A stretch of DNA of 64,000 nucleotides, from assembly GCA_003149635.1 (NCBI GenBank), contig QCWI01000007.1, positions 1-64,000 of the forward strand, in the 5' to 3' direction. The translations under genes and the position numbers were made by a program. Below the pieces are notes generated by a model. The model saw only the letters and a program-made list of their open reading frames with translations, had not been told where the DNA came from and searched no databases. Of this stretch, positions 1-64,000 are shown piece after piece. Source of the DNA: Fluviicola sp. XM-24bin1. Its GTDB lineage: Bacteria > Bacteroidota > Bacteroidia > Flavobacteriales_D > Crocinitomicaceae. Positions within the stretch are counted from its first letter, which is position 1, and each line of letters begins with the position of its first letter.

Positions 1-1
1 G

Positions 2-748
2 ACAGTAAACTTCACGAACTTGTCAACGGCGGCAAGCGGAATCTCTGATTGTGAATGGACAATTAACGGAACGACATTAACAGGATGCAATCCATCGTAC
101 ACTTTCAACAACGGAGGATTGTACGACGTGACATTGACAACAACGTCAAACACAGGATGTACTTCAACGGATACATACACAGATTACATCTTTGTAGAGG
201 ACGTTCCATTGGCATCATTCTCGGCGTCGCAAACGGATTTGTCGACATTGTACACAGAAGTAATTTTCACGAACAACTCTGTTGGAGCGACGAACTACGA
301 ATGGGATTTCGGAGACAATTCAGGAATCAGCAATGAGGTAAATCCAACGCATACATTCCCAGAAGCACAAGCAGGAGCTTACACAGTTACCTTGTGGGCA
401 TATACAGACTTGGGATGTGTAGATTCAACGTCACTAACGATCACTGTATCTGAAGAATTGATCTACTGGGTACCTAATACTTTCACACCGGATGGTGATG
501 ATTACAACGACGTATTCTTGCCTGTCTTTACGGAAGGATTTGATCCATTCGATTACCACTTAACAATCTTCAACAGATGGGGTGAAATCGTATTTGAATC
601 GTATGATTCAACGGTAGGTTGGGATGCAACGTACGGATTGTACGGAAGAGAAGTTCAAGATGGTACCTACACCTGGAAAATTGAGTTCAAGACTACAATG
701 AACGACGAGCGTATTATGATTACAGGTCACGTGAATGTGATCAAATAA
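2..748 (+). CDS. T9SS type B sorted PKD-domain protein, 3' part only
   Basis: The reading frame is open to the left edge, so the N-terminus lies outside the window; the first in-frame TTG at position 20 is not a real start, because the codons before it already read VNFTNLS, a typical PKD strand. Two PKD-like beta-sandwich units are visible (WDFGD motif near the middle), followed by a gliding motility-associated C-terminal domain beginning WVPNTFTPDGDDYNDVF and ending in GHVNVIK. In this family that domain is the type B signal for export through the type IX secretion system. The protein is probably a large cell-surface or secreted protein. The gene closes with a strong hairpin terminator and resembles the genes at 1469 and 60616. 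Confidence 0.88.
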   Translation, partial: TVNFTNLSTAASGISDCEWTINGTTLTGCNPSYTFNNGGLYDVTLTTTSNTGCTSTDTYTDYIFVEDVPLASFSASQTDLSTLYTEVIFTNNSVGATNYEWDFGDNSGISNEVNPTHTFPEAQAGAYTVTLWAYTDLGCVDSTSLTITVSEELIYWVPNTFTPDGDDYNDVFLPVFTEGFDPFDYHLTIFNRWGEIVFESYDSTVGWDATYGLYGREVQDGTYTWKIEFKTTMNDERIMITGHVNVIK

Positions 749-777
749 AGCGCACTTTAAAACCAAAAACAAACCAG

Positions 778-809
778 AGGCGTCTTTCCATAGGGGAGAC
801 GCCTTTTTT
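778..809 (+). terminator. Rho-independent terminator after the first T9SS gene
   Basis: AGGCGTCT at 778-785 pairs perfectly with AGACGCCT at 797-804 across an 11-base loop, and is followed by a run of T. It lies 30 bases past the stop codon of the partial T9SS gene. Confidence 0.85.
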
Positions 810-882
810 GTGAGTATTATCACAAAAGTCATATTTTATGCTTAGTTCACTAACATTTTATGGGATTAAACGATAGTTACTG

Positions 883-890
883 TAACTTTG
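883..890 (+). promoter_or_regulatory. Bacteroidota -7 promoter element TAACTTTG
   Basis: TAACTTTG matches the Bacteroidota housekeeping -7 consensus TAnnTTTG. It lies about 90 bases before the exported-protein gene at 978. No clear -33 TTTG is visible at the usual spacing. Confidence 0.55.
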
Positions 891-977
891 TGCCGTCTTT
901 TCTGTTTAAGGCTATGGGTCTGAGTAAAACGGTTATTTTGCCGGATTGGAACATACAGTGAAGGCCGAACGAATTTT

Positions 978-1469
978 ATGAAGCGACGACTAATTATCTT
1001 TAGTGCCTTTCTGGTACTCGCATTCTCTATGCAAGCGCATCCAATTGAGAATGTAGATCATGATCCGATTGAAATTACTGACGAATGGACTGCCTTGATA
1101 ACCCTAAATGGAATCGAAGTGGAATACAAAGTTCAGGAATGTAACAACCAAAATGTCCGAAATCAAGTACTCGTATTGTTCCGATTCAAGAACACTTCCG
1201 ATACCGAGATCAAAACATTTAACTGGGCTGTGAAAGAATTTCGCAATGATGTTTGTGCTAACTGTGATTATGTAGAGTCGCAGGAATTTCAAAGATCCTT
1301 GACACTTTCTCCAGGTGAAGTTTTGGAAGGTGACGGAACAAGTAAGATGGACAAGCGTGTGTACCTGTTTTGCCATTTCATCGAATTGGTACCAGGAATG
1401 TCAGAACAGACATTGACCAATTTTGAATTCATGAACATGGAAGTAATTAATCAAGGAACTCAGAAGTAA
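978..1469 (+). CDS. Exported hypothetical protein, 163 residues
   Basis: I do not recognise a family. The ATG start is followed by MKRR and a hydrophobic stretch ending at SMQAHP, a standard Sec signal peptide, so the mature protein of about 140 residues should be periplasmic or surface-exposed. It contains several cysteines, including a CANCDY segment and CQ and FC positions, which could form disulfides. The stop overlaps the ATG of the next T9SS gene by one base (TAATG), so the two are probably translated from one message. The mature part looks like a beta-rich fold. It could be an accessory protein for the large T9SS cargo downstream, but that is inference from position only. Confidence 0.75.
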   Translation: MKRRLIIFSAFLVLAFSMQAHPIENVDHDPIEITDEWTALITLNGIEVEYKVQECNNQNVRNQVLVLFRFKNTSDTEIKTFNWAVKEFRNDVCANCDYVESQEFQRSLTLSPGEVLEGDGTSKMDKRVYLFCHFIELVPGMSEQTLTNFEFMNMEVINQGTQK

Positions 1470-4400
1470 TGAAGCAGTTTAGAATATTACTTGCATTTTT
1501 AGTGTTGGGGAGCGCGCAAGTCAATGCGCAATGTACGGTGGATGCAGGGCCAGATTCCATTTTTGCTGCTTGTGGGGCAGACTTATACCTTGCCGCAATC
1601 GGATTATCGGATTCAGCGGTGCTTTCTACCAACTTCGATGGAGGTCAAATTGGAGCAGGATGGACAACTTCAGCTACCGTACTTTATAACAATCCTTGTG
1701 GGCCTTCATTAGATGGGACACCATCCGCTTGGTTCGGAAACGTACCTTTCCCGCGAACTTTAACAACAAACGGCTTCGATTTATCATGTGGAGGGCAAGT
1801 ATGTTTCGATCTTGACTTTGCTGCAGATGACGTTGGAGGAGGAGACTGTGAAGATCCCGATCTTCCGGATGAAGGGGTATTCTTCCAGTATTCTACCGAT
1901 GGAGGTTTGACATGGATCGACATCTTCTATTTTGAACCCATCGCGGGATACGCCAATCAATATTACAATTGGGCGAATTACTGTTTCGTGTTACCTCCGG
2001 GCGCATGGACAGCAAATACCATGTTCCAATGGACGCAGCCGAATGCAAGTTCGACTGTAAACGATCACTGGGGAATTGACAACATTGAAATTCTCCCAAC
2101 GAATTGTGGTTACTACTACGATTGGAGTAACATCCCTGGATCACCAGACAACTTTGATCAGGTCATCACGGCGAATACGACTACGGACTATATCGTCACC
2201 TACACCGACGGAACCGATGCATGTTATGATACCGTTACTGTGGTTGTCTCTCCGGTAAATGCCTTGGCAACAGCTACGAATACCAATGTTTTGTGTCCGA
2301 ACTGTACGGATTTGAATGTGGAGTTCACCGATTACAATGCAGGTTCTATCATCGATGATTTCGATCCATGGTTTGACGGTAACATGTGGTCAGATGCTGC
2401 CGGAGCTCAAATCGGATCTGGTGGAGCATGTGGATCGGTAACTGGAAATGCCATGTATTTCAAGAACATCGGTACGCGTCAGGCGGTTACAGTAGACGTT
2501 GATGCAACCGCGAACTGTGGATTCTTACAATTTAGTTTATTCATGGGGAATACATCTTCCGGTGCTGCTTGTGAAAATGCGGATGCAGGAGAAGATATTG
2601 TATTGCAATATTCAACAAACGGTGGAGCCAATTGGACTACTTTGAATACGTATTATCAGTCGCAATGGGATAACAACCCGACGTGGCAGAACTTCTTGAT
2701 TCCGATTCCACCGATGGCTCAAACGCCATCTACGCGATTCCGTTGGCATCAACCGACGTTTACGCAGGTTCAAGATCAGGATGCTTGGGCTTTGGATAAC
2801 GTAGACTTTACATGTGATCCTCCAATTTACGACGTGGTTTGGACACCAGCATTGACCTTAAACGATCCAACTTTGCAACAACCAACGGCTTGTGCCTTGG
2901 ATACTACAATTTATTTTGCGACAATCACGGATACTGCGACTGGATGTGCGGCATCTAGTTCTGTAACGATCAACGTGTCGTGTCCTTGTACGATCGCAGG
3001 TTTGAACTACGATATCACAAGTTGTCAGGGGGCCAATACATTCGCCGTAACTGGAGAATTCGTTTATGTTGAAAATCCGGGTACAGGAACGATTGAAGTG
3101 GAAATCACAACAGGAACAGGAACATACACCCAAACCATCAACGGGCCATTTACGAATGGAACTTTAACGAACTTCGGAATCACCGGAATTCCTGCCGACG
3201 GATCGCCAGTGGACATTTTGATCTACTTCTCGGACGATCAAGCGTGTCAAGTCAATGTGCAAGACGTAGCACCAGTTCCTCCTTCTATTCTTGCTACAGC
3301 CGGAAGTGGAGTGTATTGTTTCGGAGACTTCATTACTGATGTAACAGTTAATGTCACGGGAACAGGGCCATTTACTATTGATTACACTTTGGATGGAGTT
3401 CCGATGCAGATGACAAGTCCAACGTCTCCAGTGAACCTCGGAAACGCTCCGGGAGTTTATGAAGTAACAGGAATTGCGGATTCTAGTTGTACCAATGTTG
3501 GAAACTTCATCGAAACCATTATTGAGCAAGCAGTTCCAACGGTAACATCTGTTGAGAATGGAGGCATTTATTGTGCAAATGAATTCGTGAACGATGTATT
3601 CGTTGTGGTAACCGGAACGGGGCCATTCGATTTGTCTTATGACTTGGACGGTAACGCGCAAACGATCAATTCAACAAACGATACCATTGTGCTTGGAAAT
3701 GCTCCGGGTACGTACACTGTGAACCTAATTACAGATGTCGCATGTTCGAACGCAGCGACCGGATCGCAGACGATTGTGGTCAATCCATTACCTCCAGTAT
3801 TCGCAGGAAACGACGTGACGCTGTGCGACGGAGAAAATTACACGCTTTCGGCTACTGGAGCTCAGACCTACGTTTGGGATAATGGATCTCCGAATGGAAG
3901 TACTATCACTCCTACAACGACTGCAACGTACACCGTAATTGGAACTGACGCCAATGGATGTGAGAATGTCGATGACGTTACGGTAACGGTAGAACCAATT
4001 CCACAACCGTCTTTCGTGGCAGACACTTTGTCTGTGTGCGAACCGCATACGATCTTCTTCACGAATACGACTGTTGGTAACTTCACCAATTGCCAATGGG
4101 ACTTTGGAAATGGAAATACGGGAACCGGATGTGCTGATGTGCCGAATTTATACGAGTACGGCGGAACTTTCGATGTGACCTTGACTGTGACCAGTGCCAA
4201 TGGCTGTACAAACTCGGTAACATACGATGATTACATCTACGTGGAGAGCACACCAAGTCCTTCGTTTATTCCTTCGACATACACAGTATTAAGCTTGGAT
4301 ACGGATGTTTCTTTTGAGAACACATCAACAGGAGCATCAACGTATTCATGGGATTTTGGAGATGGTACAGAGCCCGTTTCAACGGTGAATCCAACGCATG

Positions 4401-4789
4401 AATTCCCGGACAATGCAACCTCTGGATACTTGGTGACTTTGTACGGGTATTCCCCGATCGGATGTATTGATTCATTCACGCAGGTGATTCAAGTGAATGA
4501 AGAAGTGATTTACTACATTCCGAACACCTTTACTCCGGATGGAGATGAGTTCAACCAGACTTTCCAACCAGTGTTCACGGCAGGATTTGATCCTTTCGAT
4601 TGGCATATGTTGATCTTCAACCGCTACGGACAAGTGATCTGGGAGTCCAGTGATCCAACGGAAGGTTGGGACGGAACGTATAACGGAAGAATGGTTCAGG
4701 ACGGTACTTACGTCTGGACAGTTGTGTTCAAAACCATCGCCTCAGACGAACGCAGAACAGATACGGGGCATGTGAATGTGACTAAGTAG
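1469..4789 (+). CDS. Large T9SS type B surface protein with PKD domains
   Basis: The 1106-residue protein has a signal peptide (MKQFRILLAFLVLG, cleavage near VNAQ). Two MAM/jelly-roll-like units follow, around residues 50-210 and 280-450, each with a 'QYST(D/N)GG..W' core and a 'WGIDNIE' or 'WALDNVD' ending typical of lectin-like beta-sandwiches. Ig-like repeats occupy about 500-830. A PKD unit with WDFGDG lies near 965-980. The C-terminus (from about 1015) contains PNTFTPDGDEFNQTF and NRYGQVIWES and ends GHVNVTK, the gliding-associated type B sorting domain recognised by T9SS. It is probably exported and attached to or released from the surface. The exact ligand is unknown. The start is set by the one-base overlap with the upstream gene. 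Confidence 0.9.
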   Translation: MKQFRILLAFLVLGSAQVNAQCTVDAGPDSIFAACGADLYLAAIGLSDSAVLSTNFDGGQIGAGWTTSATVLYNNPCGPSLDGTPSAWFGNVPFPRTLTTNGFDLSCGGQVCFDLDFAADDVGGGDCEDPDLPDEGVFFQYSTDGGLTWIDIFYFEPIAGYANQYYNWANYCFVLPPGAWTANTMFQWTQPNASSTVNDHWGIDNIEILPTNCGYYYDWSNIPGSPDNFDQVITANTTTDYIVTYTDGTDACYDTVTVVVSPVNALATATNTNVLCPNCTDLNVEFTDYNAGSIIDDFDPWFDGNMWSDAAGAQIGSGGACGSVTGNAMYFKNIGTRQAVTVDVDATANCGFLQFSLFMGNTSSGAACENADAGEDIVLQYSTNGGANWTTLNTYYQSQWDNNPTWQNFLIPIPPMAQTPSTRFRWHQPTFTQVQDQDAWALDNVDFTCDPPIYDVVWTPALTLNDPTLQQPTACALDTTIYFATITDTATGCAASSSVTINVSCPCTIAGLNYDITSCQGANTFAVTGEFVYVENPGTGTIEVEITTGTGTYTQTINGPFTNGTLTNFGITGIPADGSPVDILIYFSDDQACQVNVQDVAPVPPSILATAGSGVYCFGDFITDVTVNVTGTGPFTIDYTLDGVPMQMTSPTSPVNLGNAPGVYEVTGIADSSCTNVGNFIETIIEQAVPTVTSVENGGIYCANEFVNDVFVVVTGTGPFDLSYDLDGNAQTINSTNDTIVLGNAPGTYTVNLITDVACSNAATGSQTIVVNPLPPVFAGNDVTLCDGENYTLSATGAQTYVWDNGSPNGSTITPTTTATYTVIGTDANGCENVDDVTVTVEPIPQPSFVADTLSVCEPHTIFFTNTTVGNFTNCQWDFGNGNTGTGCADVPNLYEYGGTFDVTLTVTSANGCTNSVTYDDYIYVESTPSPSFIPSTYTVLSLDTDVSFENTSTGASTYSWDFGDGTEPVSTVNPTHEFPDNATSGYLVTLYGYSPIGCIDSFTQVIQVNEEVIYYIPNTFTPDGDEFNQTFQPVFTAGFDPFDWHMLIFNRYGQVIWESSDPTEGWDGTYNGRMVQDGTYVWTVVFKTIASDERRTDTGHVNVTK

Positions 4790-4803
4790 AATAATGAATT
4801 AGA

Positions 4804-4843
4804 AATCATGAATATTGGATAAGGGTTTTCAATATTCATGATT
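4804..4843. repeat. 14-bp perfect inverted repeat, AT-rich intergenic family
   Basis: AATCATGAATATTG at 4804-4817 is perfectly complementary to 4830-4843, with a 12-base loop. Related AATATTGAAT or ATTCAATATT words occur near 11450, 21560 and 25050. It stands directly beside a REP-like hairpin in the same gap. Confidence 0.7.
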
Positions 4844-4853
4844 CAATATTTAA

Positions 4854-4902
4854 AAACCGAAACGTGCACTGAGGTTCTCGAAGTGTAGTTTCGGTTTTTT
4901 TT
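4854..4902. terminator. Bidirectional terminator with a REP-like hairpin in its loop
   Basis: AAACCGAAAC at 4854-4863 pairs with GTTTCGGTTT at 4888-4897. There is a T run on both strands, so it can serve the T9SS gene on the plus strand and the proline dehydrogenase gene on the minus strand, which converge here. The loop holds the REP-like unit CACTGAGGTTCTCGAAGTG at 4867-4885. Confidence 0.75.
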
Positions 4903-6073
4903 ATTTCTTATTCTTTCTTCGTTTTCTCTCCTTAATAATCAACGACAACTCGCGGCTAGTTTGTCCTGCAACAGAAGTGTTTTCTTCGGCGCGACGAATC
5001 AGGTACGGCAGCACCTCACGAATGGGCCCGTAAGGGACGTATTTGGCTACCATGAAGCCTTCGTTAGATAAGTTGAATGAAATATGATCACTCATTCCTA
5101 ATAACTGCGCAAAATAAGCGCGAGGATCGTCGTGAGTAATGTTATGCTCATCCATCAATTGCGATAGATACAAAGAACTTTCTTCATTATGTGTCCCGGC
5201 GCAAAATGCCACATGATCGATTTCAGAAACAACCAATTCTAATGCCGAGTTAAAATCTTTATCTGTAGCTGCCTTATCCGGTTGAATAGGTGAAGGATAT
5301 CCTTTTTCTTTGGCGCGTTCACGTTCTTTTTCCATGTACGCCCCTCGAACCAATTTCACTCCGAGGAAGAACTTTTGCTCTTTCGCACGTTCAATCTCCT
5401 TGCGAAGGAATGCAAGACGATCGTGGCGATACAATTGAATCGTATTAAAGACAATCGCTTTTTCTTGATTGAATTTATAGCTCATTTCATACACCAGATG
5501 GTCAATCGTATCTTGAATCCATGATTCTTCGGCATCCACGAAAATCGGAACGCCCGCTTTGTGTGCTTCAGAACAAATGAATTCCATTCGCTCAACTAAC
5601 TTGTTGTATCCAGCGAGGTCTTTGTCCGACAATTGTTTTAATCCGTTATTGGCCTTTTCAAGAACGTCGAACGTTGTGATTCCTGTCACCTTGAAAACAG
5701 CAAAAGGAATATCAGGATTGTTTTGTGCCTCTTTGATCGTACGGACGATTTCATGCATCGTGGCTTCCAGATCTTTTTCGTCGGTCTTTCCCTCGATACT
5801 GTAATCTAGGATCGTTTTAACATTGCGATCAGCCAGCTTTTTCGATGCCTTTAAGGACTCCTGAATGGATTCTCCCCCGCAAAATTGACGGAATATGGTA
5901 GGCTTAATGATCCATCGTAAGGGCATACGAATCTTCAAAGCAAAATTCGTCATCCACTTACCAAATTTGACCAGTCCAGGACTGCCAATCATACGAAACA
6001 ACCAGTACGCACGGCGCAAATCTCCGTCCGAACTTTTACGAAAAGCAACTTCGGTATTGTCAAAGAGAATCAT
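4901..6073 (-). CDS. Proline dehydrogenase (monofunctional)
   Basis: The predicted 390-residue enzyme oxidises L-proline to 1-pyrroline-5-carboxylate with FAD, the first step of proline catabolism, passing electrons to the respiratory chain. The sequence fits the ProDH TIM-barrel family: 'LGVKLVRGAYMEKER' in the middle, 'FCAGTHNEES' further on, and a C-terminal 'PYLIRRAEENTSVAGQTS' containing the conserved RRAEEN proline-binding motif. The length matches monofunctional Bacteroidota enzymes and there is no fused P5C dehydrogenase domain. No signal peptide is visible. The gene is divergent from aroB, and its 5' region contains a MITE-like repeat. It converges with the T9SS gene and shares a terminator with it. 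Confidence 0.93.
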   Translation of the reverse strand: MILFDNTEVAFRKSSDGDLRRAYWLFRMIGSPGLVKFGKWMTNFALKIRMPLRWIIKPTIFRQFCGGESIQESLKASKKLADRNVKTILDYSIEGKTDEKDLEATMHEIVRTIKEAQNNPDIPFAVFKVTGITTFDVLEKANNGLKQLSDKDLAGYNKLVERMEFICSEAHKAGVPIFVDAEESWIQDTIDHLVYEMSYKFNQEKAIVFNTIQLYRHDRLAFLRKEIERAKEQKFFLGVKLVRGAYMEKERERAKEKGYPSPIQPDKAATDKDFNSALELVVSEIDHVAFCAGTHNEESSLYLSQLMDEHNITHDDPRAYFAQLLGMSDHISFNLSNEGFMVAKYVPYGPIREVLPYLIRRAEENTSVAGQTSRELSLIIKERKRRKNKK

Positions 6074-6200
6074 GGAACAAAAATAGCGTTCTTTTCGATC
6101 TGAGTTGATTCCATTTCATAGAAAATCGCGCTCGTTTTTAACAGAAAAAATGGGAGTAGTGAAATCCTATCGGTGTACTTGCTTGGTTGCAGAATTTTTA

Positions 6201-6366
6201 ACCACAAAGGCACGGAGAGCACAAGGAGCATTGTATGAGTTAAGTGCACAAGATTATCGCTTTGCGATAATCAAGAATGAAGTAAGTTTATTATGATTTT
6301 GACGAAGTCAGAAACCTTTGTGTACTTATATATGTGGCTTTATAGTGTCCCTTGTGCCTTTGTGGT
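6201..6366. repeat. MITE-like element, copy 1
   Basis: The 166-bp unit has inverted termini: ACCACAAAGGCAC at 6201-6213 and its exact complement GTGCCTTTGTGGT at 6354-6366. It contains GTGCACAAGAT at 6244-6254 and a perfect 9-bp hairpin with a 3-base loop at 6252-6272. Its right end is about 90% identical over 30 bases to the left end of the copy at 8019. It fills most of the 414-base gap between the divergent proline dehydrogenase and aroB genes; I see no gene inside it and nothing else in that gap except AT-rich leader sequence. Confidence 0.75.
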
Positions 6367-6487
6367 GAAAGCTGACGAATCCGTTTTCAAGCATTTCCGT
6401 TAACCATGCACACAATTTATACTTTGTTATAAATCTGGAACGTTAATTAGAGAAGGCGAATCATTATTTTTACTTCAAATTCTATCC

Positions 6488-7567
6488 GTGAAATACATCG
6501 ATACCAATAACTGCCGTCTGGAATTAGGCGATATTACAACTTCTTCGTTAAACGAGAAATTGAATACTACGTACGCTGACGTGAAGAAAGTGGTGATCGT
6601 AGATGAGAATTCCCACGTGAATTGTTTGGAGTACATGCTCACGAATTTCATAGGGTTGAGCGATGCAGAAATTATTTTGCTGCCATCCGGAGAAGACAAC
6701 AAACAACTGAACATTGTAGGAAGTGTTTGGGAAGCCTTGACGGAATATGGAGTTACCCGTCACGATGTTATCATCAATTTGGGCGGTGGAATGATCACAG
6801 ATTTGGGCGGATTCGTCGCGTCTTGTTACAAACGCGGTCTGGATTTCATCAATATCCCAACGACTTTGTTGTCCATGGTGGATGCATCAATCGGCGGGAA
6901 AACAGGTGTCAATCTAGGGCACTTTAAGAATCAGATTGGGGTGTTTTCTGATCCCGTGGCCGTGTACATCGATCCAGTATTCCTTTCCACTTTACCAGGG
7001 TATGAATTGTTGAGCGGATATGCTGAAATGTTAAAGCACGGATTGATTGAAAGTCCCGAGTTGTTTGCTTCTGTATTGCATTCCATGCGCGAAGATGAAT
7101 TCCCTGGATTGGAATTGATAGAGTCGTGCATTCGTGTGAAGCATGAAGTTGTGAACGAAGATCCGACAGAAAAAGGAAAACGCAAGATCTTGAACCTCGG
7201 ACATACCATCGGACATGTATTGGAGGGACATTTCATGAGTCGAATTCCGTTGACGCATGGACATTGTGTTGCCATTGGAATAATGATGGAGGCTTACATC
7301 GCTTATCGAAGAGAAATGTTGTCCGAAGAAGATTTCCGAGCGGTGCAGGAGGCCGTTTTTGAATTCTATGAGCTGCCTGCATATTCGAATGATGAGGTAG
7401 GGGAGATGGTAGCGATGCTCTACAACGATAAAAAGAACGCGAACAATTCCATCCTATGTGTTTTGTTGAATAGAATTGGCGATTGCACGTACGATGTGGA
7501 AGTCCCTGAATCTCAATTCGTGGAGGCATTCCTTCACTACAAGAACCTTCATATCAATATGAACTAG
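6488..7567 (+). CDS. aroB: 3-dehydroquinate synthase
   Basis: AroB converts DAHP to 3-dehydroquinate, the second step of the shikimate pathway, using NAD+ and a divalent metal. The 359-residue protein shows the NAD-binding 'NLGGGMITDLGGFVAS' segment around residue 100, then 'PTTLLSMVDASIGGKTGVN', and the metal ligands in EMLKHG, HTIGH and LTHGHC. The start is a GTG at 6488; no nearer ATG keeps the conserved N-terminal strand. The gene runs tail to tail into the merR gene with a 4-base overlap of the stop codons. It lies between two related MITE-like repeats. The shikimate genes are not clustered here. Confidence 0.95.
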   Translation: MKYIDTNNCRLELGDITTSSLNEKLNTTYADVKKVVIVDENSHVNCLEYMLTNFIGLSDAEIILLPSGEDNKQLNIVGSVWEALTEYGVTRHDVIINLGGGMITDLGGFVASCYKRGLDFINIPTTLLSMVDASIGGKTGVNLGHFKNQIGVFSDPVAVYIDPVFLSTLPGYELLSGYAEMLKHGLIESPELFASVLHSMREDEFPGLELIESCIRVKHEVVNEDPTEKGKRKILNLGHTIGHVLEGHFMSRIPLTHGHCVAIGIMMEAYIAYRREMLSEEDFRAVQEAVFEFYELPAYSNDEVGEMVAMLYNDKKNANNSILCVLLNRIGDCTYDVEVPESQFVEAFLHYKNLHINMN

Positions 7568-7917
7568 AGCTTGAGGGCAAGTAGGCGTTCCTTCAAACTT
7601 TCCAAACGACTTATAACCTCTTCGTTTGAAGTCTCATTTGAAACGGTTGGAGTTGCTGGCGTCGATTTACCGCGCATTGCCTTCTTAGCGCCATCCAACG
7701 TATATCCTTCTTCCTTTACCAAGGTGTAAATGCGATCGATTTTACCAATTTCTTTCGGCGTAAAAAGACGATTACCCTTCTTGTTTTTCTTGGGTTGAAT
7801 GGTCGGGAATTCCTTTTCCCAAAAGCGAATCAAAGAAGTGTTCACATCAAACATATCGGCAACTTCCCCAATGGAGTAATACAATTTGGTAAGTTCCTCA
7901 GCATTGATTTTTGACAT
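7564..7917 (-). CDS. MerR family transcriptional regulator
   Basis: This is a small 117-residue DNA-binding protein. The winged-helix HTH runs 'YYSIGEVADMFDVNTSLIRF' then 'WEKEFP', followed by the wing 'KKNKKGNRLFTPKEI' and a dimerisation helix 'VKEEGYTLDGAKKAM'. The C-terminal tail is short and has no cysteine sensor cluster, so an effector domain is absent; this short type is common in Bacteroidota. I chose the ATG at 7917 (MSKINAEEL). The frame stays open for 28 more codons upstream, but that stretch lacks family similarity and probably is leader. The stop overlaps the aroB stop by four bases on the opposite strand. Target genes cannot be told from the sequence. Confidence 0.88.
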   Translation of the reverse strand: MSKINAEELTKLYYSIGEVADMFDVNTSLIRFWEKEFPTIQPKKNKKGNRLFTPKEIGKIDRIYTLVKEEGYTLDGAKKAMRGKSTPATPTVSNETSNEEVISRLESLKERLLALKL

Positions 7918-8018
7918 GCGTTCGCTTTTGTCGAAGATAGCGATTATTTGGATACGAGGGGCTTGATTCCCACAGTGTACGTCAGAAGTGGCGGAGAACA
8001 AATTGTAAAATTTATATC

Positions 8019-8222
8019 ACCACAAAGGCACGAGGGGCACTATAAACCGATGCCTGTAAAGTGCACAAGATCATCACTGCGTTATGATCAAATAAATAAC
8101 TCCTTACTATTTTAGTCTGCCTGAAATTAGATGTGCGAAGGATTATGATCACGTCATAATCTTGTGACCGCCGCACTATCTAGTCCATGTTGTTTTTCTC
8201 CATTTCTTTGTGCCTCCGTGGT
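8019..8222. repeat. MITE-like element, copy 2
   Basis: The 204-bp unit starts ACCACAAAGGCAC at 8019-8031 and ends GTGCCTCCGTGGT at 8210-8222, inverted termini with two mismatches. Inside are GTGCACAAGAT at 8061-8071, a 6-bp hairpin at 8069-8089 and an 8-bp hairpin with a 5-base loop at 8141-8161. The word CACAAGAT returns as ATCTTGTG at the second hairpin, so the interior is also inverted. It occupies most of the 391-base gap between divergent merR and the YhhQ-type transporter; no other gene was seen in the gap. Confidence 0.72.
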
Positions 8223-8308
8223 GAATAAAACTTCAAGCGTTATATTCGTTCCAGCAGCATGCAATCAAAGCAAGCTTAGAATCATTAAAAAACTGTACTT
8301 TCAATTCC

Positions 8309-9100
8309 ATGTTTGGAGCGAAGGATATCGATATCAATTATCAGAGGAGAAGGGAATGGGTGTTTTTATTAATTGCAGGGATTTTTCTTGGGTCATTGGC
8401 GATGCTCAACATTCTTGGTGTTTCTCGGTTCATTGACTTATCCTCTTGGGTCGGAATCAGTGATGAAAGTTCCATTCGATTTTCCATTGCCGTAGGTGTT
8501 CTTCCGTATCCCATCACTTTCTTGTGTACCGATATTATCTCAGAAATTTATGGTCGTAAACGCGCGAACATGGTCGTTTGGATCGGTCTCGTTTTGAATA
8601 TCTGGGTGCTCTTAGTCGTTTGGTTTGGAGGATGGCTGGAAGCTCCTGAAAATCTCAATCCGAATGGAACGATGCCGATTGGTGTTTCTGAAGGAAGAGC
8701 TGTGGTACCTAATGAATACGCCTTCTATGCCATTCGAACCTTGACTGTTGGAGCAACGATTGCCTCCATGATTGCGTATCTCACGGCGCAATTTGTAGAT
8801 GTACAAGTATTCCACTTTTTGAAACGCAAAACAAACGGTAAGAAATTGTGGCTGCGCAATAACTTATCGACGATGACCAGTCAATTGATCGATTCCATTG
8901 CAGTGATCCTAATCACCTATTATTGGTCAAAAGGAATTACTGTTCCACCCGGTAAAGATCCTACGGTTTTCTTACTGTCATTGATTTTAAGCAGCTATCT
9001 TTTCAAGTTCTTTTTCGCGCTTTTCGATACCCTTCCCATTTACTTTATTGTAAAGCGATTACGGCGTTATTTGAATGTGGAAGACGAATTAAGTTACTGA
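8309..9100 (+). CDS. Queuosine precursor transporter, YhhQ/VUT (DUF165) family
   Basis: This inner-membrane protein of 263 residues probably imports preQ0/preQ1 or related 7-deazaguanine precursors for queuosine tRNA modification, the role established for YhhQ in E. coli. About six hydrophobic segments are visible. The family signature is the stretch 'LPYPITFLCTDIISEIYGRK' (around residues 70-90), and the second half has 'LSTMTSQLIDSIAVILITYY', the usual conserved Q/D pair. The start ATG at 8309 sits just after the repeat-filled gap. The 3' end overlaps the MFS gene on the other strand by 12 bases. No queuosine synthesis gene lies nearby. Confidence 0.88.
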   Translation: MFGAKDIDINYQRRREWVFLLIAGIFLGSLAMLNILGVSRFIDLSSWVGISDESSIRFSIAVGVLPYPITFLCTDIISEIYGRKRANMVVWIGLVLNIWVLLVVWFGGWLEAPENLNPNGTMPIGVSEGRAVVPNEYAFYAIRTLTVGATIASMIAYLTAQFVDVQVFHFLKRKTNGKKLWLRNNLSTMTSQLIDSIAVILITYYWSKGITVPPGKDPTVFLLSLILSSYLFKFFFALFDTLPIYFIVKRLRRYLNVEDELSY

Positions 9101-10291
9101 GTCGCGGTAACGCAAATGCCAGAGGAGATATAAGATGGCAACTATGCAGAAGAAAGCTCCAAACAGAACGGTCTGAGGGATCGTATCCATCGTGTTGTCG
9201 TAGGTGAAAATGGTGCTGAACGATCCCACCATAATTCCAATTTCCAAAGCGATGAATAGTGTCCCTGCACCAATCCCACGACGGTGCTCAGCTGATAAAT
9301 CTGCCGTCCAAGCCATAATCGTCGGGCTGTTTACACCCGTTGATAATCCAAAAACGATGGCGGATGTCACAAACAGCGCGAGACTGTGAGCTGATAGAGA
9401 AACGATTATCATACTCACACACATAAAGAAAACGCCAATGAGTAAGGCTTTTCTTCGACCGATGATGTCGGACAATTTGCTCGCAAACAAACGCACGGTA
9501 ATTGTAGAGAAAACATAAAATCCGAAGAACAATCCTTTGTTGACGTCCAACGATTTGGAAATCTCTTGGGCAATCACGAAGACAATTCCTGTAGAAATGG
9601 TAGTTAGGAACATCACTGTGGCGGCAGGCATTACTGGAGGTTCGAAGACATCGTTCCAACGCACTTTTAGAAACTGCGCTTGATAACGTTTCGGATTTGG
9701 TAAAGTTTCTTCGATGTATAGCAAGCATCCAAAAGCAATCATCGCGAAGACGCCGGAAACAACGAACAATGCATTAATTCCGAAAGCCTCAGTCAAGGGA
9801 TCGGCTAAAATCTGTCCTGCTCCAAATCCAGCGGAAATAAATGTTCCCCAAATTCCCATTCCCACGGATCGTTGCGATGGATGCAAAATATCAGTAACCA
9901 AAGCCGTTGCCCCGGTTGGAAGGAATCCTGCACTCAATCCATGAAGGAAGCGAAAAGAAAGAAAGACAGAAATGCCAAAAAGCGTTGCTCCGGTGGAAGA
10001 TATGTATTCACTCAGCGGATATGAAAGACAAATGATGACTCCAACACTGGCTCCGATGAGCATTACCTTTTTTCGACCAATGTTATCCGATAGTTTTCCA
10101 GAGAAGGGGCGGGAGATCGCTGCTGACAATGAAAAAAGGAAAATAATCAATCCTTTTACTTCATCCCCTCGCTCGTGCAAACCACTGATGTAATCGTTGA
10201 GTTCCGGGATAACCATGTTGAAACTCACAATGAAGAAAAACAAGGCTGCGGATATGATCCAGAAGTTTTTAGGATATTTTTGGAAAATCAC
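9089..10291 (-). CDS. MFS family transporter
   Basis: The 400-residue protein has about 12 hydrophobic segments in the two-bundle layout of the major facilitator superfamily. The loop 2-3 signature is present as 'GKLSDNIGRKKVMLIG' (about residues 65-80) and is repeated in the second half as 'SKLSDIIGRRKALLIG', showing the internal duplication. The pattern fits drug/proton antiporters or sugar-type exporters, but the substrate cannot be told. The gene is divergent from the msrB-msrA pair, with about 60 bases between, and converges with the YhhQ-type gene, overlapping it by 12 bases. Confidence 0.88.
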   Translation of the reverse strand: MIFQKYPKNFWIISAALFFFIVSFNMVIPELNDYISGLHERGDEVKGLIIFLFSLSAAISRPFSGKLSDNIGRKKVMLIGASVGVIICLSYPLSEYISSTGATLFGISVFLSFRFLHGLSAGFLPTGATALVTDILHPSQRSVGMGIWGTFISAGFGAGQILADPLTEAFGINALFVVSGVFAMIAFGCLLYIEETLPNPKRYQAQFLKVRWNDVFEPPVMPAATVMFLTTISTGIVFVIAQEISKSLDVNKGLFFGFYVFSTITVRLFASKLSDIIGRRKALLIGVFFMCVSMIIVSLSAHSLALFVTSAIVFGLSTGVNSPTIMAWTADLSAEHRRGIGAGTLFIALEIGIMVGSFSTIFTYDNTMDTIPQTVLFGAFFCIVAILYLLWHLRYRDSVT

Positions 10292-10354
10292 TGTACAAAA
10301 GTAACCCCTTTTTCGTCTAAACTTCAGTGAAACACACTTAATGTTAACTTGAAT

Positions 10355-10867
10355 ATGAAAATTATGAGAATAGTAGCAATTGTGGTTGGGGTATTGGGAT
10401 TAATGGCGTTCGCGTGCAGTTCTGGTATGGATACGGAAGGAATGGACACTTCAGCTGCCGCCAATCAAATCGATGATTCGTTGAAAGTGGTAAAAACGGA
10501 AGAGCAGTGGAAGGCACAATTGACTCCCATGCAGTTTGAAGTAACGCGAAAAGCAGGAACCGAGCGCGCATTTACAGGAGAATATTGGGACAATCATGAA
10601 TCGGGTGATTATCATTGCATTTGTTGTGATACCTTATTGTTCTCCAGCGATACCAAGTTTGAATCGGGTTCTGGATGGCCGAGCTTTTACGACGTAGCAA
10701 CGACTATGGTTGGAAAAAGAAAGGACAATTCACACGGGATGACGCGCGTGGAAGTGTATTGTAAGCGATGTGATGCACACTTGGGACACGTGTTCAAAGA
10801 TGGGCCAAAGCCGACAGGGTTGCGCTATTGTATCAACTCAGCGTCGTTATCATTCAAGAATAATTAG
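10355..10867 (+). CDS. msrB: Peptide-methionine (R)-S-oxide reductase, lipoprotein form
   Basis: MsrB reduces the R-epimer of methionine sulfoxide in oxidised proteins. The zinc site is intact: two CxxC pairs, CICC and CKRC. The catalytic cysteine is in RYCINSASL near the C-terminus, and the substrate pocket 'SGSGWPSF' is present. Unlike most cytoplasmic MsrB proteins, this one has a lipoprotein signal (hydrophobic core, then AFAC at residue 21), so it should act on periplasmic or membrane-exposed proteins. I chose the ATG at 10355; the TTG two codons upstream adds nothing. It is followed 13 bases later by msrA, forming a two-gene repair unit. Confidence 0.93.
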
Positions 10868-10879
10868 CAATTTCGTTCT

Positions 10880-11416
10880 ATGAGAAAAATGGAAGCAACA
10901 TTAGGCGCCGGATGTTTTTGGTGTATCGAGGCGTGTTTTAAGGATTTGGAGGGAGTGATTTCTGTTGTTCCTGGATACGCAGGTGGAACCCCTGAAACGG
11001 CGAATTACAAAGATGTGTGTACAGGAAAGACAGGACATGCAGAGGTAGCGCACGTAACGTTTGATGCAGATCAATTATCCTTCGATGAAATCTTGGAAAT
11101 GTTCTGGTTTATACATGACCCGACGCAATTGAATCGTCAGGGGAATGACATTGGGCCTCAGTATCGCTCGTCGATTTTCTATCACAACGATGAGCAAAGA
11201 GCGACCGCAGAAATGTACTTGCAAAAACTGACCGACAAGAAAGTTTGGGACAAACCGATTGTAACGGAGATTACCGCGTTAGAGACATTCTATCCCGCGG
11301 AGAACTATCACCACAACTATTTCGAGATGAATCCTGAAAATCAATATTGTCAATTTGTGGTACGACCGAAAGTGGAGAAATTCAAAGAAGTATTTGCAAA
11401 ACGATTGAACGCATGA
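10880..11416 (+). CDS. msrA: Peptide-methionine (S)-S-oxide reductase
   Basis: MsrA reduces the S-epimer of methionine sulfoxide, complementing MsrB. The active site 'GAGCFWCIEACF' lies near residue 11-22, with the nucleophilic cysteine in GCFWC. Also visible are 'GYAGG', 'GHAEVAHVTFD' and 'NYHHNYFEMNPENQYC', all family hallmarks. The 178-residue length is standard. There is no signal peptide, so this partner appears cytoplasmic whereas MsrB is a lipoprotein; the split in location is notable for adjacent genes. A strong terminator follows. Confidence 0.95.
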   Translation: MRKMEATLGAGCFWCIEACFKDLEGVISVVPGYAGGTPETANYKDVCTGKTGHAEVAHVTFDADQLSFDEILEMFWFIHDPTQLNRQGNDIGPQYRSSIFYHNDEQRATAEMYLQKLTDKKVWDKPIVTEITALETFYPAENYHHNYFEMNPENQYCQFVVRPKVEKFKEVFAKRLNA

Positions 11417-11420
11417 AAAA

Positions 11421-11449
11421 AGCCGGCGCGAGAGCGACCGGCTTTTTTT
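11421..11449. terminator. Bidirectional terminator between msrA and the Spy-like gene
   Basis: AGCCGG at 11421-11426 pairs with CCGGCT at 11438-11443, followed by seven T on the plus strand and six on the minus strand, so it can end both converging genes. Confidence 0.85.
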
Positions 11450-11493
11450 AATATTGAATCAGGAATATTGAATCAAGAATCACATTCAATATT
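11450..11493. repeat. AATATTGAAT repeat cluster
   Basis: AATATTGAAT occurs at 11450 and again at 11464-11473, and the second copy pairs perfectly with ATTCAATATT at 11484-11493 over a 10-base loop. It belongs to the same AT-rich family as 4804-4843. Confidence 0.65.
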
Positions 11494-11511
11494 CTTTATT
11501 TCTTATTCGAA

Positions 11512-12177
11512 TTATTCCGACTTCGGAGATTCCGTTGTCTTCTTCTTTTTGATTTTCATTTTCTTCTTGTTCGCGATGTGCGCATCCCACTGAGCCAATT
11601 GCTCTTCCGTTAGGATTTGCTCCAACATACGACGCTTGTCTTCACGGTTTCCTTTGATGAATTCTTTTTTCTTCTCATCAGACATGGATTCATCCTTCTT
11701 AATTGCATCGATTTTCATCGCTACTTTCATGTTCAAAGCGTGCAATTGCTCTTCTTGCTCTGGAGTAAGGTTATCGATTACTTCCTTCATCTTAGCTGTT
11801 TGCTTCTCAGCGTACTGAGCTGGAGTAACTTCATCGCGTTTTGCTTTACGCTCCGCTTTCATTTCAGCCAATTTCGACTTCTGGTCGTCCGTAAGAATTT
11901 CTTCCATCGCAGCTTTCTTTTCAGCCTTCAATGCTTTCATTTCATCTCTGCGAGCCGCTTCATCCAATGATTCATCCGCTTTCAACGTAGCGCGCTTGTC
12001 TTTCATTTCTTCGCGCAAAGCATCGATTTCCGCGCGTTGGTCATCGGACAAATTCAATTCGTCCATTACATGCGCTCTCTTATCTTCACATTTTTGTTTT
12101 CCTGTATCCTCTTGTGCCAATGAGGTAAATCCAACGGAAACAATACAAGCTGCTAAAGCAAATCTTACAATCTTCAT
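11512..12177 (-). CDS. Spy/LTXXQ-like periplasmic protein
   Basis: The 221-residue protein has a signal peptide (MKIVRFALAACIVSV, cleavage near LAQE) and is then almost wholly charged and helical. Two units can be aligned: 'LNLSDDQRAEIDALREEMKD' around residue 42 and 'LTPEQEEQLHALNMKVAMKI' around 140, each followed by 'EILTDDQKSKL' or 'QILTEEQLAQW'. These LTxxQ-type motifs are typical of Spy/CpxP-like periplasmic chaperones and related Bacteroidota proteins. The C-terminus is a lysine-rich tail (KKMKIKKKKTTE). A role in envelope stress is inferred from family resemblance only. It is a single gene sharing a terminator with msrA. Confidence 0.75.
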   Translation of the reverse strand: MKIVRFALAACIVSVGFTSLAQEDTGKQKCEDKRAHVMDELNLSDDQRAEIDALREEMKDKRATLKADESLDEAARRDEMKALKAEKKAAMEEILTDDQKSKLAEMKAERKAKRDEVTPAQYAEKQTAKMKEVIDNLTPEQEEQLHALNMKVAMKIDAIKKDESMSDEKKKEFIKGNREDKRRMLEQILTEEQLAQWDAHIANKKKMKIKKKKTTESPKSE

Positions 12178-12307
12178 AGTTCTATTTTATTATTGCGTTT
12201 ACGGTAAGACAAGTCAAAACTGAAAACGTTTAATACTAAGATGGAAAAAATCCCGAATAGTTGCCGGAAGATACAAAAATATCCCCATTAGCGTTATATT
12301 TAGTGGG

Positions 12308-13036
12308 ATGTCTAAAGTGTTGGTGCTTCTTGGTTTATTGTCAGTATTAGGTTCATGTGCCTACATCAAAGACATTCCATACAGCAAGCGTGGACGCGTT
12401 GTAAATCTCCAGCGAAAAGGACTAACTGAAATTCCTCAGGAAATACTTCAAGATACAACGATTACGGTTTTACGTTTGTACGGAAACCGATTGGACTCCA
12501 TCCCTGAGGAGATTGGTAACCTCAAAAACCTCGAAAAACTTTTTCTGGGAAGAAATGATATCAAATCGTTGCCAGCGTCTATTGGCAATTTGAAGAAGCT
12601 CAGAATATTATCGGTTCAGTACAACGAAATTGACTCCTTGCCGGATGAAATAGGGGATTTGACAGCGTTGCAACAGCTTTCCTTGAATCAAAATGAATTG
12701 AGGAGTTTGCCCGAAACGATTGGAAATCTGAAGAATCTGGAATTACTGGAATTGAACTTCAATTGGTTAGAGTCGCTCCCCGAAACACTGACGGATTGCG
12801 AGAGTTTAAAGTTTTTGCATTTGAATCGGAACCTGATTCCTAGTCTACCACAGAACATGCAAGATCTTAAGTATTTAAGAGAGTTGCATCTTGCGAATTC
12901 CGGCCCCATGATTGACCTTCCAGAAAGTACGTGTCAATGCCGTAAACTGGAGTATTTAGAAATTGATAGAGGAGTATTGGTACCGCAATGTTTGTTGGTA
13001 ATGCAAACTACAATACTCAGGATCGTGCTTCGATAG
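12308..13036 (+). CDS. Leucine-rich repeat lipoprotein
   Basis: The signal peptide ends LLSVLGSC, a good lipobox, so this 242-residue protein is probably membrane-anchored. From about residue 30 it consists of some seven 23-residue leucine-rich repeats of the type 'LPxxIGNLKNLExLxLxxN', the pattern of plant-type/Shoc2-like LRRs, forming a curved binding surface. No enzymatic domain is attached. A degenerate -7 element (TATATTTA) lies just before the ATG. The last 20 bases overlap the convergent CPBP protease gene, and the final residues (QTTILRIVLR) no longer fit the repeat, so the C-terminus may have been reshaped by the overlap. Its partner is unknown. Confidence 0.82.
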   Translation: MSKVLVLLGLLSVLGSCAYIKDIPYSKRGRVVNLQRKGLTEIPQEILQDTTITVLRLYGNRLDSIPEEIGNLKNLEKLFLGRNDIKSLPASIGNLKKLRILSVQYNEIDSLPDEIGDLTALQQLSLNQNELRSLPETIGNLKNLELLELNFNWLESLPETLTDCESLKFLHLNRNLIPSLPQNMQDLKYLRELHLANSGPMIDLPESTCQCRKLEYLEIDRGVLVPQCLLVMQTTILRIVLR

Positions 13037-13562
13037 CAGCTGCTCGCATCATAAGGAACAATACCAAATCGTAGGAGAAATGCGCTCCAATGCAAAACCA
13101 CAAACCGAATTCTTCCAAAGCATAACTAATTATCAAAATGAATGGAAGGACGATGATGCCATACAAGGACATCCGCCAATTCATTGGATTTAGATAACCG
13201 TGAATCGCTACGAAGATCACCGAAGTAATCAGTGGCCCCAAATAATATTGAACGCCAGAACGGAAAAGCAATTCTTCACCCATGCCAGCACAAACGGCCA
13301 AAAAGAAGCAATCCCAGATGCTCAGATTCATACGCTTGACCATAGTTTCCACGCGATTCGGCAACGGATCAAAAACGGAGGACTGCATAAAAGCCAAGGC
13401 TATGACCGCATAGAGCATCCCGATTACAATTCCCAAAGCTAATTTATCGAACTGCAGATTGCCCAAATCCAGAACATCCAGCGGAGAGATTCCCTCAAAG
13501 TAATACAAGGCAAGAAACGTAGGGATGGGAAAAGCCAAAAGCGTAACGCCCCCCATGACCAA
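13017..13562 (-). CDS. CPBP family intramembrane glutamic endopeptidase
   Basis: The 181-residue membrane protein has the CPBP/Abi (CAAX protease-like) motifs: EELLFR in 'GMGEELLFRSGVQYYLG' (motif 1), 'FVAIHGYLNP' (motif 2) and 'GAHFSYDLVLF' (motif 3), with hydrophobic helices between. Such proteins cleave within the membrane or process prenylated peptides, but the substrate here is unknown. The start is uncertain: TTG at 13562 or ATG at 13556. The frame is open about 20 codons further up, through KSQLL, without an ATG. It lies 29 bases downstream of amn and may share its transcript. It overlaps the LRR gene tail by 20 bases. Confidence 0.8.
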   Translation of the reverse strand: MVMGGVTLLAFPIPTFLALYYFEGISPLDVLDLGNLQFDKLALGIVIGMLYAVIALAFMQSSVFDPLPNRVETMVKRMNLSIWDCFFLAVCAGMGEELLFRSGVQYYLGPLITSVIFVAIHGYLNPMNWRMSLYGIIVLPFILIISYALEEFGLWFCIGAHFSYDLVLFLMMRAAAIEARS

Positions 13563-13591
13563 TAATTGCGACTTTCTGATAGCGATTCGTT

Positions 13592-14365
13592 TTATCCGAA
13601 GCGAAGGTGCTTCACTGTATGTCCGTTATTGATGAGCTGCTTCAAGGACTCAATTCCAATGTTCAGATGATGATCGACAAACTCTGCCGTTACTTTTGCA
13701 TCACTTTCACTGGTTTTAACGCCTTCCGATACCATGGGTTGATCCGATACGAGCAACAACGCTCCCGTTGAAATTTCATTGGCGAATCCAACCGAGAAAA
13801 TAGTCGCAGTTTCCATATCAATGGCCATGGCGCGAATCTTCTGTAAATACGATTTAAACTCTTCGTCGTGCTCCCACACGCGTCTATTGGTTGTGTAGCA
13901 AGTTCCCGTCCAGTAATCCCGTCCGTAATCACGAATGGTTGTGGAGATCGCCTTTTGAAGCGCAAAGGCCGGAAGCGCAGGCACTTCTTCGGGGAAGTAA
14001 TCATTACTGGTTCCTTCACCTCGAATGGCAGCGATGGGAAGAATCAAATCTCCCACTTCGTTTTTCTTTTTCAATCCACCGCATTTACCAAGGAACAAGA
14101 CAGCTTTCGGCGCGATAGCAGACAAAAGATCCATACATGTTGCGGCCGAAGCACTTCCCATTCCGAAATTGATAATGGTAATTCCTTCTGCGGTTGCGCA
14201 TTGCATAGGTTTATCCATACCGACTACCTCCACATTGTGCATTTCAGCGAAACGTTTTACGTAATTCTTGAAGTTGCACAACAGAATGTACGATCCAAAA
14301 ATTTCAAGTTTTTCGCCGGTATATCTAGGAAGCCAGTCAGCTACGATTTCGTCTTTCGTCTTCAT
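13592..14365 (-). CDS. amn: AMP nucleosidase
   Basis: This 257-residue enzyme cleaves AMP to adenine and ribose 5-phosphate, adjusting purine nucleotide pools. The fold is that of the nucleoside phosphorylase/hydrolase family: 'INFGMGSASAATCMDLL' near residue 65-80, 'VLFLGKCGGLKKKNEVGDL' with the GxCGG loop, and 'AMAIDMETATIFSVGF' containing the ribose-binding MET motif. The short form without the N-terminal regulatory domain of the E. coli enzyme is usual in Bacteroidota. The CPBP protease gene follows by 29 bases. The 165-base gap upstream holds nothing I can name. Confidence 0.88.
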   Translation of the reverse strand: MKTKDEIVADWLPRYTGEKLEIFGSYILLCNFKNYVKRFAEMHNVEVVGMDKPMQCATAEGITIINFGMGSASAATCMDLLSAIAPKAVLFLGKCGGLKKKNEVGDLILPIAAIRGEGTSNDYFPEEVPALPAFALQKAISTTIRDYGRDYWTGTCYTTNRRVWEHDEEFKSYLQKIRAMAIDMETATIFSVGFANEISTGALLLVSDQPMVSEGVKTSESDAKVTAEFVDHHLNIGIESLKQLINNGHTVKHLRFG

Positions 14366-14530
14366 ATAAAGGTTGATAGTTGTCTTTCCACGAAGCTAGA
14401 CAAATTCTGGGAGAAAGAGAAGTTGATTGCTAAGGTTGATCTTCTCTCTCCCCTTGAGGAAGAGTAAGCGAATAAGCTTGTGACGTAAAAAGAGGGGGGA
14501 CAGAGGAAATTCTTAATGATTCAACAACCT

Positions 14531-15538
14531 TTATAAATTATCCAAATGTTCTTTTAATAAATTCACGCCTTCTTCGTCCAGCATCGTATTACCGATAAAC
14601 GGCATTTCTCTCTCATCCAACGCTCTTTTAATTTTCTCTTCTTCGAATGAAATTCCCGTTTGTGCGAATGGAATTTGGTATCTAAAATCAAATTCACGTT
14701 CGTTAGCTTTTGGCCAGCCACTTGGATTGTGGCAATGCGCACAATTCATCGCTAGATACGCTCTGCCTCTATCATCAAGTGATGCATTAGCATTATTATA
14801 GTCAACCATTTGACCTATTTGATTCACCTGAAAATTGTTTAGCAGACCTTCGTTTTGCAAATACGTAAGCTGATTCAAAGTACCACCATTTCTCTCTACA
14901 TCTCTATTAAGGTTTAATAATGAAGATCCAATGGGAGCTACTTTTGAATCGGACTGATGACAAGCTATACAGTCATTTCCGGATGGAACTTCATAGTTTG
15001 TTGAATGAGATACTCCATTCTCATCTATCCAACTGACAGGGGTGGTCAATCCATCAGTTTTCAAATATGCATTGGTTTGGTCTTCGTTCCAAACATATGT
15101 TGCAGCGTTCCATAAGCCATTCTCCTTTATTTCAAGTCTTGTTTCAATATTTCTTTTACCCAATGAAGTGTCTCTTTCATCATGATAGTAGAAGAAAGTT
15201 TTTGTCAATATGGTACCGTCAGGAAAGCCGATTGTGCCATCACTTAACTGGATCATTTGCGTTCCAGGAGGTATTTTTACCAAGCGCTGCTTATGCGAAT
15301 AGTCAGTGAAAAGTATGGAGCTCAATTCAAGAAGTTCAAAGTCGGCTGAAGGAGTTAAATCGGCCGGCGTTCCTGAAAACACTTGGTAAGAAGTTAAACT
15401 GTCTTCGAATATTACGGTTTGAGGAAAATTGAATTGCTCGATCGTTACTTGAGAATCGTAATCTTCCTTGTTACAAGAGATAAAAATAAATGCACATAGG
15501 GCAATTCCGAACGAAATTAAAGGGAATGCTGTCTTCAT
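14531..15538 (-). CDS. Diheme c-type cytochrome lipoprotein, SO2930-like
   Basis: The signal peptide ends IFISCNK, a lipobox, so the 335-residue protein is probably a lipoprotein on the periplasmic side or outer membrane. Two heme c sites are visible: CIACH near residue 200 and CAHCH near residue 275 (followed by NPSGWP). The region before the first heme, with 'IPPGTQMIQLSDGTIGFPDGT', fits the family called SO2930 diheme cytochrome. The role is electron transfer, with unknown partners. A perfect 16-bp palindrome lies 51-66 bases upstream, between this gene and a damaged Crp/Fnr gene. Heme attachment would need a Ccs system, and a ResB-CcsA fusion is encoded at 56249. Confidence 0.85.
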   Translation of the reverse strand: MKTAFPLISFGIALCAFIFISCNKEDYDSQVTIEQFNFPQTVIFEDSLTSYQVFSGTPADLTPSADFELLELSSILFTDYSHKQRLVKIPPGTQMIQLSDGTIGFPDGTILTKTFFYYHDERDTSLGKRNIETRLEIKENGLWNAATYVWNEDQTNAYLKTDGLTTPVSWIDENGVSHSTNYEVPSGNDCIACHQSDSKVAPIGSSLLNLNRDVERNGGTLNQLTYLQNEGLLNNFQVNQIGQMVDYNNANASLDDRGRAYLAMNCAHCHNPSGWPKANEREFDFRYQIPFAQTGISFEEEKIKRALDEREMPFIGNTMLDEEGVNLLKEHLDNL

Positions 15539-15588
15539 TAGCCTAATAATTTTAAGTATGCAAATTACTGTGGCTGAGGCTGGTTTAA

Positions 15589-15604
15589 AAGGACATATGT
15601 CCTT
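15589..15604. promoter_or_regulatory. Perfect 16-bp palindrome, candidate operator
   Basis: AAGGACATATGTCCTT is fully self-complementary. It lies between the stop of the Crp/Fnr-like gene and the start of the diheme cytochrome gene, about 51-66 bases before that start, a normal place for a dimeric regulator to bind. No binding protein is proven. Confidence 0.5.
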
Positions 15605-15609
15605 AAATG

Positions 15610-16182
15610 CTACGTAGAAATCTCTTGCCTAATTCTAGACAATGTTCTTCTTGTAACTCCTAAATAAGATGCAATACTTTCAACAGTCGTCTTTTGAATT
15701 ACCTCACCTTGTTCCTTCAGTAAACGCAGGTATTTATCTTTAGCAGATTCATTGTTTAGAACAGAGGCGTATTCTTCCATGTTCATGTACTCCATTTCGG
15801 CAATTAACCTTCCGATATTTAACCAAGCCATACTACGAGCATAGAGATTTTGCAAATTTTCGTAGTTAATAACGATCAATTCCGAATCTTCTAAAGCCTT
15901 AATTGAGAGTGAAGACGGTTCTTGAAGAACAAAACTTCTATAAGAGCTGACGATACTCATTTCAGTTCTGAAGCAAGCAGTAATTTCCTCTGCCTTATCA
16001 TTCATGTAATAAGTTCGAAAGCTGCCCTTATTGATAAAAGCAATTTCTTTACAGATTTTACCTCGCTCAATTAAATAGTCTCCTTTTTTCAAGAGAATGA
16101 GTTAGAAATTATCTTTTGAATCTTCAAATTCCTCATCCGATATTTTGGAAAATGATTGTAAAAATGCTTTCAACTTATCCAT
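15610..16182 (-). pseudogene. Crp/Fnr family regulator interrupted by an in-frame TAA
   Basis: Translation from the ATG at 16180-16182 reads MDKLKAFLQSFSKISDEEFE and six more residues, then a TAA at 16102-16104. Without any frame change the next codons read LILLKKGDYLIERGKICKE, the start of the cyclic-nucleotide-binding fold, and continue to a C-terminal HTH 'VESIASYLGVTRRTLSRIRQ'. Crp/Fnr-like proteins of Bacteroidota are about 190 residues, and the two parts joined give exactly 190. So this is one gene with a nonsense codon at position 27. It may still produce a shortened 160-residue protein from a TTG at 16092 with most of the beta-barrel. It neighbours the cytochrome gene, its plausible target. 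Confidence 0.78.
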
Positions 16183-16335
16183 AATAATTCTTCCATTTCT
16201 TCCGGTGCAATCAGGGGGGGATTAAAGCTTCATTTAATCGAAACGAATGATTTGGTTTCAAAATTATTGTTCAATCTTCTTCGACTATACAGTCGTAGTC
16301 AGTAGGCCCAATGCACATAACCCATCAAAACAAAA

Positions 16336-16361
16336 AGGGGAGTGGTTCAACGCACTCCCCT
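16336..16361 (-). terminator. Minus-strand terminator-like hairpin without an adjacent gene
   Basis: AGGGGAGTG at 16336-16344 pairs perfectly with CACTCCCCT at 16353-16361 over 8 bases. Read on the minus strand it is followed by five T. The closest minus-strand gene upstream already has its own terminator at 16547, so this hairpin may end a separate small transcript. Confidence 0.6.
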
Positions 16362-16546
16362 CCGTTTGGAAACTTAAATGACTTATGATTGCTTCTCAGA
16401 ATCGTTTGTCACTTATATGACAAAGAAACAGGAAAAAGGTTTAACTGTCAACGAACAAAAAATTAAATAATCCAATGATTTATGTGTAAATAGTTGTATT
16501 TCAAATGATTTGAGTGATGAATTTTTAGGTGCATAAAATAAAAAAA

Positions 16547-16571
16547 CGCTCCTTCCTTTCGGAAAGAGCGC
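16547..16571 (-). terminator. Terminator of the exported protein gene at 16623
   Basis: CGCTCCTTCC pairs with GGAAAGAGCG across TTTC with one wobble. On the minus strand it is followed by a run of seven T. It lies about 50 bases past the stop of the gene at 16623-17009. Confidence 0.75.
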
Positions 16572-16622
16572 TTAATTTGCCATGGGCAAGGTGTACTTAT
16601 GTTACTCTTTATCTAAACGTTT

Positions 16623-17009
16623 TTAATGTCTTCCGAAGACGTGAACTGTTGCACGCTTCTTAGATCGGTTTTTCGTATCGTAAACAAAAACAATTTTGCT
16701 GATAAGTCTTTTGTTTCCAGGTAAATCGATTACTCGTGATCCTGAACCTTTAGCGAAGTTGTGCTTTAGGTCGATGTCTTTTTTCTCACCGTTTTTGAAA
16801 TGAACAACCATTTTCTTCATGTTCAATGATCCCCCAGTTACCTGGACTTTTAATTTGGTGAAAGCGCCTTCGTGTGCTCCAACTGGAATGGTGTCTTTTT
16901 CCAATGCGAAATTCACTTTGCGGCTTCCTAATTTCTCCCATTTTGGAGGAAGCGTGAATGACATTACTAAAATGGAGAATAGTGCGAAAAATAAAATACG
17001 TGCGTTCAT
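16623..17009 (-). CDS. Small exported hypothetical protein, 128 residues
   Basis: The N-terminus MNARILFFALFSILVMSFT is a signal peptide with cleavage near residue 20. The mature part of about 108 residues is basic and beta-rich, with repeated strands such as 'VNFALEKDTIPVG', 'KLKVQVTGGSLNMKKMVVHF' and 'KIVFVYDTKNRSKKRATVHV'. This suggests a small beta-sandwich of the kind found in DUF-type periplasmic proteins, but I do not recognise a named family. No cysteine or catalytic motif is visible. It is monocistronic with its own terminator. Confidence 0.7.
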   Translation of the reverse strand: MNARILFFALFSILVMSFTLPPKWEKLGSRKVNFALEKDTIPVGAHEGAFTKLKVQVTGGSLNMKKMVVHFKNGEKKDIDLKHNFAKGSGSRVIDLPGNKRLISKIVFVYDTKNRSKKRATVHVFGRH

Positions 17010-17075
17010 AAGTTAAATGTTTTGTTTGTTTTCTTATTTCTGAAAGTAAGACCGACGAGGTTTAAAAAGGTTTAA

Positions 17076-18266
17076 TCAGATAAAGGATAATTTTTCAAAT
17101 TCTTTGCCCAAAACCAATCTCGAATCCGCCTGAAGCCAGTTGTCAAGCACCGTTGCGTAGATATCACGAAAATCAATTTCATAGCGAATATCTCCGTTAT
17201 TATCCAAGTTTTCTAGGTTCGGTTTGCCGTTATAGAGTCCCGGTTTCTTTAATCCACCTCCGATAACGAACAAATTATTCGCTGCACCGTGATCCGTTCC
17301 CTTGCTACCATTTTCCTTCACGCGACGACCAAATTCAGAGAATGTCAAAATCAAAGTGTCCTTGAATCGATCTGATTTTTTCAATTCTTTTACCAACGCT
17401 CCAATGCCTTCAGAATAAGTCTTCATCAATCCGTTGTGCGCGTTGAGCTGATTGACGTGCGTATCAAATCCACCCAGCGTGGTGTAATAGACACGCGTTT
17501 TCAGTCCAGAGGAAATGAGTTGTGAAATCCCCTTCAAACTCATGCCGAACTTATTATTCGGAAACTCAGAATTGGCTTCATACGTTTTGAAATGTTCGTA
17601 AATGTAATCCGCAGAAGAATACGTATCGACCAGCGTTTTATACAAGTATCCTTGATTGTCTTCCGTGAGCATTTCGCTGTCTAATTGCTCGGCGATGTTC
17701 TTAAAAAATGGTTCTCGTGTTGTGTTAAAAAGTTGCTGTGGGTCGGTCACCGAGATTCCATTCAAGTTTTTTCCTTTGAGAATGAGCGATAATTCTGAGT
17801 CGAACTGAATTCCTTGATACGAACTTTCGCAATTGGCGTCCAAGTAGGAGCCCAGCCAGCCGTTTTTCAAGAATTGATCCGAAGCACTTCCCGTATGCCA
17901 GATGTCCGTGCTTCTGAAATGCGAACGGTTCGGATTTGGATATCCAACACTGTTGATAATGGTCATTTCACCGTTATCGTAAAGTTCTTTTAGGTCGCGG
18001 CAATGACTATTGAGGTATAATTCATCTGAAAGTTTGAACAAGTTATCGCGCAATCCTATGTTCGGACGGTTTTTTAGGTAGATGTCATCCTGATGCGGAA
18101 CAATGGTGCTGAGACCGTCATTCCCTCCTGAAAGTTGAATGATGATCACATTTCGGTAGCCACTCAATTTTTCAGTATCGATGAACTGCATGCCCTTCAG
18201 AAACGATGGGATGAGCACCACTCCTGAGGCAAATACGCTGCTTTTTAGAAAATCTCTTCTTTCCAT
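17076..18266 (-). CDS. DUF1501 domain-containing exported protein
   Basis: The start MERRDFLKSSVFASGVVLIP is a Tat-like signal (RRDFLK), so the protein is probably exported folded. The body has the sulfatase/alkaline-phosphatase-like features of DUF1501: 'IIIQLSGGNDGLSTIVP' with the early GGNDGL loop, 'RSHFRSTDIWHTG' and a late 'TFSEFGRRVKENGSKGTDHG' containing the conserved SEFGRR and TDHG. No biochemical activity is firmly established for the family. It sits 9 bases downstream of the DUF1800 gene, and this DUF1800-DUF1501 pair is conserved in many bacteria, so the two products likely act together outside the cytoplasm. Confidence 0.9.
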   Translation of the reverse strand: MERRDFLKSSVFASGVVLIPSFLKGMQFIDTEKLSGYRNVIIIQLSGGNDGLSTIVPHQDDIYLKNRPNIGLRDNLFKLSDELYLNSHCRDLKELYDNGEMTIINSVGYPNPNRSHFRSTDIWHTGSASDQFLKNGWLGSYLDANCESSYQGIQFDSELSLILKGKNLNGISVTDPQQLFNTTREPFFKNIAEQLDSEMLTEDNQGYLYKTLVDTYSSADYIYEHFKTYEANSEFPNNKFGMSLKGISQLISSGLKTRVYYTTLGGFDTHVNQLNAHNGLMKTYSEGIGALVKELKKSDRFKDTLILTFSEFGRRVKENGSKGTDHGAANNLFVIGGGLKKPGLYNGKPNLENLDNNGDIRYEIDFRDIYATVLDNWLQADSRLVLGKEFEKLSFI

Positions 18267-18275
18267 ATTTCGGTT

Positions 18276-19649
18276 TTAACAAAGTTGGTACTCAGGCGTA
18301 CTCATGATCTTAATAATACGGGTTTTTAAATCATCATCGGATTGAATATCAATCGCTACGGGATTTGTTTGGAGCAAAAAAGTATCCAAGTTCTCAGAAG
18401 AACCCGCGAAGTTTTTTTCGCATCTCTCCCAATTTGGATAGGCTTGAATTTTCTTTTCCGTTCGTTTTTGCAATCGTTCTTGTTGGTTGTTCAAACGAGC
18501 GATCATTTCTTCCGAAAGCGTTTCATCTGGTTGCCATTCAATAACTCCGAAATTCAACACAAGCGATGGCAATTTCATTCGAAAGAGTAGGGTAGAGCTA
18601 TCAATCCATCCTTGCCCGCGATTCCATCCTGCGACGTTCGGAGGAAAGAAAAGTACTTGGTTCAATCTGCGCTGAATTTGCAAAATCACCTTGGGGTCTT
18701 TGTAATCGATTGGAACTTGTCGGTTCAATCCTACCAGTAAATCCGTCGGTGATTTTATTTTCGCTCCGACGTAGCGCTCGTCGTAAAAAGTATCCGAAGT
18801 GAAGATCGATCGCAGTAACACGGAGAGATCGTAATTATTCTGAAAAAGCAAGTCCGCGCAACGTTCTATATCTTCTTTTTCCGCTGGAACCCCGAGTAAG
18901 AACTCAAGGAGTTTTTCACACAGATACCGCGCAGTTTGCTTTTGTTCTAACAAAATTTGAATGACGTCTTCGCCTTTGAAATTTCCAGATCGACCTAGAA
19001 TGGTTTTGCCTCCAGTGTCGTGAACTCTCGGGTTGAATCGGAATTTAAATTGTTTATCGATTGTCCAGCCGGTGAAAGCACGCGCTGCTTCTTTAATATC
19101 GTTTTCAGTGTATCCATTATCGCGCCCCAGCGTGAACAATTCCATCACTTCGCGGGCGAAATTTTCATTCGGGTGGGACTTCTTGTTCTGTTGGTTGTTC
19201 AGGAAGATGATCATCGCTGGAGATTGCGAAATCTCCAACAACATGTCACCAAAGTTCCCAATTGAGTGCTTTCTGATGATGTTGAGCAACTCGAGACATA
19301 CCACGGGATTTTTCAATCGAACGGCAAAGTGATCGTGAAAGAACAAAGCCATTTTTTCCCGCAATACGCCTTCAGTTGCAACCATGTGCTCCATCCAATG
19401 TAAATTCAACTTGATCATGGTTTGATTCGCTTCTTTCCGAAGTGCTTTGCGCTCTTCTTTGGAAAGCTCTTTTCGATCCACTTCAAATTGACTTAAATTA
19501 TATTTCAGCGGCTTGTACTCGCTTTGGTTGAAAAGATGATCAACGTGTTTGTCTACTGACTTTTTTCGGATGGATTGAAGGTCATTTCGCGTGATGCCAA
19601 ATCCAGCCCGCCAGTAGAGATGTTGAATATGTAAATCGGATAATGCCAT
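18276..19649 (-). CDS. DUF1800 domain-containing protein
   Basis: The 457-residue protein shows the DUF1800 layout: an N-terminal 'HLYWRAGFGIT' segment, 'MALFFHDHFAVR' about residue 120, 'NENFAREVMELFTLGRDNGYTE' with the conserved NFARE-LFTLG block around residue 165-185, 'AARAFTGW', and the C-terminal 'FPPNVAGWNRGQGWIDSSTL'. The function of the family is not established. It almost always precedes a DUF1501 gene, as here with a 9-base gap, which implies a shared export-linked role. No clear signal peptide is visible. It is the first gene of the operon; the upstream gap contains a 9-bp hairpin. Confidence 0.9.
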   Translation of the reverse strand: MALSDLHIQHLYWRAGFGITRNDLQSIRKKSVDKHVDHLFNQSEYKPLKYNLSQFEVDRKELSKEERKALRKEANQTMIKLNLHWMEHMVATEGVLREKMALFFHDHFAVRLKNPVVCLELLNIIRKHSIGNFGDMLLEISQSPAMIIFLNNQQNKKSHPNENFAREVMELFTLGRDNGYTENDIKEAARAFTGWTIDKQFKFRFNPRVHDTGGKTILGRSGNFKGEDVIQILLEQKQTARYLCEKLLEFLLGVPAEKEDIERCADLLFQNNYDLSVLLRSIFTSDTFYDERYVGAKIKSPTDLLVGLNRQVPIDYKDPKVILQIQRRLNQVLFFPPNVAGWNRGQGWIDSSTLLFRMKLPSLVLNFGVIEWQPDETLSEEMIARLNNQQERLQKRTEKKIQAYPNWERCEKNFAGSSENLDTFLLQTNPVAIDIQSDDDLKTRIIKIMSTPEYQLC

Positions 19650-19735
19650 ACGTTAGTTTGTGGTTGTGTGACAGGTGAGGGTGGGATTGGTTTAATGTGA
19701 TTTTTTAGCGGCTTGAAAATCAATAGCTTGCAGGC

Positions 19736-19759
19736 CTTGTTCGCCATTTTGCGAACAAG
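19736..19759. repeat. 9-bp perfect hairpin in the nth-DUF1800 gap
   Basis: CTTGTTCGC at 19736-19744 pairs with GCGAACAAG at 19751-19759 around a 6-base loop. There is no T run on either side, so a terminator role is doubtful. It may be a weak end signal for nth or a regulatory structure before the DUF1800 operon. Confidence 0.5.
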
Positions 19760-19830
19760 CGAATTTGCGAATTTTAGGAATTGAAACTAATTCAGAGCAA
19801 TATGTAATTACGAGATTCTAAAGTCTGAGT

Positions 19831-20475
19831 TTACTTCAACTCTCCAATCGCCTTCTTCGTTCCAATAGTCCGCGTAATATAATCCTTCTCCATTTTTGGA
19901 CTTCTAGCCGGAGAATATTCACGACCATAGAAGATAATCTGCAGGTGCAATTTATTCCAGGTTTCTTCAGGGAACAAGCGCTTCGCATCTTTCTCGGTTT
20001 GCTCTACATTTTTCCCATTAGTAATACCCCAGCGAGTCAATAAACGATGAATGTGCGTATCGACCGGAAACGCTGGGACACCGAATGCTTGCGACATCAC
20101 CACAGAAGCCGTTTTGTGTCCAACACCAGGTAATTCTTCCAAAGCTTCGAATGATTCAGGAACTTCACCATTGTACTTCTCAATGAGCATTTGCGAGAGC
20201 ACAAAAATGGCTTTGGATTTCCGAGGGGATAGTCCACAAGGGCGGATAATTTCACGAATTTCTTCCACATCCAACTTGATCATGTCAAACGGATTATTGG
20301 CACGCTTGAAAAGAATTGGAGTGATTTCATTCACGCGTTTATCAGTACACTGCGCCGATAACAACACCGCAATGAGTAGCGTGTACGCATCAGTATGATC
20401 TAATGGAATCGGTGTTTCTGGATACAATTTTTCCAGCTCATCAATGATGTATAGAACTTTCTCTTTCTTCGTCAT
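19831..20475 (-). CDS. nth: Endonuclease III without the C-terminal Fe-S cysteines
   Basis: Nth removes oxidised pyrimidines and nicks DNA at abasic sites in base excision repair. The helix-hairpin-helix 'EELPGVGHKTASVVMSQAF' contains the catalytic lysine, and 'FPVDTHIHRL' the catalytic aspartate. The usual end of the protein carries four cysteines binding a [4Fe-4S] cluster (C-x6-C-x2-C-x5-C). Here the equivalent stretch, 'FYGREYSPARSPKMEKDYIT' and on to GELK, has no cysteine at all. The active site is intact, so it should still be an enzyme, but cluster-free. The gene starts with an ATG overlapping the TGA of the upstream TPR gene by four bases, so translation is likely coupled. Confidence 0.92.
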   Translation of the reverse strand: MTKKEKVLYIIDELEKLYPETPIPLDHTDAYTLLIAVLLSAQCTDKRVNEITPILFKRANNPFDMIKLDVEEIREIIRPCGLSPRKSKAIFVLSQMLIEKYNGEVPESFEALEELPGVGHKTASVVMSQAFGVPAFPVDTHIHRLLTRWGITNGKNVEQTEKDAKRLFPEETWNKLHLQIIFYGREYSPARSPKMEKDYITRTIGTKKAIGELK

Positions 20476-21236
20476 TTTATCTTGAATCCGTTTTTGACAA
20501 ATCGTACAAATTCCCGAAACTGCTGACGGGATGTGAATACTTTTTTCAATTCCTTTGAAGTCTTGGAACTGTTGTCAGCTGAATCTTTCGCTCCGACCCC
20601 TGAGGCACTCGAAGGGGAAGGAACACCCTCCTTCGAACTATCCTTTTCCAAATCATCTTCTGGCCCCGAAACCCCGCTTTCTTCTTCAGCTTTCGCCGTT
20701 CGAGCTTCGAATTCTTTTCTGATGGAATCGTCATCTTCTGAGGACTGAGGTTCTTGAAGTCCGCCTTCTTTGTCACTCTCGCCCTCACTCTCCATCTCGT
20801 CCATCATATCGTACAAACGGTCTTCCATCTTGGAAAGCTTGTCTGCACGTGCAAAACGCTCATCGGCTTCCTCCTTATAGCCTTGTTGCTCTAAAAGCAT
20901 TCCCAGATTATTCTGGGCTACAGCATCTTCAGGATCCAGCTCCACCGCTTTGCGATAATCTTCAACGGCTCCGTCCAAATCGCCAAAATTTTGCTTGGCA
21001 AATGCGCGGGCTGCGTATCGGAAAGAGTAATTAGGATCTAACTCAACGGCTTTATTGAAATCCGTCATGGATCTCAGTTTGTCCTTTTTGTGTAAAAATG
21101 CGGTGGCACGATCCGAAAGAATATCGCAATCGTTCGGTGCTTGGTTCAATGCTTCCGTGTACAAGAAAATGGCTTTATCAACTTCTCCTTTCTTTAACGC
21201 CTCGTGTGCCGCTTCGTGCTTTGAATTCGTAAACAT
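20472..21236 (-). CDS. TPR protein with a low-complexity acidic linker
   Basis: The 254-residue protein has three to four tetratricopeptide repeats in residues 3-130 ('AIFLYTEALNQAPNDCDILS', 'SMTDFNKAVELDPNYSFRYA', 'AVEDYRKAVELDPEDAVAQN'), a helical segment, then an acidic Ser/Glu/Asp-rich linker of about 85 residues and a short basic C-terminal helix 'FREFVRFVKNGFKIK'. TPRs mediate protein contacts; the partner is unknown. I start at the ATG at 21236 (MFTNSKHE); 38 further upstream codons are open but would overlap the divergent gene at 21252. The linker contains a REP-like DNA unit at 20597-20617 that encodes part of PSPSSASG. It is coupled to nth. Confidence 0.82.
   Translation of the reverse strand: MFTNSKHEAAHEALKKGEVDKAIFLYTEALNQAPNDCDILSDRATAFLHKKDKLRSMTDFNKAVELDPNYSFRYAARAFAKQNFGDLDGAVEDYRKAVELDPEDAVAQNNLGMLLEQQGYKEEADERFARADKLSKMEDRLYDMMDEMESEGESDKEGGLQEPQSSEDDDSIRKEFEARTAKAEEESGVSGPEDDLEKDSSKEGVPSPSSASGVGAKDSADNSSKTSKELKKVFTSRQQFREFVRFVKNGFKIK
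20597..20617. repeat. REP-like hairpin unit inside a coding sequence
   Basis: The plus strand reads CCCC-TGAGG-CA-CTCGAA-GGGG, the same core TGAGGnnCTCGAA as the intergenic copies at 4867, 21523 and 25003, but with CCC/GGG ends in place of CAC/GTG. It lies in the linker of the TPR gene and keeps the reading frame. Confidence 0.6.
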
Positions 21237-21251
21237 TCGTAATTTCGTGAT

Positions 21252-21503
21252 ATGTCTCACAAAGTTACCGACTTTCCGCAATACAGAAAACTCTCCAACG
21301 AAAAGGTGTTTTATCGCATCCGAGACGATCGAAACTTTGATGAAATCCAAATCGTAGGATCACGCGCTTCCTTATTCTCCATGGAGGCCAAGCAATACCC
21401 GGAGATTCTCAAAATTCAAGACTTACTCTCGTTAGCAGAAGGATTCCTTGAGTCGAATGAAGATGAGTTTAACGCCCTACTGAAACAGTACAATTTGGGT
21501 TGA
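21252..21503 (+). CDS. Conserved hypothetical protein, 83 residues
   Basis: I do not recognise a named family. The small soluble protein starts MSHKVTDFPQYRKLSNEKVF and ends ALLKQYNLG, with a beta-alpha character and a predicted helix 'ILKIQDLLSLAEGFLESNED'. No signal peptide or membrane segment is present. It starts only 15 bases from the ATG of the divergent TPR gene, so the two must have promoters inside each other's 5' regions or one gene has a leaderless transcript. The reading frame is well kept and stands clear of the opposite gene, which supports its reality. Confidence 0.7.
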   Translation: MSHKVTDFPQYRKLSNEKVFYRIRDDRNFDEIQIVGSRASLFSMEAKQYPEILKIQDLLSLAEGFLESNEDEFNALLKQYNLG

Positions 21504-21522
21504 ATAATACTACTCTTGCGCT

Positions 21523-21598
21523 CACTGAGGCCCTCGAAGTGAAAGCCGCAAAAATTCATTATTCAATATTCTTTATTCCTTATTAAAATTCATCATTC
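21523..21598. repeat. REP-like unit joined to an ATTCATTATTCAATATT repeat
   Basis: CACTGAGGCCCTCGAAGTG at 21523-21541 is followed from 21553 by the AT-rich repeat words ATTCATTATTCAATATT and CTTTATTCCTTATT. The same two families stand together near 4804-4885 and 25003-25166. Confidence 0.65.
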
Positions 21599-21618
21599 CA
21601 TTTTCGTATTTTCAAATC

Positions 21619-22080
21619 GTGAAAACGAAACTTCTGTTTACGCTACTACTCCTCGGAGTCTTATCTGCTTGTTCTTTGAATGGAAAGCAGGAAGCATCGC
21701 TCAACGCAGCCAGAATGTCATACATCGAAGCTAGGAACACCAACAATGTTCCGCTACTCGTGAAATTGACCTATGCTGATGCAGTTCGATACTATCAGGA
21801 GAAGGGCGATGATGTATTCAAAGAACGATTCCGACCAGAGAACAATCAAGCTTTTTTCCGAAATGGAACCCTTTTGGAAGTAGCCTCGAAAGGCGACTTA
21901 ATCCACGTCCAATTTGAATTTGAGAAGATCATTGAAGATGCTACGACCATTGAATTGAAAAGGGTCAAACTGTATGCGATTTCAATTGACGATGGTAAGC
22001 ACTGGAAATTCTTGGATGATATCGAATACGACAATCCGAAGATCATTCCGAAAAGTAAAAAACTAATTACTAGCTCATGA
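21619..22080 (+). CDS. Lipoprotein, first gene of an envelope operon
   Basis: The N-terminus (GTG start, MKTKLLFTLLLLGVLSACS) ends in a clear lipobox LSAC, so the 153-residue product is a lipoprotein. The mature part has a compact alpha+beta pattern with 'LLVKLTYADAVRYYQEKGDD' and a final 'DDGKHWKFLDDIEYDNPKII', resembling NTF2-like ligand-binding folds, but I cannot name a family. Its TGA overlaps the ATG of the next barrel gene (ATGA), so translation is coupled to it. A role in assembling or supporting the two downstream barrels is inference from the operon. Confidence 0.78.
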   Translation: MKTKLLFTLLLLGVLSACSLNGKQEASLNAARMSYIEARNTNNVPLLVKLTYADAVRYYQEKGDDVFKERFRPENNQAFFRNGTLLEVASKGDLIHVQFEFEKIIEDATTIELKRVKLYAISIDDGKHWKFLDDIEYDNPKIIPKSKKLITSS

Positions 22081-22895
22081 AAAAACTACTCGTGATATCG
22101 TTGGCCCTATTTGTCATCAGCGGCGTTCATGCGCAAGGGTGGCTTCCTTCCGGTGCCCGTTCGATGTCGATGTCAAATGCTTCGGTTGGACTTCATGATG
22201 TTTGGAGTTATCACAACAATCCAGGCGCTCTGGGAAAGATTGAGCAAATGAATGCTGGATTGGCTTACGAAAACCGATTCTTGCTTCGTGAATTGCAAAG
22301 CCAGGGACTCACCTTCGCTATTCCCTTGAAAGTTGGAGTACTTTCTGTTGGAGGATTCTCCTACGGATATTCTCAATTTCGATCCACAAAAGCAGGTTTA
22401 GGATACAGCATGCCGCTCGCAGAAAAATTCTACGCCGGGGTGCAATTGAATTATCAAGGAATTCAGCTTTCTCAGAATTACGGTAACGCCAACACGGTTA
22501 CCGCGGAAGCTGGTGTTTATGCAGAAGTGACCGAGAATTGGAGCATGGGATTCTCCGTGTTCAACCTGTCAAGAACACGCTTATCTGAATTTCAAGACGA
22601 TCGCTTGACTACCGTAATGCGCTTGGGAACTGCTTATACATTCTCAAGAAAATTGCTGGTTTCAGCAGAATTTGAGAAAAGCATTGAATACGATCTCCGG
22701 TTCAAATCGGGGTTGGAATACCAAATTATGGATGATTTCTATTTCCGCGGTGGAGTAGCAACAGCACCTGTAGAATTCAGCTTTGGAACAGGATACGATT
22801 TCGGCATGATTCAATTGGATTTCGGTACGGCTTACGACATGATTTTAGGCTGGTCACCGCACTTTTCTCTCACATATCAAGGTAAGCAAAAGTGA
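22077..22895 (+). CDS. Outer membrane beta-barrel protein, PorV/UPF0164-like
   Basis: The signal peptide (MKKLLVISLALFVISGVHAQ) is followed by 'GARSMSMSNASVGLHDVWSY' and 'HNNPGAL', the start motif shared by PorV/FadL-like barrels of Bacteroidota. The rest alternates polar and apolar residues in strands of about 10 residues, ending 'HFSLTYQGKQK'. At 272 residues it is shorter than PorV itself (about 390). The fold is well supported; the function is not known. It overlaps both neighbours by four bases (ATGA and GTGA), which marks a tightly coupled operon with the lipoprotein before it and the HhH barrel after it. Confidence 0.82.
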   Translation: MKKLLVISLALFVISGVHAQGWLPSGARSMSMSNASVGLHDVWSYHNNPGALGKIEQMNAGLAYENRFLLRELQSQGLTFAIPLKVGVLSVGGFSYGYSQFRSTKAGLGYSMPLAEKFYAGVQLNYQGIQLSQNYGNANTVTAEAGVYAEVTENWSMGFSVFNLSRTRLSEFQDDRLTTVMRLGTAYTFSRKLLVSAEFEKSIEYDLRFKSGLEYQIMDDFYFRGGVATAPVEFSFGTGYDFGMIQLDFGTAYDMILGWSPHFSLTYQGKQK

Positions 22896-24970
22896 GATTT
22901 AAGGCGTTCGCCATATTGACCCTCTTGTTTACGTCTTTCCAAAGTTTTTCGCAGCTTTCAAAAGATGAAATCATTCAACAACGCATTGAGTTCATTTCTG
23001 AACAGTTGGAGACGGAAAACTTAGATTTAACAGATGTTGTTGTGCAATTGGAGTATTACTTCGATCACCCCTTGAACCTCAATAGTGCAACGAAAGAACA
23101 ACTGGATGAACTCTGGCTCCTCACAGAAATTCAGATCAATGATTTGCTTCTACACAAGAAAGTTTTTGGGAAATTGATTTCCATTTATGAACTCCAAAGT
23201 TTGCAATATTGGGATATGGCGACCATCCAGATGGTTCTACCTTTCGTACGGGTCGATGACAAATTGGATCAAGTCCATGTGGGCTTAAAAGAAGCGATTC
23301 GAGAAGGGAAATTTGAAGCGTATTTTCGTTATCAAACCATAGTAGAAGACAAAGCGGGATATGAGGATGTACCCGATTCCATTTTGGATAATAGCAATCA
23401 ATATTATCGCGGTAACCCAGATCGTTACTACTCAAGGTTGCGCTTTAGCTACAGAAATAATCTGAGCGTTGGAGTGACGGCAGAAAAAGATCCTGGCGAA
23501 GAGTTCTTCCGTGGAAGTCAGCAGAATTCTGGGTTTGATTTTTACTCGGCGCATGCATATTATCAAGGAGGAAAGTATTTGAGATCAGTCGCCATCGGAG
23601 ATTATCAGGTGCAGATCGGACAAGGATTAAATCTCTGGTCGGGATATGCTTTCGGAAAAACGGCCGATGTAACGAATGTAAAGAGGACGGCGAGATCACT
23701 AAAACCTTATACGTCTGTGGATGAAACACGATTCCTGCGCGGAGCCGCTTTTGAAGTTGGCTTAGGTAAGTTTGCTTGGACAAATTTCGCATCGATTAAA
23801 AATGTAGATGCAACGGTGATCAACGATACGTTGATCGAAGAACAAGAATTTGTATCCAGTATCAATCTCACAGGATTCCATAGAACGAATTCAGAAATCG
23901 CGCGAAAAGACGCCTTGACTGAAATGATGTACGGCTCCAATCTACGTTATCAATCTAGGAACTTTTCTGCGGGAGTGGCAGCAGTCTATCAAGGATATAA
24001 TGTCGATTTCATCCGTGACACGCTTCCTTACAATCAATTCGATTTTCGAGGGCGTAATACAATGGGGTTAAGTGCAGATTACTCATGGGTGGTGAAGAAT
24101 TTCAATTTCTTCGGAGAAGTGGCGCATACCACACATTCTGGTGCATTTGCCAATTTACACGGTGTTTTGGCTTCGATTGATCGAAGAGTTTCACTGGCCT
24201 TGATTTACCGTAATTACGACCGTGCTTTCCAAACCTTCTACAACAATGGTTTCTCAGAAGCGAGTCGAACCCAAAACGAAGAGGGATTATACGCCGGGTT
24301 GAAAATTAATTTCACCACTAAGTTTAGTCTGAATACATACGCGGATTTCTTCCGTTTTCCATGGTTACGCTTCCAGTTAGATGCACCATCAGCAGGACAT
24401 GAATTCTTGTTGCAACCGCAGTACCGAGCTAGTCGAAACTTGATCATTTATGGCCGATTCCGTCAGCAATTGCGTCAACGAAACAGCCGTGATTCAGATG
24501 GAACCATTACCGGAATTGAAGATGTTTTGCAGCGCAACTATCGTATCGACTTTAACTACAAATTATCCGATGACTTTCGCCTTAAATCGCGTATTGAGTA
24601 CGTAACCATCAATCGTCCCAGTAATACTCCCGAAGACGGTGTGATTCTGACTCAGGACATTTTATACAAACCGAAATCTTCCAATTTGGATATCTCCCTG
24701 CGTTACGCACTATTCGATACAGACAGCTACGATACACGCATTTATACATTCGAGAACAATGCCTTGTACGTTTTCGCGGTTCCAGCGTATTTTTATCAAG
24801 GAAGCCGCGGATATATCTTGCTACGTTACACCTTCTTCCGCCGATTTGATGTTTGGGCACGCTATGGTGTGAGCATCTTTGCCAACCGCACTTCTATCGG
24901 AACTGGACCAGAAGAAATTCAGGGAACTACACGCTCAGATGTTACGGTTCAGTTGAGGGTGAAGTTATGA
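22892..24970 (+). CDS. Outer membrane protein with N-terminal helix-hairpin-helix domain
   Basis: The 692-residue protein begins with a signal peptide (GTG start, MRFKAFAILTLLFTSFQSFSQ). A helical part with 'HPLNLNSATKEQLDELWLLT' and 'GKLISIYELQSLQYW' follows at about residues 55-110, a duplicated helix-hairpin-helix like that of ComEA. The rest, to about residue 690, is a large beta-barrel with strands rich in aromatic and polar residues and an ending 'TRSDVTVQLRVKL'. Helix-hairpin-helix folds commonly bind DNA without sequence preference, so a periplasmic DNA-binding face on an outer membrane barrel is a reasonable but unproven idea. The gene is the last of a coupled three-gene operon. Confidence 0.83.
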   Translation: MRFKAFAILTLLFTSFQSFSQLSKDEIIQQRIEFISEQLETENLDLTDVVVQLEYYFDHPLNLNSATKEQLDELWLLTEIQINDLLLHKKVFGKLISIYELQSLQYWDMATIQMVLPFVRVDDKLDQVHVGLKEAIREGKFEAYFRYQTIVEDKAGYEDVPDSILDNSNQYYRGNPDRYYSRLRFSYRNNLSVGVTAEKDPGEEFFRGSQQNSGFDFYSAHAYYQGGKYLRSVAIGDYQVQIGQGLNLWSGYAFGKTADVTNVKRTARSLKPYTSVDETRFLRGAAFEVGLGKFAWTNFASIKNVDATVINDTLIEEQEFVSSINLTGFHRTNSEIARKDALTEMMYGSNLRYQSRNFSAGVAAVYQGYNVDFIRDTLPYNQFDFRGRNTMGLSADYSWVVKNFNFFGEVAHTTHSGAFANLHGVLASIDRRVSLALIYRNYDRAFQTFYNNGFSEASRTQNEEGLYAGLKINFTTKFSLNTYADFFRFPWLRFQLDAPSAGHEFLLQPQYRASRNLIIYGRFRQQLRQRNSRDSDGTITGIEDVLQRNYRIDFNYKLSDDFRLKSRIEYVTINRPSNTPEDGVILTQDILYKPKSSNLDISLRYALFDTDSYDTRIYTFENNALYVFAVPAYFYQGSRGYILLRYTFFRRFDVWARYGVSIFANRTSIGTGPEEIQGTTRSDVTVQLRVKL

Positions 24971-25002
24971 TACCAGCGATACAGTCACGCAGTGAATCCC
25001 CT

Positions 25003-25166
25003 CTCACTTCGAGAGCCTCAGCGTTCGGAGGGAGGAGCAACTCGTTGCTTAATTCATTATTCAATTTTTCTGATTCATTATTCTACCTCAAAGCTTCGGC
25101 GCAAGTTCGCCTGCTGCTCGTCTTCAATAGCCAGCGCTATTTCTTATTCATGATTCCTTATTCAAC
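25003..25166. repeat. REP-like unit plus ATTCATTATTCAAT-type repeats
   Basis: CTCACTTCGAGAGCCTCAG at 25003-25021 is the inverted copy of the REP-like core. From 25050 there follow AATTCATTATTCAAT, TGATTCATTATTC, TTTCTTATTCATGATTCC and TTATTCAAC words. The gap between the convergent HhH barrel and NYN genes contains only this repeat material; an open frame crossing it on the plus strand is not a gene. Confidence 0.6.
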
Positions 25167-25167
25167 C

Positions 25168-25890
25168 TCATTCTTTACATCGAATATAAATCAACTTATA
25201 GCGGCCTCCGCCATCGCGTTGGTCTACTTCAAATTGTCCGGTAGATTGAATTAGCGGTGTTAATTTCGAGAATCCGTAGTTACGTGCATCGAAGCTTGGT
25301 CGTTTCTTTTGAATCAAAGCGCCGACTTCTCCCAAGAATGCCCATCCGTCATCATCCGCCAAATCGGTCACAGACTGACGAATCAATCGAATTAACTTCG
25401 GATTGATATTATCGACTTGCTTCTTCTTTTTGGTTGCTTTCTCGTCTTCTTCATCGGTGTGCAAGATTTCGAGATAGATGAATCGATCACAGGCCACGAT
25501 AAAGGGATCTGGTGTTTTCTTCTCACCAATTCCGATCACTGTCAGTCCGGTTTCTCGAATTCGAGTGGCCAAACGCGTGAAGTCCGAATCGCTGGATGCA
25601 ATGCAGAATCCATCAACTTGTCCAGAATATAGAATATCCATCGCGTCGATGATCATAGCGGAATCCGTAGCGTTCTTTCCAGTCGTGTAGCTGTATTGCT
25701 GTATCGGATTAATCGCGTGTTCCAATAACACCGATTTCCATTTGTTCAGGTGCGGTTTCGTCCAGTCACCATAAATTCGTTTCACTGTTGGATTACCATA
25801 TTTGGCAATCTCCAACATCATTTCTTTGATATACTTTGAGGGTATGTTGTCGCCATCAATCAGGACAGCGAGATTTTTGTCTTTTTCCAT
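25168..25890 (-). CDS. NYN-domain protein with C-terminal LOTUS/OST-HTH domain
   Basis: The first 150 residues form a NYN (PIN-like) RNase fold: 'LAVLIDGDNIPSKYIKEMM' with the early acidic DGDN, 'KNATDSAMIIDAMDILYSG' with the conserved ATDSA, and 'CIASSDSDFTRLATRIRETG' with SDSDF, all typical of the LabA/DUF88 group. A lysine-rich linker (about 160) leads to a 75-residue OST-HTH/LOTUS domain ending 'GRYKLIYIR'. LOTUS domains bind RNA, some G-quadruplex RNA. An RNA-cleaving or RNA-handling role is expected from the families. It follows the dnaX frame by about 100 bases; common transcription is possible but not shown. Confidence 0.88.
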   Translation of the reverse strand: MEKDKNLAVLIDGDNIPSKYIKEMMLEIAKYGNPTVKRIYGDWTKPHLNKWKSVLLEHAINPIQQYSYTTGKNATDSAMIIDAMDILYSGQVDGFCIASSDSDFTRLATRIRETGLTVIGIGEKKTPDPFIVACDRFIYLEILHTDEEDEKATKKKKQVDNINPKLIRLIRQSVTDLADDDGWAFLGEVGALIQKKRPSFDARNYGFSKLTPLIQSTGQFEVDQRDGGGRYKLIYIRCKE

Positions 25891-25988
25891 TCATCTAGAA
25901 TTGTTGGACTTAATGGAGGGGTCGGACTGGTTAGATTTTTATTCAATCTAAACCGTCCAATATATCCAGTCCGTATAATACGTCCAAT

Positions 25989-26603
25989 CTAGAAGTCAAT
26001 ATCCAAATTAAACGTACTTTTCAGCGTATGTAAGTTAGGATTTTTTCTCGCAAGTGCCGCGAATTTGTCCTTACCGCTGAGGAATTTCACCTCTTCTTCC
26101 GGGTTGGAAGTAAGTTCCAATGAGATTTCAAGCGCATAGTTTTTCAGTCCAGCACGAAGGTAATCCACAAGATCTGAAAGGATTGGATTGATGTAGTCGA
26201 TTTGCGTTTGGTTGTCAACTTCCATTCGATATTTCGTTCCTTCAATCAGAATCGGATCCCGCTTCATTAAGGCACTGAAGAAAGTTTGTTTCCCTTGATT
26301 CTTCATATCGAAGGCAAAACGACGCCACATCATTTTCAGCTCGTCCATCCCGAAATCGTTCATAGGCATGTTGCTCATGTCGATTTTCGACGCTCCGTTT
26401 TCAGGAGAATTTTGATGCATTAGCTTTTTGATGGAAATACTGGACGAGCTCAAGTTTCCTGATGGGGCAGACATCACCTTAGGTTCCGGCTTTAATGCAA
26501 CCGGTCGTTTTGGTGGGGTGGAAGCTTTCTGCTTTGGTTTTGGAGCGCGTTCACGCAATTGCTCGGGGAACGGAATGATCTCAACTAGATCCGTCAGTCC
26601 TTT
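25989..26603 (-). CDS. dnaX: C-terminal (tau) part of DnaX, reached by -1 frameshift
   Basis: This frame continues the DnaX protein after the A10 run. It has no start codon of its own with normal context: the only upstream candidate is a GTG at 26633 inside the 0-frame coding sequence. It encodes about 204 residues: a proline/lysine-rich linker ('RERAPKPKQKASTPPKRP'), then a folded C-terminal domain with 'MWRRFAFDMKNQGKQTFFSA' and an end 'LHTLKSTFNLDIDF', as in the DnaX tail of Flavobacteriales. A one-base backward slip joins it to the 369 codons before the slip, giving about 573 residues, the usual size of full-length DnaX. A homopolymer sequencing error is the other explanation. Confidence 0.72.
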   Translation of the reverse strand, partial: KGLTDLVEIIPFPEQLRERAPKPKQKASTPPKRPVALKPEPKVMSAPSGNLSSSSISIKKLMHQNSPENGASKIDMSNMPMNDFGMDELKMMWRRFAFDMKNQGKQTFFSALMKRDPILIEGTKYRMEVDNQTQIDYINPILSDLVDYLRAGLKNYALEISLELTSNPEEEVKFLSGKDKFAALARKNPNLHTLKSTFNLDIDF

Positions 26604-26619
26604 TTTTTTTCTTGCTCCT
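26577..26619 (-). promoter_or_regulatory. Candidate programmed -1 frameshift signal in dnaX
   Basis: On the coding strand an AGGAG (26619-26615) is followed 8 bases later by A-AAA-AAG, the heptamer used by E. coli dnaX, inside a run of ten A. Eight bases further a stem GATCT/AGATC (26591-26587 with 26581-26577) with a 5-base loop begins. The 0-frame ends two codons after the heptamer at TGA 26596-26594. All three features sit at spacings like those of known -1 sites. Confidence 0.6.
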
Positions 26620-27709
26620 GAACAAGGGAACACAGTTGCATGAGCGCCATTTCGACGAGCAAGCGTTGATTTTTCGAGGCCTTGTATTCGACATCGGCAC
26701 GACTCAATACGCCCAGCGCACGAACGATAAGGTTAGCCGCCAATTCTTTGGACTGTGCTACATACTTTTCTTGTATGGATTCACCCACTTCCAATAATTC
26801 CGCCGTGCGAACGTCTTTACAGACAAGCAAATTGCGGTAATGATTGGCCAATCCAACGATAAAGTTGTGTTGATCGAAACCGCGTTCTACGATATCATTG
26901 AATAACAAAAGTGCTCCTGGAATATCTTCCTTCTGCGCATATTCAACTATACGGAAGAAATAATCGTAATCAAGAATGTTGAGGTTGTCAATGACATTCT
27001 GATACGTAATTGAATCTCCAGAAAACGTAACAATTTGATCGAATATCGAAAGCGAATCACGCAAAGCTCCGTCGGCTTTCTGTGCAATAATATGCAAGGC
27101 TTCTGGATCTGCTTTTACTTCTTCATTTTCTGCAATGTGCGCCAAATGATCAGCGATATCTTTTACCTTAATTCTGTTGAAGTCAAAAATCTGACATCGG
27201 GACAAAATCGTAGGAATGATCTTATGCTTTTCCGTTGTAGCCAGGATGAAAATCGCGTGTTTCGGTGGCTCCTCTAAGGTCTTCAAAAAGGCATTGAATG
27301 CTGAAGTTGACAACATGTGAACCTCGTCGATGATGTACACCTTGTGTGTTCCTAACTGCGGCGCTATGCGAACCTGATCAATTAGGTTTCGGATATCTTC
27401 TACCGAGTTGTTGGAAGCGGCATCTAGTTCGTAAACGTTTAGGGAGTTTCCTGTATCAAAAGATTGACAAGAATCACATTCGCCACACGCCTCCATGTTT
27501 TCTGTTCGGTTGAAACAGTTAATGGTTTTCGCAAGAATTCGAGCGGTAGATGTTTTTCCAACTCCACGTGATCCGCAGAACAAGAATGCCTGAGCGAGAT
27601 GATCGTTTTTGATCGCGTTTTTCAACGTTGCTGTAATAGACTTTTGACCTACGACTGTGTCGAAGGTTTGGGGTCTGTATTTGCGGGCTGATACTACGAA
27701 ATCGCTCAT
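26594..27709 (-). CDS. dnaX: DNA polymerase III gamma subunit (0-frame dnaX product)
   Basis: DnaX is the ATPase core of the clamp loader that places the beta clamp (dnaN at 41589) on DNA. The 371-residue 0-frame product has the Walker A 'FCGSRGVGKTSTARILAKT', four zinc cysteines around residues 60-80 (INCFN, EACGECDSC), Walker B 'KVYIIDEVHMLS', 'LKTLEEPPKHAIFILATTE' and the sensor 'IPTILSRCQIFDF'. It ends EQEKKKD then TGA right after a run of ten A. I start at the ATG at 27709 (MSDFVVSARKYRP); a TTG at 27727 sits within the promoter. The remaining C-terminal part is in the -1 frame. Confidence 0.93.
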   Translation of the reverse strand: MSDFVVSARKYRPQTFDTVVGQKSITATLKNAIKNDHLAQAFLFCGSRGVGKTSTARILAKTINCFNRTENMEACGECDSCQSFDTGNSLNVYELDAASNNSVEDIRNLIDQVRIAPQLGTHKVYIIDEVHMLSTSAFNAFLKTLEEPPKHAIFILATTEKHKIIPTILSRCQIFDFNRIKVKDIADHLAHIAENEEVKADPEALHIIAQKADGALRDSLSIFDQIVTFSGDSITYQNVIDNLNILDYDYFFRIVEYAQKEDIPGALLLFNDIVERGFDQHNFIVGLANHYRNLLVCKDVRTAELLEVGESIQEKYVAQSKELAANLIVRALGVLSRADVEYKASKNQRLLVEMALMQLCSLVQEQEKKKD

Positions 27710-27724
27710 TAAAACAAATATACG

Positions 27725-27732
27725 CAAAGTTA
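27725..27732 (-). promoter_or_regulatory. -7 promoter element of dnaX
   Basis: On the minus strand TAACTTTG matches the Bacteroidota consensus TAnnTTTG and lies 16 bases before the chosen ATG at 27709. This argues against the longer frame starting at 27727. Confidence 0.6.
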
Positions 27733-27781
27733 GTGCTAGAAAGGTCTAGCTGTTGATAACTTCGTGATTTTGGGGAAAGAT

Positions 27782-28870
27782 TTAGAAGGGCTTATAGTGT
27801 AATCCTTTTACTGCCGATTCGAGGTTGCTCATAAACGCTTCAGTCGGAGGCTCTAATACGTACAAAAGTATCGCGACTGTCTCTTTGTTTATTTCTGTTG
27901 TGTAGCCGTATTGGTTAGTGTAGGTTTCAACAGTTGCCGTCACTTCGTACTTCACGAATTTATAATTATCACCTTGAACTGTTCCCACTTTCTGCAACGA
28001 TTCGATATAATGCGCCGGAATGGCTTCCTGAAGAGATAATAAAACGGTCAGAACATTAATTCCATCCGTGTCTTTTCCGCAAGAAATAATTTTTGCTCCT
28101 GCCGACTGAGATTCTTCTTCCGATGAGGGAACGTAATAATATGCGCTCAACAATTTAGGATAATCAACTCTCCAATCTTCCGCCCATTCTGCCCAAAAGT
28201 CGGGATCAAGATGAGGATCAGGATCCAAGGAAAGAAATTCGTAGAACAAGTCCGTCTCGAACAAATCGTTCGTGAAAGTCGTCATGTCCTCGGTGGTAGT
28301 CTCATAATCTTCGTATATAGGGAACTCCTCAAAAGTATTTTCTCTAGTTGTTTCGTACTCTTCAAAAGAGGTTAAGATTTCATCAAATAGTTCGCGCTCA
28401 ATGGTGGTTCGGTCATCCATATCTTTAACTGAAATAAGTACCGACATTCCGCGGAACTTCGTGTATGCCTGAAAAAGTGGAATTGGATTTTCTGTTGTTT
28501 TATCAGTTTTCCCTTGCGCGGTCAAAAAACTCAATCCGCTTGAAGTTTGGATGGTTCGAACGATAATCTCTTCTGTGATTTCGTCGTTTGTATTGTGAGA
28601 ATCTTCGAGATACCCGACGATGTCGAAATCATCTTCTGATACAGTAATGGTAATATTATCGCTCGTGTAATCTACGACTTCCTCACCATCAACAAATTCG
28701 GTTCTGTAGAAAGCGGCAATTTGAACCATGCCCATTTCAGCATCTACAAAACCCTCTGGAATTTGCAATCGAAACGATTGGCCTTCATCGACAAAGGTTG
28801 ATTCAAAAACGGTTTGCGCAAATCCATTTATCGAACAACAAAAAAGTAGTAGGGGAAAAAGTGGATTCAT
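27782..28870 (-). CDS. Exported hypothetical protein, paralogue of the next gene
   Basis: The 362-residue protein starts at the ATG at 28870 (MNPLFPLLLFCCSINGFAQ, a signal peptide); upstream in-frame codons lack a signal. The mature part is acidic and appears to have two alpha+beta lobes linked by an acidic stretch ('FEEFPIYEDYETTTEDMTTF'). Its second half aligns with the gene at 28881: 'LLSAYYYVPSSEEESQSAGA' against 'LLLAYGYYHLESEDDSNPLC', and 'IPAHYIESLQKVGTVQGDNY' against 'FPSHYIEGISAQGTLVGEEF'. The family is unknown to me. The two genes are 11 bases apart and probably one operon, produced by a tandem duplication. Confidence 0.75.
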   Translation of the reverse strand: MNPLFPLLLFCCSINGFAQTVFESTFVDEGQSFRLQIPEGFVDAEMGMVQIAAFYRTEFVDGEEVVDYTSDNITITVSEDDFDIVGYLEDSHNTNDEITEEIIVRTIQTSSGLSFLTAQGKTDKTTENPIPLFQAYTKFRGMSVLISVKDMDDRTTIERELFDEILTSFEEYETTRENTFEEFPIYEDYETTTEDMTTFTNDLFETDLFYEFLSLDPDPHLDPDFWAEWAEDWRVDYPKLLSAYYYVPSSEEESQSAGAKIISCGKDTDGINVLTVLLSLQEAIPAHYIESLQKVGTVQGDNYKFVKYEVTATVETYTNQYGYTTEINKETVAILLYVLEPPTEAFMSNLESAVKGLHYKPF

Positions 28871-28880
28871 TTTGCTAAGA

Positions 28881-29978
28881 TTATTGCATATAATCAAAAG
28901 TCTTGATCACTTCCTTCATTTTCATATCTAGTTCCGCACTCGGAATCTCTCTAAAATAACTAAGAAAGAAGACCATTTCTCCATTGATTTCTGTGATGTA
29001 CAAGACGTGTTTAGAGAATTCAAAAGCCGAGGAAGTTACAGCATAGGATTTGAACTCGAATTCTTCACCTACCAGTGTTCCTTGCGCCGAAATACCTTCA
29101 ATGTAGTGTGATGGAAATACTTTTTGAATTGCGATAAGCTTCTGAAGATCTGATTTGAAGTTGTCTGAATAACCTCCTGAAAACACCTTGATTCCGCACA
29201 ACGGATTGCTGTCATCTTCCGATTCCAAGTGGTAATAACCGTAAGCGAGTAGCAGTTCCAAATATTCTTGCGACCAATCTTCATCCCAGAACCATTCTTC
29301 GGTTTCGTCTTCTACATAAGGAGGAAAGAATCCAGCATTACCGTAATCAAGATTGGTTTCATACATGTTGTTTTTGAAACCGAACATTTCGCCTTCCCAT
29401 TCCTCGTTGTAAGGTTCTTCCTCATATGGATAAAAGGCATTCTCTCTATCTGTATCATATTCTGAATACGACTGAAGCACCGCCTCTAAAAGCGATCGAT
29501 CGAAATCGTGACCGTCCTCAATATCGATAAATGCAACGATTACCATGACCTCTTCGAACATGGTCATCGCGAAATAAACATTCGACAAATCTTCTTCAAA
29601 ATCATCTACTTTACCAGTCGCCATCAAGAAAGAATGTCCATTGCGATTTACGAACTCAGTTACCTCGGCCGCTTCGACTTCTTCCAACATGTCCAAATCC
29701 AGATTCTCGTAATTGCTGATCAATTCTTCATTGGTGATGCCCGTAACATCCATGGTTTGCCCAATCATAAGCAAGTCTGACATTTGCCCGGCTTCGACGC
29801 CCTCCAAGTCTGTAACGTATGCAGTGAACTCAACATCAAAGGATGTCATCGCGAAATAATTATTGGGGACAACGAAACGAAATGAAGTTCCTTTGTAAAC
29901 GTACGATCCTTCGTGGAAGTTCTGAGATTGCGCCGTAGTTAAGACTGTCAGCGCCAGTAGTGTGAGTAGGTGTTTCAT
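28881..29978 (-). CDS. Exported hypothetical protein, first of a tandem pair
   Basis: The ATG at 29978 gives MKHLLTLLALTVLTTAQSQ, a signal peptide; an upstream extension to 30056 adds 26 residues with no signal character. The 365-residue product shares order and motifs with its downstream paralogue: 'GTSFRFVVPNNYF' near the mature start, an acidic middle ('PYEEEPYNEEWEGEMFGF'), 'KVFPSHYIEGISAQGTLVGE' and an end 'MKEVIKTFDYMQ'. Unusually many Glu, Asp, Tyr and Trp residues occur in the centre. No catalytic motif is visible. The function is unknown; a periplasmic or surface role follows from the signal peptide. Confidence 0.75.
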   Translation of the reverse strand: MKHLLTLLALTVLTTAQSQNFHEGSYVYKGTSFRFVVPNNYFAMTSFDVEFTAYVTDLEGVEAGQMSDLLMIGQTMDVTGITNEELISNYENLDLDMLEEVEAAEVTEFVNRNGHSFLMATGKVDDFEEDLSNVYFAMTMFEEVMVIVAFIDIEDGHDFDRSLLEAVLQSYSEYDTDRENAFYPYEEEPYNEEWEGEMFGFKNNMYETNLDYGNAGFFPPYVEDETEEWFWDEDWSQEYLELLLAYGYYHLESEDDSNPLCGIKVFSGGYSDNFKSDLQKLIAIQKVFPSHYIEGISAQGTLVGEEFEFKSYAVTSSAFEFSKHVLYITEINGEMVFFLSYFREIPSAELDMKMKEVIKTFDYMQ

Positions 29979-30002
29979 GCTTGAAAGATACAAAGTATTC
30001 CA

Positions 30003-30025
30003 CAAAAAAAGCCGCACTTTGGCTT
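30003..30025 (-). terminator. Terminator of the cyclophilin gene
   Basis: On the minus strand AAGCC pairs with GGCTT around a 7-base loop, followed by seven T. It lies about 80 bases past the stop of the gene at 30103 and before the start of the exported pair. Confidence 0.6.
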
Positions 30026-30102
30026 CACTAATTTTGTACTCGTTTGTAATCCGCAAGCACGGAGCGAAGCCGAAGTACGGCAGCGATAAATTTTAGAGAA
30101 TT

Positions 30103-30555
30103 TTACTTTACAACTTCAATCGTATCAATAGAATCTCCCTGACGGATATCGTCAATTACATCCAATCCTTCCACTACTTTACCGAATACGGTATGGTTAC
30201 GATCCAAATGCGCTGTATTCGTGCGAGAATGACAAACGAAGAATTGAGATCCTCCTGTATTGCGTCCAGCATGAGCCATTGAAAGTACTCCGCGATCGTG
30301 GTATTGGTTTTCTCCGTCCAACTCACAATCGATTTGGTATCCTGGCCCTCCAGTTCCTGGCATGCCAGCAGATCCTTCTTTTGAATTTGGACATCCTCCT
30401 TGAATTACAAAATCAGGAATAACGCGGTGCCATTTCAAATCGTTGTAAAATCCATCTTTCGCCAACTTCGTGAAGTTCGCGACTGTATTTGGGGCATCTT
30501 TCTCGAAGAATTCTACCTTCATTTCCCCTTTATTCGTCTTAATTATTGCGTGCAT
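30103..30555 (-). CDS. Peptidyl-prolyl cis-trans isomerase, cyclophilin type
   Basis: The 150-residue protein catalyses proline isomerisation during folding. The cyclophilin core is clear: '[20 protein letters not shown]' with the catalytic arginine in WHRVIPDF, '[20 protein letters not shown]' with the SQFF motif, and '[17 protein letters not shown]'. There is no signal peptide, so it should be cytoplasmic. The ATG at 30555 ([12 protein letters not shown]) is preferred because a -7 element TATCTTTG overlaps the longer start at 30573. A hairpin with a T run follows. The frameshifted GNAT gene is upstream on the same strand. Confidence 0.93.
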
Positions 30556-30570
30556 AACTTGAATTTTCGA

Positions 30571-30578
30571 CAAAGATA
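30571..30578 (-). promoter_or_regulatory. -7 promoter element of the cyclophilin gene
   Basis: TATCTTTG on the minus strand matches TAnnTTTG and lies 16 bases upstream of the chosen ATG. It also sits just past the stop of the frameshifted GNAT gene, so cyclophilin has its own promoter. Confidence 0.6.
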
Positions 30579-30587
30579 ATACTTGGT

Positions 30588-31128
30588 TTATCTTTCGCTA
30601 CGAAGTAGGGAGAAAACCAAGGAATCCTCATAAACGCTATCACGCAGGTAGTGTTCTCGCAAATGTCCTTCTTTTTTGAATCCGAACTTTTCCAAAATGC
30701 GCAACGAAGGTTGATTCCACTCCAGCCATTGCTTCAATCCGATGTAGATGCATCACGTCAAATCCGTAAGGAATAACTTCTGCGACCACTTCGCTCATCC
30801 AGCCTTTTCCTTTGGCTTCGTCCGTAAAGAAGGAATAGCCCAATTCGGCGCGATGGTGATCTGTGTACCAAGTGTGATCACCGCACCAACCAATGACTTC
30901 GTTTCCACCTTTCTCGTAGATGAAAAAATGAACAAATTTTCGGTTGTGCGTGCTCAATCCCTCCTTGTGCTTTTGCTGATCGATCCGTAATTGGCGACGA
31001 TCTTTAATGCCCAGCAATCGCATCTGTTCCAATTCTGAAGGCAAGGCAAAAATCTCATCCATTGTCGAAGGATGCCCGATGCGCAAGGTCAGGTGCTCGG
31101 TATGGATCTCTTCAAAGGAAACGCTCAT
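30588..31128 (-). pseudogene. GNAT family acetyltransferase with a one-base frameshift
   Basis: The frame from 31128 reads a RimJ/RimL-like GNAT: 'LTLRIGHPSTMDEIFALP', 'GGNEVIGWCGDHTW', 'HHRAELGYSFFTDEAKGKGW' and 'YGFDVMHLHRIEA'. After HRIEA the sequence no longer fits the family and ends at 30640. In another frame the next bases read 'LEWNQPSLRILEKFGFKKEG' then 'HLREHYLRDSVYEDSLVFSL', the standard GNAT C-terminus, closing at TAA 30590-30588. Removing one A near 30726-30732 restores HRIEAWLEWNQPS. So this is a single gene of about 179 residues with one extra base, either a recent mutation or a sequence error. The substrate is unknown; RimJ/L types acetylate protein N-termini or small molecules. 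Confidence 0.8.
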
Positions 31129-31157
31129 AAGTGCAAGGTAGTTATTAAGAGAGAAAT

Positions 31158-31280
31158 AGACAGTTTAGATGGATTAGACATGAGACATGTTGAAAGAGTT
31201 ACATCAAGTCATCCGAAAAAGTGCATGTTGATGGTCGAGTAACCACCAGTCCAATCTATCTAATCTGTCTAATCCATCCG
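31158..31280. repeat. ATTAGACAGATT-type inverted repeat
   Basis: GGATTAGAC and AGACAGTTTAGATGGATTAG words at 31158-31179 recur inverted at 31246-31280 (AATCTATCTAATCTGTCTAA). Similar words lie at 47270-47322 and in weaker form at 25900-25980. The gap of 222 bases before bshC contains nothing else recognisable except its promoter. Confidence 0.55.
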
Positions 31281-31338
31281 TAAAATATCTTCAATGAAAG
31301 AATTTCCGCATTTAACCGTCCAACACAATTGGTTATAA

Positions 31339-31346
31339 TATCTTTG
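31339..31346 (+). promoter_or_regulatory. -7 promoter element of bshC
   Basis: TATCTTTG matches TAnnTTTG and lies 4 bases before the ATG at 31351, implying a very short or absent leader. No good -33 element is visible at the usual distance. Confidence 0.5.
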
Positions 31347-31350
31347 CACG

Positions 31351-32931
31351 ATGCAGAAAATGTTCATTAACAGAGGAGATTCTGGTTGGTTTTCCGAGCA
31401 GCACCTTCGCTTGGTCTACGATCAGCAGTCATTCGGGAAATACATTACGGAACCGTTTTCAAAAGATGCACTCATTCAACAAATTGAGCGTAAATCGAAA
31501 CAATTCGGTGCGGAATCTCGGTTAAATCTGCAGAAAGCATTGACATCGCAATACGAAGGGCATACAATGTCAGCGTCGTTGGCAAAGAACATTGAGGCAT
31601 TGACTTCAGCATCGACTTTTACCATCACCACAGGACATCAGCTTTCTTTGTTCATGGGGCCGATGTATTTAGTGATTAAAATCTTGCACGTTTTAAAGAT
31701 GTGCGAGGAGATGAACGCAGAATTCCCAGAATACAATTTTGTACCGGTGTATTGGATGGCAACGGAGGATCATGATTTCGAAGAAATTCAATCGTGTTCC
31801 ATCTTCAATAATAAAATCACGTGGGAATCGGATCAAAAAGGGCCAGTTGGATTGTTCGATTTAGATGGATTATCTGATGTCAAGAAGCAATTGCACGAAC
31901 GCTTTAAAAACAATCCGGATGGCGAAGTCCATAGTTTGATTGACAGTTTGGACGGAACCAACTATGCGGATGCGATGCGAAGATTGGTAAATGAACTATT
32001 TGGCGATCGCGGGTTGTTGATTTTGGATGGAGACGATCCCATTCTAAAATCATCTTTCGCTCCGATATTACGCAAAGAATTGGAATCAAGCTTTGCAGAA
32101 CCACAAGTCAATCGCGTGACTTCAGAACTCTTAAACGATGGAGGTAAAGATCAGGTGATGGCCCGTGAAATCAACCTTTTTTATAACGAGAAAGGATTGC
32201 GATCCAGAATACAACGCGGTGACAACGGTTTGTTCGCTGAAGGAAAGGGAGCATTAGAGTTGGAGGACTTAGTTGCCGATCCGCAAAAAGTTTCTCCGAA
32301 CGTAATTCTGCGTCCTTTGTATCAGGAATTTGTATTGCCGAATCTCGCCTACATCGGTGGAGGAGGAGAGATTTCCTACTGGTTGCAATTGAGGGGCGTT
32401 TTTGATGCCGCTGAGGTAGTGTATCCACTAATTCAAGTACGAAATTCCGTTGTTTGGTTCGATCGCGGAACGAAAGGGAAGCTAGATAAGATAGGCGGAA
32501 AGCTAGAGGATGTTTTCAAGGATGAAGATGCATGGAAAAAAGAATACGTGCAGGGAAATGCCGGCGATGATTTGGATATGTCAGGCATTGATACGTCTCT
32601 CGAAAGTTTGAAGAATGAACTTTCCTCAGTGATTTTGGGGATCGATCCGAATAAAGAGCAGTTCTTGAAAGCGGAATTGGCTCGAATTGAAAAGCAAGTC
32701 GATGGAATGAAAGACAAAGCGGTGAAGTTCTCGAAAGGACAGCACGATCAAGCTATGAAAGCCATCGAATTTGTGAAGTCGCGCATCAATCCAAATGGAG
32801 GGTTACAAGAACGATCTGTCAACTTCTTCCAATTCTGCAATACTGGTGATGTACAGCCCGTAATTGAGCAATTGTACGCTGGTTTGCAGCCATTTGAAGG
32901 GGATTTGGTGTTTTTAGTGGAAAATGACTGA
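31351..32931 (+). CDS. bshC: Bacillithiol biosynthesis cysteine-adding enzyme
   Basis: BshC joins cysteine to glucosaminyl-malate, the last step in bacillithiol synthesis. The 526-residue protein has the family's features: 'FTITTGHQLSLFMGPMYLVI' near residue 90-110 with the GHQ motif, 'FVPVYWMATEDHDFEEIQ' around 135, 'ILRPLYQEFVLPNLAYIGGG' around 330, and a C-terminal coiled coil ending in a short domain. The deacetylase gene bshB1 is at 59785, so at least two of the three pathway genes lie in this window, unlinked; bshA was not seen. The thiol protects against oxidants and metals in Bacteroidota and Firmicutes. Confidence 0.92.
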   Translation: MQKMFINRGDSGWFSEQHLRLVYDQQSFGKYITEPFSKDALIQQIERKSKQFGAESRLNLQKALTSQYEGHTMSASLAKNIEALTSASTFTITTGHQLSLFMGPMYLVIKILHVLKMCEEMNAEFPEYNFVPVYWMATEDHDFEEIQSCSIFNNKITWESDQKGPVGLFDLDGLSDVKKQLHERFKNNPDGEVHSLIDSLDGTNYADAMRRLVNELFGDRGLLILDGDDPILKSSFAPILRKELESSFAEPQVNRVTSELLNDGGKDQVMAREINLFYNEKGLRSRIQRGDNGLFAEGKGALELEDLVADPQKVSPNVILRPLYQEFVLPNLAYIGGGGEISYWLQLRGVFDAAEVVYPLIQVRNSVVWFDRGTKGKLDKIGGKLEDVFKDEDAWKKEYVQGNAGDDLDMSGIDTSLESLKNELSSVILGIDPNKEQFLKAELARIEKQVDGMKDKAVKFSKGQHDQAMKAIEFVKSRINPNGGLQERSVNFFQFCNTGDVQPVIEQLYAGLQPFEGDLVFLVEND

Positions 32932-32967
32932 AATAAATGGTGCGAAGTTCCGTTTGAATAGCCGAAA

Positions 32968-35661
32968 ATGAAAAATCTCTTTCTGATACTTCTACTTATG
33001 TGCTTTGGGAATGCTTATGCCCAGCAGCAAAAAGTGACCGGTTACGTTACCGACGTCAAAGGGAATGGTATCAAAGAGATGATCAAGGTAAAATCACCTG
33101 ATGCCATTGGTGGTGGAGTCTTTACAGATACCACCGAGGGGCCGAACGCCGGATATTTCGAGATTTTCTTTGAAGGAAAGAGCCGTGTGGAAATTACCAT
33201 TGTGCCACCGCCATCTCTAGGAGATGATTCAACCATTGTAATCAATTTCAATGGTCGCACAGAGGTAAATCTTGGAAAGATCAAATATTCCTTCATTCAG
33301 CAAGACGCTGTTGTCGTGAAGCAAACGGTAGAGAATCCTTTCGAATTGGAACCACTCCAATACATCGACTTGGGGCAACTTCCCGGTGGTACCGTTGAGA
33401 AGTATATTACGCTTACAACCGCAGCGGTATCCAACAATGAATTAACAAGTAACTATAATGTTCGCGGAGGATCTTTCGATGAAAACCTCGTGTACGTGAA
33501 CGGATTCAATGTGTATCGTCCTTTCTTGACACGTGCCGGACAGCAGGAGGGAATGCCGTTCATTCATACGGCACTTGTAGATAATATCAAGTTCTCTGCC
33601 GGAGGATTTAGTTCCAACTACGGAGACAAAATGAGTTCGGTTTTGGATATTACTTACAAAACTCCGGACTCTTTGCACGCCTCTGCAAATCTTTCCTTTT
33701 TGGGATTGGAAGGACATGTGGAGCGTCAGATTAACTCTCGCACTAATTTCATTGCTGGAGCCAGATATCGATCGAATGGATATTTCTTGAATTCACTACC
33801 GACTCAAGGAGCCTACAATCCAGTATTCTGGGACGGTCAGATTTTGGTCAACCACAACATTACGGAGAAATTGCAATGGTCGACCTTGGCGCACTTCTCA
33901 TCCAATAATTTCCAATTCCGCCCGCAAACGCAGGAGACGGATTTCGGAACGGCGAACGAAGCCTATTCCTTGGTGATATACTTTAATGGACAAGAGCAAA
34001 CGCGCTTCCAGACCATGATGGGAGGGACGGCTTTAAAATGGGAGCCAAAAAAAGGAACCAATCTAGATTTATACGCGACCGTTTTCAATACCGATGAGCG
34101 TGAGTATTTTGACATCGAAGGTCAATACTTCATTAACGAGTTGGAAACGGATGCATCTAGCGAAGAATTTGGCGATTCCATTGCAGTTCTTGGGGTTGGA
34201 GGCTTCTTGAATCATGCACGAAATCGTTTGACGGCAACCATTTTCAATGTCTATCACGACGGAAGTCAGTTATTGAAGAAGACGAATGATTTGGAGAATC
34301 TAAAATCGCAAAAGCACGAATTGAAATGGGGGGTAAACTTCCAAATGGATCAATTCGAAGATCGTTTGAGCGAATGGAGATTGGTAGATTCAGCCGGTTA
34401 TTCATTGCCTCAAACAAATAGCAGCGAAGTAGAATTGTTCGAAGTCATCAAGGGAGATTTGGATTTGACTTCTCAACGTTATACGTCGTACATCCAATTG
34501 AATTCATCTTGGTCGAATTTTAAGCGATTGGTTCCCGTTACCATTGAGCGAAAATTACGCGATGTAAACGATAAAAAATACGTCGAAACGGTGCACGATA
34601 CCGTAGAGCAATCTTCTTCACGTTGGGCTGTTGCGATCGGATCGCGCGCTGGATATACGACCGCAAATCAAGAATTCTATATTACGCCAAGAGCCACGGT
34701 GAAATTCATGCCGAGAGCGTACATGTTCCAAAATGGAGCAATCGTAAAGCGTAATGTGGAGCATAAATTCTCTGCAGGATTGTACTATCAGCCACCATTT
34801 TATCGTGAGTTTAGAACCTTCACAGGAGATTTGAATTTGAATGTATTGGCGCAGAAATCATTGCACGTTGTAGGTGGATCATCCTTTGAGTTTAACATGT
34901 GGGAACGCGAAGTGCCGTTCAAATTTTCGGTTGAAGGATATTACAAATACCTCTGGGACATCAATACCTTCGAAATTGAGAACGTTCGAATGCGTTACTA
35001 CGCCAATAATGATGCGGTAGGATACGCGTACGGACTGGATATGAACATCCATGGAGAGTTTGTTCCTGGCGTTCAGTCCTTCTTTAAGATGGGAGTTCTA
35101 CGTACGCGAGAGGATGTGATCGGCGATCAATACACGGAGTACTACAATGCAGCCGGAGAGCGCATCATTTTTGGAATTAGCGACGATCAAGTAGTTGTGG
35201 ATAGCGCGGTCATCTCACCAGGATTCATCCCAAGACCTACCGATCAATTGCTCAACTTCGGTGCCTTGATTCAAGACCGCATGCCGAAATACGAAAGCTT
35301 CGGTGTTCAGATGGGATTGCAGTTCGCGACTCCGTTGCCGTATGGGCCACCCGATTTCAATCGATACAAAGACACTTTGCGTTTGCGCTCGTACTTCCGT
35401 GTCGACATTGGAATGTCTTACGACTTCTTGTACAAGCACCGTAAAGCGATGAAGGACAAAGACGGAGGTCATGAAGTCAAAAGCAATTTCTGGACGCGCA
35501 ACTTCGAGGATGCAGTATTATCATTTGAAGTATTTAATTTGCTGGGAGTCAATAATGTACTCTCCAAACAATGGGTTCAAGATGTAAATGGACGTTTTTA
35601 CTCCGTTCCGAACTTCCTCACGCAGCGTCGATTCAATTTGAAATTAATCCTAAGAATTTAG
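32968..35661 (+). CDS. TonB-dependent receptor with carboxypeptidase-like N-domain
   Basis: The 897-residue outer membrane protein has a signal peptide (MKNLFLILLLMCFGNAYAQ), an N-terminal 'QQKVTGYVTDVKGNGIKEMI' beta-sandwich (CarboxypepD-reg-like), a plug with 'NVRGGSFDENLVYVNGFNVY' and 'IKFSAGGFSSNYGDKMSSVL', and a long 22-stranded barrel ending 'QRRFNLKLILRI'. Such receptors import metal complexes, vitamins or glycans with energy from TonB-ExbBD. No SusD partner is adjacent, so a glycan role is not supported; the substrate is unknown. The ATG at 32968 follows bshC by 36 bases, perhaps in one transcript. Confidence 0.92.
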   Translation: MKNLFLILLLMCFGNAYAQQQKVTGYVTDVKGNGIKEMIKVKSPDAIGGGVFTDTTEGPNAGYFEIFFEGKSRVEITIVPPPSLGDDSTIVINFNGRTEVNLGKIKYSFIQQDAVVVKQTVENPFELEPLQYIDLGQLPGGTVEKYITLTTAAVSNNELTSNYNVRGGSFDENLVYVNGFNVYRPFLTRAGQQEGMPFIHTALVDNIKFSAGGFSSNYGDKMSSVLDITYKTPDSLHASANLSFLGLEGHVERQINSRTNFIAGARYRSNGYFLNSLPTQGAYNPVFWDGQILVNHNITEKLQWSTLAHFSSNNFQFRPQTQETDFGTANEAYSLVIYFNGQEQTRFQTMMGGTALKWEPKKGTNLDLYATVFNTDEREYFDIEGQYFINELETDASSEEFGDSIAVLGVGGFLNHARNRLTATIFNVYHDGSQLLKKTNDLENLKSQKHELKWGVNFQMDQFEDRLSEWRLVDSAGYSLPQTNSSEVELFEVIKGDLDLTSQRYTSYIQLNSSWSNFKRLVPVTIERKLRDVNDKKYVETVHDTVEQSSSRWAVAIGSRAGYTTANQEFYITPRATVKFMPRAYMFQNGAIVKRNVEHKFSAGLYYQPPFYREFRTFTGDLNLNVLAQKSLHVVGGSSFEFNMWEREVPFKFSVEGYYKYLWDINTFEIENVRMRYYANNDAVGYAYGLDMNIHGEFVPGVQSFFKMGVLRTREDVIGDQYTEYYNAAGERIIFGISDDQVVVDSAVISPGFIPRPTDQLLNFGALIQDRMPKYESFGVQMGLQFATPLPYGPPDFNRYKDTLRLRSYFRVDIGMSYDFLYKHRKAMKDKDGGHEVKSNFWTRNFEDAVLSFEVFNLLGVNNVLSKQWVQDVNGRFYSVPNFLTQRRFNLKLILRI

Positions 35662-35705
35662 CGATTCGTCATCGTAAAAGAACGTTTTCGTCGTATATTT
35701 AGCGC

Positions 35706-37775
35706 ATGAAGCAATGCTTGCTACTTACCCTTTTACTTACAGTTGCTTTCGGTGCTTACTCGCAACAAACTGATCTTGATTCGGCGGAAGTCGCAATCAG
35801 GAAACAGTCTATAAACGATATTTTGGCGCGTGAAAAAGGGAAGTTGCACGATTCTATTATCGCCGATTATTACATCCAGCTAGCCGATTACGCCGTTAAC
35901 GATTATGACTACAATCTTGCAATTCGGTACTGCGACAGCGCCCTTTTGAATAAATCCAAATTATCTCTTGACAAGCGTGTAGACTTAATCGAAACCAAGG
36001 CGACCTATTTGCGAAGCAGTGGTAAATCTGGTGATGGGATTAAATTGCTTTTGGAAATCCTCAAGGAGCTTGAATCGAAGAAGAGATTTGATTTAAGTGC
36101 AGGACTGAATCGTCGTGTGGGAACCATATTCCTAAAGATGAACGATCTCGCAAATGCAGAGTACCATCTTAGAGCAAGTATCCGCCATGCGCAGAAGAAT
36201 AAAGATCGCGAAACGGAAGGATACGCACGAATGAGCCTCGGGAATCGCTTTAAGAAAGAAGATCGATTCGCAGAGGCGGAAGAGCAATACAAAGCCAGTA
36301 TAGATATCGGAAAAGCGATTGGGAACAAGCGTCTTCTGGCTGGTAACTACAACAACTTCGGAAGTCTCTTGCGCAAACAAGGCGAGATCGATGAAGCACG
36401 CAAGTATTATTTGAAAGCGGTTGAAATGAATATCGCTTCAGGGAATGACAAATGGTTAAGTTACAATTACAACAACCTCGGAAACCTCTCAGATGCTGAA
36501 AACAAGTATCAAGAAGCCTTGAATTATTTCTTGCAAAGTATTGAAATCAAAGATCGCTTGGGTGATCTCGGAGGGAAGGTTCAAACGCTTTCCAATGTGG
36601 CCGATGCGTACCAAAATCTTGGTGATTTCAAAAAAGCCTACACCTATCAGAAGGAATATTCCACGTTGAAGGATAGCTTGGATCGACTCAATAACATCGC
36701 GGAAAACAAGAAACTAGCCGCACAGTTCCAGTCTGAGAAACGCGAAGCGCGAATTCGACAATTGGCACTGCAAGACAAGTACAATCAAGACAAAATTGAC
36801 AATCAGAAGGAACAATTATCCTATCAAAATACCATCGCGTGGATTTTAAGCATAGGAATTGTGCTGGTATTTATCATTGCCGTCTTACTTTGGAGAACAA
36901 CAGTGAATCGCAAGCGTATCAACGCTCAGTTGGTAGAGAAAAATGCTCAAATTGACCGCCAACACAGGGAGATTCTTGATAGTATCAACTATGCGAGTCG
37001 GATTCAGAATTCCATTTTGCCGGGTAACGAACACCGAAAAGAATTGCTTCCAGATCACGCTATTTTGTTCAAACCAAAGGATATCATCTCCGGAGATTTC
37101 TACGTATGTGATAGCGCCAACGAACACATTTTCTTTGGTACGGTAGATTGTACAGGCCATGGTGTACCGGGAGCGATGGTAAGTTTGGTGGCATCCTCGC
37201 ATATCAACAAGACCATCCATGAATACGAATTGACCGATCCGGGTGAAATCCTTACACGTCTCAATGATGAAATTCCAAATGCATTGAATGGTTCCGACGA
37301 GTCTATCAATGACGGAATGGACATGGCCATGTGTGTCCTTGATTTGGGCGCCATGCAAATGAATTTCGCCGGAGCGTATCAAAATTGTTGGGTCTTGGCT
37401 TCCACGGAATCGCTGGAACGACGTATATTTGAAGATGTAAACGCTGTTTTGCACGAAGGCAATGATTTCGGCATTTTGGAATTGAAAGGAGAGCGACGCG
37501 GAATTGGTCGATCTACCATGAATGCGCCTTTTTCAACGCAGTCTATAGAGTTGGCGAAAGGAGATGTCATTTTGCTTTCATCAGACGGATATCCGGATCA
37601 ATTTGGAGGCCCTAGAAACAAGAAGTTTAAGGTAAGGGAGTTACGAAATCTAGTACTCAAACAAGCAGGTTCTTCTCCGGTGCAAATCGTGAATACCTTG
37701 GATACAACGCTCAAAGAATGGATGGATAAAACGGATCAAATCGATGACGTTTGTGTGTTTGTCGTTCGTGTATAA
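35706..37775 (+). CDS. TPR sensor with SpoIIE-type serine phosphatase domain
   Basis: The 689-residue protein has a signal peptide, about six tetratricopeptide repeats outside the cytoplasm (residues 40-330), a transmembrane helix ('TIAWILSIGIVLVFIIAVLL', about 377-396), a coiled coil ('AQLVEKNAQIDRQHREILDS') and a C-terminal PP2C/SpoIIE phosphatase domain from about residue 440, with 'ISGDFYVCDSANEHIFFGTV' (metal-binding acidic residue), 'DCTGHGVPGAMVSL' and 'LLSSDGYPDQFGG'. Such proteins dephosphorylate anti-anti-sigma factors or response regulators. The extracytoplasmic TPRs suggest sensing of envelope proteins. No partner-switching genes are adjacent. A degenerate -7 (TATATTTA) precedes the ATG. 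Confidence 0.9.
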   Translation: MKQCLLLTLLLTVAFGAYSQQTDLDSAEVAIRKQSINDILAREKGKLHDSIIADYYIQLADYAVNDYDYNLAIRYCDSALLNKSKLSLDKRVDLIETKATYLRSSGKSGDGIKLLLEILKELESKKRFDLSAGLNRRVGTIFLKMNDLANAEYHLRASIRHAQKNKDRETEGYARMSLGNRFKKEDRFAEAEEQYKASIDIGKAIGNKRLLAGNYNNFGSLLRKQGEIDEARKYYLKAVEMNIASGNDKWLSYNYNNLGNLSDAENKYQEALNYFLQSIEIKDRLGDLGGKVQTLSNVADAYQNLGDFKKAYTYQKEYSTLKDSLDRLNNIAENKKLAAQFQSEKREARIRQLALQDKYNQDKIDNQKEQLSYQNTIAWILSIGIVLVFIIAVLLWRTTVNRKRINAQLVEKNAQIDRQHREILDSINYASRIQNSILPGNEHRKELLPDHAILFKPKDIISGDFYVCDSANEHIFFGTVDCTGHGVPGAMVSLVASSHINKTIHEYELTDPGEILTRLNDEIPNALNGSDESINDGMDMAMCVLDLGAMQMNFAGAYQNCWVLASTESLERRIFEDVNAVLHEGNDFGILELKGERRGIGRSTMNAPFSTQSIELAKGDVILLSSDGYPDQFGGPRNKKFKVRELRNLVLKQAGSSPVQIVNTLDTTLKEWMDKTDQIDDVCVFVVRV

Positions 37776-37859
37776 ATTCCTCCTTCATTCCATCTATTTC
37801 ACCATTTATAAAACCCATCAACCATTCCTACAGCAAAGGCTGTTAATCCCTTGAAAATA

Positions 37860-37891
37860 TTGGTGTCCACAGGTGTCTTTCCTTAATTTTG
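37860..37891 (+). promoter_or_regulatory. Promoter of the DUF5916 gene (-33 TTG, -7 TAATTTTG)
   Basis: TTGG at 37860 stands 21 bases before TAATTTTG at 37884-37891. The spacing fits the Bacteroidota promoter layout. The ATG at 37902 is ten bases further. Confidence 0.6.
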
Positions 37892-37901
37892 TACTCTGGA
37901 A

Positions 37902-40349
37902 ATGATGTTGCGAGTCGTATTTGTGGGATGGATGATTTTAGTTAGTGCTGTGACACTTGCTCAGAACTCTTACAACATCATTCGTACAGACACTCCCCCT
38001 GAAATCGATGGAAATGTGAATGAGGCGATCTGGGAAAAGACCGATGTGGCCACAGATTTCACCATCAATCGTCCGGTCTACGGGGAAAAATCGCGTTTTC
38101 ATTCAGAGTTTCGCATGTGTTATGATAACAACGCTTTGTACATCAGTGGCAGATTGTATGATCCGAATCCCGACTCTGTAAGTTACACGCTTTCGCAACG
38201 CGACGATTTCGGAAACGCAGATTGGGCGTCAGTATTTATCGATCCATTTTCAAACAGTATTACGGCATTCTCTTTCGGAATTACTTCGGCTGGCGTGGAA
38301 GTAGATGGATTGGAAAGTGCGAATGGAAATACGGATAACAGTTGGAATACCGTTTGGCGAAGCGCTGCCCAGCGCACGGAATACGGTTGGTCGTTCGAAA
38401 TGAAGATTCCGCATTCCGCCTATCGATTCCCGAACAAGGATATTCAAGAATGGAAGATCAATTTCAGTCGAACGGTACGAAGAGTCAGAGAAACATCGAC
38501 TTGGAACCCGATCGATCCAAACGAATTCGGAACCATTACGCAATCCGGTGATATGACGGGTATGGAAGGAATTAAATCTCCTCTTCGCCTGTCGTTGACG
38601 CCCTACACCACAGGTTATTTGGAAAATTCCTACGACAACCCATTGGGGAAACAAACGTGGAAACGTCGTGTAACTGGTGGAATGGATTTAAAGTATGGAT
38701 TGAACGATGCGTTTACCTTAGACATGACTCTAATTCCAGACTTCGGACAAACGATATCGGATCAGCAGATTTTGAATTTGGGGCCTTTTGAAGTACGATT
38801 CAATGAAAACCGTCCTTTCTTCCTTGAGGGAACCGACTTGTTCCAAATTGGTGGCGTCTTTTATTCCAGAAGGATAGGTGGGACGCCTTACAATTATCGT
38901 GACGCCTATAACAATTTGAACGATGGGGAGGAAGTCATCGAGAATCCGAGTGTGGCACCATTGATCAATGCAACGAAGGTATCAGGAAGAACGAAATCCG
39001 GATTGGGAATTGGAGTTTTCAATGCTTTAGAATCAAGATCTCAAGCTGTGATCCAAGATTCGATGGGGAATACGCGAAATGTGGAAACCAATCCATTGAC
39101 GAATTACAACGTGTTTGTACTTTCTCAGAACACGAAGAATAACGGGACAATTTCGTTCGTAAATACCAATGTAACGCGAATGGGAGACGCTTCTGATGCC
39201 AATGTTTCAGTGGTACAATCCAACATGTTTAGCAAGGATGGGAAGTATCGTTTGTTCACGTCGGCAAAGGTTTCATCTGTGATGGGAGAGGAGACCGTAA
39301 ACGGACATAATTTTGGTGCGCGGATTTCAAAGGTGTCAGGAGTTTGGCGATACAATATCGGGTATTGGGAAGAGAGCGATACCTACGATCCAAACGACCT
39401 GGGGTTCTTATTCAACAATAACGAGCGCGGCTATTCAGGGGAGGTAAGCTGGAACGATTTTGAAGGTTCGAAGCGCTTCTTTCGAAGAAATTTCCGCATC
39501 AATTGGTGGTACACAGAATTGTACAAACCGCAATTGTATCAAAATACGCAGTTCGGAGCAACGCTGGGAGGATTGCACAAGAAGCAGTTTTATACACAGG
39601 TTCGAGCGGAAGTGAATCCGTTTGGGGAGGTCAATCATTTTGAATCACGTGTATTTGGGAAGGAACTCCATTTCAACGAAAGCATTTTCTTTAGTTATTT
39701 CCTCTCTACTGATTACAGCAAGCGATTTGCCTTAGATCTTCGTGCCTGGGTGAAAGATTTCTTGTTTACAACGCAATATGGAACCAACCTTCGGATGAGT
39801 CCAAGAGTGCGTGTTTCGGATCGTTTGGATATCATTTTGGAGAGCAGTGTTCAAAACCTCCAAGACGATTATGGCTGGGTGTCGGTGCAAGACGAAGCGT
39901 ACGACGGCTCTATCATTATCGGAACGCGTGATCGATTGATAGTAAATAACGTGATCAGCAGTCGATTGGTTTTCACGAATCGAATGGGAATCGATTTACG
40001 TTTACGTCATAATTGGCAGCAAGTAGAGTATTCACGATTCGATGAATTGATCGATGAAGGAATCTTGCGAGAAACAGCGTACAATCCTCTGAATGAAGAA
40101 GGCATATCAGTACACAACACCAATTTCAACGCATTTACATTGGATGTGAATTTCCGCTGGATTTTCATTCCAGGAAGCGAGTTGACTATTTTCTATAAGA
40201 ACAACATCTTCCAAACAAAGAACCGATTGGAGCCTTCTTACTTTACGACTTTCGAGACTTTATTTGATCAACCACAGATTAACAGTATTTCTCTTCGTTT
40301 GCTCGTTTTCTTAGATGCTATCTACCTGCGCCGCAAGGATAAGAAGTAA
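37902..40349 (+). CDS. DUF5916 outer membrane protein with CBM9-like domain
   Basis: After a signal peptide (cleavage near TLAQNS) the first 200 residues form a CBM9/DOMON-like sandwich: 'PPEIDGNVNEAIWEKTDVAT' and 'DWASVFIDPFSNSITAFSFG'. The second part contains the family mark 'DFGQTISDQQILNLGPFEVR' and 'FNENRPFFLEGTDLF', then a long beta-barrel to the C-terminus ('SLRLLVFLDAIYLRRKDKK'). This domain order defines DUF5916 proteins of Bacteroidota. A glycan-binding outer membrane role is often assumed, but no function is proven. It has its own promoter; the 127-base gap before it has nothing else. Confidence 0.88.
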   Translation: MMLRVVFVGWMILVSAVTLAQNSYNIIRTDTPPEIDGNVNEAIWEKTDVATDFTINRPVYGEKSRFHSEFRMCYDNNALYISGRLYDPNPDSVSYTLSQRDDFGNADWASVFIDPFSNSITAFSFGITSAGVEVDGLESANGNTDNSWNTVWRSAAQRTEYGWSFEMKIPHSAYRFPNKDIQEWKINFSRTVRRVRETSTWNPIDPNEFGTITQSGDMTGMEGIKSPLRLSLTPYTTGYLENSYDNPLGKQTWKRRVTGGMDLKYGLNDAFTLDMTLIPDFGQTISDQQILNLGPFEVRFNENRPFFLEGTDLFQIGGVFYSRRIGGTPYNYRDAYNNLNDGEEVIENPSVAPLINATKVSGRTKSGLGIGVFNALESRSQAVIQDSMGNTRNVETNPLTNYNVFVLSQNTKNNGTISFVNTNVTRMGDASDANVSVVQSNMFSKDGKYRLFTSAKVSSVMGEETVNGHNFGARISKVSGVWRYNIGYWEESDTYDPNDLGFLFNNNERGYSGEVSWNDFEGSKRFFRRNFRINWWYTELYKPQLYQNTQFGATLGGLHKKQFYTQVRAEVNPFGEVNHFESRVFGKELHFNESIFFSYFLSTDYSKRFALDLRAWVKDFLFTTQYGTNLRMSPRVRVSDRLDIILESSVQNLQDDYGWVSVQDEAYDGSIIIGTRDRLIVNNVISSRLVFTNRMGIDLRLRHNWQQVEYSRFDELIDEGILRETAYNPLNEEGISVHNTNFNAFTLDVNFRWIFIPGSELTIFYKNNIFQTKNRLEPSYFTTFETLFDQPQINSISLRLLVFLDAIYLRRKDKK

Positions 40350-40470
40350 AGCTTCTCTACTGAGTCACAATAAAGGAATCGTTTAGACGTGTATGCAAAT
40401 GATTCATTTTAGTCGTTTACATTTATTCAACCTCTATGTAAAGTTCTAAATTGGATAAAAACTACCACAT

Positions 40471-41502
40471 ATGAAAAGTTTACTGATTGGTCTCTTTTTA
40501 TGCAGTTTCAGTTCTTTTGGACAATTGAAATTGTACGCTACAACTCCTGATTATTTTGAAAATGGCGATTTGTTCGGCCCGGATTATACAGTTTTTAATA
40601 TTGAATATAGTGGTTCGGGATATTCGTACGCTCAATTCAATGGAGTCAATTCGAACTTGGGACTTACTCGTGGGTTTGTAATGACCACGGGAAGGCTTGC
40701 TGATCAATCACAGGGACTATTAGGGCCAAATGTGCAATCCGATGCAGGATTTGATATGGGAACGCCCGGTTATCCATTGTTGTCAAGTTTGATTGGTGGA
40801 ACCGCTACTAATGATGCCGCCGTTCTTGAGTTTGATTTTATTCCACACACTGATACGTTGGTCTTCAATTATTCTTTCGGATCGGAGGAGTATGAAGAGT
40901 ACGTAGGAAGTACCTTTTCAGACATCGCAGCGGTTTTTCTCATCGGCCCGGGATTACCAGTACCGACCAATTATTTGACTGTTGGTAATGGGGTTCCGGT
41001 AAGCTTAGATAATGTCCACAACGGAGTATCGAATCAATTTGGCAATTTCCCGCCCATAAACGAAACGTACTATTATGATAATACAACGTGGAGTGGAGAC
41101 TCTACGAAAATTACATTAGATGGTTTTACAATCAACACTCAGGTAAGAATAGACAATCTTCAAATTGATTCAACGTATCACTTGATAATTTCCATTGCCG
41201 ATGCTGTTGACGGAAATTACGATTCAGGATTGTTTATCGAAGCCTGTGAAACCTGCTTGCCAACTTTGAGTGTTGAGGAGGAAAAGGAAGCAACGATGTT
41301 GCTTTCACCCAATCCAGTAGTAAATCAATTGCATATTGAAACTTCTGGAGAGCATTCCTTTCAAATAATAGATGCACTAGGGCAGGAAGTCAATTCGAGA
41401 GTAATTTACGGAAGCACTTCGCTGGATTGTTCAACACTACCTGCAGGCATGTATCTCTTCAAACTAGACTCTGGAGAAATCAAGCGGTTTATGAAGCGAT
41501 AG
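40471..41502 (+). CDS. Choice-of-anchor L protein with T9SS type A sorting domain
   Basis: The 343-residue secreted protein has a signal peptide (MKSLLIGLFLCSFSSFGQ), then the choice-of-anchor L core with 'SNLGLTRGFVMTTGR', 'AAVLEFDFIPHTDTLVFNYS' and 'FGSEEYEEYVGSTFSDIAAV', and a C-terminal type A sorting domain ('LLSPNPVVNQLHIETSGEHS' to 'LPAGMYLFKL' and the end 'IKRFMKR'). The last region is the T9SS signal. The main domain is widespread among surface proteins with varied anchors; its ligand is unknown. A convergent terminator shared with dnaN follows. Confidence 0.9.
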   Translation: MKSLLIGLFLCSFSSFGQLKLYATTPDYFENGDLFGPDYTVFNIEYSGSGYSYAQFNGVNSNLGLTRGFVMTTGRLADQSQGLLGPNVQSDAGFDMGTPGYPLLSSLIGGTATNDAAVLEFDFIPHTDTLVFNYSFGSEEYEEYVGSTFSDIAAVFLIGPGLPVPTNYLTVGNGVPVSLDNVHNGVSNQFGNFPPINETYYYDNTTWSGDSTKITLDGFTINTQVRIDNLQIDSTYHLIISIADAVDGNYDSGLFIEACETCLPTLSVEEEKEATMLLSPNPVVNQLHIETSGEHSFQIIDALGQEVNSRVIYGSTSLDCSTLPAGMYLFKLDSGEIKRFMKR

Positions 41503-41514
41503 GTTACAGCATTT

Positions 41515-41550
41515 AAAAAGACCGATCGAATAAATCGAATCGGCCTTTTT
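41515..41550. terminator. Bidirectional terminator between the anchor-L gene and dnaN
   Basis: AAAAAGACCGAT pairs with ATCGGCCTTTTT around about 12 bases with a single mismatch, and T runs occur on both strands. It serves two converging genes. Confidence 0.75.
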
Positions 41551-41588
41551 ACCTATTTAAAGTTGTTATAATCTACGTTTCGTAGCGC

Positions 41589-42704
41589 TTATCTGTTCAG
41601 CATTACTGGCATAACAAGCATCAATATGTCTTCGCTTTCTCCGTGCTCCGAAGGCATCAACAATCCTGCTCGGTTGGGAGCGCTCATTTCCAATCGAACT
41701 TCGGTAGATTCCAAATTGTTGAGCATCTCCATTAGGAAACGAGAGTTGAATCCGATTTCCAAATCTTCACCGGAGTAGTTACACGTCAAACGCTCGTTTG
41801 CTTCATTAGCGAAATCAATGTCTTCAGCAGAAAGCGATAACTCAGATCCTGCCAATTTCAATTTGATTTGATGCGTTGTTTTATTCGCAAAAATCGAAAC
41901 ACGTTTGATAGATCCCAAGAATTGAACGCGATCGATAGTCAACACATTAGGATTCTCTTTTGGAATTACTGCTTCGTAGTTCGGGTACTTTCCATCGATC
42001 AATCGACATACCAAAACAACATCGTTGAAACGGAATACCGCGTTCGAATCATTGTACTCCAATTGCACTTCTTCATCACCTTTCAAGTTTGATTTCAAAA
42101 GGTTCAAAGGCTTCTTTGGAAGAATGAACGCTGAACTACCGTCTGCTTGCGAATCAGTACGTGTGTATCGAACCAATTTGTGCGCATCGGTAGCAACGAA
42201 TGTGATATTCTCAGGAGAGAATTGACAGAAAACCCCGCTCATTACCGGACGAAGATCGTCAACTCCTGTCGCGAAAAGCGTTTTGTTGATGGCATTCGCA
42301 ACGATTTCTCCAGAAATTCGGATCGAACTAGAGTTTTCCAACTCCGGTGTTCTTGGGAACTCGTCTCCGTTGTATCCAACCATTTTAGATTTACCATTGT
42401 CGTAAGCAATCTCCACGGAAAGCGTATCCATATCCACAAGGAAGGTACAGGGTTGATCCGGAAGGTTCTTCAAAACGTCCAAAAGCAACTTGGCTGGGAT
42501 GGCAATTTTTCCTTCTTCTTTCGCTTCTACTTCCATGGTTGTACGCATGGTAGTCTCCAAATCCGAAGCTGAAACAGAAAGCTGTCCATCGTTGATTTCG
42601 AAAAGGAAATTATCCAAAATCGGAAGGGCATTGCTCGTGCTTAAAACACCAGAAATTCCCTGCAAATGTTTGAGTAATGAAGCACTCGAGATAACAAAAT
42701 TCAT
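41589..42704 (-). CDS. dnaN: DNA polymerase III beta subunit (sliding clamp)
   Basis: The 371-residue protein forms the ring that tethers DNA polymerase to the template. It has the three clamp-domain repeats: 'LLKHLQGISGVLSTSNALPI' at the start, 'DDLRPVMSGVFCQFSPENIT' and 'FVATDAHKLVRYTR' near residue 150-180, and an ending 'EDILMLVMPVMLNR' with the hydrophobic C-terminal strand. The length is normal. It is monocistronic and separated from dnaA, which is not in the window. The clamp loader subunit dnaX is at 26 kb. Confidence 0.96.
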   Translation of the reverse strand: MNFVISSASLLKHLQGISGVLSTSNALPILDNFLFEINDGQLSVSASDLETTMRTTMEVEAKEEGKIAIPAKLLLDVLKNLPDQPCTFLVDMDTLSVEIAYDNGKSKMVGYNGDEFPRTPELENSSSIRISGEIVANAINKTLFATGVDDLRPVMSGVFCQFSPENITFVATDAHKLVRYTRTDSQADGSSAFILPKKPLNLLKSNLKGDEEVQLEYNDSNAVFRFNDVVLVCRLIDGKYPNYEAVIPKENPNVLTIDRVQFLGSIKRVSIFANKTTHQIKLKLAGSELSLSAEDIDFANEANERLTCNYSGEDLEIGFNSRFLMEMLNNLESTEVRLEMSAPNRAGLLMPSEHGESEDILMLVMPVMLNR

Positions 42705-42922
42705 TCGCTGTATTTTTAACCACTCAAAACTATCAAAAACAGCACAAAATTGTTCCCTCTAAAATTGAAAATTTACGGGAGTTATCAACAGTTGATGTGC
42801 AATAAGAAGAAAGAGGAAAGACAAAAGACCGCTTCGCTCAAAGATACTAGACGCTAGACTTCCTCTTCTTCGCTCTCACGCTCCAACTAAAAGCTCAAGC
42901 TCACACTCTAACTCGCTCTGCT

Positions 42923-44008
42923 TTACTTCGGTTGCACACCGTTCACTTCTTCAATCTTTCGCATGCCGTCTATGGTCTCAACTCCTGTCAAATCTAATGG
43001 GAAGAAGATGTGTCCGGAGATCAGCGGACTGAAGACAAAGTACTGGCATTTTACCAACTCTCCGTTCGGTAATTCACACCACAAATAGTTCAAGTCTGGA
43101 TTCAATACTTCCAAGCCTGCCACTTGCTCGTTTCCTTTCGAGATGATGCGGAACAAACGTAATTTGGTTGATTTACCCGACGTTTCCTTTACCGTCAATT
43201 CACAGAATGGAAGAGTGCGCTTTACGCTATCCACCTGACTTGGCGACAAGACGTAGTTCGCAACATCCCAGTGTACTTTCTGGTAATTGTTCAGATAACG
43301 ATAGGCATCTTGAGGCGTGTATCCATCTAGTTTCTGTCCTTTTTGATATACATCGACATCCTGTCCGATTTTCTGCACTTTGAAACTTCTCTGTGGCTCG
43401 TCGTTGAACTTCACATTCACCGAACTAATGTCGCCAATGGCCAATTTAAAGATGTGCGTACATTGCCACTGCATCGGATCAGCATGGAAACGAGGATCGA
43501 TAATCCCTTTCATATTTTCCAATTGCATTTCTACTGGAACCGAGCTTTTTCCATCTTCTTTCGATTCCAAAAGCATGATTTGTCCGAGGTGATCTTGTGA
43601 AGAAGGCCCGATGTACCATGTCTTCGACCATTTTCCGTTTTGGTAGATTTCCACTTTGACATTCTGCGCCGTCATTTGCTTATTAAAGCGTTCTACCGCA
43701 GCATCTGATAAATAGCCTTTGAATCGAATACTTTCGATAGCGTCAAGTACCCATTTTACCTTCTCCTGGGTCACACATTCGCCATTTTTACCCGTCCAGG
43801 TGCCCCCTTTTTTCACTAAGGTATATTGGCGATCCAACTTATCGGTGATTTTGATCTTATCGATGGATTTAGTGTCCTTGATAGCGAAATCAATCAATTC
43901 TCGTTTCACTCCTTCCGATTGTCCGCTGTTTTCCATTAAGTGGAATACATACCACGTTAATCCTCCCAAAGCGGCGAGGGATACTACCAAAATGATAATT
44001 TTTTTCAT
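42923..44008 (-). CDS. DUF4340 domain-containing protein, gliding operon
   Basis: The 361-residue protein begins with a membrane anchor (MKKIIILVVSLAALGGLTWY) and then a periplasmic part with the DUF4340 pattern: 'TKSIDKIKITDKLDRQYTLV', 'KKGGTWTGKNGECVTQEKVK' and 'FNKQMTAQNVKVEIYQNGKW'. DUF4340 genes frequently follow GldG-like ABC auxiliary genes, and here it follows gldG by ten bases on the same strand. It presumably works with the GldFG transporter at the membrane; the exact role is unknown. The 218-base region on its 3' side contains tandem word repeats, described separately. Confidence 0.85.
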   Translation of the reverse strand: MKKIIILVVSLAALGGLTWYVFHLMENSGQSEGVKRELIDFAIKDTKSIDKIKITDKLDRQYTLVKKGGTWTGKNGECVTQEKVKWVLDAIESIRFKGYLSDAAVERFNKQMTAQNVKVEIYQNGKWSKTWYIGPSSQDHLGQIMLLESKEDGKSSVPVEMQLENMKGIIDPRFHADPMQWQCTHIFKLAIGDISSVNVKFNDEPQRSFKVQKIGQDVDVYQKGQKLDGYTPQDAYRYLNNYQKVHWDVANYVLSPSQVDSVKRTLPFCELTVKETSGKSTKLRLFRIISKGNEQVAGLEVLNPDLNYLWCELPNGELVKCQYFVFSPLISGHIFFPLDLTGVETIDGMRKIEEVNGVQPK

Positions 44009-44018
44009 AAGTCTTTCT

Positions 44019-45842
44019 TTACGCGTATTTGCTTCTGCGAATCAAAAACATGACGATTGCCAGGGCGAGGATGAGCAGAATTGGCAGTCCGATGTTTATT
44101 GTTTTATAAAAACCGGCGTTCTCGGTAACTTTGACTTTGTCAATGGCGTGAATTTCTATCTGTCGGGATCGTAGTGCCAGAACAGAATTATCTCCCATCA
44201 TGAAATCGGTAAGATTCATGAAGAAGTCCTGATTTCCAAACAAGTGTTGAATCCCCATGGAAGCCATCTCACGATCGTACTCCAATTCATTAGGGCCTTG
44301 CTTCGGTCGATACATCATATCGGTTCCAGCCGGGTTCATCAATGAATCGTAAGTATTCGTAATCATACGGCTGTTTCCTACGACGAAAATCTTGCTGGCT
44401 TTAGTGCTGTAATCCTTATGCTTCAGATCCTTCTGATTCTTGAACTCAGGCGGAAGACGCGTTTTGAAAGCAGAAGCGAATTTCCCTTCAGAAACTGCCG
44501 CCAACATCTTCTTATTGTTCGGATCATCTGGATTCGCTGCCAAACGCGGACGTTCACGTAGGTTGTCAGGATTCAAGAAATTCAATGGAATCGCATAAGT
44601 TACCAATGGCCGTGATCCCGTTACCGTTGAGTTCGTGCTGGAAGTCAAGATTGGAGTCACCGCAAATTCTCTGTTCTGTGGTTTTTTTCCGTAATCCAAC
44701 TGACTCACGTATTTAAGCGAAACGGGCTCCAAGTTTTTCGATACCGGATGATCCGTTGGAGTAGCCATCACGTGGTAGAACCACGGAATCCTAGATTTAC
44801 GCTCTAGCGACAGCGGTTTTTGACCACATTTTTCATCTAGAACATAGTTAACCTTCACGCTAATTCCGTAGTCGAAGAGCATCCGATCCAAACCGCTTTC
44901 AATCGGGACTGTATGCGTTTGTTTGTTGGCGCGCAAGGAATCTTCCCGTATTTCCAGAGCATCCATGAAACACATGAGTCGACCACCGCGCATTACGAAT
45001 TGATCAATGAGGTACAAATCTTCGTCCGACATGCGTCGTGTCGGGCGCGCAATGACCAATCCATCTAACTGATCCAAGGCATCGATTTTTCCGTCAATCG
45101 TCACATTTTGAACACTGTAATCCGCTCCAATAACACTTCGCGCACGGAATGTAGCACCGAAATTTAATTCTCCATGTCCTTGCAAGAACCCAATCTTAGG
45201 CATCTTTTCCCGCGTGATACGGCGCAAACCATTCATGAGGTTGTACTCAAGATTTCGCATAGCGCCTTGAACTACCTGAGGCAATTGAGCAAGTTGATAC
45301 GGACGTCCTGTCTTCGTTCCCGGAAGCAATTGAACCACCAATTCGCGTGTTCCTGCATTTCCACTGTATCGAATTACGGCACCGGGCCATAAGATGAGTT
45401 GGCTTTCTTGACCTTCATCTTTGTATTCCACAAACATGGGTAAGATCCCACGTCCTTCATTGAACAACAATTGCTCGCGTTCTTTGACATCTGCTTCGCT
45501 TCCTTCTTTCGGATTGGTGAATTTGTATTCAATTCGATCTCCTGCGATGTCTTTGAATTCTTCCAAACGGTCTTCCACCATGTTGCGGAAACGCTTTAGC
45601 TCTGCTGGTAGTTTTCCTTCAAGGTAGACCTCAATGTACACCGGGCCTCGGAACGAGCTATCTGCCTTTTCCAAGAAATCTACAGTAGATTCAGATAAGG
45701 AGTGACGTTGATCGTCCGTTAAATCAAACTTCTTATTCACATACGCACTGATGAGGTTTACGAGCACCACACCAACGAAAACAATTCCAAGAAGAATCCA
45801 GTAATACGCCTGTTTGACGATTCTATTTTTCGATCCAGCCAT
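44019..45842 (-). CDS. gldG: Gliding motility ABC transporter auxiliary protein GldG
   Basis: GldG works with GldF and the ATPase GldA in the gliding ABC transporter of Flavobacteria. The 607-residue protein has an N-terminal membrane helix ('YYWILLGIVFVGVVLVNLIS'), a periplasmic domain with 'IEVYLEGKLPAELKRFRNMV' and 'FLQGHGELNFGATFRARSVI', and a C-terminal helix ('TINIGLPILLILALAIVMFL') followed by the basic tail IRRSKYA. It is two bases downstream of gldF, so they are co-translated. gldA is not in the window; in Flavobacterium it is also unlinked. Confidence 0.92.
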   Translation of the reverse strand: MAGSKNRIVKQAYYWILLGIVFVGVVLVNLISAYVNKKFDLTDDQRHSLSESTVDFLEKADSSFRGPVYIEVYLEGKLPAELKRFRNMVEDRLEEFKDIAGDRIEYKFTNPKEGSEADVKEREQLLFNEGRGILPMFVEYKDEGQESQLILWPGAVIRYSGNAGTRELVVQLLPGTKTGRPYQLAQLPQVVQGAMRNLEYNLMNGLRRITREKMPKIGFLQGHGELNFGATFRARSVIGADYSVQNVTIDGKIDALDQLDGLVIARPTRRMSDEDLYLIDQFVMRGGRLMCFMDALEIREDSLRANKQTHTVPIESGLDRMLFDYGISVKVNYVLDEKCGQKPLSLERKSRIPWFYHVMATPTDHPVSKNLEPVSLKYVSQLDYGKKPQNREFAVTPILTSSTNSTVTGSRPLVTYAIPLNFLNPDNLRERPRLAANPDDPNNKKMLAAVSEGKFASAFKTRLPPEFKNQKDLKHKDYSTKASKIFVVGNSRMITNTYDSLMNPAGTDMMYRPKQGPNELEYDREMASMGIQHLFGNQDFFMNLTDFMMGDNSVLALRSRQIEIHAIDKVKVTENAGFYKTINIGLPILLILALAIVMFLIRRSKYA

Positions 45843-45844
45843 AA

Positions 45845-46582
45845 TTATTTCTTTAGGGATTTAATCACGGTAAGGGCACCGAAGATGAATAAAATGATAA
45901 TCGTAAGGAAGTACACGATATCCTTCGTGTTTACGGCTCCACCCATCATATCAGAGTAGTGAGAATACATTCCAAAATACTGGAAAATGGAATCGTAGCT
46001 TCCTAAAATATTGTAAGATCCAAGGATGTAAAATCCTGCGTAGAGCAACGAACATAGGAAGGCTCCCAGAATGAACGCAACAATTTGGCTACTTGTCAAA
46101 GTGGAGGCAAAAATCCCAATAGCGATAAACGAGGCTCCCAATAAAAGCATTGCAAAGTAGGACGCAATGGCCGATCCATCATCCATGATTCCAACGGGAT
46201 CACCGATGTAGTGCATGGTGATGTAGTAGGTCAACGTCGGTAACAACGCAATGACGAGCAACGTTACGCTGGCGAGATACTTCGCCATGATGATTTTGAA
46301 ATCTGAGATTGGACGCGTAAACAAGAGCTCAATGGTTCCTGTTCGTCGTTCTTCGGCAATGGAACGCATGGTGATTGCCGGGATCAAAAACAAAAAGATC
46401 CAAGGCGACCAGTTAAAGAAGGGAATCAAATCGGCTTCACCTCCCAATAGCAGGTTCAAACCATATTCCTCTGGGGTCAACCAATGCGAAAGTCCTGAAG
46501 TAATGAGAAAGATCAGAATGAAAATATATCCAATGATCGAACTCAGAAAGCTGCGAATTTCCTTGAAGTACAGTGCTCTCAT
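45845..46582 (-). CDS. gldF: Gliding motility ABC transporter permease GldF
   Basis: The 245-residue inner-membrane protein has six hydrophobic segments and the start 'MRALYFKEIRSFLSSIIGYI' shared by GldF proteins and ABC-2 type permeases. A conserved 'ITMRSIAEERRTGTIELLFT' and 'RPISDFKIIMAKYLASVTLL' sits between the first and second helices, the typical cytoplasmic coupling region. It is the first gene of a gldF-gldG-DUF4340 operon. GldF is needed for gliding in Flavobacterium johnsoniae, but the operon also occurs in non-gliders, so motility in this organism cannot be concluded. Confidence 0.92.
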   Translation of the reverse strand: MRALYFKEIRSFLSSIIGYIFILIFLITSGLSHWLTPEEYGLNLLLGGEADLIPFFNWSPWIFLFLIPAITMRSIAEERRTGTIELLFTRPISDFKIIMAKYLASVTLLVIALLPTLTYYITMHYIGDPVGIMDDGSAIASYFAMLLLGASFIAIGIFASTLTSSQIVAFILGAFLCSLLYAGFYILGSYNILGSYDSIFQYFGMYSHYSDMMGGAVNTKDIVYFLTIIILFIFGALTVIKSLKK

Positions 46583-46745
46583 CTAAAGCGTAGATTTTAA
46601 CATGTCAAAAATAAGGTTTCCTTCGAGATGAATGGGGGCAAAATGGTAAAGTGTGTTAATCATTTATTCATACGAAATTGTGAATTCCTCTTTCGTCACT
46701 TATAACGTGTTTGCCCGAATGGGATACGCTTTTTATTGAATTGTG

Positions 46746-46753
46746 TAGATTTG
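46746..46753 (+). promoter_or_regulatory. -7 promoter element of the GtrA gene
   Basis: TAGATTTG fits TAnnTTTG and is followed 14 bases later by the ATG at 46767. No clear -33 element was found. Confidence 0.5.
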
Positions 46754-46766
46754 CCGCTCTGAAAGC

Positions 46767-47258
46767 ATGCGCGCAGTTCAAAAGATCATAACGGCATTGG
46801 TGGATTTCTTCTATCCACTTTTCAAGAGGTGGCTGCCTCTAAAGACCTATCGCTATGCAGTTTGCGGTGGCGGAAATTTGATTTTGGATATTTTCTTGTA
46901 CTTCGTTTTCTACAATTATGTGCTGCACCAAGAGAATCTAGATTTAGGATTTATGGTGATGAGTGCGCACATCGCGGCCTTGTTTATCGTTTTCCCAATC
47001 ACATTTCTGACGGGTTTCCTTCTCAATAAATACATTGCATTCGGCGAATCGAACCTTCGTGGTCGTATTCAATTATATCGCTATGCCTTAGTGGTCGCAG
47101 GAGCTATCCTTCTGAATTATCTGTTAATGAAATTGTTCGTCGACGTTCTTGGATTCTGGGCAACACTTTCAAAGATTCTGGTAACAGCGATCTCTGTGGT
47201 GTACAGCTACACGCTTCAGAATCGATTTACGTTTAAAGTAGTGAATGAAGAAGAATAA
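46767..47258 (+). CDS. GtrA family membrane protein
   Basis: The 163-residue protein has four hydrophobic segments and the GtrA pattern: 'FKRWLPLKTYRYAVCGGGNL' before the first helix, 'FPITFLTGFLLNKYIAFGES' in the middle, and 'AISVVYSYTLQNRFTFKV' near the end with the usual Q-N-R-F-T-F. GtrA proteins are thought to flip undecaprenyl-linked sugars or act with glycosyltransferases in surface polysaccharide synthesis. No glycosyltransferase is adjacent. The gene is divergent from gldF. Confidence 0.9.
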   Translation: MRAVQKIITALVDFFYPLFKRWLPLKTYRYAVCGGGNLILDIFLYFVFYNYVLHQENLDLGFMVMSAHIAALFIVFPITFLTGFLLNKYIAFGESNLRGRIQLYRYALVVAGAILLNYLLMKLFVDVLGFWATLSKILVTAISVVYSYTLQNRFTFKVVNEEE

Positions 47259-47269
47259 TTTGACTCACT

Positions 47270-47322
47270 GGATGAATTAGACAGATTGGACTTTCTAATC
47301 GATTCAATTCGTCTAATGCATC
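47270..47322. repeat. ATTAGACAGATTGGACT repeat, inverted
   Basis: GGATGAATTAGACAGATTGG begins at 47270, and AATTCGTCTAATGCATC from 47306 is its imperfect inverse; this reaches into the last codons of the monooxygenase-like gene (stop at 47313-47315). It matches words at 31158-31280. Confidence 0.5.
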
Positions 47323-47630
47323 TGATCTTTCTCACCGAACCCATCAAAATACGATGCCACGCTCCACGCTTGCGGCTTTTCTTTAAACCAAGGCTTGATG
47401 TGCGGCCAAATTTGTCCGAATTGATCTGAATCGCGGTATTTATCAAGAGAAGCTTCGCTGTCCCAATGGCTATATGTCATCACGATATTTGGTCGAACGA
47501 TGTCTTGATACAATTTCATTCCATAACATCCCGGAAATTCATTTACGATATGCTTTATGGTATCGAAGAAATCCAGAAAATCTTGGGTGCGATCCTCTTG
47601 AAATTCGAGTTTGACGATGCGTGTAATCAT
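47313..47630 (-). CDS. Antibiotic biosynthesis monooxygenase-like (ABM fold) protein
   Basis: The 105-residue protein looks like a dimeric alpha-beta barrel: 'MITRIVKLEFQEDRTQDFLD' as strand and helix, 'EFPGCYGMKLYQDIVRPNIV' with the conserved GC-G-LY pattern, and 'SHWDSEASLDKYRDSDQFGQ'. ABM-fold proteins include monooxygenases, heme-degrading enzymes and unknowns, and no catalytic residue identifies the activity here. Its ATG overlaps the stop codon of the SAM hydrolase by one base (TAATG), so translation is coupled. The two products may act in one pathway, but that is not known. Confidence 0.8.
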   Translation of the reverse strand: MITRIVKLEFQEDRTQDFLDFFDTIKHIVNEFPGCYGMKLYQDIVRPNIVMTYSHWDSEASLDKYRDSDQFGQIWPHIKPWFKEKPQAWSVASYFDGFGEKDQMH

Positions 47631-48487
47631 TAGAAAAGAGATTCTAAGGTTTCTCTTGATCCTTGCGGCGTAAACTCAATGCGGATGACATCATTTTTGT
47701 GTAATCCGAACAATTGTTCTGCCCCTCCAGAGCTTGCATTTGCTCCGCGGTTGATGGCAATTTCTAAAAATCCATTTTCGTTGAAAGTCGCCACTTTCTC
47801 TCCTTGAGCCACCTCGTTATACGTATTCGAAATATGATCGATGAAGTAATCTTTTCGCTTGAAATATAAAATAAACGGCGTCCCTTGCCCAAATCGATCG
47901 AAGAGACTTTGATGCACGTTAGTAATTGCATTACCGTAGCTGTCGACATGAATCACGTGACCTTTGATCAAATTCGTTTCCGATACCGCCATAAGCGCCA
48001 AAGCACTTTTATAACCATTCGCTGGAACACCCAATTCTGAAGGTTGCTTACCTTCCATCAGGTCGATGGCGGCCTTAACCAAAATGTTCTTGGTGGGGAA
48101 TTTGAAACTCGCCGGATCTTTCATAAACGATTCAATCCGCCACATGGCGTCCGGACGTTTTTCCTGAAGGAATGCACCATAGAAGCCGTTGTCGTTGGAA
48201 ATGAAATATTGACCTTCAAATTCCATAATCGTCGGAAAACTCCCATCGGAGCCGCCAAAATTAACGATGGGTTCGCTATCAACACCGATAACGTGGATGG
48301 TTCCTTTTGGGAAATCTTTGTAGCAACACATCATGTGAAAAGAGGCTTCCGAAACATCAAAAGGTTTCACTTGGTGGGTAACGTCAACAATTTGTACGGA
48401 TTTTATTGCGCTCAGAATCTTGCCTTTCAAAGATGCCACATAGTGATCATCCAATCCCATATCTGATGTCAAGGTAAGAATCTGCAT
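47630..48487 (-). CDS. SAM hydrolase (DUF62 family)
   Basis: The 285-residue protein belongs to the DUF62 group that uses hydroxide to split S-adenosylmethionine into adenosine and methionine, related to fluorinase and chlorinase. The N-terminal 'LTLTSDMGLDDHYVASLKGK' contains the conserved aspartates binding the ribose, 'YFISNDNGFYGAFLQ' is the NDNG motif, and 'VIHVDSYGNAITNV' is the conserved VDxxGNxxTN segment. The halogen-binding residues of fluorinases are not expected. It starts at the ATG at 48487, 86 bases from the divergent phoH, and ends coupled to the ABM-like gene. Confidence 0.9.
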   Translation of the reverse strand: MQILTLTSDMGLDDHYVASLKGKILSAIKSVQIVDVTHQVKPFDVSEASFHMMCCYKDFPKGTIHVIGVDSEPIVNFGGSDGSFPTIMEFEGQYFISNDNGFYGAFLQEKRPDAMWRIESFMKDPASFKFPTKNILVKAAIDLMEGKQPSELGVPANGYKSALALMAVSETNLIKGHVIHVDSYGNAITNVHQSLFDRFGQGTPFILYFKRKDYFIDHISNTYNEVAQGEKVATFNENGFLEIAINRGANASSGGAEQLFGLHKNDVIRIEFTPQGSRETLESLF

Positions 48488-48523
48488 TCGCTCGTAGTGC
48501 TGTATTAGCGCCGAATTATTTCC

Positions 48524-48531
48524 TAAATTTG
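48524..48531 (+). promoter_or_regulatory. -7 promoter element of phoH
   Basis: TAAATTTG fits TAnnTTTG and lies about 42 bases before the phoH start. The divergent SAM hydrolase begins at 48487, so both promoters share an 86-base region. Confidence 0.5.
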
Positions 48532-48573
48532 GAATTCGTTAATTGCGAGTAAAGGTAAAAATAAAATATTCGA

Positions 48574-49557
48574 TTGGCAGAAAAGAAGATTGAAATTAAA
48601 GGGATCAACCCAGCGGAATTGTTCGGGGTGAATAACAAGAAATTAAAGCACATCAAAAGCTTTTTTCCGAAATTAAAAATAGTGGCGCGCGGTAACATTT
48701 TAACCGTTGCAGGAGAAGAGGAAGTCATGACCGTTTTCGAACGGAAAATGGAATTGATTCAATCGCATTTTCACCAATACAACGAGCTTACAGAGAACAA
48801 TATCGATAACTTAATGATGGCCGAAGGGTCATCGTTGGTTACGGGAGATAACGGATCGGAAATCCTGGTTCATGGAAGTCACGGTGCGAAGATTAAAGCA
48901 CAAACGGTCAATCAGCGCAAGTTGGTTGATTTGGTGAATAAGAACGATATGGTATTCGCTGTTGGGCCGGCCGGAACGGGGAAAACCTACACAGCGGTAG
49001 CTATGGCAGTTCGTGCCTTGAAAGCGAAAGAAGTAAAACGAATCATTCTTACGCGTCCAGCAGTTGAAGCAGGGGAGAACCTCGGTTTCCTACCAGGAGA
49101 TTTGAAAGAAAAACTGGACCCTTACTTAATGCCGTTGTACGATGCCCTAAGAGATATGATCCCAGCTGAGAAATTGGCAGATATGATCGAATTTGGGATC
49201 ATCGAAATAGCGCCGTTGGCCTTTATGCGTGGTCGTACGTTAGACAAAGCCTTTGTGATTCTCGATGAGGCTCAGAATACCACAACGATGCAGATGAAAA
49301 TGTTCCTTACTCGAATGGGGCGTTCTGCAAAGTTCACTGTAACCGGAGATATGTCTCAGGTGGATTTACCACGCAAGCAAAAGTCCGGATTGGCTTTCGC
49401 ATTGGATGCCTTGAAAGATGTTGAAGGTGTAGGAATCATCCGAATGGGACAGTCTGATGTAATGCGTCACACACTCGTTAAGAAGATGATTGTGGCGATG
49501 GAGAATTTAGAGGAAAAGCAGAAAAAAGATAGTGAAGAAGTAAAGAGTCAGAAGTGA
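48574..49557 (+). CDS. phoH: PhoH family ATPase
   Basis: PhoH-like proteins are cytoplasmic P-loop ATPases linked to RNA handling and to phosphate or stress responses; the precise role in Bacteroidota is unsettled. The 327-residue product has an N-terminal KH-like part ('IKGINPAELFGVNNKKLKHI'), Walker A 'FAVGPAGTGKTYTAVAMAVR', and Walker B 'TLDKAFVILDEAQNTTTMQM'. The start is a TTG at 48574: an in-frame stop lies at 48562-48564 and no ATG lies between. The final residues (VKSQK) are encoded by the first bases of an inverted repeat at 49547. Confidence 0.92.
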   Translation: MAEKKIEIKGINPAELFGVNNKKLKHIKSFFPKLKIVARGNILTVAGEEEVMTVFERKMELIQSHFHQYNELTENNIDNLMMAEGSSLVTGDNGSEILVHGSHGAKIKAQTVNQRKLVDLVNKNDMVFAVGPAGTGKTYTAVAMAVRALKAKEVKRIILTRPAVEAGENLGFLPGDLKEKLDPYLMPLYDALRDMIPAEKLADMIEFGIIEIAPLAFMRGRTLDKAFVILDEAQNTTTMQMKMFLTRMGRSAKFTVTGDMSQVDLPRKQKSGLAFALDALKDVEGVGIIRMGQSDVMRHTLVKKMIVAMENLEEKQKKDSEEVKSQK

Positions 49558-49600
49558 CAAGTGAAAAGTGAGATGCGAAAGGAGAGAAGAACCTTCTGAC
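49547..49600. repeat. GTCAGAAGTGACAAG-type inverted repeat at the phoH end
   Basis: GTCAGAAG at 49547-49554 pairs with CTTCTGAC at 49593-49600, and the surrounding bases repeat GTGACAAGTGAAAAGTGAG. It overlaps the last codons and the stop of phoH. Confidence 0.5.
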
Positions 49601-49677
49601 TTTTCACCGGATCCTCACCTGTTAATATTTCATGATAACTTCTGAATCGTTTCAGTATTTCTGAGAGACTGATTTTC

Positions 49678-49685
49678 TACTTTTG
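49678..49685 (+). promoter_or_regulatory. -7 promoter element of purC
   Basis: TACTTTTG fits TAnnTTTG and includes the in-frame TTG at 49683. The ATG at 49701 is 15 bases further, so the TTG cannot be the start of this transcript's protein. Confidence 0.6.
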
Positions 49686-49700
49686 CCCAAACTTTTTTTC

Positions 49701-50654
49701 ATGGGCAACGCAAATACCAGCAGCACTTTTCAATTTACAGGTCAGAAAGACGTCTACAACGGAAAAGTAAGAGACGTCTATACGTTGGACAATGGACTTT
49801 TAGTGATGGTCGCATCCGATCGCATTTCGGCATTTGACCACATCTTACCCAAAGGAATTCCGCACAAAGGACAAGTATTGAATCAAGTAGCAACAATGTT
49901 CCTCGAAGCAACACGAGATATCGTTCCGAATTGGTTGATTGGGACGCCAGACCCATCGGTTGCCGTTGGATATGCGTGTGAACCGATCCGTGTGGAAATG
50001 GTGATTCGCGGTTATATGTCAGGACACGCTGCTCGCGAATACAAAGCAGGGAAACGTATTCTTTGTGGAGTGCCAATGCCCGAAGGAATGAAAGAGAACG
50101 ACAAATTCCCAGAGCCAATTATCACACCTGCGACCAAAGCTGACGAAGGGCATGATGAAGATATTTCCCGAGAAGAAATTTTAGCGCAAGGAATCGTTCC
50201 AGAAGATGTGTACGTGAAATTGGAGGAATACACGCGTGCCTTATTCCAAAGAGGAACGGAAATGGCAGCGAAGCAAGGATTGATTCTCGTGGATACAAAA
50301 TATGAATTCGGAATTCGCGACGGAGAGGTCATGCTCATCGATGAGATTCATACTCCGGATTCGTCTCGTTACTTCTACGCAGATGGTTATGCGGAACGCC
50401 AAGAAAAAGGAGAAGCGCAAAAGCAACTTTCTAAGGAATTTGTGCGCCAATGGTTAATCGAAAATGGATTTCAGGGACTAGATGGACAAACGATGCCAGA
50501 AATGCCCGATTCTTTCGTAAATGTCGTGACAGATCGTTACGTAGAATTGTACGAAAAGATCACCGGAAAGCAATTTGACCGTGCCGATACATCCGATATT
50601 GAAGGACGCATAAAAATTAATGTGGAGAACTTTCTTCAGCAATTAAACGATTAA
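49701..50654 (+). CDS. purC: Phosphoribosylaminoimidazole-succinocarboxamide synthase
   Basis: PurC joins aspartate to CAIR with ATP in purine synthesis. The 317-residue protein shows '[20 protein letters not shown]' and '[20 protein letters not shown]' (nucleotide and substrate binding), '[20 protein letters not shown]', and '[20 protein letters not shown]' with '[17 protein letters not shown]', all signatures of the longer SAICAR synthase type. The ATG at 49701 (MGNANTSS) is preferred over the TTG at 49683, which lies in the promoter. No other purine gene is adjacent. The gap after it leads to the T9SS gene at 50787. Confidence 0.95.
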
Positions 50655-50731
50655 GTAGAGGGTTCCAAGGCAATCGCCGTTCCAGAAAGGTTTACGTCAA
50701 TTTTACCGTAGTGTTAATTTTTGATTTTTCC

Positions 50732-50764
50732 TTTGATTTATCAAGGATTCCTGACCTATCTTTG
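50732..50764 (+). promoter_or_regulatory. Promoter of the lamin-tail gene (-33 TTTG, -7 TATCTTTG)
   Basis: TTTG at 50732-50735 and TATCTTTG at 50757-50764 are 21 bases apart, a full match to the Bacteroidota promoter. The ATG at 50787 is 22 bases downstream. Confidence 0.7.
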
Positions 50765-50786
50765 CAGTGAATAATCAAAAAACAAC

Positions 50787-53144
50787 ATGAAAAAAATCGT
50801 ACACTTATTAGCCTTCGTTCTTCTGGCAGGAAGCACGCAAGCACAGCAATGTACTGATCTCTTCTTTTCTGAATATGAAGAGGGGTCATCTAGTAACAAG
50901 GCATTTGAAATCTATAACCCAACTGCAGCCGGTATCGATTTGTCGGATTATGTAATCTATCGCAATAACAACGGAGCTACCACTCCATCAGATAGTTTGT
51001 TCCCAGTAGGAATTCTAGCGGCAGGAGATGTTTTTGTGGTGGGGAACCCAGGAGCCAATGCAGCAATTCTAGCTCAATCAGATACGACGCACACCATGAC
51101 ATTTTACAACGGTGATGACGCATTGTATATGGTGAAAATCAGTACGGGTGATACTTTGGATGTTATTGGAGAAATTGGTGTCGATCCAGGTACAGGTTGG
51201 ACAGTAGGAAGCGGTGCTACGAATAACTTTACTTTGATCCGAATGGCGAACATCCAACAAGGAACGAATAACTGGACAGTTGGTACAACACAATGGAACG
51301 TATTTCCTATTGATATGACAGATTCTTTGGGTGCACATTACATGATTGCTTGTGGAGCACCATGTACGCCAACATCATCTACTATTACTCCAATAGCTTG
51401 TGATACTTACACAGCGCCAGACGGAATGGTATATACTTCTTCTGGATCATATACTGCGGTTATTCCAAACGCACAAGGATGTGACAGTACAATTACGGTA
51501 AACCTTACGATTAATACAGCGACAACAAACACAATCACACAAGCAGCTTGTGATTCTTTCGCATTGAACGGAACAACTTATACATTCAGCGGAACTTACA
51601 CACAAACATTAACGAATGCTGTAGGATGTGATAGTATCATTACGTTGAACTTGGATATTACTGCTACTCCAGCAGCGCCAGTAGTTTCAGGAACACTTGA
51701 ATACTGTGATGGTGATACGCCAACAGCATTAACCGTTGCAGGAGCAGGAGCGGTTGATTCATTGATTATCTCAGGTGTTATGGATGCGACGCTTCCTGGA
51801 GGTCTTCCAAAAGTGATTGAATTCTACGTACTAGCGGATATTCCTGATTTGAGTGCTTACGGATTCGGATCAGCGAATAACGGAGGTGGATCAGACGGAG
51901 AAGAGTACACATTTCCAGCGGTATCGGCAATGGCAGGTACATACATTCATGTTGCTACAGATTCTACAAACTTCAATACTTTCCTAGGTTTCTTCCCTGA
52001 TTATGTTGGAGGAACAGCTGGAAATGTGAACGGAGATGATGCGATTGAATTGTTCCACAACGGAGCGGTAATCGACGTATTCGGAGATATTAACGTTGAT
52101 GGAACAGGTCAACCATGGGAATACCTTGATGGATGGGCGTACCGTAAGGACAACGCAGTTCCAAACGGAGGTACTTTCATTATCGGAGAGTGGGATTTCT
52201 CAGGGCCGAACGCGTTGGATAACCAACCAACAAATGCCGGAGCGCCAAATCCATTCCCAATTCAGACATTCTCATACACAGCTCAGAATTCAACCATCAA
52301 CTGGTACGATAATGCGGGATTGACAAACATGGTGGGAACTGGAAACTCATTCATACCTGGAATTACTTCGGGAAGCATTTCATACTACGTGACAGCAACG
52401 AATGCAGGTACTTCAACATGTGTAAGTACAGCAACTCAGGTAGACGTAAACTTTAACGCGCCTCCAGCAGTAACAGCTAATGCATCTGCGACAGATGTTT
52501 GTGAGGGTGAAAACGTTACATTGACAGGTTCTGGTGCGGCGACGTACACTTGGGATAATGGAGTAACAGACGGAGTTGCTTTCGCTGCTACAGCGACAAC
52601 AACGTACAACGTTACGGGAACAGATCAATTCGGATGTACAGGGACGGATGCAGTAGCAATTACTGTAACTCCAGCACCAGCGACAACTTTGGCGGCACAG
52701 CCAACAGTTTGTGATTCCGACGCTGCATTTACATTGTCAGGAGGATCTCCAGCTGGAGGTACTTACTCTGGAACAGGAGTTTCAAACGGAGAGTTTGATC
52801 CATCCGTAGCTGGAATTGGAACATTCACGATCACGTATTCCTACCTTGATACACAATCAGGATGTACGGGAACTGCAACGGCTGACTTGATTGTTAACGA
52901 TTGTGCAAGCATCGCTGAATTGGAGGCGGATGGAATCCTTGTATTCCCGAACCCTACAGCAGATGTGTTGAATGTTCAGACTGTTTCTGAAATTAAGACG
53001 ATCGAAGTTGTTGATTTGTCAGGAATGATCGTGGCGAACGGAACGGATAACTCAGTTTCAGTATTGAATCTTGCACCAGGAATGTACGTGATCAACGTAA
53101 CTACCGAAGCAGGATTGTTCACTAAGACTTTCGTGAAGAAATAA
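50787..53144 (+). CDS. Secreted lamin-tail domain protein, T9SS type A
   Basis: The 785-residue protein has a signal peptide (cleavage near TQAQ) and two lamin-tail-like domains: 'CTDLFFSEYEEGSSSNKAFE' with 'IYNPTAAGIDLSDYVIYRNN' at the start, and a second, divergent one at about residues 325-480 with 'YVLADIPDLSAYGFGSANNG' and 'NGDDAIELFHNGAVIDVFGD'. Two short cysteine-bearing repeats (CDTYTAPDG, CDSFALNG) lie between, and Ig-like units follow to about 715. The C-terminus 'EADGILVFPNPTADVLNVQT' to 'LFTKTFVKK' is a T9SS type A sorting domain. The strong promoter and own terminator suggest high expression. It could be a nuclease-related surface protein, but no nuclease domain is visible. Confidence 0.9.
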   Translation: MKKIVHLLAFVLLAGSTQAQQCTDLFFSEYEEGSSSNKAFEIYNPTAAGIDLSDYVIYRNNNGATTPSDSLFPVGILAAGDVFVVGNPGANAAILAQSDTTHTMTFYNGDDALYMVKISTGDTLDVIGEIGVDPGTGWTVGSGATNNFTLIRMANIQQGTNNWTVGTTQWNVFPIDMTDSLGAHYMIACGAPCTPTSSTITPIACDTYTAPDGMVYTSSGSYTAVIPNAQGCDSTITVNLTINTATTNTITQAACDSFALNGTTYTFSGTYTQTLTNAVGCDSIITLNLDITATPAAPVVSGTLEYCDGDTPTALTVAGAGAVDSLIISGVMDATLPGGLPKVIEFYVLADIPDLSAYGFGSANNGGGSDGEEYTFPAVSAMAGTYIHVATDSTNFNTFLGFFPDYVGGTAGNVNGDDAIELFHNGAVIDVFGDINVDGTGQPWEYLDGWAYRKDNAVPNGGTFIIGEWDFSGPNALDNQPTNAGAPNPFPIQTFSYTAQNSTINWYDNAGLTNMVGTGNSFIPGITSGSISYYVTATNAGTSTCVSTATQVDVNFNAPPAVTANASATDVCEGENVTLTGSGAATYTWDNGVTDGVAFAATATTTYNVTGTDQFGCTGTDAVAITVTPAPATTLAAQPTVCDSDAAFTLSGGSPAGGTYSGTGVSNGEFDPSVAGIGTFTITYSYLDTQSGCTGTATADLIVNDCASIAELEADGILVFPNPTADVLNVQTVSEIKTIEVVDLSGMIVANGTDNSVSVLNLAPGMYVINVTTEAGLFTKTFVKK

Positions 53145-53167
53145 AGAAACACAACCCACTTTTTACA

Positions 53168-53202
53168 AACCCTGACATCCGAAAGGATCGTCAGGGTTTT
53201 TT
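53168..53202 (+). terminator. Terminator of the lamin-tail gene
   Basis: AACCCTGAC at 53168-53176 pairs perfectly with GTCAGGGTT at 53190-53198 and is followed by a T run, 24 bases after the stop codon. Confidence 0.88.
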
Positions 53203-53223
53203 GTTGTCTAAATTCTATTTCTT

Positions 53224-56094
53224 CTAGCCTAGTTTGTTCGCTTGTTCATTGGCTTTTCGCATTATTTCATCGGCTTTTTGATTGGCTGTGTTTTCAATTC
53301 CGATTGCTTTTTTCTCGCCTTCTTCACGAACTTTTTTGGCCCCCGCTTCTGCAATCTTCTTTTTTACCGGGTTGTTTCCGGCTTCTTCAATCATTTGTTG
53401 TGCGATTTTTTCCGCTTCGGCACGTGCTGCATCCGCTGCTCGCTTCCCTTCCGCTTTCACTTGATCGGCTCGTTTTTGGGCATCTTCCAGAATTTTCTTT
53501 TTCTGTGCTTCAATTTCCGCTTTGATTTCCTCACTTTTATCGTCGATAATAGTTTGAACGCTGTCTCTGATTGTCTCCTTTACGTCTTCAATAATATTGC
53601 CTACTTTGTCTTTTACTGCTTGACGTAAAACATCTGGGAGGTCTGTAGTGATCTTTGGATTTTTCACATCTCCAATCGCGAAAACATTGACTTTAATGTT
53701 TGGAGGGAGTTCACCCACTTTAATGTTTGGATGCAAACCATTTGCCATGGTTAAGTCTTTCTCTACTTCCTTAAGAAGCTTTTCAGGGATTTGTTCCTTT
53801 GGAATGTCCATCGCAAATTTGTAATTCATCTCCTTCTCTAAAGTGGTGTAACCGGAAACCTTAGTTGGAATTTTTCCAAGTTTCACATCGAACGGTGTGA
53901 GCATCACTTTTCCGTCGTTCACCGAAAAACGCGCCTTAAAATTGTCGATGGTACGATTCGAGATGTTCTTTAACTGTGTCGCTTTTTCAATTTTTCCAAG
54001 TAGCGGAACGTCTGTTATAGCCAGTGACCTACTACTAATATCCCCATTACTCGAAATAGAATTTAAAATGGGCATCAAATTATCATCAAGATTAGAACTC
54101 ATCGAAAAATTCGAGGAAATCCGTCCTTTGGCATATTGTGCAATAGGGGCAAGTTTTCCTACAGTTAAGAAGTTTTTGGTGAGTTCTGCAATTTCAACCT
54201 CTTTGAGATGGTATGAGAAATCAAATTTTGGGTTTTTATGGTCTCGTGTGTCGTAGCTTCCATCCAGGCCAATCCTACCTCCCATGGCGAGCATCGAGAA
54301 ATTTTTCAGAGTTGCCACTTCATTGTTAATCGATGTTCTGCCTTGAATTTGATTTGCAATGATACCATTGTATTTCGCTTTAGAAATAGCTGTATTAAGC
54401 TCGAAATCAATATTTGCTGGCACGAGGGTTGGACCGGATTCAGCCGGTGCAGAGAAATCTTTCTTAGATGCTTTTTTGACAGGTTTCTCTGGCTCACTTT
54501 CTGGATATACATTCATGAGAGCATCCAAATCGAGATATGTACTGCTGAAGTCAAATTTTCCAGCTAGCTGTCCATCTTCTTTAAAGAGATATTCGAAGTA
54601 TTTAGAGATGAGCCCCTTCATTTGAAAGTCGGATGCTCCTAATTTCGCATCTAATTCTGTAATCTCCAGTTGTGCCGGCGAAAATTTAATGTTCATTCGG
54701 CTGATACTCACATCCTCCGTTAATGTCGTAGATGCATATTTCATTTTTTGAAGATCAATCATTCCTTTTGCATCGAATTCGTCGTAATTCCCGGACTCTG
54801 CAGAGGACATTTTTCCTTTTAGATCAACGTTAGCGTCTAAAATTCCTGAATAGGATTCATTTTTGGCAAGAGGGATATAATCCTTTATTGTTGTTAAATC
54901 CATATTGGCATGAACCCCTGTTGTAACCAAAGGGTCGATTTCAAGGTTGCGCATGGATAAATTTACATCCAGCGTATTTTTTCCAAGTTCGGCATGGAAT
55001 TCAGGAATATCCACGGTTATTTTGTTGAAGTCCGACCCTCCCGGGAATTTCGACCCAGCATCAATCTTAATGTTCGTTATTTTGCCCGAAAGCACTTTGT
55101 AATTTACGCCACCTTTAGACACTTTCAAGGAGAAGTCCCAGGCTGGCATATTCACATCGTCCATTTTTCCTTTGAGTATGCCATTAAGTGCCAAGCTTCC
55201 TGAACTGACCATACTTTCATATCCCGTTCTATAAAAGGCAGGAATCAAGGAAAGGAAGTCTTTGAAGGAGGTTTGAGATGCATCTAGTTTTAAGTCCATG
55301 TTATCATAACCCTCAAACATTTCATAATATCCTTCCAGTGAGCACGAAACTTGGTTTAGTTTGATTTTGTTGTCCTTAAACGTAAACTTCGATGATTTCT
55401 CGGTAAACTCCATCAGAAGGTTCACTTTCGCATCAGTTTTTACTTCCGTCAGGTAATTTACACCGTACATTCGATAAGTACACTTCTCGACGTCAGAAAC
55501 AGTTTCGAAGTTAAACTTGTCTGCAGTAAGATCTCCTTTTCCTGTGTGATCTAAGTTGTGCAGGACCATGAACATATCATATAGCTGATCATCGTATCGA
55601 ATTTGTCCATCGGTAATTGAGTATTCCTTCAAACTTAATTTGAAATTGGAAGGTTCTTCCATTTCCTCTTTCGTTTTTTCACTGTCCGACTTTACAATAT
55701 CATAATTTGCCTTCCCGTCTTCCAATATGCGAATATCAATCACGGGCTTATCAATGTGGATCTCGTCAACTTCGATTTGTTCTCCAAATAACACACTCCA
55801 GAATCCAACGTGTGCCGTCATTTTTTCCATTTTGACTAAATCCACATCCTGAAATGCATCTTTTCCGGTAAGTTTTGTATCGTAAAGTTCAATGGTCATA
55901 TTCGGAAAAGTGCTTATAAACGTGAGATCAAAATCTCCTACCGTAAGTTCTGCGTTGAGGTTCTTATTTACTTCATCCACAACCATTTCCTTGATCTGAT
56001 TCTTAAAGACAATTGGAATAAGAATGAGCAACAAAATCATTACAAGAAAGCTGATTCCAGTCCATTTTAATGCTTTTTTGATGCGTTTCTTCAT
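53224..56094 (-). CDS. AsmA family envelope protein
   Basis: The 956-residue protein starts with a membrane anchor ('ALKWTGISFLVMILLLILIP'), followed by the AsmA N-terminal domain ('VVDEVNKNLNAELTVGDFDL' and 'TFISTFPNMTIELYDTKLTG'). The middle is made of repeated beta-rich segments of the bridge-like lipid-transfer type. The C-terminal domain has 'GNLSSNFSMSSNLDD'-like text ('KGRISSNFSMSSNLDDNLMP') and 'FKARFSVNDGKVMLTPFDVK', as in AsmA C-termini. The last 130 residues are an Ala/Lys/Glu-rich coiled coil, an unusual extension. AsmA-like proteins link inner and outer membranes and influence lipid balance. It converges with the lamin-tail gene. Confidence 0.9.
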   Translation of the reverse strand: MKKRIKKALKWTGISFLVMILLLILIPIVFKNQIKEMVVDEVNKNLNAELTVGDFDLTFISTFPNMTIELYDTKLTGKDAFQDVDLVKMEKMTAHVGFWSVLFGEQIEVDEIHIDKPVIDIRILEDGKANYDIVKSDSEKTKEEMEEPSNFKLSLKEYSITDGQIRYDDQLYDMFMVLHNLDHTGKGDLTADKFNFETVSDVEKCTYRMYGVNYLTEVKTDAKVNLLMEFTEKSSKFTFKDNKIKLNQVSCSLEGYYEMFEGYDNMDLKLDASQTSFKDFLSLIPAFYRTGYESMVSSGSLALNGILKGKMDDVNMPAWDFSLKVSKGGVNYKVLSGKITNIKIDAGSKFPGGSDFNKITVDIPEFHAELGKNTLDVNLSMRNLEIDPLVTTGVHANMDLTTIKDYIPLAKNESYSGILDANVDLKGKMSSAESGNYDEFDAKGMIDLQKMKYASTTLTEDVSISRMNIKFSPAQLEITELDAKLGASDFQMKGLISKYFEYLFKEDGQLAGKFDFSSTYLDLDALMNVYPESEPEKPVKKASKKDFSAPAESGPTLVPANIDFELNTAISKAKYNGIIANQIQGRTSINNEVATLKNFSMLAMGGRIGLDGSYDTRDHKNPKFDFSYHLKEVEIAELTKNFLTVGKLAPIAQYAKGRISSNFSMSSNLDDNLMPILNSISSNGDISSRSLAITDVPLLGKIEKATQLKNISNRTIDNFKARFSVNDGKVMLTPFDVKLGKIPTKVSGYTTLEKEMNYKFAMDIPKEQIPEKLLKEVEKDLTMANGLHPNIKVGELPPNIKVNVFAIGDVKNPKITTDLPDVLRQAVKDKVGNIIEDVKETIRDSVQTIIDDKSEEIKAEIEAQKKKILEDAQKRADQVKAEGKRAADAARAEAEKIAQQMIEEAGNNPVKKKIAEAGAKKVREEGEKKAIGIENTANQKADEIMRKANEQANKLG

Positions 56095-56222
56095 GAGAGA
56101 AAATTACTTGTTTGAGTATTAAATGAAAATAATTAAATTAATTTATGATACATATAAACGAAACTTATTGTTGTTAAATTTTACTAATCCCAGATTCGCT
56201 CAAATCGAAGCCATTTAGGTTG

Positions 56223-56230
56223 TATCTTTG
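56223..56230 (+). promoter_or_regulatory. -7 promoter element of the cytochrome c assembly gene
   Basis: TATCTTTG matches TAnnTTTG. The in-frame TTG at 56228 lies inside it, so the ATG at 56249 is the likely start. Confidence 0.6.
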
Positions 56231-56248
56231 TGTCGAAATTCTACTTGC

Positions 56249-59200
56249 ATGGAACGAATAGCTCAGGAGTTTTTTTCAATGCGCATGATGGTTGTCGCGT
56301 TGTTTGTATTTCTTGTCTCAATCGGATTGGCAACTTTTGCTGAAACCGTTTATGATACACAAACCGCACGATTGCTCATCTACGATGCGCCTTGGTTCAT
56401 GATCCTCTTGTTGTACTTGTGTGCAGGAATGATCGCAAACATCTTCAAATACAGAATGTTTCGAGCCGAGAAAATTGCTATTCTAACCTTCCACTTGGCA
56501 TTCATCGTAATGATAATCGGCGCTGCCGTAACGCGCTTTTATGGTTTTGACGGACTGATGCAAATTCGCGAGGGAGCTACTTCGGATTTCATGTTTAGTT
56601 CCGATCCTTACTTACTCGTTGAAGTATTCGATGAAGAAGACAGAACGCCGTGGGAGAGAAAGCAATTGATGTCAGAGGCTGTAGATCCTTCGTTTGAAGT
56701 AGAAATTCCATTGAAGAAAGCCAACGGACAAATCAAACAAAATGTTGTTCTGGAATGCGTCGATTATAAAAAGAACATGATCGATTCATTGGTGACGCGA
56801 AAGGATATCAAGGAAACTGCGCTTGGGTTTGCGATCAGTAGTACGCAACCGGAGTTCGTTTCTGAAGGATCTGTTTTAATGCTTGGGCAATTGCCACTTT
56901 CCTACGAAATGGAAAACCCAGCACCGGGAATCCATGTTTGGAAGGAAGGGAACAAGTTCAAAATGAAATCCAGTATTGGATTGCGTTCTCTAGCGATGAC
57001 AGAATTGCGTGCTATTCGTGAAAGTGGAGAAGCACCGGCAGATTCATTGTACGATGTTGTGTATCCAGATTCTGTAATTACGCTAGAAATGGCAAAATTG
57101 TACAATGTTCAGGGACAACAATTTGTTCTAAAGGAAATCAAAAAGAATACCGGACGCGTATTGATGAAATCACCGATCAAGGACGCAGCACCCGATTACT
57201 TGTTTGTTCGTTTGAGAAGTAAAGGGAAGGTGAGTGAAGTGTACAAGATACCAGGTGGATTCAAGCGTAAAGCAGAGGGGTACCAACAACGCGTTAAGTT
57301 CGCCGGACTGAATTTCGTGATCGGATACGGTTCCAAACGCATTCCTTTGCCATTTAAAATCAAATGTGAAGACTTCCGATTAGAGCGCTACGAAAGCTCC
57401 AGTCAGCCGTCTTCGTATGAAAGTGATTTGGTAATTATGGACTCAATCGGCCCGGGCAATGTCAAGCGCATTAAAAAGAATCTCTTCATGAACAACGTGG
57501 TGGATTACGCGGGATATCGTGTTTTCCAATCTGCCTACGACGAAGACGAGAAAGGAACGATTCTAAGTGTGAACTATGATTGGTGGGGAACCAATATTTC
57601 TTACCTGGGATATTTGCTCATGGGACTCGGAATGGTATTGGCGTTGATTGCACCAGCTGGACGCACCAGAGAGCTGATCAGAAAAATCAAGAAATTGGAA
57701 GAGAAACGCAGCAAGCTTTCAACCATCGCAATTCTCATTGCTATGTCCGTTGGACTCTCAGCAACGGCCCAGAACGATTCGGTTCAGGGGGATCAGGTTG
57801 TAGTGGAAGAAGGTCATGAAGGCCACAATCACGACGGTCATGATCATTCGGGGCACGTTCATACAGTGGATTCTACCTCAAGCGCTGAAATGCAGCCACC
57901 GGCACCGACCCAGCCGCCGAAGCAAGGCAAGATGTACATCATGTCCGAAGAGCACTCAAACGAATTAGCTTCTCTTTTGGTGCACAGTGACGTACACAAG
58001 CGCCACATGCCATTGCATACTTTGTGTGAGCAGTTACTACGTAAAATCCACCGTGGAAATACCTACAAGGGCTACAACGCGGTTCAGGTAATTATGGGGA
58101 TGCATATGAATCAGAATTTCTGGGCATATGAAAAAGTGATTTACGTTTCGAGCAAGGGAGATTTACGAAAGAAATTAGGCGTAGAAACGTATGCTTCTTA
58201 TTTGGATTTATTTGATGAGAAGACAGGTCGATTCAAGCTTGAGAAAGAATTGAACAAAGCCTTCCAAAAACGCGAAGTGGATCGTAATGAGGAGGAAAAA
58301 CAACTTATCAAACTTGCGGAGAAGCACGAGATTTACATCAATATCTTAAGTCCGGATTGGACGTACATGCGCATTCTTCCGAAGGTGGATGAAGACGGTG
58401 TAGAACGCTGGACAACTATTTTGAACTTTAAACCGGATTCGGAAGAATTCAAAGTGGCACTGGATTACTTCGGAGCACTGAATCTCGCGGTAATGGGGAA
58501 AGGTGGCTACGGATTGGCGTCCGATAAATTGGAGAAATTAAAATCCTACCAGCGCGAAAAATCAAAGCAAGATTTACCATCAGAAACAGTCGTCGATATT
58601 GAGATTGCTTACAACAAAATGGAAATTGTAAAACGTGCGTATCAAGCATACGGTTTGATAGGTTTCGTGCTCCTAATTTGTTTCCTATTCGGGCTTTTGT
58701 CTAAAAATGGGAAGGCGCCACGATGGGTTCGAATTACAGAGTTGGTTTGTTTTTGGGCCGCCGTATTAACCACCTTATATTTTGCTGCAGGATTGGTATT
58801 CCGAGCTTTGATTTCTGGTCACGTGCCTTGGAGCGATGGATACGAGGCCTTGTTGTTTATTTCCCTCGTGACTGTGGTAATCGGACTTGTTCTTTGGAGA
58901 GTTAGTAAAGTGATCCTCGCAGCGGCTTGTATTCTGGCGTTCTTCCTACTCTTTGTAAGTAGTTTGAATATCCTTGATCCTGAAATCACAAAATTGCAGC
59001 CGGTTCTGAAATCCTACTGGTTGAAAATTCACGTAGCGATCATTACTGGAAGTTACGCGCCATTGGGGATTGGAGCAATGTTAGGGTTCGTTAACTTGAT
59101 CTTGTACATTGCACGAAACGAAAGCAACAAAGAACGCCTTGGTTTGACGATCAAGCAGATCACGTACATCACAGAAATTGTAATCACAATTGGAGTGATC

Positions 59201-59785
59201 ATGCTTACTATAGGTACCTTCCTTGGCGGTGTTTGGGCGAACGAGTCATGGGGACGTTACTGGGCATGGGATCCGAAAGAAACGTGGGCACTAGTTGCCA
59301 TCTTAGCGTACGGAATTTTGTTACACTTGCGCTTCATTCCGGGGGTGAAAGACAATTTTACCTTCAATGCTGTTTCCCTCTGGGGATACTCAACGATCTT
59401 GTTTACATTCTTCGGAGTGAACTTCTATCTCGTTGGGTTGCACTCGTATGCGAATGGAGAAGGATTGGCAGAATTCCCGACTTGGTTGAGTCTTGTTGGA
59501 GCCGGATTCTACCTGTTCACGGAAATTGCATCCTTCAGAAATCAAATGCATAAGAGTAAAGGCGGTGCGATTCCATCCGTGTACTTCATACGTAAATTGT
59601 CAATTCTTTGTTCGCTAATCGTAGGAGTGGCGATCATGATGATGATATTCAAGATTTCACCAGTGGCAACCATTATGCAGAACGCAGGGATTATTCTCGC
59701 CTTGATTATTGTAACTACAGGAATCCAATACATTTTGGGTGGAAGAAAAGGAGATCAAAACCAAACTGTCGAAATTATAGACTGA
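56249..59785 (+). CDS. Fused ResB-CcsA cytochrome c assembly protein
   Basis: The 1178-residue protein joins ResB- and CcsA-like parts of System II cytochrome c maturation, which carries heme across the membrane and attaches it to CxxCH apocytochromes. The N-terminal half has four hydrophobic segments and a large ResB-like domain, then 'LIAMSVGLSATAQNDS', a signal-peptide-like helix around residue 500, and a His-rich linker 'GHEGHNHDGHDHSGHVHT' (about 525-545). The C-terminal half has eight hydrophobic segments and the heme-binding 'WANESWGRYWAWDPKETWAL'. It serves cytochromes such as the one at 14531. Its stop overlaps the ATG of bshB1 by one base. Confidence 0.92.
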   Translation: MERIAQEFFSMRMMVVALFVFLVSIGLATFAETVYDTQTARLLIYDAPWFMILLLYLCAGMIANIFKYRMFRAEKIAILTFHLAFIVMIIGAAVTRFYGFDGLMQIREGATSDFMFSSDPYLLVEVFDEEDRTPWERKQLMSEAVDPSFEVEIPLKKANGQIKQNVVLECVDYKKNMIDSLVTRKDIKETALGFAISSTQPEFVSEGSVLMLGQLPLSYEMENPAPGIHVWKEGNKFKMKSSIGLRSLAMTELRAIRESGEAPADSLYDVVYPDSVITLEMAKLYNVQGQQFVLKEIKKNTGRVLMKSPIKDAAPDYLFVRLRSKGKVSEVYKIPGGFKRKAEGYQQRVKFAGLNFVIGYGSKRIPLPFKIKCEDFRLERYESSSQPSSYESDLVIMDSIGPGNVKRIKKNLFMNNVVDYAGYRVFQSAYDEDEKGTILSVNYDWWGTNISYLGYLLMGLGMVLALIAPAGRTRELIRKIKKLEEKRSKLSTIAILIAMSVGLSATAQNDSVQGDQVVVEEGHEGHNHDGHDHSGHVHTVDSTSSAEMQPPAPTQPPKQGKMYIMSEEHSNELASLLVHSDVHKRHMPLHTLCEQLLRKIHRGNTYKGYNAVQVIMGMHMNQNFWAYEKVIYVSSKGDLRKKLGVETYASYLDLFDEKTGRFKLEKELNKAFQKREVDRNEEEKQLIKLAEKHEIYINILSPDWTYMRILPKVDEDGVERWTTILNFKPDSEEFKVALDYFGALNLAVMGKGGYGLASDKLEKLKSYQREKSKQDLPSETVVDIEIAYNKMEIVKRAYQAYGLIGFVLLICFLFGLLSKNGKAPRWVRITELVCFWAAVLTTLYFAAGLVFRALISGHVPWSDGYEALLFISLVTVVIGLVLWRVSKVILAAACILAFFLLFVSSLNILDPEITKLQPVLKSYWLKIHVAIITGSYAPLGIGAMLGFVNLILYIARNESNKERLGLTIKQITYITEIVITIGVIMLTIGTFLGGVWANESWGRYWAWDPKETWALVAILAYGILLHLRFIPGVKDNFTFNAVSLWGYSTILFTFFGVNFYLVGLHSYANGEGLAEFPTWLSLVGAGFYLFTEIASFRNQMHKSKGGAIPSVYFIRKLSILCSLIVGVAIMMMIFKISPVATIMQNAGIILALIIVTTGIQYILGGRKGDQNQTVEIID

Positions 59786-60504
59786 TGAGTAAGTTGGACA
59801 TTTTAGCATTTGCGGCACATCCTGATGATGTGGAATTGTCTTGTTCTGGAACGGTAATCAAGCATGTTGATGCAGGATTGCACGTTGGAATCGTTGATTT
59901 GACACAAGGGGAGATGGGATCTCGCGGAACCATCGATACGCGCTACGAAGAAGCGGCGAATGCATCCAAAATTATGGGGGTTTCGGAACGTGTCAATTTG
60001 AAAATGGAAGATGGACTTTTCGAAATCAATGAAGCCAGCAAACGACTAATCGTTGAACAAATCCGCCGATTCCGGCCAGAGATTGTTCTTGCCAATGCAG
60101 TTTCAGATCGACATCCTGATCATGGACGAGCGTCACAATTGGTTTCTGAAGCATGTTTTCTTGCGGGACTTATCAAATTTGAAACGGAATGGAACGGCGA
60201 GGCACAACAAGCCTTCCGACCAAAAGCCGTGTATCATTACATTCAAGATCGTTATCTCAAACCGGATTTTGTGGTCGATGTGACAGAAGTAGCAGAGCGT
60301 AAAATGGAAGCCATCCAAGCCTACAAAACGCAGTTCTTTCAACCCGGGCAAGATGGGCCAAAGACACCTATCTCAGGCAAAGATTTCATGGATTTTATCT
60401 GGGTTAGAATGCATGAAATGGGTAGGCAAGCAGGCTTTACCTGTGGCGAAGGCTTCACTGTAGAGCGATTTCCGGGTGTTAATTTATTAACGGACTTAAA
60501 GTAA
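59785..60504 (+). CDS. bshB1: Bacillithiol biosynthesis deacetylase
   Basis: BshB1 deacetylates N-acetylglucosaminyl malate to glucosaminyl malate, the step before BshC (31351). The 239-residue protein is a LmbE-like zinc hydrolase: 'FAAHPDDVELSCSGTVIKHV' with the metal-binding AHPDD, 'LTQGEMGSRGT', 'NAVSDRHPDHGRASQLVSEA' with the second HPDH, and 'FVVDVTEVAERKMEAIQAYK'. The start is the ATG overlapping the ccsA stop (TGATG); a longer frame from 59608 lies within the upstream gene and lacks the motif start. The one-base overlap shows coupling to the cytochrome assembly gene. Confidence 0.93.
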   Translation: MSKLDILAFAAHPDDVELSCSGTVIKHVDAGLHVGIVDLTQGEMGSRGTIDTRYEEAANASKIMGVSERVNLKMEDGLFEINEASKRLIVEQIRRFRPEIVLANAVSDRHPDHGRASQLVSEACFLAGLIKFETEWNGEAQQAFRPKAVYHYIQDRYLKPDFVVDVTEVAERKMEAIQAYKTQFFQPGQDGPKTPISGKDFMDFIWVRMHEMGRQAGFTCGEGFTVERFPGVNLLTDLK

Positions 60505-60566
60505 AATTCCACATCGTGTTAACGTCATGTTAACGCCCTCATCTATTTTTTAAGCAACAGTGCCCG

Positions 60567-60574
60567 TAGTTTTG
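60567..60574 (+). promoter_or_regulatory. -7 promoter element of the broken T9SS gene
   Basis: TAGTTTTG matches TAnnTTTG, 41 bases before the ATG at 60616. A long leader is possible. Confidence 0.5.
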
Positions 60575-60615
60575 CGTCAGACTAACTGATAACTGACCAG
60601 ATTAAGTACACGACT

Positions 60616-62949
60616 ATGAGAATTGCCTTATTTCTCTTCTTTGTCTTGAACTTGACGTTCTCCCATGGGCAGGTTTCTTGTTCAAATCCAACAACAGTGT
60701 TTTTCGAAGGTTTTGAAGGCGGAAGCCCTGTTCAAGGTGCCGTTACTGCAAATATCTACGGTGGAGGAACGTACAATTTAGCCAACTACATCCTCAGTGG
60801 AAACTTTCACGGATGGTTCAATGTCATCAACGGATTAAGTAACGTGGATGTCTATGATAACCTCATCCCTGGATTTTGTGTAGGCTTGCCTACTGAAGTT
60901 TCTTTTTGGACACGTCAGTCCTTTGGTGTAACCAACGTGACATTTACAGTGGAAGACAATACGGGAGCGGTTTTGGCAATTCAGACGCTCAACCTGACGA
61001 ATACGTATCAGCAGATCTTCTTCAATTTTACAGCAACAACTGCCGATCTTCGCTTCATCATTCACTGTAATTCTACAGGTGGAAATGGAGTAGACATTTG
61101 CGTAGAAGATATCTTGATGACCCAATGTCCTCCTGCGGGAGAAACGGTTGTGTATTCCGATTGTAATAATACGGGAGTCATTGACTTACATTCGCTTTTC
61201 TCCGCGGCAATTGGAACAACAGGAACGTGGTCAGGCCCTTCCACGCTTTCGAACGGATACCTCGGAACTTTCGATCCATCGGTGAATGCGAATGGTGTGT
61301 ACACCTACTCAGAGGGAACAGGATGCACAGCCACGGTCTCAACTGCCGAGGTGAACTTCCCCGGAAATATTGATTTAGGCCTAGATACAACGGTTTGTGC
61401 AGGTGCTACAGTGAATTTAGACGCCGGAGCAGGATTTGATAGTTATGCTTGGTCGAATGGGGTAACGACGCAATCCATTAATGTGCTTGCGCCGGGAACG
61501 TACATTGTGGACGCGTCCACGCAAATGGGAAATATCGTACAACACGGAGATTTTGAAGGAGGGACAACTACAACCGCCAACAACTTTACAACTGGATACG
61601 TGCCGGGAACAGGAGGGACTTGGGGATTGTTGTCCACATGCGGACAATGCGCTATTTCTACAAATCCGGCGTTGACGCATACCAATTTTGTCAATTGTGG
61701 CAATCATACCACAGGGACGGGAAACATGTTTATCGCTAACGGATCTTGGAATGCTGGAACGGTCGTTTGGAGTCAAACGGTGAACGTGACGCCTGGGACA
61801 GATTATTTGTTTTCGTTCTGGGCAACGAACGTGGTGAACAATCCCAATACATCTGATTTGCAATTGTATATCAATAATGTGCCTATTGGGCCGGTGAACA
61901 CAACCACGACTTCTTGTACTTGGCTGCAAATTAGCGATGTTTGGAATTCAGGTGGTGCGACATCTGCAGTATTAGAGATCATCAATCAATCTACTGCGGC
62001 ATCCGGAAATGATTTTGCCATCGATGATATCTCTTTCGGACCGATTTGTATTGTATCCGATACGATTGTTGTAGATCATCAGACGCCTTCGCAAACTACA
62101 TCTGTGGTGGATTTATCTTGTCAAGGGGCTTCCGATGCCGAGATTCATGTGGATAATGCTCTGGCAACAGAGTACAGCATGGACAATGGTGTTACTTGGC
62201 AGGTTGATTCGTTTTTCTTGAATTTGTCTGCGGGAACCCACGAGATTTGCTCCAGAACAGCCTTAGGTTGTGATGTTTGCGAAACCGTTACAATTATTGA
62301 TCCTGCACCTGTTGCAGTATCAGTAAGTCCAGATGTTACCATTTGTCAGAATGGAAGTACGACACTCACGGCAACCGGAGCTGGTGGTACCATTTTCGAT
62401 TATCATTGGGACTTCACAGCCGATTTATCCGCGTCGCAAACGGTGACGCCTCCGACATCTTCAGGTCAGGCTACTTACAGCTATACCGTATATGTGGAGA
62501 ATGAAAACGGATGTATTTCAGCGACTGAAACCGTCAATGTTACCGTGCTTCCACCATTGTCAGCTACCATTACACCGGCGCAAAGTATTTGTCCGGGAGG
62601 ATCAGCTACCATCGACGTTGTCGCTACAGGCGGTGACGGTGGGCCATATACGTATGCATGGAGTTCGGGCCAATCTACGGATCAAATTACCGTTTCGCCT
62701 ACTGATACTACGACTTATACCGTGTTAATTGACGATGGCTGTGAAACGACACCTATTTCTGTTTCGACAGTAGTGAATGTGGCTCCGAATCCTGAGCCTT
62801 CGTTCCAGATTATAAGTCCATTGCAGTGTGAAACCGGGATCTTCGAAATCATTAATACTACAGATCCGAATTTGACGGATGCGATTGTTTGGACTGTGAA
62901 TGGAACGGAAATTTTCATCAATCAGGAGACCATTATTACGCAAGCATAA
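60616..62949 (+). CDS. T9SS type B surface protein, N-terminal part cut by an in-frame TAA
   Basis: The 777-residue product has a signal peptide (MRIALFLFFVLNLTFSHGQ). A first jelly-roll-like domain at residues 20-170 and a second at about 295-475 carry 'VDICVEDILMTQCPPAG' and 'NDFAIDDISFGPICIVS' endings. Ig-like and SprB-type repeats follow ('LSCQGASDAEIHVDNALATE', 'ICPGGSATIDVVATGGDGGP'). The frame stops at TAA 62947-62949, yet the following codons continue in the same frame to a PKD and a type B sorting domain. As read, the product would lack its T9SS signal and remain in the periplasm or be degraded. Either a mutation, a sequence error or readthrough explains it. Confidence 0.82.
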   Translation: MRIALFLFFVLNLTFSHGQVSCSNPTTVFFEGFEGGSPVQGAVTANIYGGGTYNLANYILSGNFHGWFNVINGLSNVDVYDNLIPGFCVGLPTEVSFWTRQSFGVTNVTFTVEDNTGAVLAIQTLNLTNTYQQIFFNFTATTADLRFIIHCNSTGGNGVDICVEDILMTQCPPAGETVVYSDCNNTGVIDLHSLFSAAIGTTGTWSGPSTLSNGYLGTFDPSVNANGVYTYSEGTGCTATVSTAEVNFPGNIDLGLDTTVCAGATVNLDAGAGFDSYAWSNGVTTQSINVLAPGTYIVDASTQMGNIVQHGDFEGGTTTTANNFTTGYVPGTGGTWGLLSTCGQCAISTNPALTHTNFVNCGNHTTGTGNMFIANGSWNAGTVVWSQTVNVTPGTDYLFSFWATNVVNNPNTSDLQLYINNVPIGPVNTTTTSCTWLQISDVWNSGGATSAVLEIINQSTAASGNDFAIDDISFGPICIVSDTIVVDHQTPSQTTSVVDLSCQGASDAEIHVDNALATEYSMDNGVTWQVDSFFLNLSAGTHEICSRTALGCDVCETVTIIDPAPVAVSVSPDVTICQNGSTTLTATGAGGTIFDYHWDFTADLSASQTVTPPTSSGQATYSYTVYVENENGCISATETVNVTVLPPLSATITPAQSICPGGSATIDVVATGGDGGPYTYAWSSGQSTDQITVSPTDTTTYTVLIDDGCETTPISVSTVVNVAPNPEPSFQIISPLQCETGIFEIINTTDPNLTDAIVWTVNGTEIFINQETIITQA

Positions 62950-63582
62950 GACGCTGGTTCCTACGATTTGGAATTGACGGTAACTTCTCCTGAAGGTTGT
63001 ACTGCTACAACGCTATTCCCAAGCGCATTATACGCAGCTCCGGCACCAATCGCGAATTTTACCTTCAGCCCAAACCCACCAACGATGTTCAACACGCAGG
63101 TGCTCTTCAATAATGGTTCGGTCGGGGCGAATTCCTACGAGTGGACGTTTGAGCAAGGAGTTCCAGCGACCTCAACCATGGAAAATCCAACTACTTTGTT
63201 TCCTGATGGGCAAGTTGGATTGTACGAAACTTCGCTGATCGCCATTTCTGATTTGGGATGTCGTGATACTATGACGGTAGAAATTCAGGTGTATCCGGAG
63301 GTGATTTTGTATGCTCCGAACACCTTTACGCCTGAAGGAGATGAATTCAATCAGACATGGAACGTATTCATTGAAGGAGTGGATATCTACGATTTTCAAT
63401 TAACGATATTTAATCGTTGGGGACAAGTTGTTTGGGAGACTAGCGATCCGAATATGGGCTGGGATGCCACATATAATGGCAATATGGTTCAGGATGGAAC
63501 CTACACTTGGTTCATTACAACACGAGATATTCTGAACGATAACAAATACGAATTCAACGGACACGTAAACGTGATGCGATAA
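62950..63582 (+). pseudogene. Severed C-terminal part with PKD and T9SS type B sorting domain
   Basis: Directly after TAA 62947-62949 the same frame reads DAGSYDLELTVTSPEGC, which continues the truncated domain before it. Then a PKD-like unit ('QVLFNNGSVGANSYEWTFEQ') and the gliding-associated C-terminal domain follow: 'YAPNTFTPEGDEFNQTW', 'LTIFNRWGQVVWET' and the end GHVNVMR. It closely resembles the C-termini of the genes at 2 and 1469, so the function is T9SS recognition. There is no signal peptide and the only starts are internal TTG/ATG codons, so it is not an independent gene. Joined to the preceding frame the protein would be 988 residues. Confidence 0.8.
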
Positions 63583-63586
63583 AAAA

Positions 63587-63610
63587 AGCCCGATTCTTTA
63601 GAATCGAGCT
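63587..63610 (-). terminator. Terminator of the partial outer membrane protein gene
   Basis: AGCCCGATTC at 63587-63596 pairs with GAATCGAGCT at 63601-63610 across TTTA with one wobble. On the minus strand a run of seven T follows. It lies 26 bases after the stop of the minus-strand gene at 63636; it starts right after the stop of the plus-strand gene. Confidence 0.75.
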
Positions 63611-63635
63611 TAGTGAATGCACAGTAGCGTTGCTA

Positions 63636-63998
63636 TTAAAATGCGTATTTCAGTTTCAGTTGAAGTCCTGTTGCCAACGATTGTGTTCTGAATAATTCGC
63701 TTGGTACTTTTGCTCTTCCCTCGAATAAGTTAATTGCTCCTGATTGGATGCGCACATTCGCTCCAGCTCTGAAGTGATTGCCAAGTTGTACTGAAGTTCC
63801 TGCGGTAAGAACTCCTCCGAAATCAAAGTTTCTGTAAGTAAAACCAGTGTAATACGAGTTCGTATTGTTGGATGTCACTAGTGTATTAGACAGCATCGAT
63901 CCGAAGATTCCAGCTCCAAAAGTTAATTCTGGTTTCAATGCAGATGTTTTCGAGAACGGAATAATGCGTTCGTATTGCAATGTAGCCGTTGTGTAGGC
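63636..63998 (-). CDS. Outer membrane beta-barrel protein, C-terminal part
   Basis: The frame is open to the right edge of the window, so the N-terminus is missing; upstream codons read AYTTATLQYERIIPFS, a barrel strand, so the TTG at 63980 is not a start. The visible 120 residues are made of alternating polar and apolar strands ('LKPELTFGAGIFGSMLSNTL', 'TGFTYRNFDFGGVLTAGTSV') and end 'LATGLQLKLKYAF', the C-terminal aromatic residue typical of outer membrane proteins. The size and style resemble OmpA-like or PorT-like 8-stranded barrels. A terminator follows. Confidence 0.75.
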   Translation of the reverse strand, partial: AYTTATLQYERIIPFSKTSALKPELTFGAGIFGSMLSNTLVTSNNTNSYYTGFTYRNFDFGGVLTAGTSVQLGNHFRAGANVRIQSGAINLFEGRAKVPSELFRTQSLATGLQLKLKYAF

Positions 63999-64000
63999 CA

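Follow-up and report, generated by a model that had tools for sequence, protein, structure and literature searches.

The dnaX gene of Fluviicola sp. XM-24bin1 probably yields both gamma and tau, independently of which of the two its DNA frame specifies, by programmed slippage of RNA polymerase on a run of ten adenines, with a hairpin in the nascent RNA directly 5' of the run as the putative stimulator. The gene lies on the minus strand of the window, the 64,000-nucleotide stretch of contig QCWI01000007.1 analysed here. It combines an A10 run, two frames that share the product between them, quick stops in the non-tau frames and a predicted upstream hairpin, and these features recur in relatives in which the frame carrying tau has changed. 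Beyond this gene, we lean towards an ancient hairpin-A10 cassette across Bacteroidota and Chlorobi, working by polymerase slippage, in which the DNA frame would be nearly neutral and flipped dozens of times, making dnaX a frame-indifferent essential gene.

Frame 0 starts at the ATG at 27,709 and encodes 371 residues ending in KKKD, followed by TGA (26,596-26,594), right after ten A as the first-pass annotation had described. This ORF with its stop (26,594..27,709) encodes a gamma-like DnaX with AAA+ ATPase, lid and domain III, identified by Pfam and NCBIfam matches (TIGR02397, E 2.1e-131). The A10 run, T10 on the plus strand, occupies 26,601..26,610, defined by the sequence and the family alignment, and the junction codons on the minus strand read CAG GAG CAA GAA AAA AAA AAG GAC TGA. 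The -1 frame has no stop until 25,989. As also claimed in the first-pass annotation, it supplies the DnaX C-terminal domain, 203 residues plus stop (25,989..26,600), recognised by an HMM of frame-0 tau C-termini (E 1.6e-43) and by NF011531. Positions 1-370 of this NCBIfam gamma/tau model are matched by frame 0 and positions 438-614 by the 203 residues of the -1 frame; taken singly, the two pieces score 676.4 and 76.4 bits, both below the full-length cut-off of 685. With the clamp-loader AAA+ domains and the tau C-terminal domain both present, the gene is dnaX (DNA polymerase III gamma/tau). The third frame, which is neither gamma's frame 0 nor that of tau, ends at a TGA read from the sequence at 26,581..26,583. 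The whole 3.63-Mb genome contains seven distinct runs of at least ten A, and a search for a phage match gave none.

A homopolymer is error-prone, and a sequencing error had been held to be the main alternative to a programmed event. The same split, however, is present in 28 of the 31 genomes of the genus in which the junction was compared (dnaX was matched in 34 of the 34 genomes searched). Of the remaining three, genome G001 carries tau in frame 0. L006 and L019 share the junction of the 28, with the frame left unassigned by our rule: in one the tau domain is interrupted by a further in-frame stop after 72 codons, and in the other the contig ends. In addition, in an alignment of 22 sequences from the window's family and close kin, all ten A are invariant and the position of the frame-0 stop is constant, as TAA or TGA. 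Across a wider set spanning many families, the window's arrangement with tau in the -1 frame recurs in 124 of 345 loci, and 128 of 130 offset loci have a homologous tau C-terminus in the offset frame, as judged with the HMM trained on frame-0 genes. An error of sequencing or assembly, or decay of the gene, is thereby practically excluded; in favour of it stand the error-proneness of homopolymers and the 21 polarity changes, discussed below, that rest on single rows. Two dnaX matches of the same genus (G335:C11 and G340:C39) have extra stops or end early.

The run itself is widespread. From 421 starting loci, seven were removed as coming from a repeated genome, leaving 414, and three as having an identical junction, leaving 411 distinct Bacteroidota and Chlorobi dnaX loci; a difference of a few bases at the junction may have let some loci enter this set both as named and as unnamed. 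At least nine A are present at the dnaX junction in 352 of the 411, mostly as A10. Counted over the 414 loci, 355 have such a run, with a sharp peak at ten (A9, 52; A10, 272; A11, 27; A12, 2; A13, 2). The same is seen when 295 genomes are drawn evenly from the class (dnaX match in 284, junction compared in 272): a run of at least nine occurs at the junction in 233 of the 272 genomes and in at least one genome of 62 out of 71 families. Elsewhere such runs are rare; the N-terminal coding parts of dnaX in the 411 loci, 404 kb in all, contain two. The run occurs in all three codon phases, and the base 3' of it is G in 153, T in 100 and C in 99 of the 352 loci, so that AAG is not kept. Its presence in all three phases argues that it is conserved as nucleotides, and at the length of the polymerase hybrid (9-10 nt) rather than that of a 7-nt ribosomal heptamer; the RNA-DNA hybrid within RNA polymerase is 9-10 bp long.

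The frame of tau was resolved in 345 loci with a run; it is frame 0 in 215, -1 in 124 and +1 in six, and could not be assigned in seven loci with a run and six without among the 411. By parsimony on a FastTree phylogeny of the N-terminal domain, polarity changed 45 times among the 345 loci, against a mean of 103.7 when states were shuffled; this tree rests on about 340 residues, and errors in it could inflate the count. When 21 single rows are dropped, 25 changes are left. Both states occur within 14 of the 46 families having at least two run-bearing genomes. A swap is visible in a close pair that keeps the run and its flanks, with A9 and gamma in frame 0 in one genome (G269) and A10 and tau in frame 0 in the other (G318). 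Such swaps between close relatives, together with the many frame-0 tau genes bearing the same run, also weigh against a true split, in which gamma alone would be made from frame 0 and the C-terminal ORF translated separately by internal initiation. The ORF that begins 5' of the run and spans 25,989-26,633 does have a GTG there, and we nevertheless regard this reading as highly improbable.

Relatives in which dnaX is one continuous frame without an A run, which the first-pass annotation had named as telling against its proposal, do exist: 52 loci have tau in frame 0 and no run of at least nine, whereas 215 frame-0 loci keep the run. Among the named loci, 17 of 80 lack a run of nine or more, 15 of these being Bacteroidales as judged by record title, including Bacteroides and Prevotella; other Bacteroidales retain it. 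Many Bacteroidales lack both the run and quick stops in the other frames (L058, L061, L066, L072, L073, L083, L084, L109 and others). Judging from sequence, these may make tau alone, or gamma via another route. In one locus (L174, genome G229), and perhaps in L095, the C-terminus appears offset from frame 0 with no A run, and the sequence may be at fault. Finally, in two loci of family f34 (L202 and L400) a long run is missing; an A_AAA_AAG heptamer is present, and the -1 frame stops 2-3 codons beyond it. In L400, AGGGAGG stands just 5' of the heptamer, and this gene looks like a change toward ribosomal shifting of the E. coli type.

The behaviour of the frames beyond the run bears on which machine shifts. 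If polymerase slippage feeds all three frames, both non-tau frames should stop fast, while a -1 ribosomal shift needs only one of them to do so. Both non-tau frames stop within ten codons of the run in 321 of 345 loci. At control points in the same genes, both are closed within this distance in 501 of 1725 N-terminal cases (29%) and 439 of 1725 C-terminal ones, and for the run-less frame-0 loci (n = 43, measured from the match end) the corresponding counts are 15 and 19. The excess holds for the third frame when codons are resampled synonymously, with closure in 200 of 215 frame-0 tau genes against 109.8 expected and in 117 of 124 genes of the window's type against 71.7. Moreover, nine families that always have tau in frame 0 in our sample show closure in 60 of 65 cases, which makes past polarity swaps less likely as its explanation. 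The median distance to the stop is two codons in the frame reached by one extra A and 4-5 codons in the third frame; the earlier closing of the former is expected if insertion of a single A is the main slip. The window itself has what characterises Thermus-type slippage, a run of about nine or more A at the gamma/tau junction and stops soon after it in both non-tau frames.

A second feature lies on the 5' side of the run. Folding of the family alignment gave a stem upstream and none downstream, in which GUUCC pairs with GGAGC. In the window, the predicted hairpin covers 26,613..26,632 on the minus strand, with arms TGTTCC (26,632-26,627) and GGAGCA (26,618-26,613) and a loop at 26,626-26,619, and is separated from the A10 run by a spacer of 2 nt. 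Within the window's family and its close kin, 30 of 40 loci retain all five pairs, against 1 of 240 when the positions are slid. Over the 22 aligned sequences, the share of cells that pair is 93.6%, against a mean of 89.1 in shuffles (none of 500 as high), and the covariation score exceeds that of all 500 shuffles; two of five measures do not exceed the shuffles, and a compensatory change, C-G to U-A, is seen in one of the five stem pairs. Covariation of the stem within the family thus appears modest.

The signal extends over the phylum, with stems in the same place and of different sequence. For 26-nt windows, the mean minimum free energy is -5.69 kcal/mol where the window ends at the run start. 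Other windows within the 150 nt 5' of the run give -1.8 to -3.0 and those 3' of it -1.8 to -2.6; where a window ends at an A4-A7 run elsewhere in these genes, the mean is -2.05 to -1.58. GC content upstream is 0.51 against 0.42 at control sites, so raw fold energies partly reflect composition. Relative to a synonymous null, the upstream fold energy is -6.12 against -3.93 expected. The mean fold z at the run is -1.37, against -0.14 for the control; 59 of 71 families have a mean below zero, versus 36 of 71 at the control sites (Wilcoxon p 6e-6). Stems directly 5' of A10 reach -16.1 kcal/mol in Rufibacter hautae (L042) and -12.5 kcal/mol in Mucilaginibacter psychrotolerans (L045). The hairpin is not universal among dnaX loci: an ungapped hairpin of -3 kcal/mol or lower is found in 159 of 345 loci (9% at control points), the mean z is at or above zero in 12 of 71 families, families f14, f27, f54 and f88 are weak, and Chitinophaga terrae (L082) has no stem before the run. 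Most families have a fold signal at the upstream place, and none is seen downstream. The idea that stronger hairpins offset shorter runs was rejected, as A9 runs have weaker hairpins.

The first-pass annotation had favoured a programmed -1 ribosomal frameshift, with the polarity reversed relative to E. coli. Its programmed part, an event at the A run giving two DnaX forms with the polarity reversed, is supported as far as sequence comparison goes; the E. coli-like stimulators fared poorly. According to such a reading, ribosomes would shift on A_AAA_AAG or A_AAA_AAA, perhaps with AGGAG as an internal Shine-Dalgarno (SD) sequence. The heptamer A_AAA_AAG is indeed in frame in the window, and both accompanying motifs are spaced as had been noted: AGGAG (26,619-26,615) ends 8 bases 5' of the last such heptamer, and the GATCT/AGATC hairpin (26,577..26,591, minus strand) starts 8 bases 3' of it. 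Yet the predicted stability of this hairpin does not exceed that of shuffled sequence (z -0.49). Across 344 loci, downstream stability is close to control (z -0.50 vs -0.33) with a flat energy profile, and a search of 26,300-26,900 for Rfam frameshift elements returned none, only a sub-threshold snoRNA match. At least four of the five downstream pairs are kept in 10 of 38 family-like loci including the window's own, more than in the slid control (6 of 228), for a stem that was picked from the window itself and with two loci (L002 and L256) sharing the window's sequence. Few relatives thus keep the stem, and as judged from folding z and this low retention a role as stimulator is disfavoured, although the retention exceeds the slid control.

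The case for AGGAG as an SD sequence is also poor. The family-like set does have more SD-like motifs than expected (27 of 40 against 11.5), and GAG stands upstream of the run in 31 of 31 sequences of one set and 38 of 40 of another. Outside the family, SD-like motifs occur about as often as synonymous codon choice predicts (67 of 305 against 56.7), and among the starts in the window only 3 of 36 have one, with a background of 9%. Bacteroidia ribosomes are moreover reported not to recognise SD sequences (PMC9976891). Most of AGGAG is contained in the 3' arm of the upstream hairpin. The excess within the family would fit a hairpin arm and an SD sequence equally; one genus member (L022) lacks the GAG codon, and with it GGAG, yet retains the 5-bp stem. 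The motif is therefore probably better explained as the 3' arm of the hairpin, and a role as SD stimulator seems less likely. At the starts of window ORFs of at least 200 residues, A is overrepresented at positions -11 and -12 (0.64 and 0.56 of 36). The 3' end of a 16S rRNA was looked for in the assembly and none was found.

Two further observations are compatible with ribosomal shifting. Among the 130 offset loci, tau needs a -1 shift in 124 and a +1 shift in six, a bias that ribosomal frameshifting predicts; insertion-biased slippage, as reported for Thermus, predicts it too. Since the direction is mostly -1, a test based on variable direction is not decisive by itself. The tRNA scan detected one tRNA-Lys (UUU) and no CUU among 30 of the 31 tRNA matches; it covered 26 of the 30 tRNA loci, inside which the other four tRNAs lie, and the 31st match had no locus. 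A single tRNA-Lys (UUU) is the situation of E. coli, so the tRNA argument made for slippage in Thermus is not transferable. On the other hand, a ribosomal -1 shift requires neither A9-A11, nor closure of the third frame, nor a 5' hairpin, and we consider it unlikely as the sole mechanism. Frame closure and the hairpin on the 5' side both speak for RNA polymerase as the slipping machine and not for the ribosome, and slippage as in Thermus, which the first-pass annotation had named as an alternative, fits the data better than an E. coli-like shift.

Between these stands a mixed reading, in which most of the second product would come from polymerase slippage and some more from -1 shifting by ribosomes on the same A run. 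In principle A10 can serve both machines, and the -1 bias with the single tRNA-Lys (UUU) leaves room for a possible ribosomal share; no observed feature requires it. We hold this reading to be rather unlikely, and it overlaps with polymerase slippage as the main explanation, so that the likelihoods of the two are not exclusive.

For polymerase slippage in dnaX, the following sequence of events can be envisaged. RNA polymerase would hold A10 (T10 in the template) within its 9-10-bp hybrid, and a nascent-RNA hairpin forming just behind it would help the transcript to slip. The resulting mRNA pool would contain molecules with ten A and others with extra, or fewer, A. Transcripts with the templated number would give the 371-residue gamma-like form, and those lengthened by a single A, or changed to the same effect, would enter the -1 frame and give a tau of about 573 residues (367 + KKK + 203). 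The third frame would stop fast and give another gamma-like protein. Here we infer that slippage occurs, that it does so at RNA polymerase and in a useful proportion, and that the hairpin stimulates it. As slippage feeds all frames, the frame encoded in the DNA would matter little, and an indel in or near the run would swap the polarity with neither product lost.

A LiaF-like membrane protein of the same genome (L428, G000:C9:63150-63887; homologues L461-L481) is encoded by a possible second slippage gene, as far as its sequence suggests. A9 or A10 is present in 14 of 21 homologues, its own included, near the boundary of the membrane and LiaF_C domains. The long frame is frame 0 in all 13 genes readable onward, and in L479 the contig ends at the run. 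In the genome studied here the run is directly 3' of a GAACC/GGTTC hairpin, a place that folds little in most of the homologues.

If our reading is correct, the proportions of gamma and tau would be set by polymerase slippage and not by ribosomal shifting across much of a large phylum. A nascent-RNA hairpin stimulator, a device described for insertion sequences in the literature cited below, would be built into a core replication gene, and dnaX genes of the phylum that seem frameshifted or truncated would often be intact. The cassettes, with both polarities in close relatives, also offer a natural series for how hairpins and run length tune slippage.

Several known systems invite comparison. 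In E. coli, where dnaX is decoded with a -1 ribosomal frameshift (PMC5009743, PMC3711429), the gene, the products and the A_AAA_AAG motif are the same as here. In contrast, the polarity of the window is reversed, no downstream stability signal is found over the loci and a role of an SD sequence is unsupported. In Thermus thermophilus, transcriptional slippage on A9 gives two DnaX forms (PMC5009743, PMC1088944), and stops follow soon in both other frames (PMC5009743). The window resembles this case in that an A run sets two DnaX forms with quick stops in both other frames, and differs from it in that frame 0 encodes tau in Thermus and gamma here. For the hairpin, the nearest likenesses are insertion sequences. 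In the Roseiflexus IS630 element, slippage is documented to be stimulated by a stem-loop immediately 5' of the motif, which is T5C5 and allows deletion only (PMC5009743). In IS1447, A9 follows a stem-loop and slippage goes in both directions, a role of the stem-loop being proposed (PMC6211511). Like these, the window has a predicted stem directly 5' of the slip motif, which as in IS1447 is an A run; unlike these transposase genes, dnaX is a core replication gene. An upstream hairpin has also been reported to attenuate -1 ribosomal shifting in human cells (PMC6321510).

The closest precedent is the set of 17 two-ORF dnaX genes from 12 genera described in Antonov 2013 (PMC3711429), nine of which have exactly ten A. 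In the passages available, slippage is proposed for these genes by similarity to Thermus, and it is argued that a conserved direction indicates ribosomal shifting and a variable one slippage. Chlorobi are named in the text and the set includes Bacteroidetes genomes, so some of the nine A10 genes may be Bacteroidetes. As in those genes, the window has adjacent ORFs at a poly-A run, with a stop in frame 0 and tau in an offset frame that is reached by recoding only. Two-ORF dnaX genes with A10 were therefore already known, and the present gene is probably a programmed two-product dnaX of the same reversed kind. Relative to those passages, the wide spread, the polarity reversals, the double frame closure and the 5' hairpin come from the present analysis only, and the partial texts returned by our literature search contained no description of an upstream hairpin or of polarity reversals in Bacteroidota dnaX. 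Within that literature, what appears to be new is a widespread hairpin-A10 cassette with many polarity reversals, in which the frame closures and the 5' hairpin favour the polymerase.
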